Assembly: GCA_004210455.1 (NCBI GenBank)
Contig: SEFA01000007.1
Location: 1-64,000 of the forward strand
Length of the DNA stretch: 64,000 nucleotides
Reading direction: 5' to 3'
From: Rubrivivax sp.
Lineage (GTDB): Bacteria > Pseudomonadota > Gammaproteobacteria > Burkholderiales > Burkholderiaceae_C
Shown: positions 1 through 64,000 of the stretch, one piece after another
How the letters are laid out: the number at the start of each line of letters is the position of its first letter
How positions within the stretch are numbered: position 1 is the first letter of the stretch
The notes under the pieces: model-generated
What the model saw: only the letters and a program-made list of their open reading frames with translations
Database searches by the model: none
Told to the model about the DNA's origin: nothing
Made by a program: the position numbers and the translations under genes

Positions 1-876
1 GCCGATCACGTTGTTGGCCGCGCGCAGGATCGCGCTGGTCGAGCGGTAGTTCTGCTCCAGCGGAATGATTTTCAGCTGCGGGAAATCGACCGGCAGCTTC
101 TTCAGGTTCTCGATGGTCGCGCCGCGCCAGCCGTAGATGGACTGGTCGTCGTCGCCCACCGCGGTGAACATCGCCCGGTCGCCGACGAGGCACTTCAGCA
201 GCTCGTACTGGACCGCGTTGGTGTCCTGGTACTCGTCCACCAGCACGTAGCGCAGCGTCTCCTGCCACTTGCCGCGCGCCTCCTCGTTCGTCTGCAGCAG
301 CTTCAGCGGGAGGCCGATGAGGTCGTCGAAATCCACCGCCTGGTACGCGGTCAGCCGCTCCTGGTAGCGCTGCATCACCACGGCGGCGGCGCGCTCCATG
401 TCGTCCTTCGCGTAGGCCAGCGCCTGCTGCGGACTCAGGTTCTGGTTCTTCCACAGCGAGATGGTCCACTGCCAGGACTTGGCCGTCGCCGCGTCGGTCG
501 TGCCGCCCGCATCGCGCAGCACCGACAGCACGTCGTCCGAATCCAGGATGGAGAACTGTTCCTTGAGCCCCAGATGCCGGCCGTCCTGGCGCAGGATGCG
601 CACGCCCAGCGAGTGGAACGTCGACACCAGCAGCTCCGAGCCTGCCTTGCTGCCGACCAGGTGCTTGGCGCGCTCCCGCATCTCCTGCGAGGCCTTGTTC
701 GTGAAGGTGATCGCCGCGATGTTCTTCGGCCGGTAGCCCTCGGACATCAGCTTGGCGATCTTCTGCGTGATCACGCTGGTCTTGCCCGAACCCGCGCCAG
801 CGATCACCAGGCACGGCCCCGAGAGGTGGTGCACGGCCGCCAACTGGGCAGGGTTGAGCTGGGCTGCTTTGGACAT
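1..876 (-). CDS. rep: ATP-dependent DNA helicase Rep/UvrD family (3' end outside the window)
   Basis: Superfamily 1 DNA helicase that unwinds DNA 3'-5' at stalled forks or during repair. The visible 292 residues are the N-terminal part. They begin MSKAAQLNPAQLAAV (Q motif) and carry the Walker A motif AGAGSGKT at about residues 26-33. Further in, a DEYQDTN-type Walker B motif lies near position 221-241, and QNYRST (motif IV) near position 50. The start is the ATG at 876, which begins the canonical N-terminus; no stop is reached before the window edge. Rep rather than UvrD is preferred from the short N-terminus, but the missing C-terminus would decide. A 64-bp gap separates it from the divergent DUF1304 gene. 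Confidence 0.9.
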   Translation of the reverse strand, partial: MSKAAQLNPAQLAAVHHLSGPCLVIAGAGSGKTSVITQKIAKLMSEGYRPKNIAAITFTNKASQEMRERAKHLVGSKAGSELLVSTFHSLGVRILRQDGRHLGLKEQFSILDSDDVLSVLRDAGGTTDAATAKSWQWTISLWKNQNLSPQQALAYAKDDMERAAAVVMQRYQERLTAYQAVDFDDLIGLPLKLLQTNEEARGKWQETLRYVLVDEYQDTNAVQYELLKCLVGDRAMFTAVGDDDQSIYGWRGATIENLKKLPVDFPQLKIIPLEQNYRSTSAILRAANNVIG

Positions 877-940
877 GGAACGTGCGGGACAGGGAACGGC
901 AGACGGGCCGGGGATGATAGCGGGACGTACAGTGCGAACC

Positions 941-1309
941 ATGAACACAACACTTGCCCTTGCCGCCAATGTCGTCGTCGCCCTGGTGGCGCTGATTCAC
1001 GTCTACATCCTCATCCTGGAGATGTTCCTCTGGACGACGCCCAAGGGCCGCAAGGCCTTCGGACTCACCCAGGAATTCGCCGAGGCGAGCAAGGTGCTCG
1101 CCGCCAACCAGGGGCTGTACAACGGCTTCCTCGCGGCCGGCCTGATCTGGGGCCTGGCGCTGGGCGCCGCGGGCGGACCGGTGAAAGTCTTCTTCCTGGC
1201 TTGCGTGCTGGTGGCCGGGCTCTACGGCGCAGCCACGGCCAGCCGCAAGATCCTCTTCATCCAGGCCATCCCCGCAGCGATCGGCCTGGCGCTCCTGCTG
1301 CTGAGCTGA
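941..1309 (+). CDS. DUF1304 family small membrane protein
   Basis: This 122-residue integral membrane protein has four hydrophobic segments. It matches the DUF1304 family, whose function is not established. Diagnostic stretches are LEMFLWTTPKGRKAFGL near residue 25 and VLAANQGLYNGFLAAGLIWG near residue 50. An open frame extends upstream to 752, but the family N-terminus begins at the ATG at 941, so I start there. It is divergent from the Rep helicase and ends 6 bp before the convergent solute-binding protein gene. Family membership is secure; the role is unknown. Confidence 0.88.
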   Translation: MNTTLALAANVVVALVALIHVYILILEMFLWTTPKGRKAFGLTQEFAEASKVLAANQGLYNGFLAAGLIWGLALGAAGGPVKVFFLACVLVAGLYGAATASRKILFIQAIPAAIGLALLLLS

Positions 1310-1315
1310 AGGCAG

Positions 1316-2191
1316 TCAGTCCGGCAGCGCGACGCCGCGCCGGGCCGCCATCTGCTGCAACTCGCCGCTGGCGCGCAGGCGCTGCATGCCGGCGTCGACC
1401 AGCGCCATCCAGGGCTCGCCCGCCGCATCGCGGCTGAAGGCGAAGTGGCCACGCAATTGCGCGAACGGCGGCGCGCACAGCGCCACCTGGTCCGTCATCC
1501 CCAGCTCCTGGATCACCGGTTCCGAATTGCGCTGGTTGGCCGCGATCAGGTCCAGCCGATTGAGCTGCAGCATGCGCAGCGCCGTGCTCAGGTCGCGCAC
1601 CGCAGTCACGTTCAGGCCTCGGCGCGCCTGCTGGAAGCGGTCGCCGTAGACCCAGCCCTGCACCGCGCCGATCCTCAACGGCACCAGGGCCTGGAAGTCG
1701 CCCCACCAGAGGCCTTCCTCGCGGCGGCGTGCGTAGAACACCAGCGCATCCTCGTAGAAGGCCTGGCGCGAGAAACGCATCAGTTTCTCGCGCTCCGGCG
1801 TCCGGTACGGACCGACGAGGATCTGCGCCGGACCGTGTTCGATCATGGACTGCGCCCGCAGCCAGGGATAGAACTCGTAGCGCGGCTGGTGGCCGGCGGG
1901 AATCAGGATCGCGTCGAGCAGGTCGACGGCCAGGCCGCGCGGCTTGCCACGGCTGGCCGCGGGCTCGAAGAGCCGTGCGAAGGGGGTGCCTGCGATCAGC
2001 ACCTGTGCCGACCTTGGGCGGCCCGCGCCGGCGTTGCCCGAGGCGCCGGAAGTGCCCGAAGTGCCCGAAGTACGCGAGGGGCCGGCCGATGAGGCCTGCG
2101 CGCTCGCCGCGCCCGTCATGCCGATGGCCATCGCGCCGAGCGTGGCATGACGGAGCAGATGTCGGCGGAGGGCATCCATGGATGCGCCCAT
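1316..2191 (-). CDS. periplasmic solute-binding protein, family 3-like
   Basis: This 291-residue protein has an N-terminal export signal (RRHLLRHATLGAMAIGM, ending at ASAQA). A Thr-Ser-Gly-rich linker follows, built from repeats of a 9-bp unit near 2050-2080. The body reads like a type II periplasmic binding protein of the amino-acid (SBP_bac_3) class, with segments such as AVDLLDAILIPAGH, MIEHGPAQILVGPYRTPEREKLMRFS and LDLIAANQRNSEPVIQEL. No transport permease or ATPase is adjacent, so it may be a stand-alone sensor or scavenging protein. It starts 14 bp downstream of the preceding minus-strand gene, so the two are probably co-transcribed. The ligand cannot be told. Confidence 0.75.
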   Translation of the reverse strand: MGASMDALRRHLLRHATLGAMAIGMTGAASAQASSAGPSRTSGTSGTSGASGNAGAGRPRSAQVLIAGTPFARLFEPAASRGKPRGLAVDLLDAILIPAGHQPRYEFYPWLRAQSMIEHGPAQILVGPYRTPEREKLMRFSRQAFYEDALVFYARRREEGLWWGDFQALVPLRIGAVQGWVYGDRFQQARRGLNVTAVRDLSTALRMLQLNRLDLIAANQRNSEPVIQELGMTDQVALCAPPFAQLRGHFAFSRDAAGEPWMALVDAGMQRLRASGELQQMAARRGVALPD

Positions 2192-2205
2192 GATAGGCCC
2201 GCGGA

Positions 2206-2685
2206 TCACCGGCCGCGCGTCTCCGCGACGAGGTCCTCGGGCACCAGCGCGCCGGGGATGAAGATGGGCATGCGGATGGGGTCGCGGCCGATGTCCTCGC
2301 CATGCGAGCCGTGGACCGCGAACGCCGCCGAGAGCACCGCGTGGACCCGTCCCATGGCCTCGCAGGACGGCGACGAGCCGCCGGCGAAGAACACCTGCGC
2401 CTCGCCGATGCCCAGCCCGCACAGGCCGTAGAGCCGGTCCTCGACCCGCGCGCAGAACTGGTCGGCGATCTGGCGCCCGACCAGCGACGGCAGCCGCACC
2501 AGATAGTCGCCGGTCCCCCTGTCCACGGCCCAGCGCACGGACAGCCGCATCCAGTGCGCGTTCTTGCCGTCGATGCAGCTCTCCAGCACGCCGCGCAGCC
2601 ACGGCGAACACTCGGGATCGGTCACCGAGTCCCGCCAGCAATTGCGCCAGTCCGCGGCGGACATCGGCCGGATTTCGAAACTCAC
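2206..2685 (-). CDS. hypothetical protein (159 aa)
   Basis: I do not recognise this family. The 159-residue protein has no signal peptide or membrane segment. It is moderately Cys- and Trp-rich at the start (DWRNCWRDSVTDPECSPWL) and ends with a basic tail. The start at 2685 has an AG-rich stretch just upstream (GAGGAAACGCGTG). It sits immediately upstream of the solute-binding protein gene with a 14-bp gap, which suggests one transcript. Codon use matches the neighbours, so it is probably a real gene of the host genome. Confidence 0.65.
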   Translation of the reverse strand: MSFEIRPMSAADWRNCWRDSVTDPECSPWLRGVLESCIDGKNAHWMRLSVRWAVDRGTGDYLVRLPSLVGRQIADQFCARVEDRLYGLCGLGIGEAQVFFAGGSSPSCEAMGRVHAVLSAAFAVHGSHGEDIGRDPIRMPIFIPGALVPEDLVAETRGR

Positions 2686-2952
2686 GCGTTTCCTCCTCGC
2701 ATCGCCACCTCGGCGACAGGAGAACGATCGTAGGCAGACGCCCCCGCCTCGGACAATCCGCCTTCATCGGCGGATGAATGACTCTTTCAAGTCGATCGTC
2801 AGCGCGAAGTTGTCGATTCGACTGGGCGCTGACGAGGGCGTTGGGCTCACCCCTGCGAGAGAACTAACGCATCGAGGTCGGTCGACGACTCGTCGCGGAT
2901 ATGCGTCGTCTGCGCGCCAGCCGAGCGCTTCCGCCGAGTGCTTCCGACGCGT

Positions 2953-4053
2953 TCAGCCGCCGCGCAGCAGCAGCCAGGCGACGACGGCCGCCAGGGCCAG
3001 CACCAGCGCGAGCCCGGCCAGCCGCTCGGCCCAGGACGCCTGGATCGAGCGGGGCCCGGCCGGCCGGTCGTCGTCCCCGTCGAGCGGAGGCGGGGAGGGC
3101 AGCAGCGGCATCGGCGCCGACGCCGGTCCGCCCGTTCCGGACGTCGAGCGCGGCAGCGAGGGTTCGACCGCGATCCAGTCCCGCACCGCCTGCGCCAGCA
3201 GCTGGCGGTCGGTGAAGGAGCGTCCGTCCATCATGGCCCGGTCCAGCAGCTGGTCCAGGCTCTCGCGCTGCGCGGCCGTCAGCGACAGCCACGACTGCAG
3301 CGAGGCGACCGGCGTGGCGCCGGGCTCGGGTTCTTCCTCGAAGCCGTCCTCCGTCGCGTCACGGCGCGGCAGGCGCCCGTTCACCAGCATGCCCAGCAGA
3401 CGACCCAGCGCGTGGGTCTCGCTGTTCTCGTCCGGACGGCCGCCGGCGCGTTGACGCGCGTTGGCCAGCGGTTCCGCCGCGCGCACCAGCGCGGCGGGCG
3501 CCTGGCTGTCGCGCGGTGTCAGGCCTTGTCCCAGCCAGTGCAACTGCTGCGCGGGGCTCAGCCAGAGCGTCCCGGGATCCAGCTCGTGCAGCACCAGGCC
3601 GTGCGCATGGGCGGCGTCCAGCATCTCGATCAGGTCCAGCAGCAGCTGCATGCGCCGCTTCAGCGGCAGTGCCATCGCCACGCGCAGCAGCGGCGCGCCC
3701 TCCATCGCCGGCACGACCAGGTAGGGGAGCCCGGCGGGGCTGAGTCCGCTGTCCAGCGGCGCGCCGTAGGACGGGTACTGGAAGCGCGCCAGCGCTTCCG
3801 AATCCTCCGCGAAACGCATCAGCACCGCCTGCGCGTCGGACTCGTGGCGGTACACCAGCGCGAGGCCGGTCTGTGCCGCGGCCTTGCCGTGCTCGACGCG
3901 GAACCACACCCCCGAGGCGCACTCGAAGAGCACCGTCGCCACGCGCCAGACGCCCAGGCGCTCGCCGACGGCCGGCAGCACCGCCGGGGCCCGGGGGGCC
4001 GGGTCGTGCGGTGCGCGGGGGTCCTGCGCGTGCGGATGCGGCGGCTCGATCAT
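2953..4053 (-). CDS. serine/threonine pseudokinase with C-terminal membrane anchor
   Basis: This 366-residue protein follows a bacterial Ser/Thr kinase layout but has lost the catalytic residues. The hinge-like segment YLVVPAMEGAPLL is near residues 111-123. LDAAHAHGLVLHELDPGTLWL at 145-165 aligns with the catalytic loop, with HEL in place of HRD and no catalytic Lys or Asn. The DFG region reads WLGQG at 173-177. The VAIK lysine is also absent (LALVYRH). The last 25 residues form one transmembrane helix, preceded by a proline-rich linker. A regulatory or scaffolding role in the cytoplasm is my inference. The start at 4053 fits the beginning of the kinase-like fold. Confidence 0.7.
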   Translation of the reverse strand: MIEPPHPHAQDPRAPHDPAPRAPAVLPAVGERLGVWRVATVLFECASGVWFRVEHGKAAAQTGLALVYRHESDAQAVLMRFAEDSEALARFQYPSYGAPLDSGLSPAGLPYLVVPAMEGAPLLRVAMALPLKRRMQLLLDLIEMLDAAHAHGLVLHELDPGTLWLSPAQQLHWLGQGLTPRDSQAPAALVRAAEPLANARQRAGGRPDENSETHALGRLLGMLVNGRLPRRDATEDGFEEEPEPGATPVASLQSWLSLTAAQRESLDQLLDRAMMDGRSFTDRQLLAQAVRDWIAVEPSLPRSTSGTGGPASAPMPLLPSPPPLDGDDDRPAGPRSIQASWAERLAGLALVLALAAVVAWLLLRGG

Positions 4054-4088
4054 GGGCGCGAATCCTAGCGCAGCGATACTTCGACCCC

Positions 4089-6677
4089 ATGTCCTCCCGC
4101 GTCCCCTCTGTCGGCCTGCGCCTTCCGCCCGTCGGTGGCCCGGCCGCGTCCACGGTCTTCGTAACCGACGCCGTACCCGCACCCGCACCTGCCGTCCGTC
4201 GGCTGGCGGCCGGCCTGCTCGCGACGACGCTCCGCGGCATGGCCGCCCTGGCCGCCCTGGCCGCCCTGGCCGGTCTCGCCGGTCTTGCCGGTCTTGCCGG
4301 CCCGGCCGCGGCCGCGCCCGCGCCGTACAAGCAGCCGTCCGCGGCGATCCGCGAGCTGCTCGACGCGCCGTCGCTGCCGCGCCTCATCCCCTCGCCGGAC
4401 CGCCAGGCGCTGGCACTGGTCGAGCAACGCCGCTACACGCCGCTCGAGGAACTGGCCCGGCCCGGGCTGCGCCTGGCCGGCGCGCGCTTCGATGCGCGCA
4501 ACGCCAGCCAGCAGAACCTGCTCGCGGTGCAGCGCGTGCGCCTGCGCTCGCTGCTGGAGCCGGAGGCCGCCGAACGCGAGGTCGAGCTCCCGGCCGGCGG
4601 CACCTGGCACAACTTCCTCTGGGCGCCGGACGGGCAGCGCTTCCTGCTGTCCCGGCGCACCGACACCGCTGACGAGCTCTGGGCCGGCGCCACGTCCAAC
4701 GGCCAGCTCTGGCGCATCTACAACGTGCGGCTGAACAACGCCGTCGATGCCGACGACATCGCCTGGCTGAACGCCCGCGAGGCGGTCGTGCTGACCGTCC
4801 CCGACGATCGCGGCGCCGCGCCCAACCGCGCGCAGACCGGCCCGGCGATCCAGGAGACCCACGGCAAGGCCTCGCCCGAGCGCACCTATCCGGACCTGCT
4901 GCGCAATCCGCGCGACGAAGACCTGTTCGAACACTACGCCCGCTCGCAGCTCACGCTGATCGACGTCGCCAGCGGCCAGAGCCGCGACATCGGCGCCCCC
5001 GGCCTGTTCACCAGCGTCTCCAGCGTCGGCACCGGCCAGGCCCTGCTGACCGAGCGGCTGGTGCGCCCGTTCAGCTACAACCTGACGTTCGACGATTTCC
5101 CGACCGTGGTCGAGGTCCGCCAGCGCGACGGCAAGGTGATCCGCGAGCTGGTCAAGATGCCGCTCAAGCAGGGCGTCGCGATCGACGGCGCGCTGCCGGG
5201 GCCGCGCGTGTTCTACCCGTCGCCGACCAGGGACGCGGCGATCTACTGGGTTGAGGCCCTGGACGGCGGCAACCCGGCCACCCGCGCGGCCTTCCGCGAC
5301 CGCGTCATGCGGCTGGACCCGCCGTACACCGGCGATCCCTTCGAAGTGCAGCGCATGCCCTACCGCTTCACGCGGCTGCGCTTCCTCGACGACGGCATCC
5401 ACGGCCTGCTGACGGAGGAGGACCGCAGCCGGGGCTGGTCGCGGACCTACCTGCTGCCGCTCAACGGCAAGCAGAGCCGGCCGCTGTTCGAGCACTCGGT
5501 GCGCGAGCGCTACCGGCATCCCGGTTATCCGTTCATGCGCACGCTCGGCAACGGACACCAGGTCGCGCAGACGCTCAACGGGGATCTGCTGCTGTCCGGG
5601 CAGGGATCGGGACCGAAGGGTGATCGTCCTTTCCTGGACAAGCTGTCGCTGAAGGACCTGAGCGTGCAGCGCCTGTTCCAGTCGGCCGAGGGCGTGTATG
5701 AGCAACCCGTGGCGCTCTTCGAGGATCGCCGGCTCCTGACGCAGCGCGAGACCGAGCACGAGCCGCCCAACCTGGTGCTGCGCGAGAACGGCAAGGTCAC
5801 GCCGCTGACGCGCCTCAAGGATCCGACGCCGCAGTTGAAGGGCGTGCGGCGCGAGCTGGTGAGTTTCAAGCGCAACGACGGCGTGGAGCTCTCGTTCTGG
5901 ATGTACCTGCCGCCCGACCTGCGCGAGGGCGAAAAGCGACCGGCGCTGGTGTGGGCCTATCCGCTGGAATTCAACGACGCCGCGATCGCCGGGCAGTTGA
6001 GCGGTTCGCCGGGGCGCTACATGAGCTTCTCCGGCATCAGTCCGCTGAACCTGCTGATGGATGGGTATGTGGTGCTGATGGATGCGACGATGCCGGTGGT
6101 GGGTGACTCGCGCAACATGAACGACAGCTTCATCGAGCAGATCACGGCGAACGCGCGCGCGATCGTGGACAAGGCGGAAGACCTGGGCGTGGTGGATCCG
6201 CGCCGGATCGCCATCGGCGGCCACAGCTACGGCGCGTTCATGGCGGTGAACCTGATGGCGCACACCAAGCTGTTCCGCTGCGGCATCGCGCGCAGCGGTG
6301 CCTACAACCGGACGCTGACGCCCTTCGGGTTCCAGAGCGAGCGCCGGTCGCTCTGGGACGCCAAGGACGTCTACCTGAAGCTGTCGCCCTTCCTCTTCGC
6401 GAACCAGATCAAGGATCCGCTGCTGCTGATCCACGGCGAGGCCGACAACAACTCCGGCACCTTCCCCATGCAGAGCGAGCGCCTCTACCAGGCGATGGCC
6501 GGCCTGGGCGGCACCGCGCGCTACGTGCTGCTGCCCTTCGAGGCGCACGGCTACACGGCCCGCGAGTCCGCCGGCCAGGTGCAATGGGAGATGAGCCAGT
6601 GGCTGAAGGGCTGCGTGGGGGATCCGCGGGCCGAGGCCAGACCCCGCCCGGCAGCGGGATCGAGCGCCTCGCAGTAA
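4089..6677 (+). CDS. secreted S9 family peptidase, glutamyl endopeptidase-like (S9D)
   Basis: This 862-residue serine peptidase belongs to the prolyl-oligopeptidase clan. A long Ala/Leu/Gly signal region is encoded by 9-bp tandem repeats. It is followed by a beta-propeller-type N-terminal domain and a C-terminal alpha/beta hydrolase domain. The catalytic triad is readable: Ser713 in GGHSYGAF, Asp786 in HGEADNNSGT and His820 in FEAHGY. The stretches CGIARSGAYNRTLTPFGFQ and EADNNSGTFPMQS are typical of S9D glutamyl endopeptidases, such as plant chloroplast GEP, rather than classical prolyl oligopeptidase. It probably degrades peptides in the periplasm or outside the cell. The ATG at 4089 is chosen because it precedes the signal peptide. 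Confidence 0.88.
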   Translation: MSSRVPSVGLRLPPVGGPAASTVFVTDAVPAPAPAVRRLAAGLLATTLRGMAALAALAALAGLAGLAGLAGPAAAAPAPYKQPSAAIRELLDAPSLPRLIPSPDRQALALVEQRRYTPLEELARPGLRLAGARFDARNASQQNLLAVQRVRLRSLLEPEAAEREVELPAGGTWHNFLWAPDGQRFLLSRRTDTADELWAGATSNGQLWRIYNVRLNNAVDADDIAWLNAREAVVLTVPDDRGAAPNRAQTGPAIQETHGKASPERTYPDLLRNPRDEDLFEHYARSQLTLIDVASGQSRDIGAPGLFTSVSSVGTGQALLTERLVRPFSYNLTFDDFPTVVEVRQRDGKVIRELVKMPLKQGVAIDGALPGPRVFYPSPTRDAAIYWVEALDGGNPATRAAFRDRVMRLDPPYTGDPFEVQRMPYRFTRLRFLDDGIHGLLTEEDRSRGWSRTYLLPLNGKQSRPLFEHSVRERYRHPGYPFMRTLGNGHQVAQTLNGDLLLSGQGSGPKGDRPFLDKLSLKDLSVQRLFQSAEGVYEQPVALFEDRRLLTQRETEHEPPNLVLRENGKVTPLTRLKDPTPQLKGVRRELVSFKRNDGVELSFWMYLPPDLREGEKRPALVWAYPLEFNDAAIAGQLSGSPGRYMSFSGISPLNLLMDGYVVLMDATMPVVGDSRNMNDSFIEQITANARAIVDKAEDLGVVDPRRIAIGGHSYGAFMAVNLMAHTKLFRCGIARSGAYNRTLTPFGFQSERRSLWDAKDVYLKLSPFLFANQIKDPLLLIHGEADNNSGTFPMQSERLYQAMAGLGGTARYVLLPFEAHGYTARESAGQVQWEMSQWLKGCVGDPRAEARPRPAAGSSASQ
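4242..4295 (+). repeat. six tandem 9-bp units in the S9 peptidase signal region
   Basis: Six consecutive 9-bp units (GCCGCCCTG three times, then GCCGGTCTY three times) encode Ala-Ala-Leu and Ala-Gly-Leu repeats in the signal peptide's hydrophobic core. Slippage would lengthen or shorten the hydrophobic core without shifting the frame. Confidence 0.85.
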
Positions 6678-6733
6678 GCCGCTCGTGTGGCCTTGCTTTG
6701 CCGGCGGCCCCGGCCAAGCGAGTTGCGCTGGTC

Positions 6734-7624
6734 TTAGAGCTGCTTCGTCGAGAACGTATCGCAGTCCCGCAGGTCGCCCTGCGCCATCCCGCGCTTGAAC
6801 CAGCGCTGCCGCTGCTCGCTGGTGCCGTGGGTGAAGCTCTCCGGCACCACCGCGCGTCCGGCGCTGCGCTGGAGCGTGTCGTCGCCGATCCTGGCGGCGG
6901 CGTTCAGCGCTTCATCGACGTCTCCGGCTTCCAGCCAGCCCTTGGACTGTTGCGAGTGATGCGCCCACACCCCGGCGAAGCAATCCGCCTGCAGCTCGAC
7001 GCGCACGCTGGTGGCGTTGGCGGCCTGTTCGGACTGACGGCGGCGGGCGGCGTCGACCTTTTCGGTGATGCCCAGGAGATGCTGGACATGGTGCCCCACC
7101 TCATGGGCGATCACGTAGGCCTGGGCGAAGTCACCGGGGGCGCCGAGCCGGTCGCGGAGGATCTGGTAGAAGCTGAGGTCGATGTAGACCTTGCTGTCGC
7201 CGGGGCAGTAGAACGGTCCCATCGCCGCCTGCCCGAGTCCGCACGCGGTGCGTGACTGGCCTTCGAACAGGGTGAGCGTCGGCGCCTGGTAGGTCTTGCC
7301 GCCGGCCTTGAAGAGCGCGGTCCAGACGTCCTCGGTGTCGGCGAGCACGATGCTGACGAACTTGGCCGGCGCGTCCTGGGGACGGCTGTGCTCGACGGGG
7401 CGCTGGGCGGGCCCGGGCGTGGTCTGCACGGCGCTGCCGTCGAGCGCGCTGAGCACCGTCAGCGGGTTGATGCCGAAGGCCCAGGACGCGAGCAGCGCGA
7501 TCACGATGCCGCCGATCCCGATGCCTCGTCCGCCGAGCATCGGCAGCCCGCCGCCGCCGCTTCCGCCGCCGGATCCGCGCAGATCCTCGACGTTGTCGCT
7601 CTCTCGATTGCCTTCCCACTTCAT
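6734..7624 (-). CDS. ypfJ: YpfJ-family neutral zinc metallopeptidase
   Basis: This 296-residue membrane-anchored protein is of the YpfJ/zinc_peptidase (PF04228) family. A charged N-terminus with a Gly-rich stretch leads to one transmembrane helix at about residues 36-52. The periplasmic domain carries the zinc-binding motif HEVGH at 174-178 and the family signatures FYCPGDSKVYIDLSFY (138-153) and VELQADCFAGVWAHH. The physiological substrate of the family is unknown. It converges with the S9 peptidase and lies 34 bp downstream of the histidine kinase gene on the same strand. The length fits the family. Confidence 0.9.
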   Translation of the reverse strand: MKWEGNRESDNVEDLRGSGGGSGGGGLPMLGGRGIGIGGIVIALLASWAFGINPLTVLSALDGSAVQTTPGPAQRPVEHSRPQDAPAKFVSIVLADTEDVWTALFKAGGKTYQAPTLTLFEGQSRTACGLGQAAMGPFYCPGDSKVYIDLSFYQILRDRLGAPGDFAQAYVIAHEVGHHVQHLLGITEKVDAARRRQSEQAANATSVRVELQADCFAGVWAHHSQQSKGWLEAGDVDEALNAAARIGDDTLQRSAGRAVVPESFTHGTSEQRQRWFKRGMAQGDLRDCDTFSTKQL

Positions 7625-7658
7625 GGTGTGCTCCTGGTGCGGGCGTCCGTGTCGCCAG

Positions 7659-9857
7659 TCAGTCGGCCGCCTGGGCCTCGCTCCCCGCCGCCGGCGTGTC
7701 CTGCGCGGGGAGGATCAGGTGGAATTCTGCGCCACCGCCGTCGCGGTTGGCGGCATAGAGCTGCCCGCCGTGCATCTCGACGATTCGCCGGCTGATCGGC
7801 AGGCCGAGGCCGGTGCCGCCGGAGCCGTCCTTGGTCGCACTGGACTGGACGAAGGGATCGAAGATGCGTTCGAGTTCCTCGACCGGGATGCCCGGTCCCC
7901 GGTCGGCCACGCACAGGTGCAGCGCGCCCTCGGGCGTGCGGCCGCCGCGAAGCTCGATGGTGCCGCCTTGAGGCGCGAACTTGATCGCATTGGCCAGCAC
8001 GTTGCGGACCGCCTGCTGGAAGCGCAGCGGATCCACGCGTCCCGGCAGCGGCGCAGGCAGGTCGACGGCGAGCGTCAGGTGGCGCTTCGCGGTCAGCGGC
8101 GCGAGTTCGCGCATCACCGCGTCCACCGGTTCGCGCAGGTCCGCCGCGTGCAGTTCCAGCGCGCCGACCGCGTCCAGCTTGGACGCGTCGAGCAGGTCGT
8201 TCACGAGCGCCAGCATCCGCTGCCCCGAGCCGTGGATGTCCGAGAACATCGCCTGCAGGCGCTCCTGTCCGCCGCTGCGCATGATGCCGAGCTCGGAGAA
8301 CCCGAGGATGGCCTGCAGCGGCGTACGCAGTTCATGGCTGATGTTGGCGAGGAACTCGGTCTTGGTCCGCGAGGCCTCTTCCGCCGAGTCGCGCGCCTGG
8401 CGCGTCAGCCGCTCGGCGGCGGCGCGCTCGGTGATGTCGACGGCGCTGCCGGCGTAGCCCAGCAGTTCGCCGTCGCGACGCAGCGGCACCGTCGCGATCT
8501 GGTAGCGGCGCGGCGCGCCTTCGCCGTTGCGGATCGTGGCCTCGATGCTGCGCACGCCCTCGTCGCCGCCGAACAGGCTCGCCACCGCCTCGCGGTCGGC
8601 CGGCTCGGCGATGTCGGCCAGGCGGCGGCCGACCGCCTCGTCCGGCCGGCCCCGGTGCAGCGTCGTCCAGCGCGCATTGACGAAGGTCAGCGTGCCGGCC
8701 GGATTGGTCCGGAAGATCACCTCCTGCACGCTCTTGAGCAGCACGCGCATGTCGCGTTCGCGGTCGGCCAGCTGCTCATGCGCGCCTTCCAGCGCCTCCA
8801 TCGCTTCCGCGCGCGCCTGCAGGCTGCGCCGCACGGTGATCGTCGCCAACGCGATCAGCGCCAGCGCCAGCGAGCCGATCAGCAGCAGCCAGCGCAGGCC
8901 CGCGTGCCAGCGGGCCAGCACCTCGTCGACCGATTGCTCCACGCCGACGATCAGCGGCCGCCGCGGCGCCGCCCGGTACGCGACGATGACCTCGCCTGGC
9001 AGGGCGCCCGCGCCGATGTAGGTGTCGTGCTCGCGCCCGCGACGCAGGGCGTCGAAGGCCGGATGACCGTCCAGGCGCTGACCGGGCAACTGGTGCAGCG
9101 TCTCCATCGCGGCCAGCAGCTGTCCGTCGGTCGAAGCCAGCCACGCGGCGCTGCGGCCGCCCGGCAGCGCGCGCTGCTGGACCTGCGTCAGCGCGTCCGG
9201 ATTGATCAGCGCCAGCAACCAGCGCGGGTCCGACTCGCGGGTGCCCGGCGAGATGCCCAGCGGGGTCGGCGCCTGCCTGGGCAGCGACGCAGCGCCGGCG
9301 GGCTCGTCCGGCGCCTGCGGCAGTTGCAGCAGCAGCGGCAGCATGCCGACCGGCGAGCCGCGTGCCCCCCGTCCCCGCGCGAGGTCCGCCAGACCGCGGC
9401 CTGGCCGCAGCGGCATCAGCAGGTCCCGGTCGGGACCGGGCAGGCGACCGAAGTCGTCCAGCGGGATCTCCAGACCGATCTCGTCGGCGTTCGTGCTGAT
9501 CAGCACCCGGCCGCGCGTGTCCAGCAAAGAGACGCTCCGGATGAAGGGCATGCCCACCAGCACATGGCTGAAGTGCTCCTTGAGGTGCTGCGCCTCGTGC
9601 GGATCGGCGACCGTGCGCGTCAGCCCGTCGCCGATCGCATGCAACGACAGCGAGGCCGTCTCGATGGTGCGGCTCGCATCGCTCTCCAGCACCTGGGCCA
9701 GCAGCGCGCCGCGGCTGCGCGCGTCGTCGATGGCTTCCTGCCGGCCGACCCAGGCCGGGCCGATCAGGCCGGCCAAGGTGCCCGCGCCCACGGCCAGTCC
9801 CGCCCACAGCGTGGCGCGACGCAGGCGCAGGAGGGATCGGACGGCCGGACCGAGCAT
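7659..9857 (-). CDS. PAS-domain sensor histidine kinase
   Basis: This 732-residue inner-membrane sensor kinase has TM1 at about residues 15-37 and a large periplasmic sensor region to about 325 (Cache-like by position). TM2 lies at about 325-345, a PAS domain at about 375-480, then HisKA and HATPase_c. The phosphoacceptor His is in ANISHELRTPLQAILGF (about residue 508). ATP-binding motifs are VLANAIKFAPQGG, DRGPGIP and GGTGLGLPISRRIVEMHGG. There is no attached receiver. The gene lies 15 bp downstream of a periplasmic binding protein gene on the same strand. It faces two divergent response-regulator genes that may be its partners. Confidence 0.9.
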   Translation of the reverse strand: MLGPAVRSLLRLRRATLWAGLAVGAGTLAGLIGPAWVGRQEAIDDARSRGALLAQVLESDASRTIETASLSLHAIGDGLTRTVADPHEAQHLKEHFSHVLVGMPFIRSVSLLDTRGRVLISTNADEIGLEIPLDDFGRLPGPDRDLLMPLRPGRGLADLARGRGARGSPVGMLPLLLQLPQAPDEPAGAASLPRQAPTPLGISPGTRESDPRWLLALINPDALTQVQQRALPGGRSAAWLASTDGQLLAAMETLHQLPGQRLDGHPAFDALRRGREHDTYIGAGALPGEVIVAYRAAPRRPLIVGVEQSVDEVLARWHAGLRWLLLIGSLALALIALATITVRRSLQARAEAMEALEGAHEQLADRERDMRVLLKSVQEVIFRTNPAGTLTFVNARWTTLHRGRPDEAVGRRLADIAEPADREAVASLFGGDEGVRSIEATIRNGEGAPRRYQIATVPLRRDGELLGYAGSAVDITERAAAERLTRQARDSAEEASRTKTEFLANISHELRTPLQAILGFSELGIMRSGGQERLQAMFSDIHGSGQRMLALVNDLLDASKLDAVGALELHAADLREPVDAVMRELAPLTAKRHLTLAVDLPAPLPGRVDPLRFQQAVRNVLANAIKFAPQGGTIELRGGRTPEGALHLCVADRGPGIPVEELERIFDPFVQSSATKDGSGGTGLGLPISRRIVEMHGGQLYAANRDGGGAEFHLILPAQDTPAAGSEAQAAD

Positions 9858-9872
9858 CGCTGGATCTCCGTC

Positions 9873-10766
9873 TCAGGGCACCACGATCGCGCCGAGGCCG
9901 TGGCGCTCGGCGGCGGCGCGCAGCCGTCCGTCCCGTTTGATCCGGACGACGAATTCATCCAGCCGCGCCAGCCACGCGGGGTCGCCGCGCTTGATCGCGT
10001 AGGCATACGGCAGGACATGGAAAGGCTGGGGCGGCGCGATCAGCTGCGCCCAGTCCGCGTTGTCGAGCAGCCGCCGGCTGTAGGCGTAGTCGGTGATGAA
10101 GACATCGGCGCGGCCGGACTCCAGTTCGCGTTCCCGCGTCGCCGGTGGCTGGACCACCAGCAGCGTCGCGCGCTTCAGGGCGGTACGCATCACGCGTTCC
10201 GACGAGGTGCCCGTCTGGACGGCGACCACCACGCCGGGCTGGTCGATGTCGTCCCATCGCTTGACGACGCGGCTGGCGCGGCTGGCGATCGCGTACAGGC
10301 CGCTCTGCAGGTAAGGCCGCGTGAAGTCCAGCGCCGCCATCCGTTGCGGCAGCGCGGCGACGGCGAACATCGCGACGTCGCAGCGCTCGGCTTCGAGGTC
10401 GGGGACCAGGCGCTGGAACGAGGATTCGACATACCGGAGCCGGACGCCCAGCTCCTTGGCCAGTTCGTTGGACAGGTCGATGTCGAGGCCGCTGAGCGTC
10501 TCGTCGCGCGGATGGCGGTAGGTGATGCCGTAATAGTCCGGCCAGATGCAGACCCGCAGCACGCCACTCGCGAGGACGCGCCGCAGCGCCGGACTGGCGG
10601 ACGCCGCCGCAGTGGCAGTCGCAGCGGCATTGGCCGAGGCAGGCGCGGCCGCCGGGGCGCTCCACGCCCCCGGCGCGGCCGCCACGCACAGTCCCGTTGC
10701 CCAGATCCGGGCCTGGATCCAGGCCGGCGGGACCGTCGCGCCCTGTCCGGTCCATCGCTTCATCAT
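9873..10766 (-). CDS. family 3 periplasmic amino-acid-type binding protein
   Basis: This 297-residue SBP_bac_3 protein has an N-terminal export signal ending in an Ala-rich segment. Typical motifs are LRVCIWPDYYGITYRHPRD, LSGLDIDLSNELAKELG, FQRLVPDLEAERCDVAMF and VAVQTGTSSERVM. No ABC permease is nearby. Because it is immediately upstream of a histidine kinase on the same strand (15 bp), it may act as a periplasmic ligand-sensing partner of that kinase; this is inference. Just before the start the sequence GAAGAAACGATGA occurs twice in tandem, which leaves the exact ATG (10766, 10763 or slightly upstream) uncertain. Confidence 0.82.
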   Translation of the reverse strand: MMKRWTGQGATVPPAWIQARIWATGLCVAAAPGAWSAPAAAPASANAAATATAAASASPALRRVLASGVLRVCIWPDYYGITYRHPRDETLSGLDIDLSNELAKELGVRLRYVESSFQRLVPDLEAERCDVAMFAVAALPQRMAALDFTRPYLQSGLYAIASRASRVVKRWDDIDQPGVVVAVQTGTSSERVMRTALKRATLLVVQPPATRERELESGRADVFITDYAYSRRLLDNADWAQLIAPPQPFHVLPYAYAIKRGDPAWLARLDEFVVRIKRDGRLRAAAERHGLGAIVVP

Positions 10767-10859
10767 CGTTTCTTCATCGTTTCTTCAGCGCATGTCCTCG
10801 GCCCGGATTGCACCAGAGTTCGCACCGTCTCCGCGCGGGGGAAGCCCCCACCTCGAGCG

Positions 10860-10943
10860 AAGTCACACCCGATATCACTTTTATCGCTTATAACTGGGGA
10901 TATTGCCCACCTACTAGTTTGGTTAATTCGGCAAAATTGACTC
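10860..10943. promoter_or_regulatory. AT-rich divergent promoter region
   Basis: An AT-rich patch stands out in otherwise GC-rich DNA between the divergent binding-protein and HTH-receiver genes. It contains TTATAAC near 10887 as a possible -10 element. The HTH-receiver gene lacks a clear ribosome binding site, so it may have a short or no leader. No operator could be assigned. Confidence 0.4.
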
Positions 10944-11591
10944 ATGACTGCTATTGCCCGTACACCTGATGACATGCAAGAGGATTTCAGCACGCGTGAA
11001 GTCGCGCAGCGCCTCGGCATGGCCGTCCGCTCGGTGCAACTGATGGTCGACCGCGGCGAGTTGCAGGCATGGCGCACGCCCGGTGGCCACCGCCGGATCC
11101 TGCGCGCGTCGCTGGATGCCTGGCTGACCGGCCGCGGCCTCGCGCCGACCAAGCCGGCCGACCTGTCGCCCGGCGACGGCGCGCCGCCGCGCCTCAAGGC
11201 GCTGCTGATCGAGGACTCGGTCCACTACCAGAACCTCGTCATGCTGCTGGCCCAGCAGGAATACCCCGACCTGGACCTGCACACGGCCAACGATGGCATC
11301 GGCGGCCTGGTCATGTACGGCCAGCTGCAGCCCGAGATCCTGCTGGTCGACATCCTGCTGCCCGGCATCGACGGCGCGGCGCTGGTGACCAGCCTGCGCT
11401 CGCAGCCGCAGTTCGCCAGCAGCGAGCTGATCTTCGTCACCGCGCTCGACGAGCAGCAGCGGGCGCCCTATGCGTTCGCGCTGGCCGGCCTGCCGCTGGT
11501 GCACAAGCCGCGACTCGTGACCGACCTGCCGCCGCTGCTCGGCGCCGCCATCCAGCGCATCCAGGCCCGCCAGCCGCAATTCGCAGGTTGA
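10944..11591 (+). CDS. excisionase/MerR-type HTH protein fused to a receiver domain
   Basis: This 215-residue protein has an N-terminal helix-turn-helix of the excisionase/MerR type at about residues 15-60 (DFSTREVAQRLGMAVRSVQL, WRTPGGHRRI). It is joined to a C-terminal CheY-like receiver at about 80-210. The receiver has the acidic pair IED, the phosphoacceptor Asp136 in LLVDILLPGIDG, a Thr in FVTALD and a Lys in LVHKP, so it looks phosphorylatable. This order (DNA-binding first, receiver second) is the reverse of classical response regulators. It lies 19 bp upstream of a receiver-HPt gene, so both probably work in one relay with the divergent kinase. Confidence 0.82.
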   Translation: MTAIARTPDDMQEDFSTREVAQRLGMAVRSVQLMVDRGELQAWRTPGGHRRILRASLDAWLTGRGLAPTKPADLSPGDGAPPRLKALLIEDSVHYQNLVMLLAQQEYPDLDLHTANDGIGGLVMYGQLQPEILLVDILLPGIDGAALVTSLRSQPQFASSELIFVTALDEQQRAPYAFALAGLPLVHKPRLVTDLPPLLGAAIQRIQARQPQFAG

Positions 11592-11610
11592 AGCCGGTGG
11601 CTGCCTGATC

Positions 11611-12330
11611 ATGGCGTCCCGCGTCCGGGTCCTCCTCGTGGAGGACGACATCACCCTGCAGCGCTTCGTCTCCATGGCCCTCGAAGACGACGAGGTGCGC
11701 ATGCAGGCCTGCATCTCCGTCGACGAGGCGCTGCTCGCGCTGGCGACGCAGAGCTTCGACCTGGTCATCAGCGACCTGATGCTGCCGGGCCGGCACGGCC
11801 TGGATCTGCTGCAGACGCTCAAGCAACGACCGGCGCTGCGCGGCAACGCCCGGCTGGCCGTGTTCAGCGCGGGCATCAATCCGGCGGTGCGCGAACAGCT
11901 GGAGGCGCTCGGCGTCACGCGTTTCCTGTCCAAGCCGTGCTCGCTCGGCGACCTGCAGTCCTGTCTGGACGGCCTGCGCGACGCGGCGCCGCCGGCCGCG
12001 ATGCCGTCCATCCATCAGGCGGCCATCGAACAGTACTTCGGCGGCAAGGCCGCGCTGTACCAGGCCTTCCTGGCGCGCTGCCGCATGCAGTTCCCGCTGG
12101 ACATCGCCAATGGCCGCCTCGCCTGCGACCGCGGCGAACACGTCAAGCTGCGGCATCTCGCGCACAGCCTCAAGAGCGTGCTGCTGACGCTGGGGCATGC
12201 CGAGGCGGCGGAAGTCGCACGGCAACTGGAGCTCGATGCGGAGCAGGCCGCGACCGGCTCCGAGGACGCCCTCGCCGCGGCGCGTGCCGCGTGGCCGGTG
12301 CTCGAAGAGGCGCTCGCCAAGCTGCTCTGA
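11611..12330 (+). CDS. receiver-HPt phosphorelay protein
   Basis: This 239-residue protein has an N-terminal CheY-like receiver at about 5-125 (LLVEDD, Asp55 in LVISDLMLPGRHG, Lys in FLSKPC). A C-terminal histidine phosphotransfer domain follows at about 140-239. The HPt histidine is His185 in LRHLAHSLKSVLLTLG. It has no DNA-binding domain, so it likely passes phosphate between a kinase and another regulator. It is co-oriented with the HTH-receiver gene (19 bp gap) and near the divergent PAS kinase, which suggests a multi-step relay. It ends 14 bp from the convergent priA. Confidence 0.85.
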   Translation: MASRVRVLLVEDDITLQRFVSMALEDDEVRMQACISVDEALLALATQSFDLVISDLMLPGRHGLDLLQTLKQRPALRGNARLAVFSAGINPAVREQLEALGVTRFLSKPCSLGDLQSCLDGLRDAAPPAAMPSIHQAAIEQYFGGKAALYQAFLARCRMQFPLDIANGRLACDRGEHVKLRHLAHSLKSVLLTLGHAEAAEVARQLELDAEQAATGSEDALAAARAAWPVLEEALAKLL

Positions 12331-12344
12331 CGCGGGGCCGTGTC

Positions 12345-14534
<2,190 letters not shown>

Positions 14535-14572
14535 CCTGCGTGGTGCTCCGTCTCGGTGTCAGCGGCTGTCGG

Positions 14573-14640
14573 TGGGGCCGGAATGGGGCTGGGGGTTCCC
14601 GGAGGGATGCCCCCTGCCCCGTGGAGAGCCCGCGCTTGGC
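14573..14640 (+). repeat. dispersed structured repeat, copy A
   Basis: A 68-bp element lies upstream of priA and matches a 69-bp element at 37238-37306 in the same orientation, with 11 differences (about 84% identity). Its centre (14586-14619) folds as stacked stems GGGC/GCCC, GGGGG/CCCCC and TCCC/GGGA around a GGA loop. The tail GGAGAGCCCGCGCT is identical in both copies. It is REP-like in size; whether it acts as RNA or DNA is unknown. Confidence 0.75.
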
Positions 14641-14744
14641 CGTTCGCATGCTGCGTTGTCGCGTCCCTCCCGGTCGCCATCGACCATGAGAAAAGCGCGC
14701 CAAGTGCCTGATTTCCAACGGTCTTCACAACGGGGTCCGGAGCC

Positions 14745-14753
14745 TGTGGATAA
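14745..14753 (-). other. perfect DnaA-box sequence TTATCCACA
   Basis: In the 408-bp gap between hemE and priA the minus strand reads AGTTATCCACAGG, a perfect match to the DnaA box consensus. A near match, AGTTATCCCCAAA, lies about 190 bp away at 14934-14942. The rest of this gap holds repeat copy A and the probable priA promoter; I see no gene in it. Two sites are too few to call an origin. Confidence 0.45.
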
Positions 14754-14942
14754 CTTTGTGGGAAACGCCCCGGCTTTTCTTGGCTTGCCGGGATTGCCGC
14801 CGCGGAGCCCCGTTGGCGTCAAATCGGGGCAAAACGCGACAACCCCTTTGAAATCAACGACTTACGCTCCAATCGGGGAAAGCCCTAGCCAAGATCCCTC
14901 GTATGTGCTGCGTTTCAGTGACATGCACGGATTTGGGGATAA

Positions 14943-16037
14943 CTATGCCGACGCCTTGCGCAGTTTGCGCGAATGCATATGCACTTCGTCGACCAGTTCG
15001 GAGACGTTTTCCGGCGGTGTGAACTGGCTGATGCCGTGCCCTAGGTTGAACACATGGCCGCCCCATCCGCCGTCCGCGCGCTGCGGCGCGCCGAAGCTGT
15101 CGAGCACGGCGCGCGCCTGTTCGCGGACCGCCGCGGGCGGTGCGAACAGCACGTTCGGATCGAGGTTGCCCTGCAGCGCCACGCGATCCTGCACCTGCGC
15201 CCGCGCGCGGCCGAGGTTCACCGTCCAGTCCAGGCCGACGACATCGGCGCCGGCGGTGGCGATCTCGTCCAGCCAGAGCCCGCCGCCCTTGGTGAACAGC
15301 AGCTTGGGAATGCGGCGGCCGTCGTGTTCGCTCTTGAGCTGCGACAGCACGCGACGCGAATAGGCGAGGCTGAACTGCTGGAACTGGCCGTCGGCCAGCA
15401 CGCCGCCCCAGGAGTCGAAGATCATCACGGCTTGCGCGCCGGCCTCAATCTGCGCGTTCAGATAGGCCGCCACCGCATCGGCGTTGATGGTCAGGATGCG
15501 GTGCATCAGGTCCGGACGCGCGTACATCAGGCTCTTGACGTGGCGGTAGTCGTCGGAGCCGCCGCCCTCGACCATGTAGCAGGCCAGCGTCCACGGGCTG
15601 CCGGAGAAACCGATCAGCGGCACGCGGCCATTCAGCGCGCTGCGGATCGAGCTTACCGCGTCGAAGACGTAGCGCAGCTTGTCCATGTCCGGCACGGCCA
15701 GCGCGTTCACGGCGGCCTCGTCGCGGACCACCTTCTCGAACTTCGGTCCCTCGCCCTGCGCGAACGACAGGCCCAGGCCCATCGCGTCCGGCACGGTCAG
15801 GATGTCGCTGAACAGGATGGCCGCGTCCAGCGGGTAGCGTTCCAGCGGCTGGAGGGTGACCTCGGTCGCGTAGTCCCGGTTGGTGGCCAGCCCCATGAAG
15901 CTGCCGGCCCTGGCGCGGGTGTCGCGGTACTCGGGCAGGTAGCGGCCGGCCTGGCGCATCAGCCAGACGGGCGTGTACTCGGTGGGCTCGCGCAGGCAGG
16001 CGCGCAGGAAGACGTCGTTCTGAAGGGGGGCGCTCAT
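14943..16037 (-). CDS. hemE: uroporphyrinogen decarboxylase
   Basis: This 364-residue cytoplasmic enzyme decarboxylates the four acetate side chains of uroporphyrinogen III to give coproporphyrinogen III in heme synthesis. Signatures are [16 protein letters not shown] (N-terminal active-site Arg region), [17 protein letters not shown] (with the catalytic Asp), [16 protein letters not shown] and the C-terminal [15 protein letters not shown]. Length and termini match the family. The start is the ATG at 16037; the longer open frame upstream is not part of the family. It precedes priA on the same strand with a 408-bp gap, so priA probably has its own promoter. Confidence 0.97.
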
Positions 16038-16124
16038 GGGGACGGGATTATGCTCGGACCCTCTTGCCCTTGAATTCCGGGACCCGGCACACGATATGCC
16101 GCTGCGCACAAGGAGGATCCGCTG

Positions 16125-16841
16125 ATGATTTCGACATTGTCCCGTCCGTTCAACACCGTTGGCTCGTCGCTTCGCGCGTCCCTTCGCACCACGGCGGCCG
16201 CCGCCTTGATCGTGGGCGCGCCGATGGCGCTCACCGGCTGCGGCTACAACGAGTTCCAGAGCCTGGACGAGCAGGTCAACGCGAGCTGGTCCGAAGTGCT
16301 CAGCCAGTACCAGCGCCGCAGCGACCTGATCCCGAACATCGTCAACACGGTGAAGGGCGAAGCCAGTTTCGAGCAGGACACGCTGACCAAGGTCGTCGAG
16401 GCCCGCGCCAAGGCCACCAGCATCCAGGTCACGCCCGAGCTGGCGCGCGACCCCGCCGCGCTGCAGAAGTTCCAGGCAGCGCAGGGCGAACTGTCCGGCG
16501 CGCTGAGCCGGCTGATGGTGGTCAGCGAGCGTTATCCGCAGCTGCAGGCCAACCAGGGCTTCCGGGACCTGCGCGTGCAGCTGGAAGGCACCGAGAACCG
16601 CATCACCGTTGCGCGCAACCGTTACATCAAGTCGGTGCAGGATTACAACGTGCTGACCCGCCGGTTCCCATCGAACCTGACGGCGAAGATCTTCGGCTAC
16701 GACACCAAGCCGAACTTCACCGTGCAGAACGAGGCCGCGATCTCCGCGCCGCCGACGGTGAGTTTCGACAAGCCGGCCGTGCCCGCCGGGACGGCTCCCG
16801 CCACGACGCCGGCACCGGCGGCCTCGCCCGCGTCGAACTGA
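16125..16841 (+). CDS. lemA: LemA family lipoprotein-like protein
   Basis: This 238-residue LemA-family protein has a strong ribosome binding site, AAGGAGGA, upstream of the ATG at 16125. The N-terminal hydrophobic segment ends in MALTGCGYN, which resembles a lipoprotein cleavage site at the Cys. The body has the LemA signatures [37 protein letters not shown] and [20 protein letters not shown] disordered Pro/Ala/Thr tail follows. Its partner is the TPM-domain protein 10 bp downstream, a common LemA-TPM pairing. The molecular function of LemA is not well known. Confidence 0.92.
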
Positions 16842-16851
16842 GGTCCCGCGC

Positions 16852-17811
16852 ATGCGGGCCGTCCGACTCCTGGCGCTGGTCTTCTTCGGCCTGTTGATGA
16901 GCGTCGGCCTGCTGCCGCGGGCGCGCGCGCAGGACGTCCAGCCGGTGCCGCCGCTCAGCGGCCGCGTCATCGACCAGACCGCGACGCTCAGTGCCGCGCA
17001 GCGCGAGGCGCTCGAGGCGAAGCTCGCCGCGTTCGAGCGCGAAGCCGGCCCGCAGATCGTCGTCCTGATGGTGCGCACGACCGCGCCGGAGGACATCGCC
17101 GCCTTCGCGCAGCGCCTCGGCGACCAGTGGAAAATCGGACGGCGCGATGTCGGCGACGGGCTGCTGATCGTCGTCGCGAAGGACGACCGGCGCATCAACA
17201 TCCAGACGGCCAAGGCGCTTGAAGGGGCGGTGCCGGACCTCGCCGCGCGGCAGATCATCGAGCGCGACATCACGCCCGCCTTCAAGGCCGGCGACTATGC
17301 CGGCGGGCTGAACCGCGCGATCGATTCGCTGCAGGCGCGCATCCGCGGTGAACACCTGCCGGCGCCGGCGCAGCGGCCCGCGAAATCCGGCGGCGGCCAC
17401 AACATCGACATCGGCGAGATCGCCATGATCGCGTTCCTCGCCGTTCCGCTGGTGGGCGCGGTGCTGACGTCCATGTTCGGACGCAAGATCGGCAGCCTGT
17501 TCACCGGCGTCGGCGCGGGCGCCGTCGGCTGGGGGCTGAGCAACAGCCTGCTGCTGGGCGCGGGCGCGGCGGTCGCGTCGCTGATCCTGGTCGGGGTGCT
17601 CGGCATCGGCGCGGCGCGACGGCGCAGCGCAAGCCCGTCCTACGGCGGTTATCGGCGCAGCGCGCACCGGTCGGGCGGCATCGCGCCGCCCATCATCTGG
17701 GGCGGTGGCGGTGGCGGTGGCGGCGGGAGTTGGGGCGGCAGCGACGGCGGCGGGTTCTCCTCCGGCGGCGGCGGCGACTTCGGCGGCGGCGGCGCCTCGG
17801 GAGACTGGTGA
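16852..17811 (+). CDS. TPM-domain (YgcG-like) membrane protein
   Basis: This 319-residue protein has a signal peptide (ending RARAQD). An extracytoplasmic TPM domain follows at about 25-170 ([55 protein letters not shown]). Two to three membrane helices lie at about 190-255. A basic stretch then leads to a very Gly-rich tail ([17 protein letters not shown]), typical of this family. TPM domains have been linked to membrane-protein quality control. It is the second gene of the lemA operon, and its stop overlaps the start of the next gene (TGATG). Confidence 0.9.
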
Positions 17812-18359
17812 TGGAACGTCCGACCGATCACGAGATCCGCCGCGCCGGCGACACGAGCCGGCTGGGGCGCTTCTTCCGGCATCGTTTCTGGGATGAGGCC
17901 GACGTGCGGCGCGTGCTGCCGGCCGCAGCGCTGGCGCGCCTGTCCGCGCGCGTCACCGAGAGCGAATCGAGCCATGCCGGCGAGATCCGCCTGTGCGTGG
18001 AGGCGAGCCTGCCCATCAGCTATCTGTGGCGCGGATTGACGGCGCGGCAACGGGCGTTGGCGCTGTTCGGCAAGCTGCGCGTGTGGGATACGGAGCACAA
18101 CAATGGTGTGCTCATCTATCTGCTGCTGGCGGAGCACGCCATCGAGATCGTCGCGGACCGCGGACTGAACAGGCGCGTCAGCGCGACGCAGTGGCAACCC
18201 ATCGTCGAGGGCCTGCGGCAGTCGCTGCGCGGCGGACAGTTCGAGCAGGGGCTGGTGGAGGCGATCCGCGCCGTCGAGGCGCTGCTGGCCCAGCACTTCC
18301 CGCCCGAGGCCGGCACCGTGCCGCGCAATGAGTTGCCGGACGCGGTGGTGGTGCTGTAG
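17811..18359 (+). CDS. second TPM-domain protein, soluble
   Basis: This 182-residue protein is translationally coupled to the preceding TPM gene (stop and start share one base at 17811). It has no signal peptide or membrane helix. The region ALARLSARVTESESSHAGEIRLCVEASLP, FGKLRVWDTEHNNGVLIYLLLAEHAIEIVADRGL and SLRGGQFEQGLVEAIRAVEALL matches the short TPM protein usually found after LemA and the membrane TPM protein. It probably acts with them at the inner face of the membrane. The exact role is unknown. Confidence 0.88.
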   Translation: MERPTDHEIRRAGDTSRLGRFFRHRFWDEADVRRVLPAAALARLSARVTESESSHAGEIRLCVEASLPISYLWRGLTARQRALALFGKLRVWDTEHNNGVLIYLLLAEHAIEIVADRGLNRRVSATQWQPIVEGLRQSLRGGQFEQGLVEAIRAVEALLAQHFPPEAGTVPRNELPDAVVVL

Positions 18360-18400
18360 CGCTCTGGCGCTTCGGTGGCGGACTGCCGCGGACGCTGGCT

Positions 18401-18553
18401 CTCACCCCACCCTCTCCCGCAAGCGGGAGAAGGAGCAAGCGTGCACCGAGCTGATGGGATGCCCCTTTTCCTGCAAGCGGGAGAGGGAGCAAGCGTGCAC
18501 CGAGCCGATGGGATGGCCCCCTCTCCCGCACTGCGGGAGAGAGTAGGGGTGAG
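18401..18553. repeat. composite inverted/direct repeat between convergent genes
   Basis: The outer arms 18401-18420 and 18533-18553 form an imperfect 20-bp inverted repeat (CTCACCCC...CTCTCCCGC). Inside are two 43-bp direct repeats, 18419-18461 and 18473-18515, differing at two positions. Each begins with a CCCGC/GCGGG-type hairpin. Placement between convergent genes suggests a bidirectional terminator or a REP/BIME-like element. Confidence 0.85.
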
Positions 18554-18566
18554 GGTCGTGGAAGGG

Positions 18567-19403
18567 CTACATGCCCTTGAAGAGGTGGGTGTAGCTGCGG
18601 CTGACTTCGAGCTTCTCTTCGAGGCCGCGCACGCCCACGAGCTGGCGGCCGCGGAAGTCGCGGCTGATGCCGTTGATGGCCTTGACGTTGACCAGCGTCG
18701 AGCGGTGGATCTGCCAGAACAGCTTCGGATCCAGCTCGTCGACGAGCTCCTTGATCGGCTTGCGGATCAGCGCCTCGACGGTGGTCGTCTGGACGCGCGT
18801 GTACTTCTCGTCGCTGATGAAGAACAGCACGTCCTCGACCGGGATCATCTGGATGGTCTGGCCGACCGAGGCCTGGATCCACTGGAGGTACTGCGGCGCC
18901 CCGCCGGTGTTGTTCACCCGCGCCGACAGCGAGTGCAGCAGCTGCTGCAAGGTGCCGGTGCTCGGGCCTTCCGGCTCGGCCTCGCCGCTGCGCAGCGCCA
19001 GGCGCTTCTTGATGCGCTCGACGGTGACCAGCAGGCGCTCGCGTTCTGCGGGCTTGAGCACGTAGTCGCACACGCCCTGCTCGAAGGCCTCGACCGCGTA
19101 CTGGTCGTAGGCCGTGATGAAGACGATCTCCGGCAGCAGCCAGTCGTCATCGTCGGGCAGCTGCGCGATCTGCTTGGCGGCCTCGACGCCGGTCAGGCCC
19201 GGCATGCGGATGTCGAGGAAGACCAGGTCCGGCCGGTGCTCCTTGACCAGCTCGACCGCCTCCAGGCCGTTCTTGGCCTCGGCCACGATCTGCAGTTCGG
19301 GCCAGACCTCGGCGATGCGGCTGCGCAGCTGCTCGCGCATCAGGCGTTCGTCGTCCGCGAGGATGGCGCGCGGGCCTTGGGGGGTATCGCTGGTGTCGCT
19401 CAT
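18567..19403 (-). CDS. LytTR-family response regulator
   Basis: This 278-residue response regulator has an N-terminal receiver (AILADDERLMREQL, phosphoacceptor Asp64 in LVFLDIRMPGLTG, Lys in YVLKPAERERL). A C-terminal LytTR DNA-binding domain follows (MIPVEDVLFFISDEKYTRVQTTT, FWQIHRSTLVNVKAINGI, LEVSRSYTHLFKGM). LytTR regulators bind DNA through beta-strands and often control surface or envelope genes. The cognate kinase is probably the LytS-type kinase encoded just upstream, separated by a small membrane protein. The acidic start codon region has the usual N-terminus. Confidence 0.93.
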   Translation of the reverse strand: MSDTSDTPQGPRAILADDERLMREQLRSRIAEVWPELQIVAEAKNGLEAVELVKEHRPDLVFLDIRMPGLTGVEAAKQIAQLPDDDDWLLPEIVFITAYDQYAVEAFEQGVCDYVLKPAERERLLVTVERIKKRLALRSGEAEPEGPSTGTLQQLLHSLSARVNNTGGAPQYLQWIQASVGQTIQMIPVEDVLFFISDEKYTRVQTTTVEALIRKPIKELVDELDPKLFWQIHRSTLVNVKAINGISRDFRGRQLVGVRGLEEKLEVSRSYTHLFKGM

Positions 19404-19501
19404 GGGGGGCGATGTTAGGGCAGGTGAGGGCTGGTTCAGGTAGGGATCGGACCTCGATCCGCCGCGGATCAGACGCGGGTCGGACCAGAGTCAGACCACG
19501 G

Positions 19502-19963
19502 TCATGCGTGAAGGGACGGCTCGGCCGGCGAGGCCCCCATGGCCGGCGCACTCGGCCCGGCGGCGGTCTGGACGCGCGGTGCCTTGCGCGGCTTGTCGCG
19601 GACGATCAGCCAGACGACCAGGCCGATGAGCAGCAGCGGCGAGCCGACCACGGCACCGACGCCCGCCAGCGCGGCCAGCGCCACGAGCGCCACCGCGCCC
19701 AGGATGAGCAGCGGCAGGCCGAGGCCGAGCAGCAGCACCAGCGGCACGATCAGGCACACCACGACGAAGGCGAGGATCAGGCCGACGCCGGCACCGAACG
19801 CGTCGGCCAGGCCCATGCCGCTGAGGATCACTTCTTCGCCGTCGACGGTGAGGTGCACGCCCGGGACGTCGCCGAGCAGATGGAACACGCCCCAGCCGAG
19901 CAGCACCGCGCCGCCGACGAGAACGAAACCGAGGATGAGCAGGGTCTTGAACAGCGTTTTCAT
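19502..19963 (-). CDS. small multi-spanning membrane protein
   Basis: This 153-residue protein has an N-terminal helix (LFKTLLILGFVLVGGAVLLGWGVFHLL) and a short extracytoplasmic loop. Two or three long Leu/Val/Ala-rich helices follow, with a charged and Pro/Ala-rich C-terminus. I do not recognise a named family. Its start overlaps the stop of the upstream LytS-type kinase (ATGA), and the LytTR regulator follows 98 bp downstream. It is therefore likely part of that signalling operon, perhaps as an accessory membrane component. Confidence 0.75.
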   Translation of the reverse strand: MKTLFKTLLILGFVLVGGAVLLGWGVFHLLGDVPGVHLTVDGEEVILSGMGLADAFGAGVGLILAFVVVCLIVPLVLLLGLGLPLLILGAVALVALAALAGVGAVVGSPLLLIGLVVWLIVRDKPRKAPRVQTAAGPSAPAMGASPAEPSLHA

Positions 19964-21495
19964 GCGTGTGCTCCTTGCGGCCCGGGTTCGGGCGCGTGGT
20001 GGGCGGACGTCCGGTACGGGACGGTGATGATCACGACGGTGCCGGAGGGCTGGTTCTCGGCGACGGTGACGCTGGCGGCCTTGCCGTAGAGCAGCGAGAG
20101 CCGTTCGCGGATGTTGGCCAGGCCGACGCCGGTGCCCGAGGTCGCGGCGCGGCCGAAGCCCAGGCCGGTGTCGGCGACGGTGACCTGCAGCTTGCCGTGG
20201 ACGATCTCGGCCTTGAGCAGCAGGCTGCCGCCTTCGGCCTTGGGTTCGAGGCCGTGCTTGATGGCGTTCTCGACCAGGCTCTGGATCATCATGGGCGGGA
20301 ATTCGGCGGAGAGCAGGCCGTCGGGCACCTCGATGCGCGACACCAGGCGCTCTTCCATGCGGACCTGCAGGATCTCCAGGTAAGGCCGGATCACGGCCAT
20401 CTCGCGGCCCAGGTCGCGCACGCCGCCGTTGGCGTTGGCCTCGCGCATCGTCGGCATCGAGGCCCGCAGCAGCGCGATCAGGTTCTTCTGCATCTGCGAG
20501 GCGCGCGGCGGGTCGGTTTCGATCAGGTGGTCGATGGACGCCAGCGTGTTGAACAGGAAGTGGGGCTCGACCTGCGCCTGCATCGCGGCCATGCGGGCCT
20601 CGACGACCTGGCGGCGCAGCGATTCGGCCTCGGCGGTCTCGGTGGCCTTGGCGGCCTTCACTTCGGCCTGCAGCCGGCCCTTGTAGGTGGCCTTCAGCAG
20701 CGCCGAGGCCAGCACCACCAGGATGGCGAGCTTGTCGAGGAAATCGCCCAGGTGCACGGTGCGGTACCGGGTCTTGCGGGAAGTCTCGCGCTGGACCTGT
20801 TCGAGCTCGTCGCGCGCTTCCTCGGCGTCGGCCTTGGCCTGGCGCGCTTCTTCGGCGGCTTCCTCGAGCGCGCGTCTGGCTTCGGCCGCGGCTGACTTCA
20901 CCGCCTCCTTGATGGCCTCGCGCTGCTTCTCGTTGGGGATGCGGATGTCGACCGAGGGCAGGGTGGGATCGACGGCCCCTTCGGCATTGGCCGCGGAAGC
21001 GGCGCTGGCCGCGGCAGCGACCGGATGGCGCGGCACGATGCGCACGCCGCGGCTGTCGATCTGGACTTCATAACGCAGGCCGTCGCCTTCGACCGCCTCG
21101 GACGCGCCGTGCGCGGCCTGGGAACCGGCCTCTTCGGCGTCGGCGGGTCTCGTGGCCTTCTCGACCTTCTTCTGCGCCTCGGCCACCTTCTTCTCGACCT
21201 CCGCGGCGCGCTGCTTGTCGCGGCGGTCGCGTTCCGCGTCGCGATCGCGGCGCAGGTCCTTGGGCGGATGGATGGTCTCGGTCGTCTCCACCGGCAGTTG
21301 CCAGCTGAAGGAGAAGGGCGGCAGCGTCTGGAGGATGTTGGCGCCGATGACCAGCATCACCGCCAGCAGCGTGAAACGCTTCCAGGTGATGGTCACCAGC
21401 CAGCTGCCGTAGGCGTGGAAGACCTGTTCGGCAGTCTTCATGAAGCTCTGCCAGCGCTGGCGAGGGGTGGGGGAGGCGGGAGTCGGCGCGTTCAT
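19960..21495 (-). CDS. LytS-type sensor histidine kinase with long coiled-coil insert
   Basis: This 511-residue kinase has TM1 at about 45-62 and TM2 at about 283-300. Between them lies an unusually long, highly charged, coiled-coil-like region (repeated Lys/Glu/Ala heptads at about 90-125 and 185-250). The cytoplasmic part is a His_kinase domain (PF06580): AQVEPHFLFNTLASIDHLIE (His near residue 311), then HATPase_c with QSLVENAIKHGLEP and GTGVGLANIRERL. The start at 21495 is preferred over upstream codons because it begins the MNAPTPAS N-terminus just before TM1. It forms an operon with the small membrane protein and the LytTR regulator. Confidence 0.9.
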   Translation of the reverse strand: MNAPTPASPTPRQRWQSFMKTAEQVFHAYGSWLVTITWKRFTLLAVMLVIGANILQTLPPFSFSWQLPVETTETIHPPKDLRRDRDAERDRRDKQRAAEVEKKVAEAQKKVEKATRPADAEEAGSQAAHGASEAVEGDGLRYEVQIDSRGVRIVPRHPVAAAASAASAANAEGAVDPTLPSVDIRIPNEKQREAIKEAVKSAAAEARRALEEAAEEARQAKADAEEARDELEQVQRETSRKTRYRTVHLGDFLDKLAILVVLASALLKATYKGRLQAEVKAAKATETAEAESLRRQVVEARMAAMQAQVEPHFLFNTLASIDHLIETDPPRASQMQKNLIALLRASMPTMREANANGGVRDLGREMAVIRPYLEILQVRMEERLVSRIEVPDGLLSAEFPPMMIQSLVENAIKHGLEPKAEGGSLLLKAEIVHGKLQVTVADTGLGFGRAATSGTGVGLANIRERLSLLYGKAASVTVAENQPSGTVVIITVPYRTSAHHAPEPGPQGAHA

Positions 21496-21676
21496 GGGAG
21501 GACCTGTCGTATGCCTCGCACTGTACGCAAGACCCCGGCACCCCCGGGGCAGCGGGCGACGCGCCGTGCGGACGGCGGGATGGACTGCACCGATCGGCGA
21601 CAGGCCGGAGGCCCGAACTGCCCATGCGCACCGGATCGGGGCGGACGCCACGGAACGCCACGGATGCCGGAAACGC

Positions 21677-21702
21677 GAAAGGCCCGCTTTCGCGGGCCTT
21701 TC
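21677..21702 (-). terminator. Rho-independent terminator after the yceI operon
   Basis: A perfect inverted repeat GAAAGGCCCGC / GCGGGCCTTTC with a 4-nt loop lies 28 bp downstream of the yceI stop codon on the minus strand. The 3' arm ends in CTTTC followed by GCGTTT. Confidence 0.85.
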
Positions 21703-21729
21703 AGCATTGGCGCGAGGAATCCCGGGGGA

Positions 21730-22302
21730 TTACTGCTTGATCGCCTCGACCTGGATCACGACCTTCACGTCCTTGGGGAAGCCGTAGGACACGCCGTAGT
21801 CGGCGCCGAACTGGACGCGGTCGAAGGTGGTCTCGAAGTCGCCGCCGCAGACTTCGCGCTTGAGCATCGGGTTCTCGTAGCAGTTGAAGTTCACCGCCTT
21901 CAGGGACACCGGCGCGGTCTTGCCCTTCAGCGTCAGGTTGCCGTCGATCGACGTGACCTTGTCACCGCTGAAGTTGAACTTGGTACTCTCGAACTTGGCG
22001 CTCGGGAACTTGGCCGAGTCGAAGATCTCCGCGCTCTTCAGGTGGCTGTCGAACTTCGAGAAACCGGTGTCGATGCTGTTCATGTCGATGGTGATCTCGA
22101 CCTTGCCCGTCTTGGCGGCCTTGTCCAGCTGCACGGTGCCTTCCTTCTTGTCGAAGCGGCCGCGGTTCGTCGAGGTGCCGAAATGGCGCATCTCGAAGGT
22201 GGCGTAGGTGTGCGTCGGGTCGATCGCGTAGGTTGCGGTCTCGGCTTGTGCCAGGCCGGTGACGGCGATCAGGGAGGCGAGCAGCAGGGCTTTCTTCATC
22301 AT
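21730..22302 (-). CDS. yceI: YceI-family periplasmic lipid-binding protein
   Basis: This 190-residue exported protein has a signal peptide (MMKKALLLASLIAVTGLAQA). The YceI beta-barrel follows: ATYAIDPTHTYATFEMRHFGTS, RGRFDKKEGTVQLD, GKVEITIDMNSIDTG and LKSAEIFDSAKFPSAKFES. YceI proteins bind amphiphilic isoprenoid-type molecules such as quinones. It is the last gene of a b561-YceI-YceI cluster and is followed by a strong terminator. Two Cys in NCYENPMLKREVCGG could form a disulfide. Confidence 0.95.
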   Translation of the reverse strand: MMKKALLLASLIAVTGLAQAETATYAIDPTHTYATFEMRHFGTSTNRGRFDKKEGTVQLDKAAKTGKVEITIDMNSIDTGFSKFDSHLKSAEIFDSAKFPSAKFESTKFNFSGDKVTSIDGNLTLKGKTAPVSLKAVNFNCYENPMLKREVCGGDFETTFDRVQFGADYGVSYGFPKDVKVVIQVEAIKQ

Positions 22303-22439
22303 GGTGGTGGGTCCTTGTGAAACAGTGGTCGGAACAGTGATGGAACCGCGGCGGGTACCGCGGCGGGGAAGGAACCGGGCGAAGGACCCGGACCGGTCGG
22401 AGAAATCGGGGGCAGCGGGTGATCCGCGGCGACGTCGGC

Positions 22440-23075
22440 TTACAGCGGACCCATGCCGGTGACGGCCAGCTTGAACTTCACCTGGACGTCGTTGGCGACG
22501 ATGGAGGTGTCCTTCCATTCGCCCTCGCCGATCTTGAAGTCCAGGCGCTTCATCGCGAAGGCGCCGGTCGCCGTCGTCGTCCCGCCGGCCTGGGCCAGGG
22601 CGAACGGCACGACCACGTCCTTGGGCTGGCCCTTGATCGTCAGCTTGCCGGTGGCTTCGAACTTGCCGCCGCCCAGCGCCTTGATCGCCGTGCTCTGGAA
22701 GGTCGCCGCCGGGATCTTCTTCGCATCGAACCACTCGGGCTTGACCAGCTCGGCGTCGGTGGCGGCGTCGCCGATGGTCGCGCTGGCCAGCTCGATGGAG
22801 AGGCTCACCTTGCCGGCCGCGGCGTTCTTCGGATCGAAGGCCAGTTGCGCGTCGAACTTCTTGAAGTGGCCGTCCACCGGCACGCCCATCTGGCGGAAGG
22901 TGAAGGCGATGTCGCTCTGCGCGGGTACCAGCTTCGGCGCCGACGTCGCGGCAGCCGTGGCAGCGGGCGCGGCCGCCGGCTTGGTCTGCGCCATCGCCGG
23001 GGCGGCCAGGAACAGGGCGGCACTCAGCACCGACAGGGCGGTGATCGAGAGATGGGTGGCCATGCGTGCGGTCAT
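22440..23075 (-). CDS. second YceI-family periplasmic protein
   Basis: This 211-residue protein has a signal peptide ending at APAMAQ and an Ala/Pro-rich linker. The YceI fold follows: KLVPAQSDIAFTFRQMGVPVDGHFKKFDAQLAFDPKN, KVSLSIELASATIGD, AATFQSTAIKALGGGKFEATGKLTIKG. The start at 23075 has AGAGGA 6 bp upstream. It sits between cytochrome b561 and the other YceI gene, all on the minus strand, like the b561-yceI operons of other proteobacteria. The two copies are clearly diverged, so they may carry different ligands. Confidence 0.93.
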   Translation of the reverse strand: MTARMATHLSITALSVLSAALFLAAPAMAQTKPAAAPAATAAATSAPKLVPAQSDIAFTFRQMGVPVDGHFKKFDAQLAFDPKNAAAGKVSLSIELASATIGDAATDAELVKPEWFDAKKIPAATFQSTAIKALGGGKFEATGKLTIKGQPKDVVVPFALAQAGGTTTATGAFAMKRLDFKIGEGEWKDTSIVANDVQVKFKLAVTGMGPL

Positions 23076-23182
23076 GAAGTCCTCTGGAGGTGGTCGTTGT
23101 TCGGGGTCAGGCCTTGCCGGCCGGGATGTCGAAGGTGCCTCGCGGGTGCCGTTCTTGAGGAGGTCCGATGGGGCCGGGCCGC

Positions 23183-23878
23183 TCAGGCGCGGCCCGGGAG
23201 CATGCGCCGCAGCAGGCCGTCCTTGTCGAGGACCACATGCTTGACCACGGCGCCAAGGTGGGCAAGGACCAGCAGGCCCAGGCCATAGGCGAAGCACTGG
23301 TGCAGCTGCTTCAGCGATTCGGCCAGTTCCTTGTCCTTGCCGACGAAATCCGGCAGCGGCAGCACGCCGAACCACACGATCGGGAAGCCCGCGGCGGAGC
23401 TGTAGGCCCAGCCGCTCAGCGGCACCGCGAAGAAGGCCGCGTACAGCAGCCAGTGCACCGCGTGGGCGCCGAACTTCTGCCAGCCCGGCATCGGCAGGTC
23501 CGCCGGCGGACGGTGCGTCAGGCGCCACAGCAGCCGCAGCGCGGACAGCGCCAGGATGGTCACGCCGGCCCACTTGTGCCAGTTGAACAGCTTCAGCCTA
23601 GTCAGCGAGAACGGCAGGTCGGCCATGTACCAGCCCACCGAGAAGGTGCCGATGATCGCGATCGCCAGCACCCAGTGGAAAAGCATCGCCAGGCCGTCGT
23701 ACCGGGTCTTGCCCACGGCGATGACCGCCGCCGGGGGAGCGGAGGCCACGGGGGCCACCGGAGGCATCGGCCTGGCTGCCGACGTCACGGCCACGGCGGG
23801 CGCTGCGGCGTCGAGCGTTTCGGCGGGCAGCGTGGGCTGCTGGTCGGGGTCGTTGTTCTGGTTGTCGTGGGCAGTCAT
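23183..23878 (-). CDS. cytochrome b561 (YceJ-type)
   Basis: This 231-residue di-heme membrane cytochrome has an N-terminal disordered Ala/Pro-rich extension of about 75 residues and then four transmembrane helices. Candidate heme ligands are His in MLFHWVLAIAIIGTF, NWHKWAGVTILAL, AHAVHWLLYAAFF and VLAHLGAVVKHVV. Such proteins move electrons between the quinone pool and a periplasmic acceptor. The start at 23878 (MTAHDNQ) is chosen over upstream frames lacking a signal. The co-directional YceI genes, likely quinone-type carriers, make a functional unit plausible. Confidence 0.9.
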   Translation of the reverse strand: MTAHDNQNNDPDQQPTLPAETLDAAAPAVAVTSAARPMPPVAPVASAPPAAVIAVGKTRYDGLAMLFHWVLAIAIIGTFSVGWYMADLPFSLTRLKLFNWHKWAGVTILALSALRLLWRLTHRPPADLPMPGWQKFGAHAVHWLLYAAFFAVPLSGWAYSSAAGFPIVWFGVLPLPDFVGKDKELAESLKQLHQCFAYGLGLLVLAHLGAVVKHVVLDKDGLLRRMLPGRA

Positions 23879-24089
23879 GTCGGGCTCGCGTCCTTGGGAA
23901 GACCTGGGGCGTCGGGAGGTCCGGAATGGAACGAAGTGTCCGCGTGTGCCGTACATCGTCGGTTCACCTTAACTGAGGCCACTGTTCATCCAATTTGAAT
24001 GGGAGGCCCGGTCGCGCTTCACAGATCCGTCATGGGCGGGGTCGAGACTGGCGCCCGCTCCGTCCTTGGAGCGATGGCTGGGAGTTGCC

Positions 24090-24668
24090 ATGGACCTGAT
24101 CGCCAAGATCGAGGCGGTGTTCCAACGCCGCGGACACCTGCAGTACGGCGACGAGCGCCGCGAACCTGTCACTGCGCTGGAACACGCGCTCCAATGCGCT
24201 CAGCTCGCCGAGTGGGCCCACGCGGAGCATAGCCTTGTCGTCGCCGCGCTGCTGCACGACATCGGCCAACTGATGGACGGCGGTTCTACCGACCCTCTGC
24301 GGGACGACGAGCACGAGTTGACCGCGCTGCCGCTGCTGCGCGCCGGGGGTCTGGGACCGGACGTCACGGAGCCGATCCGCCTGCATGTCGCGGCAAAGCG
24401 GTACCTGGTCAGCACCGATCCGGCCTACGGCCCGGGACTGTCGGACGCCTCGCGCCACAGCCTCGCGCTGCAGGGCGGGCCCATGAATGCCGAGGAGCGG
24501 CTGCTGTTCATGGCCCATCCGCAGGCGAGCGCCTCGCTGCAGCTGCGCCGCTGGGACGACCTGGCCAAGCGGCCGGGGATGCGCACGCCGCCGTTGGGCT
24601 ACTACCTGGTGCTGCTGGAAGAACTGCTGCGGGAGGCCCGGATTCCGGAGCGGGTGCGTATTGCTTGA
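24090..24668 (+). CDS. PhnZ-like HD-domain protein (diiron oxygenase-type)
   Basis: This 192-residue HD-domain protein resembles the phosphonate-degradation-associated HD family (TIGR03276, PhnZ). Metal ligands are visible in TALEHALQCAQLAE, VAALLHDIGQL, DDEHELTALPLL and EPIRLHVAAKRYL; the tail LRRWDDLAK is also typical. PhnZ is a mixed-valent diiron oxygenase that cleaves 2-amino-1-hydroxyethylphosphonate. Its partner PhnY and other phosphonate genes are not in this window, so the substrate is uncertain. The ATG at 24090 has GGGAG upstream. Confidence 0.82.
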   Translation: MDLIAKIEAVFQRRGHLQYGDERREPVTALEHALQCAQLAEWAHAEHSLVVAALLHDIGQLMDGGSTDPLRDDEHELTALPLLRAGGLGPDVTEPIRLHVAAKRYLVSTDPAYGPGLSDASRHSLALQGGPMNAEERLLFMAHPQASASLQLRRWDDLAKRPGMRTPPLGYYLVLLEELLREARIPERVRIA

Positions 24669-24813
24669 GCCTCGCCGCAGGCTCGGGCGCAAGCGAGCGG
24701 TGTAAAAGAATGTCTCCCTCTTGAGGGGGATATCGAAGCCCCCGCCGCCTTTGCATACTGGATCCCGATCGCGCGCTGCCTGGACCTCAGCGTCGTGATC
24801 AAGGGGAGGAGTG

Positions 24814-24864
24814 CTATGCCGACCTACCAAAGCCCGCAAGGGTGGCGGTGGTCGGCATAGTTTT
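24814..24864 (+). terminator. hairpin with T-run ahead of the hybrid kinase (attenuator candidate)
   Basis: CTATGCCGACC (24814-24824) pairs perfectly with GGTCGGCATAG (24850-24860). The stem is extended inward by ACC/GGT after one bulged base, and an inner CCC-GCAA-GGG stem is possible. TTTT follows directly. It fits an intrinsic terminator that a translating ribosome would disrupt. Confidence 0.65.
24816..24860 (+). CDS. 14-residue leader peptide enclosed in a hairpin
   Basis: A perfectly placed ribosome binding site (AGGGGAGGA, 5 bp spacing) precedes a 15-codon frame encoding MPTYQSPQGWRWSA. The ATG lies in the left arm and the TAG in the right arm of an 11-bp perfect inverted repeat (24814-24824 and 24850-24860), followed by TTTT. 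This layout looks like a translated attenuator ahead of the hybrid kinase gene 134 bp downstream. The 325-bp gap holds nothing else I can name besides the kinase promoter region. Confidence 0.55.
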   Translation: MPTYQSPQGWRWSA

Positions 24865-24993
24865 ATCTGCGTGGCGCATGGCGAACGCTTGGGCGGGAGG
24901 GGAATCGGCAAGATATATTGCCCGCCAAGACAAGCTTTACAAAATCCATGCAGTTCCCTTCGCGGCAGCGGCCAGGCGCTGCCTGTTCCGGTC

Positions 24994-26796
24994 ATGCCGG
25001 GTGAACGCAGCGCCGAGCAGGCGAGCGTCGAACTCGAACTGCTGCGCCTGATCGGCAAGCAGGGCCGTCGCGTCCCCTACCCGGTGAGCATCGCCGCGCT
25101 GATGATGGCGGTGATGGCGGCCAGCGTGATGTCGCCCTGGCTGGCGTACGGGTGGCTGGCGCTCGTGTTCGTGGTGCTGGCGACGCGCTGGGCCGTGCTG
25201 GGCCGGCTGCCGGAGATGCAGGACCGCCCGCTCGAACAGCGCATGGACTGGGCCGTGTGGCTGAGCCTGGCCAACGGACTCGTCTTCAGCGCGTCGCTGG
25301 TCGCGACGCCCCACTTGAGCGACTTCCAGCGCATGGTGCAGACCATCGTGCTGCTGGGCCTGTGCGCCGGCGCGGTCGCCACGACCGCCGGGCACCGGGT
25401 CGTGTTCCAGGTCTTCCTCTGGCCGGTGACGCTGGCCACCGCGCTGTCGTGGGGCCTGTTCCACCGCGCCGGCGCGGAGCACCGCTGGCTGGACTGGGTG
25501 CTGTCGGCCCTGATCGTCTTTTTCGGCCTGATCCTGACCGGCCTGGCGCGCGACACCTATCGCGTCTTCGCCGAGTCGGTGCTGATCCGGCTGCAGCAGA
25601 ACAAGAGCAACCAGCAGCTGCGTCAGGCGCTGTCGCAGGCCGAATCCGCGATGGCGGCGAAGACGCGTTTCCTCGCCTCCGCCAGCCACGACCTGCGCCA
25701 GCCGATGCACACGCTGTCGCTGTTCGGCGCGGCGCTGGACAAGCGGCCGCTCGACGACGAGGGCCGCGTCATCGTCACGCAGATGAACCTGGCGCTGCAC
25801 TCGCTGTCCTCGCAGATGGACGCGCTGCTGGACATCTCCAAGCTCGACGCCAACGTCGTGCCGGTGAACAACCAGGTCTTCGCGCTGCAACCCTGGCTGG
25901 GCCGGCTGCAGCGGGAGTTCCAGCCCGCGGCGCTGCGCAAGCACCTGCTGCTGCGGCTCGACTGCCCGCCGGAGGCCTGCGTCGAGAGCGATCCGGTGCT
26001 GCTGGAGCGCGTGGTGCGCAACCTGATCGACAACGCGCTCAAGTACACGGCGCGCGGGGAGGTGGCGATCGAGGTCAACCGCGGCCAGGACGAGGAGGTC
26101 TGGCGACTGTCCGTGCGCGACACCGGGATGGGCATCGCGGAACATGAGCAGCAGCGGATCTTCGACGAGTTCTACCAGGTCGGGAACCCGGAGCGCGACC
26201 GCACGAAGGGGCTGGGGCTGGGGCTGTCGATCGTCACGCGTCTGGTGGACCTGCTGGACCTGCACCTGGCGCTGCGATCCGCGCCGGGGCACGGATCGAG
26301 TTTCATGCTGAACGTGACCGCGGCCGACATCGCGCTGGTGCGGCCCGGCTCGACCCCGACGCAGGGGCCCGCCTTGCCGCCGATCCGCGTGCTGGTGATC
26401 GACGACGAGGAGCCCGTGCGGGTCGCCATGCAGGCGCTGTTGACGGCGCACGGCTGCCAGGTGCTGCTGGCTGGCACCACGCGCGAAGGCCTGCTCAAGA
26501 GCATGGGCCAGCAGCCGGACCTGTTGCTGACCGACTTCCGGCTGCGCGGCGGCGAGGACGGCATCAGCGCGGTGCGCTCGCTGCGAAGCGCGTTCCCGGG
26601 ACTGCCCGCGCTGATCGTGAGCGGCGACACTGCGCCCGAGCGTCTGCGCGAAGCCCACGAAGCGGGACTCACGCTGCTGCACAAGCCCGTCACCGAGGAC
26701 CTGCTCATCAACGCGATGCAGGCCGCGCTGGCTGAATACCGCAGGGAGGGGGGCGATGTCTCGTCCGTTCGAGGAGGCGCCGGAAGCCCCGTCTGA
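24994..26796 (+). CDS. hybrid sensor histidine kinase with C-terminal receiver
   Basis: This protein of about 600 residues has about six N-terminal membrane helices (residues 25-190). A coiled linker, HisKA, HATPase_c and a C-terminal receiver follow. The phosphoacceptor is His232 in ASASHDLRQPMHTLSLF. ATP-binding motifs are NLIDNALKYTARGE, DTGMGI and GLGLGLSIVTRL. The receiver (about 465-585) has IDDEEPVRV, Asp514 in LLLTDFRLRGGEDG and Lys in LLHKPVTED. The start is placed at the ATG at 24994; upstream in-frame sequence lacks protein-like character. Its 3' end overlaps the next gene by 41 bp, indicating a shared operon. Confidence 0.88.
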   Translation: MPGERSAEQASVELELLRLIGKQGRRVPYPVSIAALMMAVMAASVMSPWLAYGWLALVFVVLATRWAVLGRLPEMQDRPLEQRMDWAVWLSLANGLVFSASLVATPHLSDFQRMVQTIVLLGLCAGAVATTAGHRVVFQVFLWPVTLATALSWGLFHRAGAEHRWLDWVLSALIVFFGLILTGLARDTYRVFAESVLIRLQQNKSNQQLRQALSQAESAMAAKTRFLASASHDLRQPMHTLSLFGAALDKRPLDDEGRVIVTQMNLALHSLSSQMDALLDISKLDANVVPVNNQVFALQPWLGRLQREFQPAALRKHLLLRLDCPPEACVESDPVLLERVVRNLIDNALKYTARGEVAIEVNRGQDEEVWRLSVRDTGMGIAEHEQQRIFDEFYQVGNPERDRTKGLGLGLSIVTRLVDLLDLHLALRSAPGHGSSFMLNVTAADIALVRPGSTPTQGPALPPIRVLVIDDEEPVRVAMQALLTAHGCQVLLAGTTREGLLKSMGQQPDLLLTDFRLRGGEDGISAVRSLRSAFPGLPALIVSGDTAPERLREAHEAGLTLLHKPVTEDLLINAMQAALAEYRREGGDVSSVRGGAGSPV

Positions 26797-29700
26797 CGCA
26801 GCGTCCAAGGACAGGCCGTCGTCGAGACCTTCGGGCACGCGCTGGCTGTCGCGGCCGCTGGAGGACTGGATGTCGGAGCGGCTGGCAGTCCCGGCGCCGG
26901 GTCCGGCGGTCGTGGACGTGCTGATCGTGGGCAGCGGTTACGGCGGCGCCGCGGCGGCGCACGCATTCGCCGGACGTCGCGACGCGGACGGCCGGCGCCT
27001 GAGCGTGGTCGTGCTCGAGCGGGGCCGCGAGTATCTGCCGGGCGCCTTCCCCAGCCGCTTCGCCGACCTGCCGGGTCACGTGCGGCTCGCGCGGCCCGGC
27101 GCGGACGCCCCGATGGGCCGCCGCGAGGCACTTTTCGATCTGCGCCTGGGGCCGGATGTGTGCGTGGCGCTCGCGAACGGGTTGGGCGGCGGCTCGCTGA
27201 TCAATGCGGGCGTGATGGAGCGGCCCGATCCGTCGGTGTTCCGTGAGCCGGGGTGGCCGCAGGTCTTTCTGAACGAGGACATGGCGCCGTGGTTCGAGCG
27301 GTCCGAACGGCTGCTCGGCGTCCGCGACGAGGCCGGCGACAACACGATCGAGCGCCTGCGCGCGAACGCCGGGTTCAAGCCGCGCCGCCTCGAGGCGCTG
27401 CGGGCGCTGGCGGGGCAGCCGGCGCCCGGTGCGTCGCCTGGTGCCTCGCCCAAGGCGTCGCCCGTGCGCGCCGCCCGGATCCAGGTGGCCATGGACGCAC
27501 GTCCGCGGGGTGCGGCTGACTGGGCCCATTCACCTTGCCTCGCCTGCGGCGACTGCGCGACGGGCTGCAATCACGAGGCCAAGCAGTCGCTGGACACGGG
27601 GCTGCTGCTGCAGGCCTGGCGGCAGGGCGCGGAACTGGTGTGCGGCGCGAGCGTGGAAGCGCTGGCCGTCGCGCCGGGTCTGGGGTGGCGCGTCCTGGTG
27701 CAGCACACCGACGAACTGCTGCGCCGGCGGCAGGGCGAGCCGTTCGAGGTGCTCGCGCGGCGCGTGGTGCTGGCCGCCGGCAGCCTGGGGTCGACGGAGA
27801 TCCTCATGCGCTCACGGGATCGCGGGCTGACGCTGTCGCGGCTGGTCGGGCACGGGTTCTCGGCCAACGGCGATGTGATCGCGGTCGGCCACGACGGGTC
27901 GCGCACGGTCCATGCGGTCGCCGACGAGCACCAGACGCCCGCCTCGCGCCAGGTCGGTCCGACGATCACGGGCGTGTGGGCCGCGGGCCCGGACCAAGTC
28001 ATCCAGGATCTGGCGATTCCCGGCGCCTTGCGGCCGGTATTCGAAGAGGGCTTCGCGCTGGCGGCGACGCTCGACGCGCTGGCGCGTCCGAACGCCGGAC
28101 CGCACGAGGAGCGGGTCGATTTCGACGACCCCTTCGCCATCCGGCCGTCCGTGACCGACCGGCAACTGCCGCTGGCGATCATCGGTCGCGACAGCGGCAC
28201 CGGACGCCTGATGAGGCGGGATGGCTTCGAGGAACCCGGCGGGCTGCAGGTCGACTGGCCCGCGCTGCGCGACGAGCCGGCGGTCGCGCGTCGTCATGAG
28301 GCGCTGGAGCGCCGCTTGCGCGCCCAGGGCGCGCGGCTGTTGCGCAACCCGTTGTGGCAATTGCTGCCGCCGGAGATGGCCTTCCTCACGAACGATGCGC
28401 GCGGGCCCATGCTCAGCGTGCATCCCCTGGGCGGCTGCGCGATGGGCGACCGCGGCAGCGACGGCGTGGTCGACGCGATCGGCCGCGTGTTCTCCGGCGA
28501 CGGCGACGCGGTGCACGACGGGCTGGTGGTGCTCGACGGCGCGATCGTGCCGGGTTCGCTCGGAATCAACCCGGCGTTGACAATCTGCGCGCTGGCGCTG
28601 CGGGCGCTGGACCGGTTGGGCGCGCTCTGGCAACTGGAGGCGGCGTCGCCCGACGCGGTGCGACGTGAACCCGTTCGTCCGGTCTTCCGGCAACCCGCAC
28701 CGTCGCCGTCGCCGGTGGGCGTCCGCGACGACGGAGCGGGCGGCGTGGAGCATGACGCGCATGGCGCACATGACGCGCGTGACGCGCGTGACGCGACGGT
28801 GATCGAGGTCCGGGAGCGCCTGGGCGGTTTCGTGCGCTGGACGGGTGCGCCGGGCTCGCCGGTGAAGTACCTGGAACTCTGCGTCGTCTTTCAGCCCAAG
28901 GCCGTCGTGGACCTGTTGAGACCCGGCCCCGAGCGGCGCCTGGTCGTGGCGCCGGGCAGCCGGCTGCGCGTGTTCGAGGCGCGTGAGCGGCGGCCCGGCT
29001 GCTTCGAGATCGTCGGACCCCGGCTGGGCGATGGCCGGCTTTGGCCGCACGAGGAGCGCGGGGACGAGCAGGCGCTGTTCACGGCGCCGCTGGCGCAGGG
29101 CGAGCTGACGCTGTTCCAGCGCGAGGAATCCGGATCGCTGAGACGCCACCTGCGAGGCCTCTGGGCCTGGACGATCAACCGGGGCGTGCGCGATTCCTGG
29201 CAGGGCATGATCGACTGGGCGGGGCGGCGATCGCCACCCAAGGCGCCGGGCGAGGCGCGAGCGGGACTGCGCGCACGGGCCGTCAACGCCTGGCACCTCG
29301 CCGGACACGCGGGGGAAGCGCGGGTGATGCGCTACCAAGTGCGCATCGATCCGGACGCCGACCTGCCCGACTGGGCGGCCGCGCTGCGCGACCAGCCGCT
29401 GAAAGGATGCAAGCGCATCAGCTACACCCGGCGCGGCAACCCCTGGACGCAGCTGAGTCGCATGACGCTGGCGCCGATCGCCGGCATCGCGCCGCCGCCG
29501 GGTGGGCGGGAGATCGCGCTCGCGCTGGACATGCACCATCTCGCCCGGGAGCGGATGCCGCTGCTGCGCATCCGGCAGGCGCGGGACATCCCTTCCGCGG
29601 CACGCGACATCGGCGCGCTGATGGCCTACATCGCGCGCATGACGATCGGGCTGCACGCCTGGACCTTCCGCAAGCCCGACGAGGCGCCGCGCCGGCGCAT

Positions 29701-30913
29701 CTCGCGCCTGCCGGGCGCGGTGCCGGGACTGCCGGATCCCGTCGTGATGGAGATGGCCGCCGGCCGCTGGGGCGATGCAGGCGCGCAGCGGCAGGACCTG
29801 GCCCGCCCGCCGCGGGAGGACGACGACCGGCCGGTGCTGATCCGGCTCACGCGCTACGGCCGGCCGGGCGGCGAGCCGGTGCTGCTGATCCACGGCTACA
29901 GTGCCAGCGGCACCACCTTCGCGCACCACTCGGTGCGGCCGGGGCCGGCGAAGCTGTTGTGGGACGCGGGTCACGACGTCTGGGTGCTGGACCTGCGCAC
30001 CAGCGCCGGGCTGCCGACGGCCCGTCTGCCCTGGACCTTCGAGGAATCCGCCTTCAACGACATCCCGCTGGCCGTGGACCGGGTGCTGCGGGAGACGGGG
30101 CGCGAGCGGCTGAACGTCCTGGCCCACTGCATGGGCTCGGTGATGCTGCACATGGCGCTGCTGGAACCGCGCGAGCAGCCGTGGGAGCGCCACTTCGCGC
30201 TGCGTGCCGCGCTGAAGGACCGGATTTCGAAGCTGGTGATCTCGCAGGTCACGCCGCTGATGGTGATGTCGCCGACCAACAGCCTGCGCGGCGTGCTGAT
30301 GCAGTACCTGCGGCCCTACCTGCCGCTCGGCGACTACGCGTTCCGGCCGGCGGGCGATCCGACGCTGTTCGATCATCTCCTCGACCGGCTGCTGGCCAGC
30401 CTGCCGTATCCCGACGCGGAGTTCGACCTGGAGAACCCGCCGCCCTGGCCGCCGTGGCGGATGCGTCGCACGCCCTGGACCGCGACGCGGCATCGGATGG
30501 ACCTGCTGTACGGGCGCGATTTCGCGATCGCGAACGTCGATCGCGCGGTGCTCGATGTCATCGACGACCACTTCGGGCCGTTGAACATGGACACCGTCGC
30601 GCAGGCGATCCATTTCGCGCGTTGCCACGAGATCACCGACTGGCAGGGCGCGAGCATCTACCTCGACAGCCTCGCGAAGAGTCTGGTGCTGCTGAAGGCT
30701 TTCCCGGTGCTGTCGCTGCACGGCGAGGACAACGGGTTGTGCAGTGCGGACAGCGCCGAGCTGCTCAAGGGCTATTACGACCAGGCCGCGCCGGGTCGCT
30801 ATCGCTACCGCGTGATCGCGGGCCATGGCCATCAGGACTGCCTGATCGGACGCCACGTCGCGACGCAGGTGTTCCCGCACGTGCTGGCGTTCCTCGCCGA
30901 GGAGGCGTCGTGA
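26756..30913 (+). CDS. GMC oxidoreductase fused to alpha/beta hydrolase
   Basis: This 1385-residue protein starts with a GMC/cholesterol-oxidase-like FAD domain. The dinucleotide motif is VLIVGSGYGGAAAAHA at 55-70, CLACGDCATGCNHEA lies near 260-274, VHPLGGCAMGDRG near 560, and SLGINPALTICALAL near 600. A middle region of unknown fold with Asp/Ala repeats follows. The C-terminal alpha/beta hydrolase (about 1035-1385) has VLLIHGYSASGTTFAHH. Its nucleophile elbow reads LAHCMGS, with Cys near 1124 in place of Ser. Candidate acid and His are in LHGEDNGLC and IAGHGHQDC. It may oxidise a sterol- or alcohol-like compound and then hydrolyse it; the substrate is unknown. It overlaps the hybrid kinase gene upstream and the phosphatase gene downstream. 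Confidence 0.85.
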   Translation: MSRPFEEAPEAPSDAASKDRPSSRPSGTRWLSRPLEDWMSERLAVPAPGPAVVDVLIVGSGYGGAAAAHAFAGRRDADGRRLSVVVLERGREYLPGAFPSRFADLPGHVRLARPGADAPMGRREALFDLRLGPDVCVALANGLGGGSLINAGVMERPDPSVFREPGWPQVFLNEDMAPWFERSERLLGVRDEAGDNTIERLRANAGFKPRRLEALRALAGQPAPGASPGASPKASPVRAARIQVAMDARPRGAADWAHSPCLACGDCATGCNHEAKQSLDTGLLLQAWRQGAELVCGASVEALAVAPGLGWRVLVQHTDELLRRRQGEPFEVLARRVVLAAGSLGSTEILMRSRDRGLTLSRLVGHGFSANGDVIAVGHDGSRTVHAVADEHQTPASRQVGPTITGVWAAGPDQVIQDLAIPGALRPVFEEGFALAATLDALARPNAGPHEERVDFDDPFAIRPSVTDRQLPLAIIGRDSGTGRLMRRDGFEEPGGLQVDWPALRDEPAVARRHEALERRLRAQGARLLRNPLWQLLPPEMAFLTNDARGPMLSVHPLGGCAMGDRGSDGVVDAIGRVFSGDGDAVHDGLVVLDGAIVPGSLGINPALTICALALRALDRLGALWQLEAASPDAVRREPVRPVFRQPAPSPSPVGVRDDGAGGVEHDAHGAHDARDARDATVIEVRERLGGFVRWTGAPGSPVKYLELCVVFQPKAVVDLLRPGPERRLVVAPGSRLRVFEARERRPGCFEIVGPRLGDGRLWPHEERGDEQALFTAPLAQGELTLFQREESGSLRRHLRGLWAWTINRGVRDSWQGMIDWAGRRSPPKAPGEARAGLRARAVNAWHLAGHAGEARVMRYQVRIDPDADLPDWAAALRDQPLKGCKRISYTRRGNPWTQLSRMTLAPIAGIAPPPGGREIALALDMHHLARERMPLLRIRQARDIPSAARDIGALMAYIARMTIGLHAWTFRKPDEAPRRRISRLPGAVPGLPDPVVMEMAAGRWGDAGAQRQDLARPPREDDDRPVLIRLTRYGRPGGEPVLLIHGYSASGTTFAHHSVRPGPAKLLWDAGHDVWVLDLRTSAGLPTARLPWTFEESAFNDIPLAVDRVLRETGRERLNVLAHCMGSVMLHMALLEPREQPWERHFALRAALKDRISKLVISQVTPLMVMSPTNSLRGVLMQYLRPYLPLGDYAFRPAGDPTLFDHLLDRLLASLPYPDAEFDLENPPPWPPWRMRRTPWTATRHRMDLLYGRDFAIANVDRAVLDVIDDHFGPLNMDTVAQAIHFARCHEITDWQGASIYLDSLAKSLVLLKAFPVLSLHGEDNGLCSADSAELLKGYYDQAAPGRYRYRVIAGHGHQDCLIGRHVATQVFPHVLAFLAEEAS

Positions 30914-32682
30914 GCGGGGTTCTGGGATCGGCACGCAGGAGCACGGCGGCCGACACCTTGCTGGTCGGCGCGGAGGCGCCTGGACATCGTGTCGAGCGCG
31001 CGGCGCCGGAGGCCGGGCGGGTGCCGCTGCTGACGGCGCTGCGCCCGGAACGCGGCTGGCCGCACTGGGTGCTCTGGGTGCCGATGCGGTGGCGCGGCGC
31101 ATGGGCCTATGAACGGCTGCCGCTGCCGTGGCGTATCGAGCCCTTCGTGCCGCCCGGGCTGGGGCAGCCGGGCGCGCCGTGGCGGATCTCTCTGCCCGTG
31201 GAAGCGTTCCCGCCGCCGCGCGAGTCGCGTGACGTCAACGACACGGACAACGACAACGACATCGATGCCGATGCCGATGCCGATGCCGATGACGATGACG
31301 ATGACGATGACGGCGAAGGCGAAGGCGACCGTGTCGTCGACATGTCCGGCCTGCTGCTGGTGGCGCTCTACCTTGAGCCGCGCGCGCTCGCGATGGAGGG
31401 CGCGCATCGCGGTGTGATGCACGAACTCCGCGACCGGGATCTGCAGGCGCAGGTCGAGGGCGCGCTGGCGCAGCTGCTGGATCTGCCGCCGCATCGGTGG
31501 GCGCATGGCTTCGTGGCTTCGCCGGACGAGCCCGCCGACGAGGGCGTGTGCTTCGCGCTCGCGGCGTGCCAATACCCGCCGGGGCTGCTCGATGCGAGCC
31601 CGGGCTGGGAGCTGGACGCTTCGCAAGCGGGCCCGGGACTGGCGTCGCTGGCCCGGCTGCATCGATTCACGCGCACGACGGCGCGGGGCCGGGCGTGTTC
31701 CCTGGTGCTGTTCGCCGGCGACCAGATCTATGCGGATGCGAGCGGCGGCCTCGCCGACTCGCGCAGCGGCATCGAGCGATATGCACGCGGCTACGGCGAG
31801 TTCAAGGCGGGGCCGGCGCGGCTGCTGCCGCCGACGGTCGCGCGAGTCGTTCACGGCATCGACGATCACGAGATCGCCGACAACTGGGAGCCGAGCCCCG
31901 GCGCCAGTCACGACGGCAACGGGCCGTGGTTCGACGCCGCGCGCCAGGCGGCGTGGGATCACCGATGGGAAGCCGGCGCGCGGGTGGGCGGGCCTGGACT
32001 GCTGTGGCATGACTTCGACTGGCGCGGCGCAGCGTTCTTCATCGCCGACGCGCGCTGCGAGCGCGAGTCTCGCCGCGTCGCCAATTGGGCGAGCGCACGG
32101 CTGTGGTCGACGGCGCAGCGCGATGCCTTCGGCGAGTGGCTGTCGCGCGGCGCGGATAGGCCGAAGTTCGTGCTGAGCGGCTCGCTGCCGCTGCCGCGGC
32201 GTCGCACGACGGTGGAGCACGCCGCGAGCTGCTTGCGCTCCGATGCGTGGGACGGCTATCCGCACAGCCTGCACGAATTGCTCGGCGCGGTGTGGCGGCA
32301 TCGCGCATCCGGCCTGGTGTTCTTGTCGGGCGACGAGCATCGCTCGGGCTGGGTGAGCGCGGAGATCTCTGCCGTCGATGGCGATGATCGCGATGACGGC
32401 GCGCCGGTGCGGATCCACTCGGTCCACAGCTCCGCGCTGTATGCGCCGTGGCCGTTCGCGATCACGGCGGTCGAGGAACTCGCCGCGCCCGATGCCTTCG
32501 AGTTCGACGGACCCGATGGTCGGCGCCTGAGGTGCGTGGTCAGCGCCTGGTCCGACCATCCTGGCGACGGCTTCGCGGTGCTGCGCGTGCGTGGCGACGA
32601 CGTCGAACTCTGGTTTGACCGAGTCGGTCAAATTTCAGATGTGCCGGACGACGTGTTGTCATCCGGAAATCTAGACCGGTGA
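30910..32682 (+). CDS. PhoD-like metallophosphatase with acidic insert
   Basis: This 590-residue protein starts at the GTG at 30910, which overlaps the stop of the preceding gene (GTGA). The central-to-C-terminal part is a PhoD-type phosphatase domain: FALAACQYPPGLLD, LVLFAGDQIYADA, VVHGIDDHEIADNWEP and LVFLSGDEHRSGW, the metal-binding motifs. No signal peptide is visible. Residues about 119-134 are an (Asp-Ala)4(Asp-Asp)4 tract encoded by 6-bp repeats. Coupling to the oxidoreductase-hydrolase suggests action on the same compound, but the substrate is unknown. Confidence 0.83.
   Translation: MSGVLGSARRSTAADTLLVGAEAPGHRVERAAPEAGRVPLLTALRPERGWPHWVLWVPMRWRGAWAYERLPLPWRIEPFVPPGLGQPGAPWRISLPVEAFPPPRESRDVNDTDNDNDIDADADADADDDDDDDDGEGEGDRVVDMSGLLLVALYLEPRALAMEGAHRGVMHELRDRDLQAQVEGALAQLLDLPPHRWAHGFVASPDEPADEGVCFALAACQYPPGLLDASPGWELDASQAGPGLASLARLHRFTRTTARGRACSLVLFAGDQIYADASGGLADSRSGIERYARGYGEFKAGPARLLPPTVARVVHGIDDHEIADNWEPSPGASHDGNGPWFDAARQAAWDHRWEAGARVGGPGLLWHDFDWRGAAFFIADARCERESRRVANWASARLWSTAQRDAFGEWLSRGADRPKFVLSGSLPLPRRRTTVEHAASCLRSDAWDGYPHSLHELLGAVWRHRASGLVFLSGDEHRSGWVSAEISAVDGDDRDDGAPVRIHSVHSSALYAPWPFAITAVEELAAPDAFEFDGPDGRRLRCVVSAWSDHPGDGFAVLRVRGDDVELWFDRVGQISDVPDDVLSSGNLDR
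31264..31311 (+). repeat. 6-bp tandem repeat coding the Asp-rich insert
   Basis: Four GATGCC units are followed by four GATGAC units and encode alternating Asp-Ala and then poly-Asp in the PhoD-like protein. In-frame length changes are possible by slippage. Confidence 0.92.
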
Positions 32683-32734
32683 TGCTATGCGCAACTAGAC
32701 TTCATAGCTTCAAGATCTACCCTTCTGCAGAATG

Positions 32735-32845
32735 AAAGAGGTAGTGCCGCCCGAGCAATCGGGTCCCAGCTGGAATGGGAGTTCGCGGTGACGCGATAGA
32801 GAGCTTTGCGTGCGACGGCCACCTTCGGGTGGCCGTCAGTTTTTC
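32735..32845 (+). ncRNA. candidate structured small RNA with four hairpins
   Basis: Downstream of the PhoD-like gene, four perfect hairpins follow in a row. They are CCCGA-GCAA-TCGGG (32750-32763, GNRA loop), TCCCA-GCTGGAA-TGGGA (32764-32780), TCGCG-GTGA-CGCGA (32783-32796, GNRA loop) and the terminator stem with a TTCG loop (32814-32837) plus T5. No open frame fits. The 5' end is a guess; CAGAAT at 32728 is a weak -10. The family is unknown to me. The rest of the 446-bp gap, to 33128, shows no feature. Confidence 0.55.
32814..32844 (+). terminator. strong Rho-independent terminator (TTCG loop)
   Basis: A 10-bp perfect stem GACGGCCACC / GGTGGCCGTC closed by TTCG is followed by CAG and TTTTT. 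It ends the PhoD-like operon and/or the candidate small RNA. Confidence 0.93.
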
Positions 32846-33128
32846 TACGCTTTGAATCCTCAGCCCTTGAGTAATTGCCGGGTGCATGTCGCTTTCAGCA
32901 GCGTTGCAAAACTGATCCTCCGGCCCTTGGTCAACCTCGGTTCCAAGGCTTCTTCCGACTCGGTTCCGTTCGCGCCTTGCGCCGTGTCAACGAAACCGTT
33001 GGTCAAGCAGAACTTGCGCTGTCCGTCGCGGGTCGGCGACCATCAATGAGTAAGGCTGCAGCCAACGCTGAATGGTCTATGCCGGTCACTGCCCGATGCC
33101 TGCCACACCTCGCATGCGACACTGCCGG

Positions 33129-34727
33129 ATGACCGAAATCGAACTGCGTTTCCAGATCCCCGAATCGCAATGGCCCGCCGTACGGCGCTGGGTCGCGGGG
33201 ACTGGCAAGTCCGTCGCGACGGAGGAGCGCCTGCAGGCCTCGTACTTCGATACGCCCGAGCGCGACCTCGCGCGCGCCGGCTTCGCGCTGCGGCTGCGCC
33301 GCGAAGGCGACGTGTGGGTGCAGACGCTCAAGGGCGCGGCGCCCGACGGCATGACCCGCCTCGAACACAACGTCCCGTTGGGCGCGGACATCCCCGCGCT
33401 CGACGTCGCCCGTCATGCGGACCATCCCGCCGGGCAGGCGCTCCAGGCCCTGCTCGCCGAATTGCCGGAGGGTGCTTTGCAGGCGCTGTTCCGCACCGAC
33501 ATCACGCGACTCACCCGTCCGTTGAATACGCCTTACGGCATGGTCGAACTCGCGCTCGACCATGGCGCGCTGCTCGCGGGCGAGGGCGACTCGCTGCGCA
33601 GCACGCCGGTCGCCGAACTCGAGATCGAATTGAAGAGCGGCGAAGCGCGTGCTGTCCTCGAAACCGCGCGCTCATGGGCCGTCGAGCGCTTCGGGCTCTC
33701 GCTGGAGCTGCGCACCAAGGCGCTGCGCGGCGACTTGCTCGCGCGCCAGCTCGACTGCGCGCCGGTCGCCGGCTCCCACGCCATCCACTGGACCGGCGAC
33801 ATGACCCGCGACGACGCGCTGCACGTGCTGCTGCGCGAATGCCTGGAGCCGGTGCTCGGCAATGCCTCGCAGATCGCAAGCGGGCGTCATCGGCCCGAAC
33901 ACCTGCATCAGATGCGCGTCGGCCTGCGTCGACTGCGTGCCGGCCTGCGGCTGTTGGCGTCGGACGACGATGTCGCCCTGCACGCGCTCGCAGACGGCGC
34001 CGGCCAACTGTCGCGACGACTCACCGCCGCACGCGATGCGGATGCCCAGGCCGAGGCCGGCTGGCGCCTCGGGATGCTCGCCGCCTGGCGCGTCGAACGC
34101 CCGTCCGCCGCGTCCGAGGCACCGCCGACGCCTCCCGTCGACGTCGCCGGCCTGCTGGTCGATCGCCAGGTCCAGGGCTGGATGCTCGCCGTCATCGGCT
34201 GGCTCGCGCGTCCCGCGCCCGAACAGGTACCCGAAGCGTCGCAAGGACTGACCCTCGTGCACGGGACCATCGCCCAATGGTGCGTCGCCACGGACCAGCA
34301 GATCAAGCGCTTCGAACGCCTCGATGTCGAGGGGCGCCACCATCTGCGCCGCCGCCTCAGACGCCTGCGGCTCGCGATGGAACTGGGCTTCGCGGTCCCC
34401 GGCGGTGCCGATGGCGGCAAGCTGTCCAGGAAGGACATCGAGGCGCGCGCCCGTCGGCTCGCGCGCGTCCACGAGGCGGCCCAACGCCTCGGCGCGCTGA
34501 ACGATCTGGAAGTCGGCTTGACGCAGGCGCGCGAACAGCTGGCGCTTGCCATGGCGCGCGGCGACGTCCCGGCCGCGGCGCAGGCGGGTTTCTCGCTGGG
34601 ATGGTTGCGGCCGCGGCAGAAGCAGGCGCTTGTGAAGGCGTCCAAGGCGGTGAAGGCCGTCAAGGTGGGCGGATGGGGCCGCGCCGCCAAGCGTGCGCGG
34701 CGATCGAAGGACCGCAAGCAGGACTGA
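33129..34727 (+). CDS. CYTH-CHAD domain protein (inorganic triphosphatase-like)
   Basis: This 532-residue protein has an N-terminal CYTH triphosphate-tunnel domain at about 1-200 and a C-terminal CHAD domain at about 220-500. The CYTH signature is TEIELRFQI, with Arg where the ExExK motif usually has Lys. Further CYTH strands are LQASYFDTPERDLARAGFALRLRREG, ELEIELKSG and ELRTKALRG. The CHAD domain is His- and Arg-rich (EHLHQMRVGLRRLRAGLRLL, DVEGRHHLRRRLRRLRLAMEL), as expected for polyphosphate binding. The C-terminus is strongly basic. It probably acts in polyphosphate or triphosphate metabolism. The ribosome binding site is weak. Confidence 0.92.
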   Translation: MTEIELRFQIPESQWPAVRRWVAGTGKSVATEERLQASYFDTPERDLARAGFALRLRREGDVWVQTLKGAAPDGMTRLEHNVPLGADIPALDVARHADHPAGQALQALLAELPEGALQALFRTDITRLTRPLNTPYGMVELALDHGALLAGEGDSLRSTPVAELEIELKSGEARAVLETARSWAVERFGLSLELRTKALRGDLLARQLDCAPVAGSHAIHWTGDMTRDDALHVLLRECLEPVLGNASQIASGRHRPEHLHQMRVGLRRLRAGLRLLASDDDVALHALADGAGQLSRRLTAARDADAQAEAGWRLGMLAAWRVERPSAASEAPPTPPVDVAGLLVDRQVQGWMLAVIGWLARPAPEQVPEASQGLTLVHGTIAQWCVATDQQIKRFERLDVEGRHHLRRRLRRLRLAMELGFAVPGGADGGKLSRKDIEARARRLARVHEAAQRLGALNDLEVGLTQAREQLALAMARGDVPAAAQAGFSLGWLRPRQKQALVKASKAVKAVKVGGWGRAAKRARRSKDRKQD

Positions 34728-34762
34728 AGCGCTTGGGCCCCTTGGCTTCACTGAGGATCACG

Positions 34763-34789
34763 CCCCCCGCTCCCTGCCGAGGCGGGGGG
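34763..34789. terminator. GC-rich hairpin after the CYTH-CHAD gene
   Basis: Perfect 8-bp arms CCCCCCGC (34763-34770) and GCGGGGGG (34782-34789) lie 35 bp after the CYTH-CHAD stop codon. No T-run follows, so termination is uncertain. Confidence 0.45.
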
Positions 34790-34824
34790 AGGAGATCCCC
34801 TCTTCAAGTCACTTCGAGGCCCTC

Positions 34825-35349
34825 ATGCCGCTGATCCATTCCCTGCCGTTCACCGAACTTCCTCCGCGTCCCGGCGACGATGTCCCGGATCGCGCGCGGA
34901 TCCCCGCGCTGCTCGCCCTGGCGGTCGATCCGGACCGGCTCTGTTCGGCGCAGGCGCTTGCCGCCAGAAGATTCCTGGACCCTGATGGCGAGGTCTATCC
35001 CGCCGATGGGTGCGCCATCCTGCTGAGTCTGCTGATGCGGGAGGCGGGCTTCGATCTCCAGGAACGGTGCTGGGCGATCGACGTCCCGGCGATGCTGCTC
35101 GCGCGCGGATGGGTCGAGGTCCCGCCCGGCGACCAGCGCGCCGGGGACATCGGCAGCACCTGCCGCGAAGAGGCGCACCACGGCGAGGACCACGTCTTCC
35201 TCGTCGTCCGCTGCGTCAACCAGGACGAGATGATCGTCGTCGACAACCAGGCCGCCTATCCGCACTTCCGGTGGGCGAGCGGACAGGGCGGAAAAACGCC
35301 GGCGGCGATGTTCTATCGCGCGCCGGCGGCGTCGGTGTCGGCGGACTGA
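34825..35349 (+). CDS. hypothetical protein, possible papain-like (NlpC/CHAP-type) fold
   Basis: This 174-residue protein is of no family I can name. The arrangement PADGCAILLSLLMREAGF, then PPGDQRAGDIGSTC, then HHGEDHVFLVVRCVNQDEMIVVDNQ resembles the Cys ... GD ... His order of NlpC/P60 or CHAP cysteine peptidases and amidases; this is only inference from spacing. There is no signal peptide, so any activity would be cytoplasmic unless it is exported by another route. It lies 97 bp after the CYTH-CHAD gene, behind a hairpin, and converges with the M50 peptidase. Confidence 0.6.
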   Translation: MPLIHSLPFTELPPRPGDDVPDRARIPALLALAVDPDRLCSAQALAARRFLDPDGEVYPADGCAILLSLLMREAGFDLQERCWAIDVPAMLLARGWVEVPPGDQRAGDIGSTCREEAHHGEDHVFLVVRCVNQDEMIVVDNQAAYPHFRWASGQGGKTPAAMFYRAPAASVSAD

Positions 35350-35370
35350 GCGTCCGGCGCAACGGCGGCG

Positions 35371-36105
35371 TCAGGCGTCGCCGCCGAAATGACGCGCCGC
35401 GCCCAGCATCTCGTGGACGTCGTGCGTCATCACCGCCAGGAAGGCGGCCAGGCCGATGTAGTAGGCCGCGTACTCCCACTTCACGCGGGTCGGGACGGCG
35501 TAATACGTCTGCGCCTCTTCGCTGTCGGATCGGTACTTCCACGCCTTCATCAACTGTGGCGCGGCCAGCAGCGCGATCAGCAGCAGCATCGGGCTGGGCC
35601 GGTAGAGGAACAGACCGACCAGCACCGGCACGCCCGCGAACCAGATCCGCGGTGACAGCACCGCCGTGATCCGGCCGCCGTCGAACGGCGACAGCGGAAT
35701 CAAATTGAACAGGTTCAGGAAGAAGCCCGCATACGACACCGCCAGCAGCCAGTCGAGGTTCCAGCTGCGCGCCAGCAGGTAGCAGACGGTCGCGCCCACG
35801 GTGCCCAGCAGCGGACCGCCCAGGCCGATATAGGCCTCGGTCTGCGCGTCGTGGGGCATCTCCTTGAGTTCGATCCAGGCCCCGACGAAGGGGATGAAGG
35901 TCGGCAGGCCGACGTTCAGGCCCTTCTGGCGCGCCGCGACGTAGTGACCCATCTCGTGCACGAACAGCAGCACGATGAAGCCCACCGCGTAGCGCCAGCC
36001 GTAGACCCAGGTGTACAGGATCACCGACAGCAGCATCGTGCCGCCGCTGAGCAGGACCTTGCTGAACTTCAGCCCGGAGAACAGCAGGAAGAGCAGCTTG
36101 GTCAT
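35371..36105 (-). CDS. M50 family (site-2-protease-like) intramembrane peptidase
   Basis: This 244-residue integral membrane metallopeptidase has the zinc motif HEMGH in VLLFVHEMGHYVAARQKGLNVGLPTFIPFVGAWI. The second active-site motif is FNLIPLSPFDGGRI, with its Asp. About six hydrophobic helices are seen. It starts 4 bp after the stop of the DUF2167 gene, so the two are translationally linked. Site-2 proteases cleave membrane-bound substrates; the substrate here is unknown. Confidence 0.88.
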   Translation of the reverse strand: MTKLLFLLFSGLKFSKVLLSGGTMLLSVILYTWVYGWRYAVGFIVLLFVHEMGHYVAARQKGLNVGLPTFIPFVGAWIELKEMPHDAQTEAYIGLGGPLLGTVGATVCYLLARSWNLDWLLAVSYAGFFLNLFNLIPLSPFDGGRITAVLSPRIWFAGVPVLVGLFLYRPSPMLLLIALLAAPQLMKAWKYRSDSEEAQTYYAVPTRVKWEYAAYYIGLAAFLAVMTHDVHEMLGAARHFGGDA

Positions 36106-36109
36106 CGTC

Positions 36110-37027
36110 TCAGGATCCCGCGGACTCGCTCTTCTTGCGGCCGAACAGCTTCATGAACGCGCCGCCGAAGCCGACGACCGCGAGGATGATGATCTTGGCG
36201 AACTTCAGGAAGAAGGCGCCGATCACCGCCAGCAGGCCCAGCTTCTTCGCGCCCACGCCCAGCACCAGCGCGGCCAGGCCGTACTCGGCGACCTTGTCCG
36301 TGCTGCTGTTGAAGTCGGCGTAGCGCTTGCCGTCGTTGAATTCCAGCGCGCCGAGCAGCTGCTGTGCATCGCCCTTGTACTTCGGCAGTTCGTCCAGGCC
36401 AGTGACCAGGTTGAGGCTCATGTAGCCTTCGCGGCCCAGCGCATAGGTGTTGTAGTTGACGCCCTGCGGTTCATTGGCCGGCGCGCCGACTTCGCGCGAC
36501 TTCATCGCCCACACCAGGCGGTGCGAGTCCGCTGCGTAGGTCGGTTCCTGCGCCCAGCCGGTGATCTCCAGCGCGCGGCCGCCCATCTTCTTGCGCTCGT
36601 CGTTGCTGGCCTCGGTGCCTTCCTTGAAGCTCTTCAGCATGTCCGCCGAGTCCCAGTGCTTCGCGTCGTCGTCCTTGATGTAGCCCGACTTCTCGAAGCG
36701 CAGCGTTGCGAACCAGTCGCCGTCGCCGCGCGGGAACACCACGCCTTCCAGGTCGCTGTAGTCGCCGGGGTTGCCCATTGCGTGCATCAGCTTGGCCGCG
36801 TGCGGCTGCGGCACGTACACCTTGCCTTCGGGCAGGTGCAGCACGGCCTGGCTGGACAGCTTCACGTCCTGCGGACCCTTCACGATGTCGTTCTGCGCGG
36901 CGGTCAGCACCTTGGCGAACTCGTTCTCGCCGGACTGGGCCGAGGCGGGTGAGGCCGCGATGAACAGGGCGCCGAACAGCGCGCCGACAAGGGCCCGCAG
37001 GCTGCGGGCGAAGGGGGTGGTGGTCAT
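36110..37027 (-). CDS. DUF2167 family membrane protein
   Basis: This 305-residue exported protein has a signal peptide (ending ASPASAQS). A soluble domain follows with typical DUF2167 stretches: GPQDVKLSSQAVLHLPEGKVYVPQPHAAKLMHAMGN, GVVFPRGDGDWFATLRFEKSGYIKDDDAKHWD, NYNTYALGREGYMSLNLVT. Two C-terminal membrane helices end in a basic tail. The function of the family is unknown. It is the first gene of a pair with the M50 intramembrane peptidase, which may be its processing partner. Confidence 0.9.
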   Translation of the reverse strand: MTTTPFARSLRALVGALFGALFIAASPASAQSGENEFAKVLTAAQNDIVKGPQDVKLSSQAVLHLPEGKVYVPQPHAAKLMHAMGNPGDYSDLEGVVFPRGDGDWFATLRFEKSGYIKDDDAKHWDSADMLKSFKEGTEASNDERKKMGGRALEITGWAQEPTYAADSHRLVWAMKSREVGAPANEPQGVNYNTYALGREGYMSLNLVTGLDELPKYKGDAQQLLGALEFNDGKRYADFNSSTDKVAEYGLAALVLGVGAKKLGLLAVIGAFFLKFAKIIILAVVGFGGAFMKLFGRKKSESAGS

Positions 37028-37163
37028 GGAGATTCCCTCGAAACGGTGATTCGAACCCGGCCTCTTCGGACCGAAGGGTGCGAGTCTATCGATGTGAGCT
37101 GTCGGGAAATCCGCACTTCCCCCATCCGGGGGCCTCAAAAAGCCAGGGGCGTGACCAAAGACA

Positions 37164-37198
37164 TACAGCCCGCCCCGGAGATCCCGGAGCGGGCTGTA
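37164..37198 (-). terminator. Rho-independent-like terminator downstream of the indolepyruvate oxidoreductase
   Basis: Perfect 10-bp arms TACAGCCCGC and GCGGGCTGTA enclose CCGG-type bases that can extend the stem; a T-containing stretch follows on the minus strand. Together with repeat copy B it fills the 305-bp gap between the DUF2167 start and the oxidoreductase stop. Confidence 0.7.
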
Positions 37199-37237
37199 CC
37201 GACCCGATCGCCAAGGCCCGAAGGCAGCGAACGGGAG

Positions 37238-37306
37238 TGGGGCCGGAGTAGGGCTTGGGGTTCGCGGACGCGAGGCCCCATGCCCTGCGGAGAGCCCGCG
37301 CTAGGC
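37238..37306 (+). repeat. dispersed structured repeat, copy B
   Basis: This is the second copy of the element at 14573-14640. Its hairpin 37251-37285 stacks GGGC/GCCC, TGGGG/CCCCA and TCGCG/CGCGA around GA. Compared with copy A, two base pairs have changed on both sides (G-C to T-A and C-G to G-C), which preserves pairing. The tail GGAGAGCCCGCGCT is identical. Confidence 0.75.
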
Positions 37307-37332
37307 ATTCCGCTGGCCGGGACCGTCGACGA

Positions 37333-40300
37333 TCAAGCCACCTCGTTCCACTGCTTGGCCAACTGGTCCCACTTCAGGCGCGCCGCCTTCAGATGGCGCT
37401 CCTTCACGTGGCCGTAGCCGCGGATGTCTTCCGGGATGCGGGCCAGATCGACGGCCACCGGCAGACGGGCGGTCGTCACGCCCTTGGCCAGGATGGACTC
37501 GATGGTCGCGCGGTAGTCGACGATCAGCTGCCGTTCCGACTTGCGTTCCTCGGTGTAGCCGAACGGATCGAAGGCGGTGCCGCGCAGCCCCTTCATCCTG
37601 GCCAGCACGCCCATGGCCGGGCGCACCCAGCTGCCGAAGGCGCGCTTCTGCAGGTGGCCGTGGCCGTCCTTCTTGGCGAGCATCGGCGGTGCCAGGTGAT
37701 GCACGACCTTGAAGTCGCCTTCGAACTGGCCCTTGATCTTGTCGAGGAACTTGGTGTCGGTGTGCAGGCGGGCGACCTCGTACTCGTCCTTGTAGGCCAT
37801 CAGCTTGAACAGATAGCGGGCCACGGCCTCCGTCAGGCGCGTTCCGCCCACCGGCGCTTCCGCCTGGCGGACCTTCTCGACGAAGGCGCGGTACTGCTCG
37901 GCGTAGGCGGCGTTCTGATAGTCGGTCAGGAACTCGACGCGCTTGGCGATCAGCTCGTCCACGCCCTGGCGCTTGACGAAGTTGATCACCTGTTGCGCCG
38001 CGAACAGCGATTGCACCGCGGCCAGATCGTGCGCGCAGCGACGGCCCCATTCGAACGCGGCCTTGTTGTTGTCCACCTGCACGCCGTTGAGTTCGATCGC
38101 GCGCATCAGCGCGGCGTGGCTCAGCGGCACGCGGCCCTTCTGCCACGCGAAGCCCAGCATCAGCGGGTTGGTGTACAGCGAGTCGCCCAGCAGCTTCACC
38201 GCCACCTCTTCCGCGTCGAACATGCCCAGGTGCGAGGCACCCACGGCCTTCTGCACCGCGGCCTCGCAGGCTGCGCCCGGGAAGGACCAGTTGGCGTCGT
38301 TGACCAGCGTCGCGGTCGGCGAACCGTGCGTGTTCAGCGCGACGAAGCTGCGGCCTTCGCGCATCACGGCCAGCGTCGTCTTGTTGGCGGCGACGATGGA
38401 ATCGCAGGCGATCACCAGGTCGGCCTCCGCGGTGCCGACCTTGGTGCAGTGGATCGCGTCCGGGGTGTTGGCGATCTGGATGTGGCTCCAGGTCGCGCCG
38501 CCCTTCTGCGCCAGACCGGCCGCGTCCTGCGTGATCACGCCCTTGCCTTCCAGGTGGGCGGCCATGCCGAGCAACTGGCCGATCGTGATCACGCCGGTGC
38601 CGCCGACGCCGGCCACGACGATGCCCCAGGCCTCGACGGCGTTCGGGATCGAGGGCTGCGGGATCACCGGCAGCGACGCGTCGAACGGACTGACGCGCTT
38701 GTCCTTCTTCGGCTTCTTCAGCTCGCCGCCTTCGATCGTCACGAAGCTCGGGCAGAAGCCCTTCACGCAGCTGAAGTCCTTGTTGCAGGTGTTCTGGTTG
38801 ATCTGGCGCTTGCGGCCGAACTCGGTCTCCAGAGGCTCGACCGACAGGCAGTTCGACTGTACCGAGCAGTCGCCGCAGCCTTCGCAGACCAGTTCGTTGA
38901 TGACGGTGCGCTTGGCCGGGTCGACCAGCTTGCCGCGCTTGCGGCGGCGGCGCTTCTCGGTCGCGCAGGTCTGGTCGTAGATGATGACCGTGGTGCCGGG
39001 GATCTCGCGGAATTGGCGCTGCAGCTCGTCCAGTTCGTCGCGGTGGTGCACCGTGACGCCGGGCGCCAGCGGCTTGCCGTCGTACTTCTCCGGCTCGTCG
39101 GTCACGATGATCAGCTTGGCCACGCCCTCGCTGACCAGGCTGTTCATGATCTGCGTGACGCTGTGGCCCTCGGGCCGCTCACCGACCTGCTGGCCGCCGG
39201 TCATCGCGACCGCGTCGTTGTAGAGCACCTTGTAGGTGATGTTCACGCCCGCGGCGATGGACTGGCGGATCGCCAGGATGCCGCTGTGGAAGTAGGTGCC
39301 GTCGCCGAGGTTGCTGAAGATGTGCTTCTCGTCGGTGAACGGCGCCTGGCCGACCCAGGGCACGCCTTCGCCGCCCATCTGGGTGAAGGTCGCGGTGTTG
39401 CGGCCCGGCATCCAGGTGACCATGTAGTGGCAGCCGATGCCGCCCACGGCGCGCGAGCCGTCCGGCACGCGCGTGCTGGTGTTGTGCGGGCAGCCGGAGC
39501 AGAACCACGGGGTGCGGTCGGCGCCGCCGGCGGTCTTTTCTTCGCTCTTGAGCGATTGTTCCTTGGCATCGATCAGCGCGACGCGCGCGTCCAGGCGCGC
39601 GGCGGTGTCGGCGTCGACGCCCAGCTTCTTCAGGCGCTTCGCGATGGCGCGGGCGATGATGGCCGGCGTCAGGTCGGCCTGCGGGCGCAGCAGCCAGTTG
39701 CTGCTGGGGTTCGGGTGGCTCCACTCGCCGCCGCTGCGGTCGCCGTCGGTCTCGTCGAACTTGCCGAGCACGTTCGGACGGACGTCGGGACGCCAGTTGT
39801 ACAGCTCTTCCTTGAGCTGGTACTCGATCATCTGGCGCTTCTCCTCGATGACGAGGATCTCCTGCAGCCCGGTGGCGAAGTCGCGGGTGATGGTCGCTTC
39901 CAGCGGCCACACGACGTTGACCTTGTGCAGCCGGATGCCCAGGCGGCGGCAGGTGTCGTCATCCAGGCCCAGGTCGTGCAGCGCCTGGCGGGTGTCGTTC
40001 CAGGCCTTGCCCGAGGCGATCAGGCCGATGCGGTCATGCGGCGTGGCGATGACGTTGTGGTTGAGCTTGTTGGCGCGGACGTAGGCGAGGGCGGCGTACC
40101 ACTTGTGGTCCATCATCCGCGCTTCCTGGTCCAGCGGCGGATCGGGCCAGCGGATGTGCAGGCCGCCCGGGGGCATCTGGAAGTCTTCCGGCATCAGGAT
40201 CTCGACGCGGTCGGGATCGACGCTGACGCTGCTGGACGATTCGACGATCTCCTGGATGGTCTTCATGCCCGACCACAGGCCGGAGAAGCGGCTCATCGCG

Positions 40301-40893
40301 AAGGCGTGCAGGCCCATGTCCAGGATCTCCTGGACGCTGCTGGGGAAGAACACCGGGAAGCCGACGGCCTTGAAGACGTGGTCGCTCTGGTGGGCGGCGG
40401 TGGAGCTCTTGGCGATGTGGTCGTCCGCGGCGATGGCTATCACGCCGCCGTGCTTGGACGTGCCGGCCATGTTGGCGTGCTTGAACACGTCGATGGAGCG
40501 GTCCACGCCGGGGCCCTTGCCGTACCACATGCCGAAGACGCCGTCGAATTTCGCCTTCTCGGGGAAGAGCGCGAGCTGCTGGGTGCCCCAGACGGCGGTG
40601 GCGCCGAGTTCCTCGTTGACGCCGGGCTGGAAGACGATGTGCTGCTTGGCGAGGTGCTTCTTCGCGGCCATCAGGGCCTGGTCGTAGCCGCCCAGCGGGG
40701 AGCCGCGGTAGCCGGAGATGAAGCCGGCGGTGTTGAGGCCGGCGATGGCGTCGCGGGTGCGTTGCAGCATCGGCAGGCGGACCAGCGCCTGGACGCCGCT
40801 CATGAAGGCGCGGCCCTCGTCGAGTGCGTACTTGTCATCCAGCGTGACCTTCTCGAGGGCGCGCAGGATGTGTTCGGGCAAGGGGGCGTTCAT
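37333..40893 (-). CDS. indolepyruvate ferredoxin oxidoreductase, fused alpha and beta subunits
   Basis: This 1186-residue enzyme oxidatively decarboxylates aryl-2-oxo acids such as indolepyruvate to acyl-CoA, passing electrons to ferredoxin. The N-terminal thiamine-diphosphate part includes SGYRGSPLGGYDQAL and FCSGCPHNTSTRVPDGSRAVGGIGCHYM. A cysteine-rich iron-sulfur region lies around residues 665-715 (ELVCEGCGDCSVQSNCLSV, CNKDFSCVKGFCPSF). The C-terminal gamma-type domain has VAGVGGTGVITIGQLLGMAAH. The length fits the fused IorA-IorB form common in proteobacteria. A divergent Lrp-family gene 206 bp away is a likely regulator. Confidence 0.95.
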   Translation of the reverse strand: MNAPLPEHILRALEKVTLDDKYALDEGRAFMSGVQALVRLPMLQRTRDAIAGLNTAGFISGYRGSPLGGYDQALMAAKKHLAKQHIVFQPGVNEELGATAVWGTQQLALFPEKAKFDGVFGMWYGKGPGVDRSIDVFKHANMAGTSKHGGVIAIAADDHIAKSSTAAHQSDHVFKAVGFPVFFPSSVQEILDMGLHAFAMSRFSGLWSGMKTIQEIVESSSSVSVDPDRVEILMPEDFQMPPGGLHIRWPDPPLDQEARMMDHKWYAALAYVRANKLNHNVIATPHDRIGLIASGKAWNDTRQALHDLGLDDDTCRRLGIRLHKVNVVWPLEATITRDFATGLQEILVIEEKRQMIEYQLKEELYNWRPDVRPNVLGKFDETDGDRSGGEWSHPNPSSNWLLRPQADLTPAIIARAIAKRLKKLGVDADTAARLDARVALIDAKEQSLKSEEKTAGGADRTPWFCSGCPHNTSTRVPDGSRAVGGIGCHYMVTWMPGRNTATFTQMGGEGVPWVGQAPFTDEKHIFSNLGDGTYFHSGILAIRQSIAAGVNITYKVLYNDAVAMTGGQQVGERPEGHSVTQIMNSLVSEGVAKLIIVTDEPEKYDGKPLAPGVTVHHRDELDELQRQFREIPGTTVIIYDQTCATEKRRRRKRGKLVDPAKRTVINELVCEGCGDCSVQSNCLSVEPLETEFGRKRQINQNTCNKDFSCVKGFCPSFVTIEGGELKKPKKDKRVSPFDASLPVIPQPSIPNAVEAWGIVVAGVGGTGVITIGQLLGMAAHLEGKGVITQDAAGLAQKGGATWSHIQIANTPDAIHCTKVGTAEADLVIACDSIVAANKTTLAVMREGRSFVALNTHGSPTATLVNDANWSFPGAACEAAVQKAVGASHLGMFDAEEVAVKLLGDSLYTNPLMLGFAWQKGRVPLSHAALMRAIELNGVQVDNNKAAFEWGRRCAHDLAAVQSLFAAQQVINFVKRQGVDELIAKRVEFLTDYQNAAYAEQYRAFVEKVRQAEAPVGGTRLTEAVARYLFKLMAYKDEYEVARLHTDTKFLDKIKGQFEGDFKVVHHLAPPMLAKKDGHGHLQKRAFGSWVRPAMGVLARMKGLRGTAFDPFGYTEERKSERQLIVDYRATIESILAKGVTTARLPVAVDLARIPEDIRGYGHVKERHLKAARLKWDQLAKQWNEVA

Positions 40894-41099
40894 GCGGGGA
40901 GTCTCCTGATGGGTGGCTGACGTCCGGTCCCCGCTTGTGGCGAGGCCGTGTGCCTTGGCTGCCGTCGCGCCAAGTATGGCGGCGCGCGGAAAACGCAGGG
41001 AACAGTGTAGGAAACAACGCCCGGCGAGTGTTTGCTAGTTCTGCGCCGGAGACCGTCGTTTGAGCAAGAATCTTTCCCAGAATGACGAAAGGGATTCGA

Positions 41100-41708
41100 A
41101 TGGCATCGAAAAATACAGCCTCAGGGAAAACCATGAGGGCGGCGGCGGGCTCCGCGGGCGGCGACGACGGGGTGGACCGGAGTGCCGATCGAAGCGATGA
41201 CGCGGGCGGATCCGGCGCTCCGGCAAGCGGCGAGCTCGACCGCTATCACGTGGCGATCCTGGCGGAGCTGCAGCGCGAGGCGCGGCTCTCGAACGCGGAG
41301 CTGGCGACGCGGATCGGGTTGTCGCCGGCGCCGACCTGGCGCCGGGTGCGGTGGCTGGAGGAGCAGGGGTTCATCACGGGCTACCGCGCCGAGATCGACC
41401 GGCGCCGGCTCGGCCTGGGCGTGCTGGCCTTCGTGCGCGTGGACGCGGATCGCAACAACGGCGCGGCGACCAAGCAGCTGGAGGAGGCGATCCGGCAACT
41501 GCCGGAGGTGATCGCCTGCCACTACATCAGCGGCGCCGGCACCTTCGAACTGGAGGTGATGGCCACCGACCTGGATGCGTTCAGCCGGTTCTCCATCGAC
41601 ACGCTGCTGAACCTGCCGAACGTGAAGGACATCCACACGAGCTTCTCGCTCGGGGAGGTGAAGGCAGGCGGGGCGCTGCCACTCGGGCATCTGAAGCCCA
41701 AGGGATAG
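41100..41708 (+). CDS. Lrp/AsnC family transcriptional regulator
   Basis: This 202-residue regulator has a disordered Ala/Gly/Asp-rich N-terminal extension of about 42 residues. An AsnC-type winged HTH follows (LDRYHVAILAELQREARLSNAELATRIGLSPAPTWRRVRWLEEQGFI), then the ligand-binding RAM domain (VLAFVRVDADRNN, VIACHYISGAGTFELEVMATDLDAF, NLPNVKDIHTSFSLGEVK). GAAAGGG upstream favours the ATG at 41100 over that at 41082. It is divergent from the indolepyruvate oxidoreductase, which suggests it controls aromatic amino-acid or 2-oxo-acid breakdown. Confidence 0.92.
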   Translation: MASKNTASGKTMRAAAGSAGGDDGVDRSADRSDDAGGSGAPASGELDRYHVAILAELQREARLSNAELATRIGLSPAPTWRRVRWLEEQGFITGYRAEIDRRRLGLGVLAFVRVDADRNNGAATKQLEEAIRQLPEVIACHYISGAGTFELEVMATDLDAFSRFSIDTLLNLPNVKDIHTSFSLGEVKAGGALPLGHLKPKG

Positions 41709-41719
41709 CGCTTGAGCTG

Positions 41720-41902
41720 TCAGCGGCCGAGCCTATTGAAAAGCCACGACAAAACCGCCAGAGTGATTGACATCAAGAGTCCGAAGAGCACGCACGTTGC
41801 GGGTTCCGGCCATGCTCCAGTCGTGATCTTGTGTCCGGACGTCCAAATGAGCAGCGTCAGGAGCGTCGTGCAGTGACGCCATTTCCTTGGAAGTTGTTTC
41901 AT
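41720..41902 (-). CDS. small membrane protein (60 aa), possible immunity protein
   Basis: This 60-residue protein has two hydrophobic segments (TTLLTLLIWTSG and TCVLFGLLMSITLAVLSWLF) and a basic start. AAGGG lies directly upstream of the ATG. It sits 20 bp behind a 95-residue membrane protein and in line with a double-glycine-leader peptide gene. The whole stretch has clearly lower GC than the rest of the window. By position it could be an immunity or accessory protein; no family is recognised. A competing frame covers the same DNA but has less protein-like composition. Confidence 0.5.
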   Translation of the reverse strand: MKQLPRKWRHCTTLLTLLIWTSGHKITTGAWPEPATCVLFGLLMSITLAVLSWLFNRLGR

Positions 41903-41922
41903 CCCTTGAGTCTCGAGATAGG

Positions 41923-42210
41923 TCAGGCGCCAAACCAGCCAGCGCAGAAAGCGCTGATGAGCAGGACAAGTGCGAGAAAGTTGAGAGCAGCGCCAATTGC
42001 CGAAATCTCAAATCGTTCCCGTCCCTTGAGAAACTTTCCGAGGGCAATGTTCCTGGATGGATTGGATAGGTTCGCGGCTGAAATCAGCCCGGCGCATGCC
42101 GATAGGGCGGCGAGCCCCATGGCTGGTCGTTGATCGGAAAACCAATACCAAGCCGACGAGAAATTGAGAATGGCGATTGCAAGGCAGACGACGCGGAAGA
42201 TGTTGTCCAT
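41923..42210 (-). CDS. small membrane protein (95 aa), possible immunity protein
   Basis: This 95-residue protein has three predicted membrane helices: FRVVCLAIAILNFSSAWYWF, AMGLAALSACAGLISAANL, and ISAIGAALNFLALVLLISAFCAGWFG. A short basic loop (GKFLKGRERFE) precedes the last helix. It lies 68 bp downstream of a double-glycine-leader peptide gene on the same strand, within a low-GC pocket. Small multi-spanning membrane proteins next to bacteriocin genes are often immunity proteins, which is my working inference here. I recognise no family. Confidence 0.6.
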   Translation of the reverse strand: MDNIFRVVCLAIAILNFSSAWYWFSDQRPAMGLAALSACAGLISAANLSNPSRNIALGKFLKGRERFEISAIGAALNFLALVLLISAFCAGWFGA

Positions 42211-42278
42211 GAGATTGAAGCCTTGAATGGTGTGAGGAAGGCGTCCCTTCCTCGTGTTGCCGACAACTTCAGAAACCC

Positions 42279-42479
42279 TTAGAACAGGTTGTAGTCAGCC
42301 AAGTTGTCGCCCTGGTGTGTGGCCATGTCGGCCAGAACGCCACCGAAGCCATATCCGGCAGCACCAGCGGCCATCACGGCGCCCCATCCCGCGGTGTCGG
42401 CCATGGCGATGGCCAAGGGAGCGAGTAGGGCGATTCCGCCGCTGACCTGTTCAAGTTCGTGTGGTTGGAGTTCTTCCAT
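42279..42479 (-). CDS. double-glycine-leader peptide precursor (bacteriocin/microcin-like)
   Basis: This 66-residue precursor has a 15-residue leader MEELQPHELEQVSGG that matches the ELxxVxGG double-glycine consensus cleaved by C39-peptidase transporters. The predicted mature peptide of 51 residues (IALLAPLAIAMAD...) is Ala/Gly-rich, with small-residue repeats such as MAAGAAGYGFGGVL, and ends in a polar tail DNLADYNLF. This is typical of membrane-active class II bacteriocins. AAGGA is 5 bp before the second ATG (42479) but directly abuts the first (42485), so I use the second. No processing transporter is in the window. Confidence 0.7.
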   Translation of the reverse strand: MEELQPHELEQVSGGIALLAPLAIAMADTAGWGAVMAAGAAGYGFGGVLADMATHQGDNLADYNLF

Positions 42480-42502
42480 ATTCATCCTTCAAACGTTCAA
42501 AA

Positions 42503-42519
42503 GTCGCTGTCCCAGCGAC
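42503..42519. promoter_or_regulatory. 7-bp perfect hairpin with GGA loop upstream of the peptide gene
   Basis: On the minus strand GTCGCTG-GGA-CAGCGAC lies 23 bp before the peptide start codon. TTGACA (minus strand, 42536-42531), a perfect -35 sequence, lies just upstream, though no convincing -10 was seen. A GGA in a loop near a start codon resembles CsrA/RsmA sites. Confidence 0.4.
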
Positions 42520-42660
42520 CAGGGGCGGGCTGTCAAATGACGAGCGGCGGCCCGACATTAAAGGGGACGGAGGATGGATTTAATTGGTAGAAGTTCCATC
42601 ATGAAAATAGGTGGGCGGAAACGTGCGATCTAACTACTGGTGATGGTTGGAAAATAACAA

Positions 42661-42678
42661 GAATCGATTAATCGATTC
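42661..42678. promoter_or_regulatory. perfect 18-bp palindrome, operator candidate
   Basis: GAATCGATTAATCGATTC is a perfect palindrome. It lies 182 bp upstream of the double-glycine peptide start and 151 bp upstream of the divergent exporter gene, in the AT-rich part of a 350-bp intergenic stretch. No other gene is seen in this stretch. Confidence 0.55.
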
Positions 42679-42829
42679 GAGCTAATCCCCCGGTCTGATT
42701 CGTTTATGGCGCGCCGCCGTGATGCGGCATCGCTCTCCGCTGTACCGGTCGCCCTTCCAATCCCCTGTACCGGCTCGGCGAAGGCCGCAGCAGGCATAGT
42801 CGACGATCCCCCTCGCTCCCCCGGCCGCC

Positions 42830-43720
42830 ATGACGCTACCGCTTCGACATTTCCTGCTCGCGCTGTCCGTGGTTGCCATCTGGGGAAGCAATTTCGTGGT
42901 GATCCGCTGGGGCCTGAACGCGTTCCCGCCGCTGCTGTTCGCGGCGCTGCGGTTCACCTTCGCCGCGTTGCCCGCGATGCTCCTGCTGCCGCGGCCGAAG
43001 GTCGGCTGGCGCAACCTCGCCGCGTACGGCGCCTTCGTCGGCGTCGGCCAGTTCGCGCTGCTGTACCTGGCGATGCGCTCGCAGATCTCGCCGGGGCTGG
43101 CCTCGCTCGTCATCCAGACGCAGGTCTTCTTCACGCTGCTGCTCGCCGTGAAGATGAGCGGCGAACGCGTCCAGGGGTTCCAGTGGCTGGCCCTGATCAC
43201 CGCCGCGGCCGGCATCGGCGTCATCGCTTCGCACACCGACGGCACGACCACCGTGCTCGGCCTCGGCATGGTGCTGCTGGCCGCGCTCTGCTGGTCCAGC
43301 GGGAACATCGTCGGCAAGCGTGCCGGCGCCGTGAACATGCTGGCCTATGTGGTCTGGAGCAGCGCCTTCGCCGCGCCCGCGCTGTTCGCGCTGTCGTTCA
43401 TCGTGGAAGGCCCCTCGCAGATGGGCGAGGCGATCCAGAACGCCGGCCTTGGCGCTTGGGGTGCCGTGCTCTGGCAGTCGGTCGGCAACACGCTCTTCGG
43501 CTACGGCGCGTGGAGCTTCCTGTTGTCCCGCCATCCGGCCGCGACCATCGTCCCGATGGCGCTGCTGGTTCCCGTGTTCGGGATGAGCTGCTCCGCGCTG
43601 CTGCTCGGCGAAGGCCTGCCGCCGTGGAAGCTGATGGCCGCGGCGCTCGTGATCAGCGGGCTCGCGATCAACCTGCTGTGGCCGCATGTGCGCGGCGCCC
43701 TCAAGGCTGCGCGCGCATGA
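42830..43720 (+). CDS. EamA/DMT-family transporter
   Basis: This 296-residue protein has ten predicted helices and two EamA repeats, with the typical start HFLLALSVVAIWGSNFVVIRWGL. Further family stretches are PPLLFAALRFTFAALPAMLLLPRP and, near the end of the second repeat, PVFGMSCSALLLGEGLPPWKLMAAALVISGLAINL. It belongs to the drug/metabolite transporter superfamily and is probably an inner-membrane exporter of amino acids or metabolites, similar to the O-acetylserine/cysteine exporter group. Its stop overlaps the start of the next gene (ATGA). Although close to the peptide gene, its GC content is host-like, so I do not link them. Confidence 0.9.
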   Translation: MTLPLRHFLLALSVVAIWGSNFVVIRWGLNAFPPLLFAALRFTFAALPAMLLLPRPKVGWRNLAAYGAFVGVGQFALLYLAMRSQISPGLASLVIQTQVFFTLLLAVKMSGERVQGFQWLALITAAAGIGVIASHTDGTTTVLGLGMVLLAALCWSSGNIVGKRAGAVNMLAYVVWSSAFAAPALFALSFIVEGPSQMGEAIQNAGLGAWGAVLWQSVGNTLFGYGAWSFLLSRHPAATIVPMALLVPVFGMSCSALLLGEGLPPWKLMAAALVISGLAINLLWPHVRGALKAARA

Positions 43721-44421
43721 ACTTGCGCCTGGCGCTCCTCTTCGCGTTGCTCTTGGCGCTCATCCCGCTTGGTGCGAACGCGCAATTGGCGCCGCCCGAG
43801 AAGGGCAAGGCCCCCGCGTCGATTCCCTCGGTGCGAGACCAGGAGATCGCCCAATGCCTTCCCGGCGAGGTGCAGACCTGGGGCGACGGCCGCGATCGGG
43901 CGATCGCGACGCGCTCCTTGCGCTTCGCCTATCGCCACGACAACGCGCCGCCCTGGTTCAGCGAACCGCAGGTGATGGCGCTGGTGAGGCGCTCCGCCGA
44001 GGCCTGGTCCGCCTGCGGACTGAAGCTCGCCGTCATTGCCGTGCCCAGCGGCCAGGTGCCGCCCGAGAACGCCATCCAGATCCTCTGGAGCGACGTCGGC
44101 AGCCGCGGCCAGTTCGCGCTGGCCAACGTGACGGCGCGCAGCCTGTCGATCGGACCCGGCCTCTTCGCGCTGCTGCGCGAGCGCAATCCGAAGCACCCGG
44201 CGGACCAGACGCTGCAGATGGTGCTCTCGCATGAGATGGGCCACTTCCTTGGCCTGATGGCGCATTCGAAGCGCTGCGTCGACACGATGTCCTACTACGA
44301 CAACGGCAAGGGCGAACGCTGCGCGCTGCGCGATCCGAAGAGCTGGGGCAGCGTCGTCGAGTACCGCTCCATGCTGCCGACCGCCTGCGACATCGACCGC
44401 TGCAGAGCGCTGAACAAATGA
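43717..44421 (+). CDS. exported metzincin-like zinc protease
   Basis: This 234-residue protein has a signal peptide (LRLALLFALLLALIPLGANAQ). The domain has SLRFAYRHDNAPPWFSEPQVMALVRRSAEAWSACG, like matrixin/reprolysin N-terminal parts, and the zinc motif HEMGHFLGLMAH at residues 172-183. In classical metzincins the third His is at position 11 of the motif; here it is at 12. MSYYDNG follows, as a Met-turn candidate. Four further Cys suggest disulfides. It overlaps the exporter gene by 4 bp. Confidence 0.78.
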   Translation: MNLRLALLFALLLALIPLGANAQLAPPEKGKAPASIPSVRDQEIAQCLPGEVQTWGDGRDRAIATRSLRFAYRHDNAPPWFSEPQVMALVRRSAEAWSACGLKLAVIAVPSGQVPPENAIQILWSDVGSRGQFALANVTARSLSIGPGLFALLRERNPKHPADQTLQMVLSHEMGHFLGLMAHSKRCVDTMSYYDNGKGERCALRDPKSWGSVVEYRSMLPTACDIDRCRALNK

Positions 44422-44470
44422 CGTCGCCAGTGACGTCGTGAAGGACGCCCTCGCGGCGTATGCTGGCGCG

Positions 44471-45178
44471 ATGAACTCGCACCGTCGCCTCGCCGTTCTT
44501 GCCGTCGCCGTGTTCGGCGTCGGCGCCTCCGTGATGACACCGGTCCACGCGCAGGGCCCGAAGCAGAACCTGCAGGTCGAGATGCGCTGGGTCGAGTCCG
44601 AACTCAGCGGCTCCACGGTCGCGGGCATCCGCGATGGCAGCACCGTGGTCAGCACCGGCGGCAGCGTGTCGGCGCGCGGGGGCGTCGCGCTCTCCACCGA
44701 GAACCGCGAGCAGCGCCAGCAGCTGTTCCCGCGTCTGCTGGTGCTCAACGGTTCGCAGGCCTCGTTCACCATGACCGAGTCGACGCCCATCCAATGGGTC
44801 GACGTCGCGATGGACCGCCAGCAGGGCGAGCGCGACCGTGTGGTCGTCGTGCCGCGCCAGGGCATGGCCGAGCGCGTGCGCGGCATCGTCGTCCGACCGA
44901 CATGGCCGGGCGGGCGCAGCCCGGTGGATGTCGAGGTCCGCGCTTCGGATCAGGCGCAGACGCCGCAGGGCGGCGCCTATGGCACTTCCCCGCCCGACGG
45001 CAAGCAGCGGCCGAGCACCGACGTCCTCTCCACCGTGCAGGCGCCGCTCGGCGTCTGGGTCACGATCGCGCGCACGGGTAGCGTGACGGCCAGCGCCAAC
45101 CGCAACACCTACAGCACGCGGGACGCCGAAGTGCAGAAGCTCCGCGAACTGCAGCTTCGCGTCGATGTGTCGCCCTGA
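44471..45178 (+). CDS. hypothetical exported protein (secretin-like fragment fold)
   Basis: This 235-residue protein has a signal peptide ending PVHAQG. The stretch LFPRLLVLNGSQASFTMTESTPIQWVDVAM resembles the strand-rich region of secretin-like or pilus-biogenesis proteins, where residues such as VLNGxxA precede a beta hairpin, but I cannot name a family. Later parts (GMAERVRGIVVRPTWPGGRSPVDVEVRASDQ and LGVWVTIARTG) suggest a beta-rich fold. It lies 49 bp after the metzincin-like protease on the same strand. Function unknown. Confidence 0.65.
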   Translation: MNSHRRLAVLAVAVFGVGASVMTPVHAQGPKQNLQVEMRWVESELSGSTVAGIRDGSTVVSTGGSVSARGGVALSTENREQRQQLFPRLLVLNGSQASFTMTESTPIQWVDVAMDRQQGERDRVVVVPRQGMAERVRGIVVRPTWPGGRSPVDVEVRASDQAQTPQGGAYGTSPPDGKQRPSTDVLSTVQAPLGVWVTIARTGSVTASANRNTYSTRDAEVQKLRELQLRVDVSP

Positions 45179-45224
45179 CCTGAACTGGCTCCATAACGGT
45201 TTCTCCGAACCCGCTCCATCGGTC

Positions 45225-45251
45225 GAATTGGTATTTGACTGGTGTTAATTC
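45225..45251. promoter_or_regulatory. possible GntR-type operator upstream of the chitinase
   Basis: GAATT and AATTC flank two imperfect direct repeats, TGGTATT and TGGTGTT, separated by TGAC. TTGACT inside it could be a -35 element. The site is 43 bp before the chitinase start codon. Its shape resembles operators of GntR-family GlcNAc regulators, which is inference only. Confidence 0.4.
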
Positions 45252-45293
45252 TCGGCGTGATCCGCTAAGCTGCGGCGTCCATTGGAGGCCCGC

Positions 45294-46580
45294 ATGTCCG
45301 CTCGAATCCTGTCCCGCGTCCTGACCCTGATGACCGTCGCGATCGCCGCTTCGGCCGCGCAGGCGGAGGCGCCGGGTTACGCGCTCTTCGGCGCCAAGCC
45401 GGTCGAGTTCGAGCGCACCGGCGGGAAGATCGTCGGCATCTACGTGCCCAACTGGGAGCCGGTCGAGCTGATCGAGCGCGTGCCCCCGCAAAACCTGACC
45501 CACGTGCTCTACGCCTTCCTGCGCCTGTGCGGCCCGGGACAGCTGGAGAAGGACGCCGCCAAGTGCTTCGGCAAGAAGGATTTCGAGATCGGCACCGGCC
45601 CGATCGACGCGCGTTTCAACGCCGCGTTCCAGCGCTACAAGCAGCGCGCACCGCACCTGAAGATCGTCGCCTCGGTGGGCGGCTGGGGCGGATCCGATCC
45701 GATCTTCCACCTGGTCGGCGACGCGGCGAAGCGCGCGGTGTTCGCGGCATCGGCGCAGCAGTTCCTGCGCGACCATCCGGCCTTCGACGGCATCGACATC
45801 GACTGGGAGCATCCCGGCAACAACGGCGCGGCCAACGGCGTGCAGCTCGGCAGTCCGCAGGACGGCCAGTCCTATGCGGAACTGATGGCCGACCTGCGCA
45901 AGGCGCTGGATGCGCTGACCGCGGAGACGGGCCGGCCCTACCTGCTGACGACGGCCGTGAATCCCATGGAGTCGATCGTCGGCAAGATCAACTTCAAGGA
46001 TGCGTCCAAGCCGCTGGATCTGGTCTTCATGATGACCTACGACTTCTACGGCATGTGGTCGCCGGTCGCGGGCCATCACACGACGCTGCGCGCGTCGTCG
46101 CCGCAGGCGGACGATAGCCTGGAGCGCGCGGTGGCCAACCTGGAGAAGGCCGGCGTATCGCGCTCGAAGCTGGTGGCCGGCGTCGCGATGTATGGCCGAG
46201 GCTTCACCGGCGTGAGCGAGACGAAGGCAGGCGCCGCGAAGACCGGCGCCTATCCGGGCGGCGAGGGCGCGCAGGGCTATCGCGAGATGGCCGGCCGCAT
46301 CCTCGATGCGAAGGGCAACGGCCGCGCCGGCTACCAGTCGGTCTGGGATCCGGTGACGCAGTCGTGGTCGCTGTTCCATCCGAAGCAGAAGCTCTGGATG
46401 GGCTACGACGATCCGCGCGCCGTGCTCGCCAAGGGCCGCTTCGTGCGCGACCACGGCCTCGCGGGCGTCTTCGCCTGGGAACTCAGCCAGGACAACGGCG
46501 ACCTGCTCAACGCGATGAACCGCGGGGTCGGCAACGTGCCGCTGGAGACGCGGGGCACGCAGAAAGAACCGCGCCGGTAA
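45294..46580 (+). CDS. secreted GH18 chitinase
   Basis: This 428-residue glycoside hydrolase family 18 enzyme cleaves beta-1,4 bonds in chitin. It has a signal peptide (ending AASAAQAEA). The TIM-barrel motifs are KIVGIYVPNW, LTHVLYAFL, LKIVASVGGWGGSDP and the catalytic DGIDIDWEHPG, with the acid/base Glu172. LVFMMTYDFYGMWS and GVFAWELSQDNGDLLNAM complete the barrel. No chitin-binding module is seen. GGAGG upstream supports the ATG at 45294. A possible operator lies upstream. Confidence 0.94.
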   Translation: MSARILSRVLTLMTVAIAASAAQAEAPGYALFGAKPVEFERTGGKIVGIYVPNWEPVELIERVPPQNLTHVLYAFLRLCGPGQLEKDAAKCFGKKDFEIGTGPIDARFNAAFQRYKQRAPHLKIVASVGGWGGSDPIFHLVGDAAKRAVFAASAQQFLRDHPAFDGIDIDWEHPGNNGAANGVQLGSPQDGQSYAELMADLRKALDALTAETGRPYLLTTAVNPMESIVGKINFKDASKPLDLVFMMTYDFYGMWSPVAGHHTTLRASSPQADDSLERAVANLEKAGVSRSKLVAGVAMYGRGFTGVSETKAGAAKTGAYPGGEGAQGYREMAGRILDAKGNGRAGYQSVWDPVTQSWSLFHPKQKLWMGYDDPRAVLAKGRFVRDHGLAGVFAWELSQDNGDLLNAMNRGVGNVPLETRGTQKEPRR

Positions 46581-46607
46581 CTCGCGCGTGCAGCCTCCGG
46601 GCCTACG

Positions 46608-47096
46608 ATGGCAACCATGACCGACGCCACTGCTCCCACCCCACCGCTGGCTTCCGCCGCCGCCGCCCTGCCGGGTTCCGCGACGGCGACCGGTGCGCTC
46701 CCGCGCCTGCGCATCGCCCTGATCGCCCACGACGGCAAGAAGGACGAGATGGTGATGCTGGCGACCGAGTTCGCCGGTTTCCTCGGCGGATGCGAGCTGG
46801 TGGCGACCGGCACCACCGGCACGCGGCTCACGGCCGAGGTCGGCCTGACGGTCGAGCGGATGCTGTCCGGCCCGCATGGCGGCGACCTGCAGATCGGCGC
46901 GCGTCTCGCGGTCGGCCTGATCGACGCGGTCGTCTTCCTGCGCGACCCGATGACGCCGCAGCCGCATGAACCCGACATCAACGCGCTGGTCCGCGCCTGC
47001 GACGTCCACAACGTCGCCTGCGCCACCAACGTCACCAGCAGTCGCCTGATGCTGCGTTCGCTGCAGGTGCTCGGCACGGGCGGCGGCCGGGAGTAG
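46608..47096 (+). CDS. mgsA: methylglyoxal synthase
   Basis: This 162-residue cytoplasmic enzyme converts dihydroxyacetone phosphate to methylglyoxal and phosphate, relieving phosphosugar stress. Signatures are [46 protein letters not shown] and [34 protein letters not shown]. It has an N-terminal extension of about 35 Ala/Pro/Thr-rich residues compared with shorter family members. Either ATG at 46608 or 46617 could start it; neither has a clear ribosome binding site. Confidence 0.93.
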
Positions 47097-47155
47097 AGTC
47101 GTCCATCGACGCCGATGGTCGCTCGACGGCCCGGTGAACGACCAAGGAGACTCCG

Positions 47156-47842
47156 ATGCAACGACGTTCCCTGATCGCCACGGCGGCCGCGATGCCTGCG
47201 CTGTCCGCGCTCGCGGCGCTACCGACCCACGCACAGACCCGCCCTCAGATGATTGCCGCCGAGCAGTACTGGTTCATCTTCCTCGAGACCGGCAAGCCGG
47301 TGCCCGACGACAAGGCCGCCGTCGCGGCGATGCAGACCGGGCATCTCGACAACTTCAAGCGGCTCTTCGCCGACGAGAAGCTCTTCGCGGCCGGACCGAT
47401 GCGTGATCCTTCGAAGCAGAAGCGCGGCATCGTCGTGGTCAAGGCGCCCAACCGGCAGATCCTGCTGAGCTACTTCGAACCCGACGAATACATCCGCGCC
47501 GGCTACATGGTGGTCAACGCCCAGCCGGCGACGGTGCACCAGGCGCTGCACCACACCGGCATCGATCCCGACGGGATCGAGGAGCACCGCATCGTGCTGT
47601 TCAGCCGCGCGGAGGCCAAGGACAAGGACGCGGTGCCGATCTTCCTGCAGCGGGCGCTCGACGAAGGCGTCATCGGGGCGTGGTACTCCCTGCAGGACGG
47701 GCCGATCGGCGAGGTGGTGTTCTCGCGCGGCACCGACGAGACGGCGTTGCGCAAGACGATGGCCGAGTACCCGGGGCTCACGGATCAGCGGGTGACGATG
47801 AAGATCTGGGGGCAGTGGTTGGGGAAGGGCGTGTTGCGGTGA
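47156..47842 (+). CDS. exported YciI-like domain protein
   Basis: This 228-residue protein has an N-terminal export signal (MQRRSLIATAAAMPALSALAALPTHAQ). The body looks like two YciI-like (dimeric alpha-beta barrel) units: YWFIFLETGKPVPDDKAAVAAMQTGHLDNFKRL with AAGPMRDPSKQKRGIVVV, and then a second half around DEYIRAGYMVVNAQPATVHQAL. The His in GHLDNF and the Asp after GPM are typical of the fold. The reaction is not known. AAGGAG upstream of the ATG at 47156 supports the start. Confidence 0.75.
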   Translation: MQRRSLIATAAAMPALSALAALPTHAQTRPQMIAAEQYWFIFLETGKPVPDDKAAVAAMQTGHLDNFKRLFADEKLFAAGPMRDPSKQKRGIVVVKAPNRQILLSYFEPDEYIRAGYMVVNAQPATVHQALHHTGIDPDGIEEHRIVLFSRAEAKDKDAVPIFLQRALDEGVIGAWYSLQDGPIGEVVFSRGTDETALRKTMAEYPGLTDQRVTMKIWGQWLGKGVLR

Positions 47843-47860
47843 ATTGATGGTTGCTCAATT

Positions 47861-47907
47861 GGTCATCAAAATAACCAAAATCTCATGTTTTGGTTAATAT
47901 GTTGACC
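47861..47907. promoter_or_regulatory. nested inverted repeat, probable autoregulatory operator
   Basis: An outer pair GGTCA/TGACC and an inner pair AACCAAAA/TTTTGGTT are arranged with exactly 7-bp spacers on both sides and in the centre, giving full dyad symmetry. It ends 2 bp before the XRE gene's ATG. TAATAT at 47895-47900 would be a -10 giving a nearly leaderless transcript, so binding would block transcription. Confidence 0.75.
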
Positions 47908-47909
47908 AA

Positions 47910-48605
47910 ATGAGCGCTCACCAAGCCACCGAGATCCTTGATCGCCAGTTGCTGCTTCAACTGGGTGAACGCCTGCGCCGTCTGCGCAAGTCGCAAGGTC
48001 TTGGCACCGTCGACATGGCCGCGAAAGTGGGAGTCACGCGCAACACGCTGCGGGCCGTGGAAGCCGGAGATCCGGCGACGTCCATCGGCACCTACCTGCG
48101 AGTGATGTCCGTGCTGGGGGTCAGTGGTGAACTTGCATTGCTGGCTGGCGACGTCCTGCAGCCGCCACCTGCGGACTCAGCGGCCGCGAGATCTCGGCGA
48201 GAGGCTCCGGCCGTGCGCGTGGAGGTCTCTGCCAGCAATGCGAAGCATCGTCTCCAGGATCTGCAGAGCATCGCGATGCATCAGGAGGCCGTGCGCCTGG
48301 CCAAGGCCGATCCTGCGTTGATTCAGAAGGCGCAAGCCACGGTCGAACGTTGGCTGTCTTCTGGCGATGCTCGTTCTGCCACGCTGTGGCGCGAGTGGCA
48401 GGACATCCTGAGTGAAGGTGCGTGGCGCAAGGTGCTCGGCGCCACGCGACGCGCGCAACAGCTTCGACAGACATCCCCTCTGGTCACGATCCTCCCGGAG
48501 GAGGTGCGACAACGCATCTTGAGGCAAGTGAACCAACTGAAGAACGGCGTCATCCTTGACTCTGGCGTCGGCACTCCGCCGGCAGAGTCGTCAGAGACAC
48601 CATGA
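47910..48605 (+). CDS. XRE-family regulator, probable antitoxin
   Basis: This 231-residue protein has an N-terminal Cro/C1-type HTH (LGERLRRLRKSQGLGTVDMAAKVGVTRNTLRAVEAGDPATSIGTYLRVMSVLGV). A longer C-terminal region of unknown fold follows (about 95-225), rich in Arg and Gln. The start has no ribosome binding site and follows a symmetric operator directly, consistent with a leaderless, autoregulated transcript. Its stop overlaps the next gene (ATGA), a nucleotidyltransferase-like protein. Such XRE/nucleotidyltransferase pairs occur as toxin-antitoxin or defence modules; the function here is inference. Confidence 0.78.
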   Translation: MSAHQATEILDRQLLLQLGERLRRLRKSQGLGTVDMAAKVGVTRNTLRAVEAGDPATSIGTYLRVMSVLGVSGELALLAGDVLQPPPADSAAARSRREAPAVRVEVSASNAKHRLQDLQSIAMHQEAVRLAKADPALIQKAQATVERWLSSGDARSATLWREWQDILSEGAWRKVLGATRRAQQLRQTSPLVTILPEEVRQRILRQVNQLKNGVILDSGVGTPPAESSETP

Positions 48606-49161
48606 CGCGACAAGAGCTGGAACACATCATCCGCGCGAGCGGCGACATCACGGATCAGTACGAGTTCGTGATCGTGGGGAGCCAGTCGATCCTCGGCACG
48701 ACGGCGACGCCTGAAGCGGTCTTCACGGTCTCCATGGAAGTGGACATCTATCCGCTCCAGGCGCCGGAACTTGCGGACATGATCGATGGCGCCATCGGTG
48801 AAGGATCGCCGTTCCACGACAGCTATGGCGACTACGCTCAAGGCGTCGGACCGGACACGGCGATCCTGCCGAGGGACTGGATGACGCGAGTGCGTCGAGT
48901 GCAGAACGCCAATACGAATGACCGGGTGGCTACTGCCTGGGCATCGTCGATCTGTTCCTTGCCAAGGCGGCTGCCGGTCGGGACAAGGATCGCGAGTTCT
49001 GCGCGGCGCTGTTCGAGCACGGATACGTGACACCGGAGGCGGCACTCGCCCTCACTGGCGAGATGCCACTCGACGAGGCGACGCACCGGCGCCTGCGCGC
49101 GACGATCCGTCGCTGGGCACAGGCGGCCCGCGACGCGGGGCACGCTCTGCCCGATGCATGA
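48602..49161 (+). pseudogene. nucleotidyltransferase-like (DUF6036-type) gene broken by a 1-bp deletion
   Basis: The frame from 48602 gives an N-terminal nucleotidyltransferase-like part: YEFVIVGSQSILG, then VSMEVDIYPLQAP, the GS ... ExD hallmark, ending RVRRVQNANTNDRV. At about 48928 the protein-like reading moves to the -1 frame, which continues GYCLGIVDLFLAKAAAGRDKD to a stop at 49161. One missing G in GTGGGCTAC would explain it. The intact protein would be about 186 residues. It could be a sequencing error, a decayed toxin or phase variation. Its start overlaps the XRE gene. Confidence 0.75.
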
Positions 49162-49182
49162 GACGCCGCTCCGACGAAGTTC

Positions 49183-50676
49183 TCAGCGCGCCAGCGGCAA
49201 CGGGTAACTCGCCAGACTCGCGTGGCCCGACTTCGACACGGCCTGCACGCCGAAGATCAGGTTGTCCTTGGACAGCGGCAGCGTGACCTTGGTGACGTTG
49301 CCGACGTCCTTCGCGCCCTCCCAGGCCTGCGATTCGCTGCGGCGCCAGACGATGCGATAACCCGCCAGCTCGGGATCGACGTTCGCGGTCCACAGCAGCG
49401 TCGTGTCGTTGGTCAGCTCGCGCGCATCGATGCGCGCACCCTTCACCGGCGACGGCGCCCAGGCCAAGGTCGCCAGACCCGCGAGGTTCACGCGCGCCAC
49501 ATCGGCCACGTAGCCGAAGTCCACGAACTCCGGCAGGTCGCCGTAGACGACGCCGCCATCGGTGCGCAGGTTCTGGTGCTGGTGGCGGAAGTCCTCGAAA
49601 GGCTCGGTGAAGCGCACGGCCGCGTAGCCGCGCTCCAGGAAGGGCAGATGGTCGCCGCCGCGCAGGTAGCGGTCGCGACGCTGGATCAGGTCGATGTGGA
49701 AGTCCGGCAGGTAGCGCTCGCCCTCGGCCTTCAGGTGACGGCCGAACTGCTGCGTCGGCAGTTCCTCGCCGCCGCCGGCCACCGCCAGCGGCTGCAGCTG
49801 CGCGCGGATCGCCGCGTTGGTCTTGACCTCGTCCTCGTTGGCCGGGCTGTTGGCGTTGGCGTTCACCAGCAGGCGCAGCAGCGGATCGAAGCCGTCGGCG
49901 AAGAGGCGCAGCCGCTTCGGATCGTGCTCGCCCTTGTCGCCGCGCGAGCTGCCGACGATGTCGTTGGTGATCATGCCTTCGACGTTCAACCCTTGCGCGC
50001 GGGCGCGCCGGGCCCAGTGGCGGGCGCCGAGCAGGCCTTGCTCCTCGCCGGGAACGGCCATGAACACGAGGGTCGCGTCGAAGCGCTGCCTGGCCGCCGC
50101 GCAAGCCATTTCCATGACGGCAGCCGTGCCGGAGGCGTCGTCGTTCGCGCCGGGCGCTTCGCCCTGCGCATCCATCACGTCGCTGTTCCGGGAGTCGTAA
50201 TGTCCGCTGACCACCAGGATGCGTTCACGAGGCGTGCCCGCGGACGCGCCGGGCAGCGTGGCCACGACGTTCACCAGCTCCGTCGGCGCCGAGAGGCGGT
50301 TGCCGGCCGGCTCGATGAACGCATCCATCGTGACCTGCAGCCGGCCGCCCGTCTTGGCGCTGCAGTCCTTCCACTGCCGCTCGATCCAGCGCCGCGCGGC
50401 GCCGATGCCGCGCGTGTCGCTCTTCGTGTCGGACGCCGTGTGGCGCGTGCCGAAGGCGGCCAGCGTGCGGATGGTCGACTCGATGCGCTCGGCGGAGATG
50501 TCCGCGAGCAGCGGCGCCACGCGCGGATCCAGCGGCGGGGCGGCGGTCTCCGCGGCGGCGCGCGCCGTCGCCGACGCCGGCCCCGAGGCCGGGGTGGTCT
50601 GTGCGATGGCGGAGGAAGCGATCAGCGCCCAGACAGCGGCGGCGGTGGGGAAGAGGCGGCGGCGATGGAGGGTCAT
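49183..50676 (-). CDS. exported M28-family aminopeptidase
   Basis: This 497-residue zinc peptidase has a signal peptide (ending SSAIAQ). The M28 metal ligands are in ILVVSGHYDSRNSD, GANDDASGTAAVMEM, VFMAVPGEEQGLLGARHWA and RGGDHLPFLERGYAAVRFTE. An additional C-terminal beta-rich region of about 90 residues (ANVDPELAGYRIVWRRSES) looks like a fibronectin-type III fold. It likely removes N-terminal amino acids from peptides in the periplasm or medium. It lies in tandem after the dienelactone hydrolase gene. Confidence 0.9.
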   Translation of the reverse strand: MTLHRRRLFPTAAAVWALIASSAIAQTTPASGPASATARAAAETAAPPLDPRVAPLLADISAERIESTIRTLAAFGTRHTASDTKSDTRGIGAARRWIERQWKDCSAKTGGRLQVTMDAFIEPAGNRLSAPTELVNVVATLPGASAGTPRERILVVSGHYDSRNSDVMDAQGEAPGANDDASGTAAVMEMACAAARQRFDATLVFMAVPGEEQGLLGARHWARRARAQGLNVEGMITNDIVGSSRGDKGEHDPKRLRLFADGFDPLLRLLVNANANSPANEDEVKTNAAIRAQLQPLAVAGGGEELPTQQFGRHLKAEGERYLPDFHIDLIQRRDRYLRGGDHLPFLERGYAAVRFTEPFEDFRHQHQNLRTDGGVVYGDLPEFVDFGYVADVARVNLAGLATLAWAPSPVKGARIDARELTNDTTLLWTANVDPELAGYRIVWRRSESQAWEGAKDVGNVTKVTLPLSKDNLIFGVQAVSKSGHASLASYPLPLAR

Positions 50677-50704
50677 GGGTGCAGGCGGTCAGGGGGCCAG
50701 TCGA

Positions 50705-51376
50705 TCAGGCGAGGTGTTGCTTGAGGAAGTCCAGGGTGCGCGACCAGGCCAGTTCGGCGGCGGCCTCGTCGTAGACCTCGGGGCGGGTCTTGTTGGAGAA
50801 CGCGTGATCCGCGACGTAGCGGTGGATGGTCGGGTGCTTGCCGGCGGCGTTCATCCGGGCTTCGAGCGCGTCGACTTTCTCCGGCGTGCACCAGTCGTCG
50901 CGCGTGGCGAAGTGGCCGAGGAAGGGCGGGGCGATCTTGGCCGGGTCGGCGAACTCGGCCGGCGGGATGCCGTAGTAGCAGACCGCCGCCTGCAGGTCCT
51001 TGAGGTTCACGCCGGCCAGGATGGTCAGCGCGCCGCCCATGCAGTAGCCCATCACGCCGACGTTGCCGCAGCCGAGGTGTTCGCGCAGATGCGTCAAGGC
51101 GCCTTGCAGGTCCTGCCCGGTGGCGTCGGCGAAGTCCAGGCCGTCCATCAGGTGGCTGGCCTCGTCCGCGTCGGCGGCGATGCGGCCGCGGTAGAGGTCG
51201 GGGGCCAGCGTGGTGATGCCGGCGGAGGCCAGGCGCTCGGCGATCTCCTTGATGTGGGGTTTGAGGCCCCACCATTCCTGGATGAGGATCATGCCGGGCG
51301 CGCCGTCGCCGGCGCTGGCGAGGTACCCGGCGGTGGTGCCGCCGTCAGGGCGTTCGAAGTCGATCATCTGTCCCAT
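50705..51376 (-). CDS. dienelactone hydrolase family protein
   Basis: This 223-residue alpha/beta hydrolase has the Cys nucleophile in VGVMGYCMGGALTI, the Asp in FATRDDWCTP and the His in YVADHAFSNKTRPEVYDEAAA, the Cys-Asp-His triad of dienelactone hydrolases. GMILIQEWWGLKPHIKEIAERLASAG is a typical N-terminal stretch. GGAG upstream supports the start at 51376. Not adjacent to aromatic degradation genes, so the natural substrate is uncertain. It is divergent from the DUF2157 gene. Confidence 0.92.
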   Translation of the reverse strand: MGQMIDFERPDGGTTAGYLASAGDGAPGMILIQEWWGLKPHIKEIAERLASAGITTLAPDLYRGRIAADADEASHLMDGLDFADATGQDLQGALTHLREHLGCGNVGVMGYCMGGALTILAGVNLKDLQAAVCYYGIPPAEFADPAKIAPPFLGHFATRDDWCTPEKVDALEARMNAAGKHPTIHRYVADHAFSNKTRPEVYDEAAAELAWSRTLDFLKQHLA

Positions 51377-51488
51377 GTGGAGCTCCCAGTGTCGAAAGGG
51401 GAAGAAGCGGAGGATGAGGAAGAATCGGCTCCCTCGAAGCACATCACCGGCGACGCCCGCGGGCGGTCGCATCCTGAGGGAGGAACCC

Positions 51489-52439
51489 GTGAGTCTGCAC
51501 GAGCAGTTGTACCAATGGACGGCCAGTCAGGGCCTGGATGCGACCAGCGCACGGCGCTTGCGGGCGCTCAGCGGCGTCGATGATCCGCCGGGCGATCCGT
51601 GGACGCCGCTGCGTCGCGGCGCGGGCGCGCTGGCGGCAGGGTTGATCGGGTTCGGGCTGATCCTGTGGGTCGCGGCGAACTGGGACGACTTCGGGCGGTT
51701 CATGCGCTTCGGGCTGCTGCAGGCGGTGCTTGCGGTCAGCCTGATCGCGGCGGCGATGCTCCGGCCCTGGCGTGCGCCGCTGGCGCTGGTCGCTTTCCTG
51801 ACGCTGGGCGGCCTGCTGGCCTTCTTTGGGCAGACCTACCAGACCGGCGCGGACCCGTGGCAGCTGTTCGCGCTCTGGGCCGCGCTCGGGCTGCCGATCG
51901 CCTGGGCGGCGCGCTCGGACCTGGCGTGGACGCCATGGGGGCTCGTGGTGGCGACCGGGATCGGCTTGTGGATGGAAACCTTCGGCGGGCATTCGTGGCG
52001 CTTCGATGCGTCCACGGTGCCGGTGCATGCGATCGGCTTCGTCGCGTACGGCGTGTTGTGCGCCGGGCTCGCGCTGCGACCGGATGCGCTCGCCCAGCCT
52101 TGGGCGTGGCGCCTGGCGGTGCTCGCATCGGTGATCGCGATCTCGGGGACGGCGCTGGGCGGACTGTTCGCGAGGGACGTGGCGCCGCAGTTCTTCCTCG
52201 GCCTCGGGGTGATGGCTGTCGGCCTCGTTCTGGCGTGGCGACGCGGCGAGGTCTATGCGATGAGCGCGCTGGCGTTGGCGGTCGACACCTTGCTCGTGGC
52301 GGGATTCGCGCGCTGGATCGCCGATGGGAAGTGGGACGTCGGCGGCTACTTCCTCATCGCACTGGTGGCGTGTGCGCTGCTGGCTGGCAGCGTTAGCCTG
52401 ATCATGCGGCGCCTGCGCGACGCGGAGGCGAGGGCATGA
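51489..52439 (+). CDS. DUF2157 multi-spanning membrane protein
   Basis: This 316-residue protein starts at a GTG with GGGAGGA upstream. A soluble N-terminus (LYQWTASQGLDATSARRLRALSG) is followed by about nine membrane helices (GAGALAAGLIGFGLILWVAANWDDFGRF, LLAFFGQTYQTGADPWQLFALWAALGLPI), which is the DUF2157 signature. The function is unknown. Its stop overlaps the start of the next gene (ATGA), a DUF4401/GDYXXLXY protein, its usual partner. Confidence 0.9.
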   Translation: MSLHEQLYQWTASQGLDATSARRLRALSGVDDPPGDPWTPLRRGAGALAAGLIGFGLILWVAANWDDFGRFMRFGLLQAVLAVSLIAAAMLRPWRAPLALVAFLTLGGLLAFFGQTYQTGADPWQLFALWAALGLPIAWAARSDLAWTPWGLVVATGIGLWMETFGGHSWRFDASTVPVHAIGFVAYGVLCAGLALRPDALAQPWAWRLAVLASVIAISGTALGGLFARDVAPQFFLGLGVMAVGLVLAWRRGEVYAMSALALAVDTLLVAGFARWIADGKWDVGGYFLIALVACALLAGSVSLIMRRLRDAEARA

Positions 52440-54076
52440 CCGGCATCCAGTGGATCGACCAGGCCCGTGCGGAGGGGCTCGCGCCCGCGGACCCGTCCGC
52501 AGTGTCACGGCCCTGGCCCGTCGTGCTGCTGACGGCGCTGGGGGCCTGGCTGGCGGCGGTGCCCTTCCTGGCCATGTTCTTCGCGCTGTTCGGCTCCGCC
52601 ATCGAGCGCGAGGGCGTCGGCTACTTCTTCGGCGTCTCGTTGATCGTCCTTTCGGTGCTGATGCTGCGATCGCGCGGGATCGCGCTGTTCCTGGAGCAGG
52701 CCGCCGTGCCCCTGCTGATCACGGGGCTGGTGCTGCTGTTCTTCGCGCTGGGGAAAGACCTGCCCCCGGCGGGACTCGATGTCGTCGCGCTGCTGCTCGG
52801 TGTCGGGCTGGTCCTGCTGCTGAACGCGTCGTGGATGCGGGTGCTGCTCGGTGCGGCGATGGCCGCGCCGTTGGCGCATCTCGGCCATCTGGTGTTCAAG
52901 GAAGTGTTCTCGCTCACCTGGTATGAACGGCATGGCGGGATCGGCTGGGCGTTGGCCACGCTGTTGCTGCTCGTGGGCGTGGCCTTGCTGGCGCTGCAGC
53001 ATCAGGTCGGACGGCGCGCGCCGTCAGCCCGTCAGGCTGCGTTGCTCGAACCGGTACTGACCGGCTGGTGGGTGGCGGTGCTTGCGGCTTTTGCCATGGC
53101 AGCGGGTTGGTCGTTCGCGGCAGGTGGCGCGCTCGGAAGCGTCTTCCGGGGCGCGACACCGGGGCTGGCGGCATCGGACGACACGCTGATCTGGGCGTCG
53201 AGGATCGTGTCGGCGTTGCTGACGGTGGTCGCGGCCGCGTGGCTGTGGCGTCGGTGGCGTCCTGCGGGCTCGGCGCGCTTGACTCCGCCGCTGCTGGTGC
53301 TGGTGGCGCTTGCCGCGCTGATGCCGGCGCTCGGCGGCATCCTGCTGGTACTGGCCCTCATGGCATCGACCCGCCGCTGGCGCCTGGCCGCGCTGGCCGG
53401 CGCGGCGGCCGTGTGGGCCATCGGCGCGCTCTACTACGAGTGGCAACTGCCGCTCGCGCACAAGTCGCTGGCGCTGGTCGCCGCCGGCGCGGTGCTGGCG
53501 GCGTGGGTGCGATGGCTGGCGTGGCATCCAGTCCGGTCATCGTCGGAGGAGGGCGCTCGTCCGGTACTCGCGCTACGCGGTGCGAAGGCGCTGCTGCTCG
53601 GCGCGGGCGTGCTGTCGCTTGTCCTCGTGAACGTCCTGATCGCCGCGCGTGAGCAGTTGATCGCCGAGGGCCGGCCCGTCTTCGTGAAGCTCGCGCCGGT
53701 CGATCCACGCTCGCTGATGCAGGGCGACTACATGCGGTTGAGCTACGACCTGCCGGGCGTGGCATGGCGAACCCGTTTCAACGGGGACGCCCCCATGCTG
53801 TGGGGTGCGCGGCAACGTGTCGCGGCGATGCTGGATGCGCGCGGCATCGTGCAGTCGTCGAAGTTGCTCGGACCCGACGAGGAGCCGCCAGCGGGTGCGC
53901 AGCTGCTGGAGCTGACACCCAAGGACGGCCGATGGACCTTCGTCTCCGACGCCTGGTTCTTCAAGGAAGGCGAGGCCGAACGCTGGCAGCCGGCCAAGTA
54001 CGGCGAGTTCCGCGTGACGCCCGAGGGCAAGGGCCTGCTGGTGCGCGTGGTGGGGGAGGATCTGAAGCCGCTGTGA
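52436..54076 (+). CDS. DUF4401 membrane protein fused to a GDYXXLXY domain
   Basis: This 546-residue protein has an N-terminal half of about ten membrane helices (DUF4401-like). Another helix near residue 390 leads to a C-terminal extracytoplasmic GDYXXLXY domain, where the signature is LMQGDYMRLSYDLP. Elsewhere these two units are separate genes; here they are fused. It is coupled to the DUF2157 gene by a 4-bp overlap. The role of the group is unknown; the pairing suggests an envelope complex. Confidence 0.9.
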   Translation: MTGIQWIDQARAEGLAPADPSAVSRPWPVVLLTALGAWLAAVPFLAMFFALFGSAIEREGVGYFFGVSLIVLSVLMLRSRGIALFLEQAAVPLLITGLVLLFFALGKDLPPAGLDVVALLLGVGLVLLLNASWMRVLLGAAMAAPLAHLGHLVFKEVFSLTWYERHGGIGWALATLLLLVGVALLALQHQVGRRAPSARQAALLEPVLTGWWVAVLAAFAMAAGWSFAAGGALGSVFRGATPGLAASDDTLIWASRIVSALLTVVAAAWLWRRWRPAGSARLTPPLLVLVALAALMPALGGILLVLALMASTRRWRLAALAGAAAVWAIGALYYEWQLPLAHKSLALVAAGAVLAAWVRWLAWHPVRSSSEEGARPVLALRGAKALLLGAGVLSLVLVNVLIAAREQLIAEGRPVFVKLAPVDPRSLMQGDYMRLSYDLPGVAWRTRFNGDAPMLWGARQRVAAMLDARGIVQSSKLLGPDEEPPAGAQLLELTPKDGRWTFVSDAWFFKEGEAERWQPAKYGEFRVTPEGKGLLVRVVGEDLKPL

Positions 54077-54080
54077 GCGA

Positions 54081-54467
54081 TCAGCCCGCTGCCGGTCCCC
54101 AGCCTTCGATGGCCACTTGATAGTGGGTCGACCTGCCGGAACCAAAGCGCCGCAGACACCCGAGTGCTTCCAGCTCCAGCAATTCCCGGGAGGCGGTGGC
54201 GCGCGAGGTCTCGCCGATCTGCTCGTACTTGCGCGTGCTCATGCCGCCTTCGATTCCCGCGGGCCCCGCCTCGATCAACGTGTTCAGCACGGCACGTTGG
54301 CGCGGCCCGATGTCGTGGCTTCCATGTTGTGCCCAGAAACGGGACTTGGCCAACCTCTCGTCGATGGCTTGCGTTGCGCGTTCGCACGATGCGTGCACCT
54401 GCTGCAGAAACCACATGACCCAGGCCTTCACGGATGCTTCGCCGTGCTGATCAGCGAATCGCCTCAT
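54081..54467 (-). pseudogene. C-terminal remnant of a Fic-family protein
   Basis: This 128-residue frame matches only the C-terminal part of DUF4172-type Fic proteins. A helical segment (WVMWFLQQVHASCERATQAIDERLAKSRFWAQHG) is followed by a winged HTH (GPRQRAVLNTLIEAGPAG, TSRATASRELLELEALGCLRRFGSGRSTHYQV). The catalytic Fic core HPFxxGNGR is missing upstream, where an unrelated frame lies. I treat it as a remnant, although a short stand-alone HTH regulator is possible. Confidence 0.6.
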
Positions 54468-54474
54468 CCAGGGG

Positions 54475-54762
54475 TCACTCCGCCAAGCCTTCCGGCTCCC
54501 CGCCGTCCACCATCAGATCGATGAGTTCCTTCAGGAACGCGAGGGCTTCCTCGGAGGTGGCAAAGTAGTACTCCCCGCCGAGGTCGGCGGCGTCGCCGTC
54601 CGGGCCGACGTGGACGACGGACCAGCCTTCCGCGCCGCCCCCGATCGCGCAGATCCCGAAACTGCCGGGCGCCAGGTCTCTCGCGGAGCCGGCGGTGACG
54701 AAGATGTCCTTGCCCCGATGGGCGAAATAACGTTTGAGCACGAGGAGTTGGAATGAAGGCAA
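54475..54762 (-). CDS. small hypothetical protein (95 aa)
   Basis: This 95-residue acidic protein has a beta-rich start (FVTAGSARDLAPGSFGICAIGG, GWSVVHVGPDGDAADLGGEYYFATSEEALAFLKELIDLMV). No family is recognised. Its first 10 bp overlap the divergent DUF427 gene start, so the true start may be further in (a GTG at Val7 is possible). It ends 7 bp before the Fic remnant on the same strand. The composition looks like a real protein, but support is moderate. Confidence 0.45.
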   Translation of the reverse strand: MPSFQLLVLKRYFAHRGKDIFVTAGSARDLAPGSFGICAIGGGAEGWSVVHVGPDGDAADLGGEYYFATSEEALAFLKELIDLMVDGGEPEGLAE

Positions 54763-55034
54763 TCTGGAACGGCGAAGTCATCGCCGAAAGCGACGACACC
54801 GTGGTGGTCGAGGGAAATCATTACTTCCCCGTCGCCTCGCTGAAGCGCGAGTTCACCACGTTCAGCAATCACCGCACGTCCTGCCCCTGGAAGGGCCAGG
54901 CGCACTACTTTAGCCTCATGGTCCACGGCGACATGAACCCGGACGCCGTCTGGTATTACCCGGAACCCTCCGAGGCCGCCGCCGAGATCAAGGACCGCGT
55001 CGCCTTCTGGAAGGGCGTCCAGGTCACCGAGTGA
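54753..55034 (+). CDS. DUF427 domain protein
   Basis: This 93-residue DUF427 protein has the typical sequence MKAIWNGEVIAESDDTVVVEGNHYFP, TTFSNHRTSCPWKGQAHYFSLMV and DAVWYYPEPSEAAAEIKDRVAFW. It is a small beta-rich cytoplasmic protein whose function is not established. A good upstream AGGAGTTGGA supports the ATG at 54753. It overlaps the convergent mltA 3' end by 11 bp. Confidence 0.93.
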   Translation: MKAIWNGEVIAESDDTVVVEGNHYFPVASLKREFTTFSNHRTSCPWKGQAHYFSLMVHGDMNPDAVWYYPEPSEAAAEIKDRVAFWKGVQVTE

Positions 55035-56265
55035 GCTGGCCGCCGCCGGTCGGCCCCATGGCCGAGCCGGCCGGTCCTGCGTCCTTGGGCCACAGCGCCC
55101 AGAGACGCAACGGCTGCTTCATCCGGCCGGCCTGCGTCTCGGCCGCCTCGCCCCAGCCCCAGAAGTAGTCCGCCCGCACCGCGCCGACGATCGCCGCGCC
55201 GGTGTCCTGCGCCATCACCAGCCGCCGCATCGGCGTCGTCGACAGCGGCTCGGTCGTGTCCAGCCAGACCGGCGTGCCGTACGGGATGCTGGCCTTGTCC
55301 ACCGCGATCGACCGCCCCGGCGTCAGCGGCACGCCCTGACCCCCGCGCGGTCCGACCGCCAGATCGGGCAACGGTTCCTCGCGGAAGAAAACGTATCGCG
55401 GGTTCGCCCACATCGCCTCCTTGAGCCGCTGCGGATTGCGGCGCCCCCAGTCCTTGATGCCCGGCCACGACGCCTCCGTGGCCCGCAACTCGCCCTGGGC
55501 GATCAGCCACTGGCCCATCGACCGGTAGGGCTGCTCGTTGTGCGCCGCGAAGGACAGCCGCACCCAGCGGCTTCTGCCGTCGCGTTCGGTCACGCGCAGC
55601 CGGCCGCTGCCCTGGATCTGCATCACCAGCGCGTCCAGCGGGTCCTGCACCCAGGCCAGGCTGAGCCGCGACAGCGCCGCGTTGCTCTCGATCTGCTGGC
55701 GCGTGTCGTAAGGCTTGCGCTGTGCCAGGTCTTGCGGCGGGGCCAGCAACGGAACGCGGAAATCCCCCAGCGCCTGGCGCCGCGCCGCGAGCTCGGGTTC
55801 GTAGTAGCCGGTCGCCACGCCTTCGCGCTGACCGTCCGGCGACTCGACACGATAGGGCTGCAGGTGCTTCATCAGCCAGACCATGGCGTCCCAGTCGCCG
55901 CCCGGCTTGTAGGCGCGGGCCTGCGCGCAGATCGCGCTCCAGCCGGGCATGGGCTTCTCGCAGCCGCGCAGCAGCGCGGGCCACCATTCCAGGGCGCGGT
56001 CCTCGCCCCAGCCGGGCAGCTCGCTCCACAGGGCCGCGACCCAGCGCGAACGTTCGCGTCGAAGGACGCGCCGGCCGGCGCTGTCGTCCTGGCCGTTGAG
56101 CAGTTTCTCGGGATCGATCGTCGATGCCGCCGCAGCGGTCGCGGGAACGAGAAGTGCCGCGGACAAGGCGCCGGACAAGGCGGCGGATGCGGCGCCCAGC
56201 GCGCCTAGAATCGCCAGCGCCGCGCTCCAGCGGCGAGTTCTGCAACGGATCGGACCACGAATCAT
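55024..56265 (-). CDS. mltA: membrane-bound lytic murein transglycosylase A
   Basis: This 413-residue enzyme cleaves peptidoglycan glycan strands, forming 1,6-anhydro ends. A hydrophobic export segment at about 14-40 is followed by the MltA fold: TGYYEPELAARRQALGDFRVPLL, DALVMQIQGSGRLRV, RLSFAAHNEQPYRSMGQWLI, and the 3D domain VMAQDTGAAIVGAVRADYFWGWGEAAE with the catalytic Asp. The start at 56265 places the signal correctly. No lipobox Cys is obvious in this N-terminus. It is divergent from, and overlaps by 2 bp, a small membrane-protein gene. Confidence 0.92.
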   Translation of the reverse strand: MIRGPIRCRTRRWSAALAILGALGAASAALSGALSAALLVPATAAAASTIDPEKLLNGQDDSAGRRVLRRERSRWVAALWSELPGWGEDRALEWWPALLRGCEKPMPGWSAICAQARAYKPGGDWDAMVWLMKHLQPYRVESPDGQREGVATGYYEPELAARRQALGDFRVPLLAPPQDLAQRKPYDTRQQIESNAALSRLSLAWVQDPLDALVMQIQGSGRLRVTERDGRSRWVRLSFAAHNEQPYRSMGQWLIAQGELRATEASWPGIKDWGRRNPQRLKEAMWANPRYVFFREEPLPDLAVGPRGGQGVPLTPGRSIAVDKASIPYGTPVWLDTTEPLSTTPMRRLVMAQDTGAAIVGAVRADYFWGWGEAAETQAGRMKQPLRLWALWPKDAGPAGSAMGPTGGGQLTR

Positions 56266-56383
56266 GGGCGTGATTTTGCTGGAGGCGCTCGGCGCGCTCG
56301 CGCTGCTCATCTTCATCGTCTGGTGGACGATGTTCTCGGGCCGCAAGCGCGGGGAGCGTCCCGACGACAGCGACGCCGCCTGA
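56264..56383 (+). CDS. small single-pass membrane protein (39 aa)
   Basis: This 39-codon frame starts with ATG at 56264 and encodes one helix (VILLEALGALALLIFIVWWTMF) followed by a charged tail, SGRKRGERPDDSDAA. The helix-WWTMFSGR-charged tail pattern looks like a small conserved Burkholderiales membrane protein. It lies between the divergent mltA and the convergent Gcr-type gene and overlaps the mltA start codon. It is too short for most gene finders. Function unknown. Confidence 0.5.
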   Translation: MGVILLEALGALALLIFIVWWTMFSGRKRGERPDDSDAA

Positions 56384-56408
56384 GCGACGCCGCATCCGAC
56401 CCGTCGCC

Positions 56409-58427
56409 TCACCCCTTCGGCGGGACGAGGAAACTCATCGGCTGACGGCGCATGCGGGCCCAGATCGCCCCGCGCACGCGCTTCTGATCGGCCAGCCGGA
56501 TCCCGCGGGAGCGCAGCGCCACCTTGAACGCCAGGAAGAAGCTGACACCCACGTTCAGCACGCCGGTCCCCAGGATGCTGATCACGCAGAGCCAGAACGG
56601 CCAGTGCTTCAAGACGTCGAGGCCCAGCGCGCCGGCCGCGGCGGCCAGTTGGCCGGTCGACAGCGTGACGTGGCGGACCTCGATCGGCAGGCCGAAAAAG
56701 CCCAGCAGCGCCGGCACCAGGCCGAGCATCAGGCCCAGGCTGATGTTGGCGGTCAGTCCGGAGATGTTGTCGCGCCACCAGCGGGACCAGCGCGCCGCCC
56801 GGCTTGCGCCCAGCCGCGCGACGATGCGCGGGTTCCACGCGATCGCGCTGTCCAGGCGGTGGAAGACGAACCAGTTCTCGACCCAGCCCGCGATCAGGCT
56901 GGACGCGAACAGCAGCACCCCGGTGAAGGCGGCGAAGAGCAGCGACGGCCCCAGCACCGTCAGCGAATGCAGCACGTGCTCGGCTTCCTTGGCGCCGACC
57001 AGCGGCTTGCCGAAACTCAACCATGCCGCCAGCTGCACGACCAGCACCATCGGCGCCGCCAGCGCGAGGTTGCCGATGATCCCCGCCGTCTGCGAGCGGA
57101 ACAGGTGCGCGACCTCGTCGACGAAGGCCTGCAGGCCGGGCTCGCTGTCGATGTGGCGGAGCTTGTCGGCCAGCGCGGGCGCGGTCATCGCAGGCTGCTT
57201 GGTCGCGACGGTCCAGTGCAGCAGCAGGATGAGCACGAAGCTGCCCGCGTAGTTCACGCCGGACCAGAAGCCGCCCCAGAACGCGGACAGGCCCAGCGCC
57301 ATGATCGCGAACTTCATGAAGGTCGTGCCCGCGATCACCAGCCCGCCGCCGCCGGCGCGGCGCAGCATGTCGCCGTATTCCTCGCGGTTGCGGGTGATGT
57401 AGTGCTCGCCGGTCTCGGCGCTGCGTTCGGCGACTTTGCGCGCCAGCAGCGAGTAGTGCCGCGCGAACAGCGTGCGGATGCTGCGCCGGTCGTGCACGAC
57501 CGCCACCAGCGCCGCCACCAGCCGCAGCAGCTCGCGCTGCGGGTGATCCGCCAGCAGCACCGCCAGCAGGTCCTCGACGCGGCGCAGCCGCGCCTGCATC
57601 TGCTCGACGCCGAACATCAGGTCCACCGAAACACCGTGTTCCTCGAGGTGATCCGGCACGGAGCGCACCGCCGCCCGGCATTCGTCGAGCAGGCCGCGCA
57701 GGTACTGCAGTTGGCCGGGGAGGGCGGCCCGGTCGTTCTCGACGAGCGCATGCTCGACCTGCTCCCAGGCCGTGGCGAGGTTGCGGAACGGCCGGCGCGC
57801 GAGCAGCAGCGGATCCATGCGCACGCGCAGCGCGCCGGACAGGCCGGCCGAGCGCACCGAGCTCACCAGCACCGTGATCGCGGCGCGCATCTCCTCGCGC
57901 CAGTCGCCTTCCGGCGCGCCGGCGAACAGCAGACCCAGCCGCTGCAGCAACTCGTCGTCGACGGCGGCGATCCACTGCTCGTCGGCCTCGTGCGGGAACA
58001 GCAGCTCGAAGAGTTCGGACAGGTCCTTGGTGTCCGCGCTCAGCGGCAGCAGACGCCGGCGCAGCCGGCCGAGGAATTCGTTCCACAGCGCCATGCGCGG
58101 GGCGAAGCCGACCTCGGCGAACAGGCTGATCGCGTCGACGTCGGCCCAGACGCTGGCGATGACCTCGGCGAAGGCCTTCGCATGATCCGGGTGGCGCTCC
58201 AGCATGCGGAGCAGGTAGCGGAGGCGGCGGATCGGCAGCGGGGCGGACGGTGCTGCGGGCGCCGCCGGTTCGTCACCGGCCGGCGCGGGCGCCCGGTCGT
58301 CCTTGAGCGGCGCGTGGCGCAGCCATTCGATCAATCGCACCAGCCAGAGGTTGCGCTCGGCGAGCGGCGCTTGCGGATGCGCCGCGTTCAGCAGCGCGGT
58401 GAGGTCCCAGCCCTGGCGTCGGAACAT
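56409..58427 (-). CDS. Gcr-type (SpecificRecomb) membrane protein
   Basis: This 672-residue protein of PF10136 is usually annotated as site-specific recombinase. The first half is soluble and helical (LRYLLRMLERHPDHAKAFAEVI, RRLLPLSADTKDLSELFELLFPHEADEQW). The second half has about six membrane helices (GGLVIAGTTFMKFAIMALGLSAFWGGFW, SLTVLGPSLLFAAFTGVLLFASSLIAGWVENWF). The helices make a classical recombinase role doubtful; no integrase catalytic motif is seen. Its start overlaps the apaG stop by one base, so the two are coupled. Confidence 0.88.
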   Translation of the reverse strand: MFRRQGWDLTALLNAAHPQAPLAERNLWLVRLIEWLRHAPLKDDRAPAPAGDEPAAPAAPSAPLPIRRLRYLLRMLERHPDHAKAFAEVIASVWADVDAISLFAEVGFAPRMALWNEFLGRLRRRLLPLSADTKDLSELFELLFPHEADEQWIAAVDDELLQRLGLLFAGAPEGDWREEMRAAITVLVSSVRSAGLSGALRVRMDPLLLARRPFRNLATAWEQVEHALVENDRAALPGQLQYLRGLLDECRAAVRSVPDHLEEHGVSVDLMFGVEQMQARLRRVEDLLAVLLADHPQRELLRLVAALVAVVHDRRSIRTLFARHYSLLARKVAERSAETGEHYITRNREEYGDMLRRAGGGGLVIAGTTFMKFAIMALGLSAFWGGFWSGVNYAGSFVLILLLHWTVATKQPAMTAPALADKLRHIDSEPGLQAFVDEVAHLFRSQTAGIIGNLALAAPMVLVVQLAAWLSFGKPLVGAKEAEHVLHSLTVLGPSLLFAAFTGVLLFASSLIAGWVENWFVFHRLDSAIAWNPRIVARLGASRAARWSRWWRDNISGLTANISLGLMLGLVPALLGFFGLPIEVRHVTLSTGQLAAAAGALGLDVLKHWPFWLCVISILGTGVLNVGVSFFLAFKVALRSRGIRLADQKRVRGAIWARMRRQPMSFLVPPKG

Positions 58428-58801
58428 CAATGCAGGGATCCGGAGTCGGCCAGCAGGAACTCGGGCACGTCGGCGTGGAAGACCTCGGCCTTGTCCGTGA
58501 CGCACAGGAAACGGCCGCTCATGGTGCCGTGGCGGGTCGCGATCTGGGCCCAGGAGCTGTACTGGAAGCGTTCGCCCGGCTGCAGCAGCGGCTGGTGGCC
58601 GACGACGGCCAGCCCATGCACTTCCTGCACCTTGCCGTTCCCGTCCACGATGGTCCAGTGGCGGCCGATCAGCTGGGCGGTGACGTCGCCCCGGTTCTCG
58701 ATCGTCACGGTGTAGCCGTAGGCAAACTCGTTGCGGTCCGGGAAGGTCTGGTCGGCGATCGGCTCGACGGCCACGCTGCAATGGAAGTGCGGATGTGCCA
58801 T
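58427..58801 (-). CDS. apaG: ApaG domain protein
   Basis: This 124-residue ApaG/CorD-type protein has a fibronectin-III-like fold. Signatures are YTVTIENRGDVTAQLIGRHWTIVDGNGKVQEVHGLAVVGHQPLLQPGERFQYSS and TRHGTMSGRFLCVTDKAEVFHADVPEF. ApaG has been linked to cobalt and magnesium resistance and to diadenosine tetraphosphate metabolism in enterics, but its biochemical role is uncertain. It is coupled to the downstream Gcr-type gene and divergent from a solute-binding protein. Confidence 0.97.
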   Translation of the reverse strand: MAHPHFHCSVAVEPIADQTFPDRNEFAYGYTVTIENRGDVTAQLIGRHWTIVDGNGKVQEVHGLAVVGHQPLLQPGERFQYSSWAQIATRHGTMSGRFLCVTDKAEVFHADVPEFLLADSGSLH

Positions 58802-58923
58802 CGGCGGATTCTAGGGAATCTCCCGGGCCCGTCGTGGGCTATGCTGGTTACCGCACAGAGCAGAACCAGAACCCGCTCGAACGGACCACCAACGCGACCG
58901 GCACGCCTCCGGCGCCATCCGTC

Positions 58924-59805
58924 ATGGAGACAAGGGCAGGACACCCGACGGCAGTTCCCCGACCCAATCGACGCCAGGCCATGGCGCGCGGCTGCGCGCT
59001 GGTCGGCGTGGCCGCCGCCGTCGGCGTCGATCTCAGCGGGGTCGCGGCGAATTCGGCGATGGCGGCACCGCCCGGGCCTCCGACGCCCGCGGCGTCGGGC
59101 GCCGGGGCGACAGGATCGTTGACGCTGCGCAGCGCCGCGCAGGCGGGCGCGCCGGCCAAGTACGCGTCGGGCGATCCCCAGCGTCCTGGCCTGTGCGGCG
59201 AGATCGCCGCCGCCGTGATGCGGACCGATCCGGACCTCCACATCGAGGGCCTGCACCGGCAGGTGCCGCTGCGGCGCCTGGAGCTGATGCTGAGCAACGG
59301 CGATCTCGACGTCTTCTTCTGCCTGCTCAAGTCCGAACACCGCCATGCGCTGATGCGTTACCTGCCGGTGCCGCTGTACCGCATCTCGCATGTGCTGGCG
59401 ATGCGCGTCGGCGACGAACGCGCGCCGCGCACCTGGGACGAATTGCGCGCCTTCGCGCGCCGCCAACCCCTGCTGCTGGCGCAGGGCACCAAGCTGGCCG
59501 CGACGCTGCAGGAGGCGGACGTGGCTTTCATCGAATCCGCGCGCAGCGACAAGGAAGCGCTGCAGATGCTGGTGCGAGGCCGCGCAGCGGGCGTATACGG
59601 CCAGGATTTCAACCTGCGCCAGGCCGCGCGCGGCGCGGGCCTGGACTCGCGCGTGCGCATCGGGCCGCAGGTCTTCGAGGAGGAGACCCAGTACGTCGTC
59701 GTCTCCCGCCAGTTGCCCGAGGCGGTGGTGGAGCGGCTCACCGACCGCCTGCGCCAGATCAGCGCTTCCGGCGAGATCGCACGGCTCTCGGAGCGTTACC
59801 GCTAG
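58924..59805 (+). CDS. exported solute-binding protein, family 3-like
   Basis: This protein of about 293 residues has a twin-Arg-like N-terminus ([22 protein letters not shown]) and an Ala/Pro/Gly linker. A periplasmic binding-protein fold follows: [97 protein letters not shown]. No transporter genes are adjacent. The start is uncertain (58795, 58924 or 58981); I chose the ATG before the twin-Arg-like signal. The ligand is unknown. It is the third orphan binding protein in the window. Confidence 0.75.
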
Positions 59806-59879
59806 CGGGCGCGCCGACGCGCGACAGCCTTTCTACAATCGTCGTTTTTCTCCGCCAGCGGCTCCGCGCCCGCCCCGCC

Positions 59880-60566
59880 ATGAATCCGCCCACCTACCGC
59901 ATCGCCCCCAGCATCCTGTCCGCCGATTTCGCCAACCTGGGCGAGGAAGTCCGCAACGTGCTGGCTGCCGGCGCGGACTGGATCCATTTCGACGTGATGG
60001 ACAACCATTACGTGCCCAACCTGACCTTCGGGCCGATGGTCTGCGAGGCGCTGAAGAAGCATGCGGTGAAGCCCGACGGCACGCCGGCGCCGATCGACGT
60101 CCACCTGATGGTGCAGCCGGTGGACAGCCTGGCGCAGGCTTTCTGCCGCGCCGGCGCGAACCTGGTGAGCTTCCATCCCGAAGCCAGCCAGCACGTCGAC
60201 CGTACGATCCAGCTGATCAAGTCCGAGGGCGCGCAGGCGGGCCTGGTGTTCAACCCGGCCACGCCGCTGGACGTGCTGGAGTGGGTCATCGACAAGGTCG
60301 ACCTGGTGCTGATCATGAGCGTCAACCCGGGCTTCGGCGGCCAGAGCTTCATTCCCGGCGCGCTGAAGAAGCTGCAGCAGGCCAAGGCGATGATCCTGGC
60401 CAGCGGCCGCGACATCCGCCTGGAGATCGACGGCGGCGTGAAGGTCGACAACATCCGCGAGATCGCGGCCGCGGGTGCGGACACCTTCGTGGCGGGCTCG
60501 GCGATCTTCGGCAAGCCCGACTACCAGAGCGTCATCGACGCCATGCGCGCCGAGCTGGCGCTCTGA
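59880..60566 (+). CDS. rpe: ribulose-phosphate 3-epimerase
   Basis: This 228-residue TIM-barrel enzyme interconverts ribulose 5-phosphate and xylulose 5-phosphate in the pentose phosphate and Calvin pathways. Signatures are [36 protein letters not shown] (metal-binding His and Asp), [36 protein letters not shown] and FVAGSAIFG. Length and motifs are complete. It is in line with the phosphatase and Tag genes downstream. Confidence 0.97.
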
Positions 60567-60594
60567 GCCCGGAAGCCCGGCCGCGTTGATCCCG

Positions 60595-61068
60595 GTGACC
60601 CGACTGCTGCTCGTCTGCGCGGCCAACCTGTGCCGCTCCCCGATGGCCGAGGCGGTGCTGCGCCTGCGCGCCGGCGAACTCGGCCTGACCGAGGTGCACT
60701 CGGCGGGGGTGTTCGCGTCCTCGCGCGCGCATCCGGTCGACAAGCGCGCGCTGGCCGTGCTGGAACAGCGCGGCTACGGCATGGACCGGCGCTGGCGCTC
60801 GCGGCAGGTGAAGACCGGCGACTTCGACCGCTACGACCTGATCCTGGCGATGGACCGCAACGTGCTGCGCGGCCTGAAGGCGGCGCGTCCGGCGGTCTCG
60901 CCGGCGAAGCTGGGGCTGTTCCTCGCCGGCATGACCGGGCTGGGCCTGGACGAGGTGCCCGATCCTTACTACGGCGCGGGCAACGGCTTCGTCCATGTGC
61001 TCGACCTGATCGAGGCGCGGGTGCACACCTGGCCGCGGGACGCGGCGGTGTTCTACAAGACGGGCTGA
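60595..61068 (+). CDS. low-molecular-weight protein-tyrosine phosphatase
   Basis: This 157-residue phosphatase has the signature CX5R loop LLVCAANLCRSP (Cys8, Arg14, Ser15) and the general-acid Asp in DEVPDPYYG. It is usually linked to exopolysaccharide export control or arsenate reduction; here the DPYYG form fits a tyrosine phosphatase. The start is the GTG at 60595 (MTRLLLVC); a TTG at 60586 is an alternative. It lies 28 bp after rpe and 22 bp before tag. Confidence 0.92.
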   Translation: MTRLLLVCAANLCRSPMAEAVLRLRAGELGLTEVHSAGVFASSRAHPVDKRALAVLEQRGYGMDRRWRSRQVKTGDFDRYDLILAMDRNVLRGLKAARPAVSPAKLGLFLAGMTGLGLDEVPDPYYGAGNGFVHVLDLIEARVHTWPRDAAVFYKTG

Positions 61069-61090
61069 GTCCAGACCCGGAGAGGCGGCG

Positions 61091-61699
61091 ATGAGCGATC
61101 GATTGGCGCAGGGCCCCGACGGCCAGTGGCGATGCAAGTGGTGCGAGGCCCCCGGCTTCGACATGTACCGCGACTACCACGACCAGGAATGGGGCTACCC
61201 CGTGCACGAGGACCGGCGGCTGTTCGAGAAGCTCTGCCTGGAGGGCTTCCAGTCGGGGCTGTCGTGGCGGACCATCCTCGCCAAGCGTGAGAACTTCCGG
61301 AAGGCGTTCAAGCAGTTCGAGATCGCCAAGGTCGCGACGTTCGGCGAAGCCGACGTCGCACGGCTGCTCGCGGACGAGGGCATCGTGCGCCACCGCGGCA
61401 AGATCGAAGCGGCGATCCACAACGCGTCCCGCGCGCTGGAGCTGCAGAAGGAAGCCGGCTCGCTGGCGGCATTCTTCTGGCGCTTCGAGGATCCGGAGGA
61501 GGGCGGCGGTGTGCGGGCGACGTCGGAGACGTCGGTGAAGCTCTCCAAGGAACTGAAGAAGCGCGGCTGGAAGTTCGTCGGACCGACGACCGTCTATGCG
61601 TTCATGCAGGCGATGGGGCTGATCAATGACCACGCGCCGGGATGCATCGGTCGTGAGGCCGCGGCGCGCGAGCGCAACGCGTTCAAGCCGCCGCGCTGA
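61091..61699 (+). CDS. tag: DNA-3-methyladenine glycosylase I
   Basis: This 202-residue base-excision enzyme removes 3-methyladenine from alkylated DNA. It has Tag signatures: an N-terminal Cys in CKWCEAPG, YRDYHDQEWGYPVHED, FEKLCLEGFQSGLSWRTILAKRENFRKAF, IVRHRGKIEAAIHNA, KFVGPTTVYAFMQAMGLINDHAPGC. The zinc ligands (Cys and His near the start, His and Cys in DHAPGC) are present. GGAGAGG upstream supports the start. It converges with the next gene. Confidence 0.96.
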   Translation: MSDRLAQGPDGQWRCKWCEAPGFDMYRDYHDQEWGYPVHEDRRLFEKLCLEGFQSGLSWRTILAKRENFRKAFKQFEIAKVATFGEADVARLLADEGIVRHRGKIEAAIHNASRALELQKEAGSLAAFFWRFEDPEEGGGVRATSETSVKLSKELKKRGWKFVGPTTVYAFMQAMGLINDHAPGCIGREAAARERNAFKPPR

Positions 61700-61711
61700 A
61701 CGTCCGCGCAC

Positions 61712-62884
61712 TCATGGCGCGCTCCCTGCAGTCATCAGCCGCAGGTCCAACGGGCGCACCGCAGCATGCCGCGCACGGATGCGCGACCACGATACTGGTC
61801 CGCCGCGGATCAAGCCGGCCTCGCCGAGTCGATCCACGAAATGGCGTTCGATCCCGGCGGTGTCGCTCCTCGGGCCATAGACACCGGTGCTCGCGCATTC
61901 CTGCAACAGGGCCTCGAGCGGCGGCGGATCGCCGAACTCGGCCATCAGCGTCGCCGTGCATCTCTGGACGCGTTCGCCGAGACCCTTCGGCGTGCCCGGG
62001 CCCGGCATGTCTTCCTGCCGCATCGCCTCCTGGAAGCGCGAGAGGTACTGCTCCGCCATGAGGCGCACGACGGCGTCGGGATGGCATTGGACGAGCAGTC
62101 GATTGAGGGCATCGGTGATCAGCGACGGCGGGAAGCGCGATGCGTCGGGCGCGAATTCGTCGGGAGCCGTTCGCCAGGCAAAGCCCATTTTCCGAAGCAG
62201 AACGGGCTGCAGGCCGGCCACGAGATGCCGGTGCGAGCCGGGCGCGTTTTGAAGCTCCTGCGCGTAGTGCTGGTCGATGACCTCGATGGCGACCTGTTCG
62301 ACGACGCGCTCCGTGAACGTGCGGAAGCTCCCGCCTAGATGGAGACGGCCTGAACCCAGCCGTGATTCCGTCGTGACCAGCGCGCTCAAGGCGCCGGGGG
62401 CGCAATCGTCCAACTGCGTCGCGAGTTCCTCCAGTGCGGTTGCACAGGTCTCCCGAGGCAGCTGCCCCTGCCGTACGTGCTGGACGATGCGGGCGAGGGC
62501 TTCTGCGCCGCCTCTGTACAGAAGGTGCGCGGTCGCGCCATAGGCGGGATTGGTGCCGGCAGGATCGACGGTGGTCACTCGTTCGCCGAACATCATCAGC
62601 TGTCGAGCACCGGGTCTCCCGGCGAGCTCGGTGCAGAGCACCCACAGGTGGTCGCCGAACTGTGTCGCGAAATGGCGGAAGTCCGGGCTCGTCGCGAACG
62701 CCTCCGGATTCCCGTGACGGGCGGGGTCGTACCCCCATCCGCTCGCTGGCGGCGGATCGACGCTGCTGGATCCGAACACGCCCCGCTCGTCCGGGCCGGC
62801 CTGGAGGCTGGTGGGAGGAGACGCGTCCGCGGTGTCGATCTCCGAGAGGAACTTTGATGAGAAGGAGTGGGGGCCGATCAGCAT
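61712..62884 (-). CDS. hypothetical protein (390 aa), possible secreted effector
   Basis: I do not recognise this family. The 390-residue protein has no signal peptide or membrane helix. The first 50 residues are rich in Ser, Pro and Asp (FSSKFLSEIDTADASPPTSLQ). The rest is mostly helical with several Cys and His (ETCATALEELATQLDDCAPGALSALV). The Ser-rich, signal-less N-terminus is compatible with a type III effector, but no secretion genes are in the window, so this is speculation. It is isolated between convergent tag and the RND gene. Confidence 0.6.
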   Translation of the reverse strand: MLIGPHSFSSKFLSEIDTADASPPTSLQAGPDERGVFGSSSVDPPPASGWGYDPARHGNPEAFATSPDFRHFATQFGDHLWVLCTELAGRPGARQLMMFGERVTTVDPAGTNPAYGATAHLLYRGGAEALARIVQHVRQGQLPRETCATALEELATQLDDCAPGALSALVTTESRLGSGRLHLGGSFRTFTERVVEQVAIEVIDQHYAQELQNAPGSHRHLVAGLQPVLLRKMGFAWRTAPDEFAPDASRFPPSLITDALNRLLVQCHPDAVVRLMAEQYLSRFQEAMRQEDMPGPGTPKGLGERVQRCTATLMAEFGDPPPLEALLQECASTGVYGPRSDTAGIERHFVDRLGEAGLIRGGPVSWSRIRARHAAVRPLDLRLMTAGSAP

Positions 62885-62972
62885 CGCGCTTGAGTTGTCT
62901 CCCGACGTCCTGCGTTCCCTGTTCGCTCCGTGGGCGCGCCGCGACGGCCGTCCCGGCGCGTCCGCGAGCGCG

Positions 62973-64000
62973 TCAATCCGCGTGGCCTGCAGCCGGGTGA
63001 TGGGGATGCTCGGTCAACCGCGTCTGCCCCACTTCCCGCGTATCCGGGCCCTTGCCGCTGAACCGGTCCAGCGCCAGGTAGATCACCGGCGTGATGTAGA
63101 GCGTCACCGCCTGCGACAGGATCAGTCCGCCCACCACCGCCAGCCCCAGTGGCTGGCGCAGTTCCGCGCCGGCGCCCAGCCCCAGCGCGATCGGCAGCGC
63201 GCCCATCAGCGCGGCCAGCGTCGTCATCATGATCGGGCGGAAGCGCAGGATGCAGGCCTCGCGGATCGCCTGCCGCGGCGTCATGCCGCCGTTGCGCTGC
63301 GCGTCGAGCGCGAAATCGATCATCATGATCGCGTTCTTCTTCACGATGCCCACCAGCATCAGGATGCCGATGGTCGCGATGATGGTGAGCTCCATGCCCG
63401 CGAGCTGCAGCGTCAGCAGCGCGCCCACCGCCGCGGACGGCAGCCCGGCCAGGATGGTCAGCGGGTGGATGTAGCTCTCGTAGAGCACGCCCAGCAGCAC
63501 GTAGATCACCGCGATCGCCAGCACGATCAGCAGCAGCTGTCCGCCTTGCGAGTCCTTGAACACCGCCGCGTCGCCGCCGTAGCTGGTGATGATGGACGGC
63601 GGCAGGCCGACGTCCTTGGTGAACTGGTCGATCTTCGCCGTCGCGTTGCCCAGCGGCACGTCGGGCGCGAGGTTGAAGCTCAGCGTGATCGCCTGCAGCT
63701 GGCCCTGGTGGTTGACCGCCGTCGGGCCGAGCTCGCGCTTCACGCTCGCGAAGGCCGTCAGCGGCACCATCGTGCTGTTCCGGCCGCGCAGATAGATCTT
63801 GTCGAAGGCATCCTCGCTGAGCCGGTCGCTGTCGGTCGCCTCCATGATCACCTGGTAGGTGTTGCTCTCCGCGTAGATGCTGGAAACCTGGCGCTCACCG
63901 AAAGCCGAGTACAGCGCGTTGCGCAGGTCCTGCATCTGCACGCCCAGCAGCGTCGCGCGCTCGCGGTCGATGACGAGGTTGGCCTGCAGCCCGCGCAGCT
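62973..64000 (-). CDS. RND efflux permease, MdtB/MdtC type (5' end outside the window)
   Basis: This is the C-terminal 342 residues of an inner-membrane RND exporter. It shows the porter-domain end (TDSDRLSEDAFDKIYLRGRNSTMVPLTAFASVKRELGP) and helices 8-12: LLLIVLAIAVIYVLLGVLYESYIHPLTILAGLPSA, GILMLVGIVKKNAIMMIDFALDAQRNGGMTPRQAIREACILRFRPIMMTTLAALMGALPIALG. The sequence is typical of the MdtBC/MuxBC multidrug group. It ends with a His-rich tail. The frame runs open to the window edge. Confidence 0.93.
   Translation of the reverse strand, partial: LRGLQANLVIDRERATLLGVQMQDLRNALYSAFGERQVSSIYAESNTYQVIMEATDSDRLSEDAFDKIYLRGRNSTMVPLTAFASVKRELGPTAVNHQGQLQAITLSFNLAPDVPLGNATAKIDQFTKDVGLPPSIITSYGGDAAVFKDSQGGQLLLIVLAIAVIYVLLGVLYESYIHPLTILAGLPSAAVGALLTLQLAGMELTIIATIGILMLVGIVKKNAIMMIDFALDAQRNGGMTPRQAIREACILRFRPIMMTTLAALMGALPIALGLGAGAELRQPLGLAVVGGLILSQAVTLYITPVIYLALDRFSGKGPDTREVGQTRLTEHPHHPAAGHAD

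Follow-up and report, generated by a model that had tools for sequence, protein, structure and literature searches.

A double-glycine peptide cassette, probably a bacteriocin locus, in a variable slot between Lrp and EamA genes

What do three small genes in a pocket of low GC encode, and how did they come to lie between a gene for an Lrp/AsnC-type regulator and a gene for an EamA-type transporter? The window analyzed here, a stretch of 64,000 nucleotides, carries the regulator gene at 41082..41708 and the transporter gene at 42830..43720, both on the plus strand and both named by sequence reading. Between them, on the minus strand, a 66-aa precursor gene is followed by genes for predicted membrane proteins of 95 and 60 aa, all within 1,029 bp of 55% GC. 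This pocket, which extends from the Lrp stop to a conserved block upstream of EamA (41709..42737), has a GC content of 55.4% compared with 71.7% for the adjoining 92 bp, and the lowest GC among the 64 1-kb windows of the stretch is that of 42001-43000 (58.5%). The small co-directional trio in a lower-GC pocket described by the original prediction is thereby borne out, with all three ORFs found in place on the minus strand. GC at the three codon positions reveals clear periodicity for the precursor (0.73/0.45/0.70), modest periodicity for the 95-aa ORF (0.55/0.49/0.62) and a weak signal for the 60-aa ORF (0.47/0.52/0.68).

The precursor gene occupies 42279..42479 on the minus strand, with the leader at 42435-42479, the core at 42282-42434 and the stop codon at 42279-42281, an assignment based on the ORF, its leader score and its codon-position GC. 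A likely ribosome-binding site, AAGGA (42485..42489, minus strand), can be read in the sequence 5 nt upstream of the ATG at 42479; an alternative ATG at 42485 would overlap AAGGA, and 42479 is the best start. The resulting leader, MEELQPHELEQVSGG, comprises 15 residues that end in VSGG, and the hydrophobic positions -4, -7 and -12 are read as V, L and L, respectively. Is this a double-glycine leader or merely a resemblance to one? A scoring matrix was derived from 11 double-glycine leaders (5 from the same genome, 6 from relatives) with the window's peptide left out, and it was scanned across 26 sources (the window, 10 stretches of its own genome and 15 of relatives) amounting to 410,202 bases and 21,308 starts of ORFs of at least 30 aa. 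Members of the matrix score high by construction, from which the window's peptide is exempt, being left out. The window's leader scores 29.7 bits, the best start lacking a double glycine among all 21,308 reaches 15.3 bits, and everything above 15.3 bits is a GG peptide. The double-glycine leader is genuine, and the near-ideal leader of the original prediction is confirmed along with the 66-residue length and the Ala/Gly-rich core of 51 residues. The core contains 27.5% Ala and 15.7% Gly, has no Cys and carries a net charge of -4, and glycine makes up 15.2% of the whole 66-residue precursor. An AlphaFold model of a 68-aa form, built from a single sequence (mean pLDDT 69.4), places helices at residues 8-44 and 47-64 with low confidence.

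Does the peptide belong to a known family? The TIGR01847 model of bacteriocin-type signals gives the precursor 12.2 bits (E 4.7), under its cut-off of 15.7, and two other GG peptides of the same genome listed by this model likewise fall under 15.7. Bacteriocin_IIc (PF10439) was matched at E 0.002, with 18.5 bits for the 68-aa form and 16.3 bits for the 66-aa form under a cut-off of 27.1, and Microcin V (MccV, PF17508) at E 0.016, with 16.2-16.3 bits under a cut-off of 27. As a control for such matches, the leader was retained and the core shuffled nine times. Three of the nine shuffled cores exceed the real 66-aa form (16.3 bits) against PF10439, and two of nine exceed 16.3 bits against MccV. 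Because the shuffled cores score as high, these two matches reflect the leader and composition and not a common core, and both were dropped as proof of family. The lactobin A/cerein 7B model (TIGR03949) gives 21.0 bits for the 68-aa form, 21.2 for the 66-aa form and 19.2 in a six-frame search, with a cut-off of 21.5; here, the leader and first part of the core reach 21.2 bits compared with 17.0 for the highest shuffled-core control, above all nine, which hints at slightly more than leader and composition. Lactobin A and cerein 7B represent class IIb, a Gram-positive two-peptide family. The likeness to this family lies in the leader and first core part (21.0-21.2 bits), and the differences are a score under 21.5 and the lack of a second peptide gene in the window's cassette.

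Searches for relatives of the precursor returned matches in 13 of 60 genomes at E <= 0.1 and in 12 of 399 family genomes at E <= 0.01, its own genome being included in both sets. The 11 matches of the larger set outside its own genome were rejected as chance, since translation around each reveals no GG leader. No relative of the precursor was found in the 60 or 399 genomes beyond its own, nor in collections of genome contigs, viral contigs and plasmids, and no PDB entry matches it by sequence at E <= 10. The scans of the contig collections used exact short patterns followed by a tblastn check, a procedure that finds close relatives and that distant ones can escape. On homologues with a conserved GG leader, to which the original prediction had given weight, the outcome is divided: no relative of the core was found, and the leader type and the locus do recur in relatives.

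The two genes that follow the precursor, both on the minus strand, encode candidate immunity proteins. The 95-aa gene (41923..42210) was assigned from its ORF and from hydropathy, which displays three hydrophobic stretches, and its single-sequence AlphaFold model has a mean pLDDT of 60.8. Between it and the precursor gene, an inverted repeat forms a hairpin with a perfect 8-bp stem (42234..42253, minus strand); the folding energy computed for 42205-42285 is -25.3 kcal/mol (z -2.55), with 3 of 200 shuffles equally good, and the hairpin could tune expression of both downstream genes. The 60-aa gene (41720..41902) was assigned from its ORF, hydropathy and comparison with other genomes, and it has one clear hydrophobic stretch and possibly a second helix. 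Neither ORF matches a Pfam or NCBIfam family above cut-off, in agreement with the expectation of two small membrane proteins of no recognized family. Relatives of the 95-aa protein were found in its own genome only among 16 genus genomes and 399 family genomes, and none were found in genome contigs, viral contigs or plasmids. Because no relative of either was found, the core and the 95-aa protein offer no evolutionary test.

Is the locus itself variable? The Lrp gene is present in all 16 genomes of the genus, our own included, and in 9 of 15 relatives, or ten genomes with our own, it adjoins EamA and the neighbors to either side are the same. The remaining six (G007, G012, G003, G009, G011 and G001) have no EamA match above 40% identity in the stretch examined and no motif-based GG peptide in the 3 kb after Lrp. 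The distance from Lrp to EamA is 1,121 bp in the window and varies from 104 bp (G005), 211 (G008) and 333 (G004) through 919 (G002), 966 (G006) and 1,134 (G014) to 1,406 (G015), 1,936 (G010) and 4,290 bp (G013). About 92 bp upstream of EamA can be aligned in all seven relatives compared (G014 and G015 were outside this comparison), and this block (42738..42829, plus strand) marks the right edge of the slot. Because these 92 bp are kept in relatives, the low-GC pocket is therefore the extra DNA. Within the block, CTGTACCGG occurs twice (42740-42748 and 42765-42773) with starts 25 bp apart, and slightly altered copies precede EamA in relatives; the pair looks like an operator.

The ten slots differ in content. 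Four contain a GG peptide and a small membrane protein (three of them with peptides other than ours), three are short and cassette-free, and three contain other ORFs. The two genomes closest by Lrp, G008 (97%) and G005 (96%), have no cassette in the slot. In G006, G002 and G013, the slots encode GG-leader peptides of 94, 90 and 87 aa, oriented as in the window, and each peptide is followed by a hydrophobic protein of 66-73 aa. Compared with the G006 peptide, identity is 52% for that of G013 and 54% for that of G002, and all three cores start with WD or WN. Among the slots with other contents, that of G015 has a 337-aa ORF and that of G014 a 285-aa ORF, both on the plus strand, and that of G010 (L073:5447-7082) encodes a HipA protein (HipA_C, E 6.7e-51) preceded by a small gene that reads as helix-turn-helix, a pair that is likely a toxin-antitoxin system. 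Next to its GG cassette, the G013 slot (L074:3992-7483) encodes a helicase-like protein of 1,163 aa (AAA_11, E 3.6e-12), possibly a defense gene, and no other exporter-sized ORF was seen in the four cassette slots. The cassette-free slots of G008 (L071:7171-7381) and G004 (L076:3613-3945) contain short REP-like inverted repeats of the CCCTCACCC...CTCTCCCGC type. Overall, the cassette behaves as exchangeable cargo, in a slot that elsewhere holds other cassettes, other genes or next to nothing, and we infer that it arrived horizontally.

The window's cassette resembles those of G006, G002 and G013 in the gap it occupies, in strand, in the order of peptide and then small membrane protein, and in a W...GxWP pattern common to the last protein of all four cassettes. 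It differs from them in leader and core and in the 95-aa gene, which only the window has, and its last protein is probably related to theirs. The rationale for this last statement is as follows. Alignment of the 60-aa protein with the three other slot proteins reveals W8, G29, W31 and P32 in all four, at identities of 17-20%. The 60-aa protein obtains 11.3 bits against a profile built from the other three, a score equaled by 1 of 2000 hydropathy-keeping shuffles and 1 of 2000 plain shuffles, and pairwise P-values vary from 0.0005 to 0.08 depending on the partner and type of shuffle. Comparison by hhalign gives E 7e-4 with a probability of just 27%. Moreover, among 38 small hydrophobic ORFs of the stretches it ranks directly below the three profile members, with the next ORF at 3.4 bits. 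When the three-row profile was searched against 399 family genomes at E <= 0.1, a sample in which the genus is represented by five genomes and the three genomes behind the profile are absent, the 60-aa protein was not returned (15 of 51 candidates of its own genome were scored) and chance-like matches appeared in 80 of the 399; the comparisons confined to the slot stretches favor kinship more. A four-member profile searched against the 16 genus genomes recovered the proteins it was built from, plus a weak match in G012 (E 0.039). Common descent of the 60-aa protein with the other slot proteins is likely on these comparisons.

How would such a peptide leave the cell? No C39 transporter lies in the window, as had been reported, and a search of the genome returned eight C39 matches, all on contigs other than that of the window (C81, 110 kb). 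Seven C39-ABC proteins were aligned, and the Cys/His/Asp triad is kept in three of them, those of contigs C148, C105 and C173, in which Pfam recognizes peptidase, membrane and ATPase domains. Triad-bearing exporters are thus present in the genome. The proteins of C49, C34, C144 and C146 have no Cys at the aligned place and were rejected as microcin exporters; a further C39 match is on C183. On C148, the gene before the exporter belongs to the HlyD family (HlyD_3, E 2.3e-15), and on C105 a 416-aa gene after the exporter reads as similar to the HlyD-family gene of C148. The C39-ABC ORF of C173 has 1,225 aa with an adaptor-like N-terminal half, which may reflect a fusion or an incorrectly placed start.

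We consider that the trio is probably a bacteriocin cassette whose peptide functions in the manner of a class II microcin, with export in trans and one or two immunity genes. The bacteriocin-locus reading proposed originally is upheld as the best account of the leader, the adjoining membrane proteins, the C39 exporters elsewhere and the GG cassettes in the same gap of three species. The precursor would be transcribed and translated with its double-glycine leader of 15 residues, an ABC exporter with a C39 peptidase, encoded elsewhere in the genome, would recognize this leader and cut after Gly-Gly, and the 51-residue Ala/Gly-rich, Cys-free peptide would be exported. In sensitive close relatives, the peptide would then most likely depolarize the inner membrane by inserting into it as helices, and the producer would be protected by the 95-aa protein, the 60-aa protein or both. 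Action on the membrane is proposed because the core is hydrophobic, Ala/Gly-rich and helical by low-confidence prediction; many membrane-active bacteriocins are cationic, whereas this core is acidic (-4). For this proposal we count the leader score far above every non-GG start, the candidate immunity genes, the four of ten conserved-flank slots in which a GG peptide and a small membrane protein share a strand, the three triad-bearing C39-ABC proteins (one with an HlyD-family gene before it) and the further GG peptides of the genome, at least five in number and one of them followed by an Rce1/CPBP-like protein. Against it we count the absence of an exporter from the window, with the nearest C39 genes on other contigs, the lack of any relative found for the core or the 95-aa protein, the bacteriocin family and signal models that stay under their cut-offs, the weak codon signal of the 60-aa ORF and the absence of a promoter-like match.

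How does this arrangement compare with known systems? Traits described for class II microcins are a signal of 15-18 residues ending in GG or GA, hydrophobic residues at -4, -7 and -12, a glycine content of 12-26% and a gene near its exporter (PMC11494933, PMC9746304). The precursor has a 15-residue GG signal, hydrophobic -4, -7 and -12 positions and 15.2% glycine, and a C39-ABC protein with a triad is encoded in the genome; it lacks closeness to a C39-ABC exporter. Because this closeness is among the traits listed in PMC11494933, the precursor is not filed as a class II microcin. Microcin immunity proteins are described as 51-216 aa long and usually membrane-located (PMC9746304), a range that includes both hydrophobic candidates of the cassette (95 and 60 aa), and an exporter common to two microcins is stated for two pairs in the same source. 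The cassette thus resembles microcin V and the other class II microcins of Enterobacterales in GG leader, glycine, small size, adjoining small membrane proteins and a C39-ABC protein in the genome. It differs in that no exporter is nearby, its core has no sequence relationship to theirs above chance (MccV 16.3 bits) and its host, to judge from GC and gene content, lies outside Enterobacterales. Another comparison is Moraxella catarrhalis McbC, a short GG-leader peptide directly followed by a 74-aa McbI immunity gene described as having no known relatives (PMC2761928). The likeness, drawn from the published description, is that of a short GG-leader peptide and a small immunity-candidate gene; however, the mcbAB exporter genes stand in the operon and activity and immunity are demonstrated there (PMC2761928), whereas both are predictions for the window's cassette.

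An alternative hypothesis is that the peptide is exported in the same way for a different purpose, as a signal, as a biofilm or surface component, or in programmed autolysis. There is precedent for this, as the Nap peptides of Neisseria, encoded on an acquired island, share features of class II microcins, yet the report on them describes no detectable antimicrobial activity and a role in autolysis (PMC11798529), and proteins with a GG motif are described in biofilm development of Synechococcus (PMC4997328). The Neisseria case means that killing cannot be deduced from the pairing of a GG leader with an immunity-like gene. However, two adjoining membrane genes and peptides that are swapped between species or missing are better explained by conflict than by a conserved signal, and the cassette has no kinase or receptor gene, so that we regard a different purpose as unlikely, though worth weighing. 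It would be more surprising still if the trio had once been a bacteriocin cassette and were by now silent or deprived of a fitting exporter, in the course of being lost. The exporter is unlinked, the slot of the nearest relatives has no cassette, the codon signal of the 60-aa ORF is weak, and no promoter-like match was found (sigma-70-like promoters in 41650-42850: 0 compared with 0.5 expected); yet the three frames are open, the leader and ribosome-binding site look intact, and full-triad exporters are encoded in the genome. That the trio consists of chance ORFs within a non-coding low-GC insertion is highly improbable, since, even with many overlapping ORFs in all frames and no database relative above cut-off for the 95-aa and 60-aa ORFs, the leader score lies far beyond that of every non-GG start, GG peptides occur in the corresponding gap of three relatives and the precursor has codon periodicity.

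Returning to the bacteriocin cassette, we found no relatives of its peptide or of the 95-aa protein, yet the kind is a known one, and the slot with its different cassettes is the more interesting part. We tentatively hypothesize, with somewhat less than even confidence, that the Lrp-EamA gap is a genus-wide exchange slot for exporter-less bacteriocin cassettes, in which the precursor is swapped between species, the GxWP protein is of single ancestry, each change of weapon is accompanied by reuse or retuning of immunity, and dispersed cassettes share a few C39 exporters in trans. Among the matches listed in searches of open-access literature, no paper on such a slot or hotspot was found. The genus carries several leader-sharing cassettes that have no exporters of their own, and a search tied to neighboring exporters would probably miss them; validated unique class II microcins number just 10, mostly from E. 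coli, in the count given by PMC9746304. The slot also offers a natural series (no cassette, the window's cassette and the WD/N type) for strain-against-strain comparison of weapon and immunity and for swapping.

A perfect 18-bp palindrome, GAATCGATTAATCGATTC (42661..42678), lies about 180 bp before the precursor, and no second copy occurs in the window when up to 3 mismatches are allowed; it is a possible operator or a minus-strand terminator-like element. Terminator-like matches number 2 compared with 1.2 expected, and Rfam returns no match in 41500-43000 at gathering scores.

The genome encodes at least five further GG-leader peptides, or at least six with that of the window. On contig C67 (L050:8260-9293), a peptide with the leader MRELELHELELVSGG is followed 17 bp on by a 271-aa Rce1/CPBP-like membrane protein (PF02517, E 5.4e-12), an exporter-less cassette; membrane proteins of the Rce1/CPBP type are known from bacteriocin immunity. 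On C144 (L051:8226-9059), a GG peptide above the TIGR03949 cut-off (25.1 bits) precedes a 179-aa ORF, and on C188 (L127:1501-2039) a very Gly-rich GG-leader peptide, MLRELTDEEIDQVSGG, overlaps a 110-aa ORF; Pfam returns nothing at E <= 0.01 for either the 179-aa or the 110-aa ORF. A profile of the WD/N-type peptides, searched against the 399 family genomes (five of the genus among them) at E <= 1e-5, matched one genome, our own, at this C188 site. On C173 (L043:2967-11167), two GG peptides have similar core starts (D.WAGT..GRAP), one adjoining the C39-ABC ORF and the other about 4 kb on. Finally, in G011 (C22, L037:136-3105) an HlyD-like gene, a GG peptide, a 189-aa ORF and a C39 gene stand in one row, a complete-looking arrangement of low GC3.
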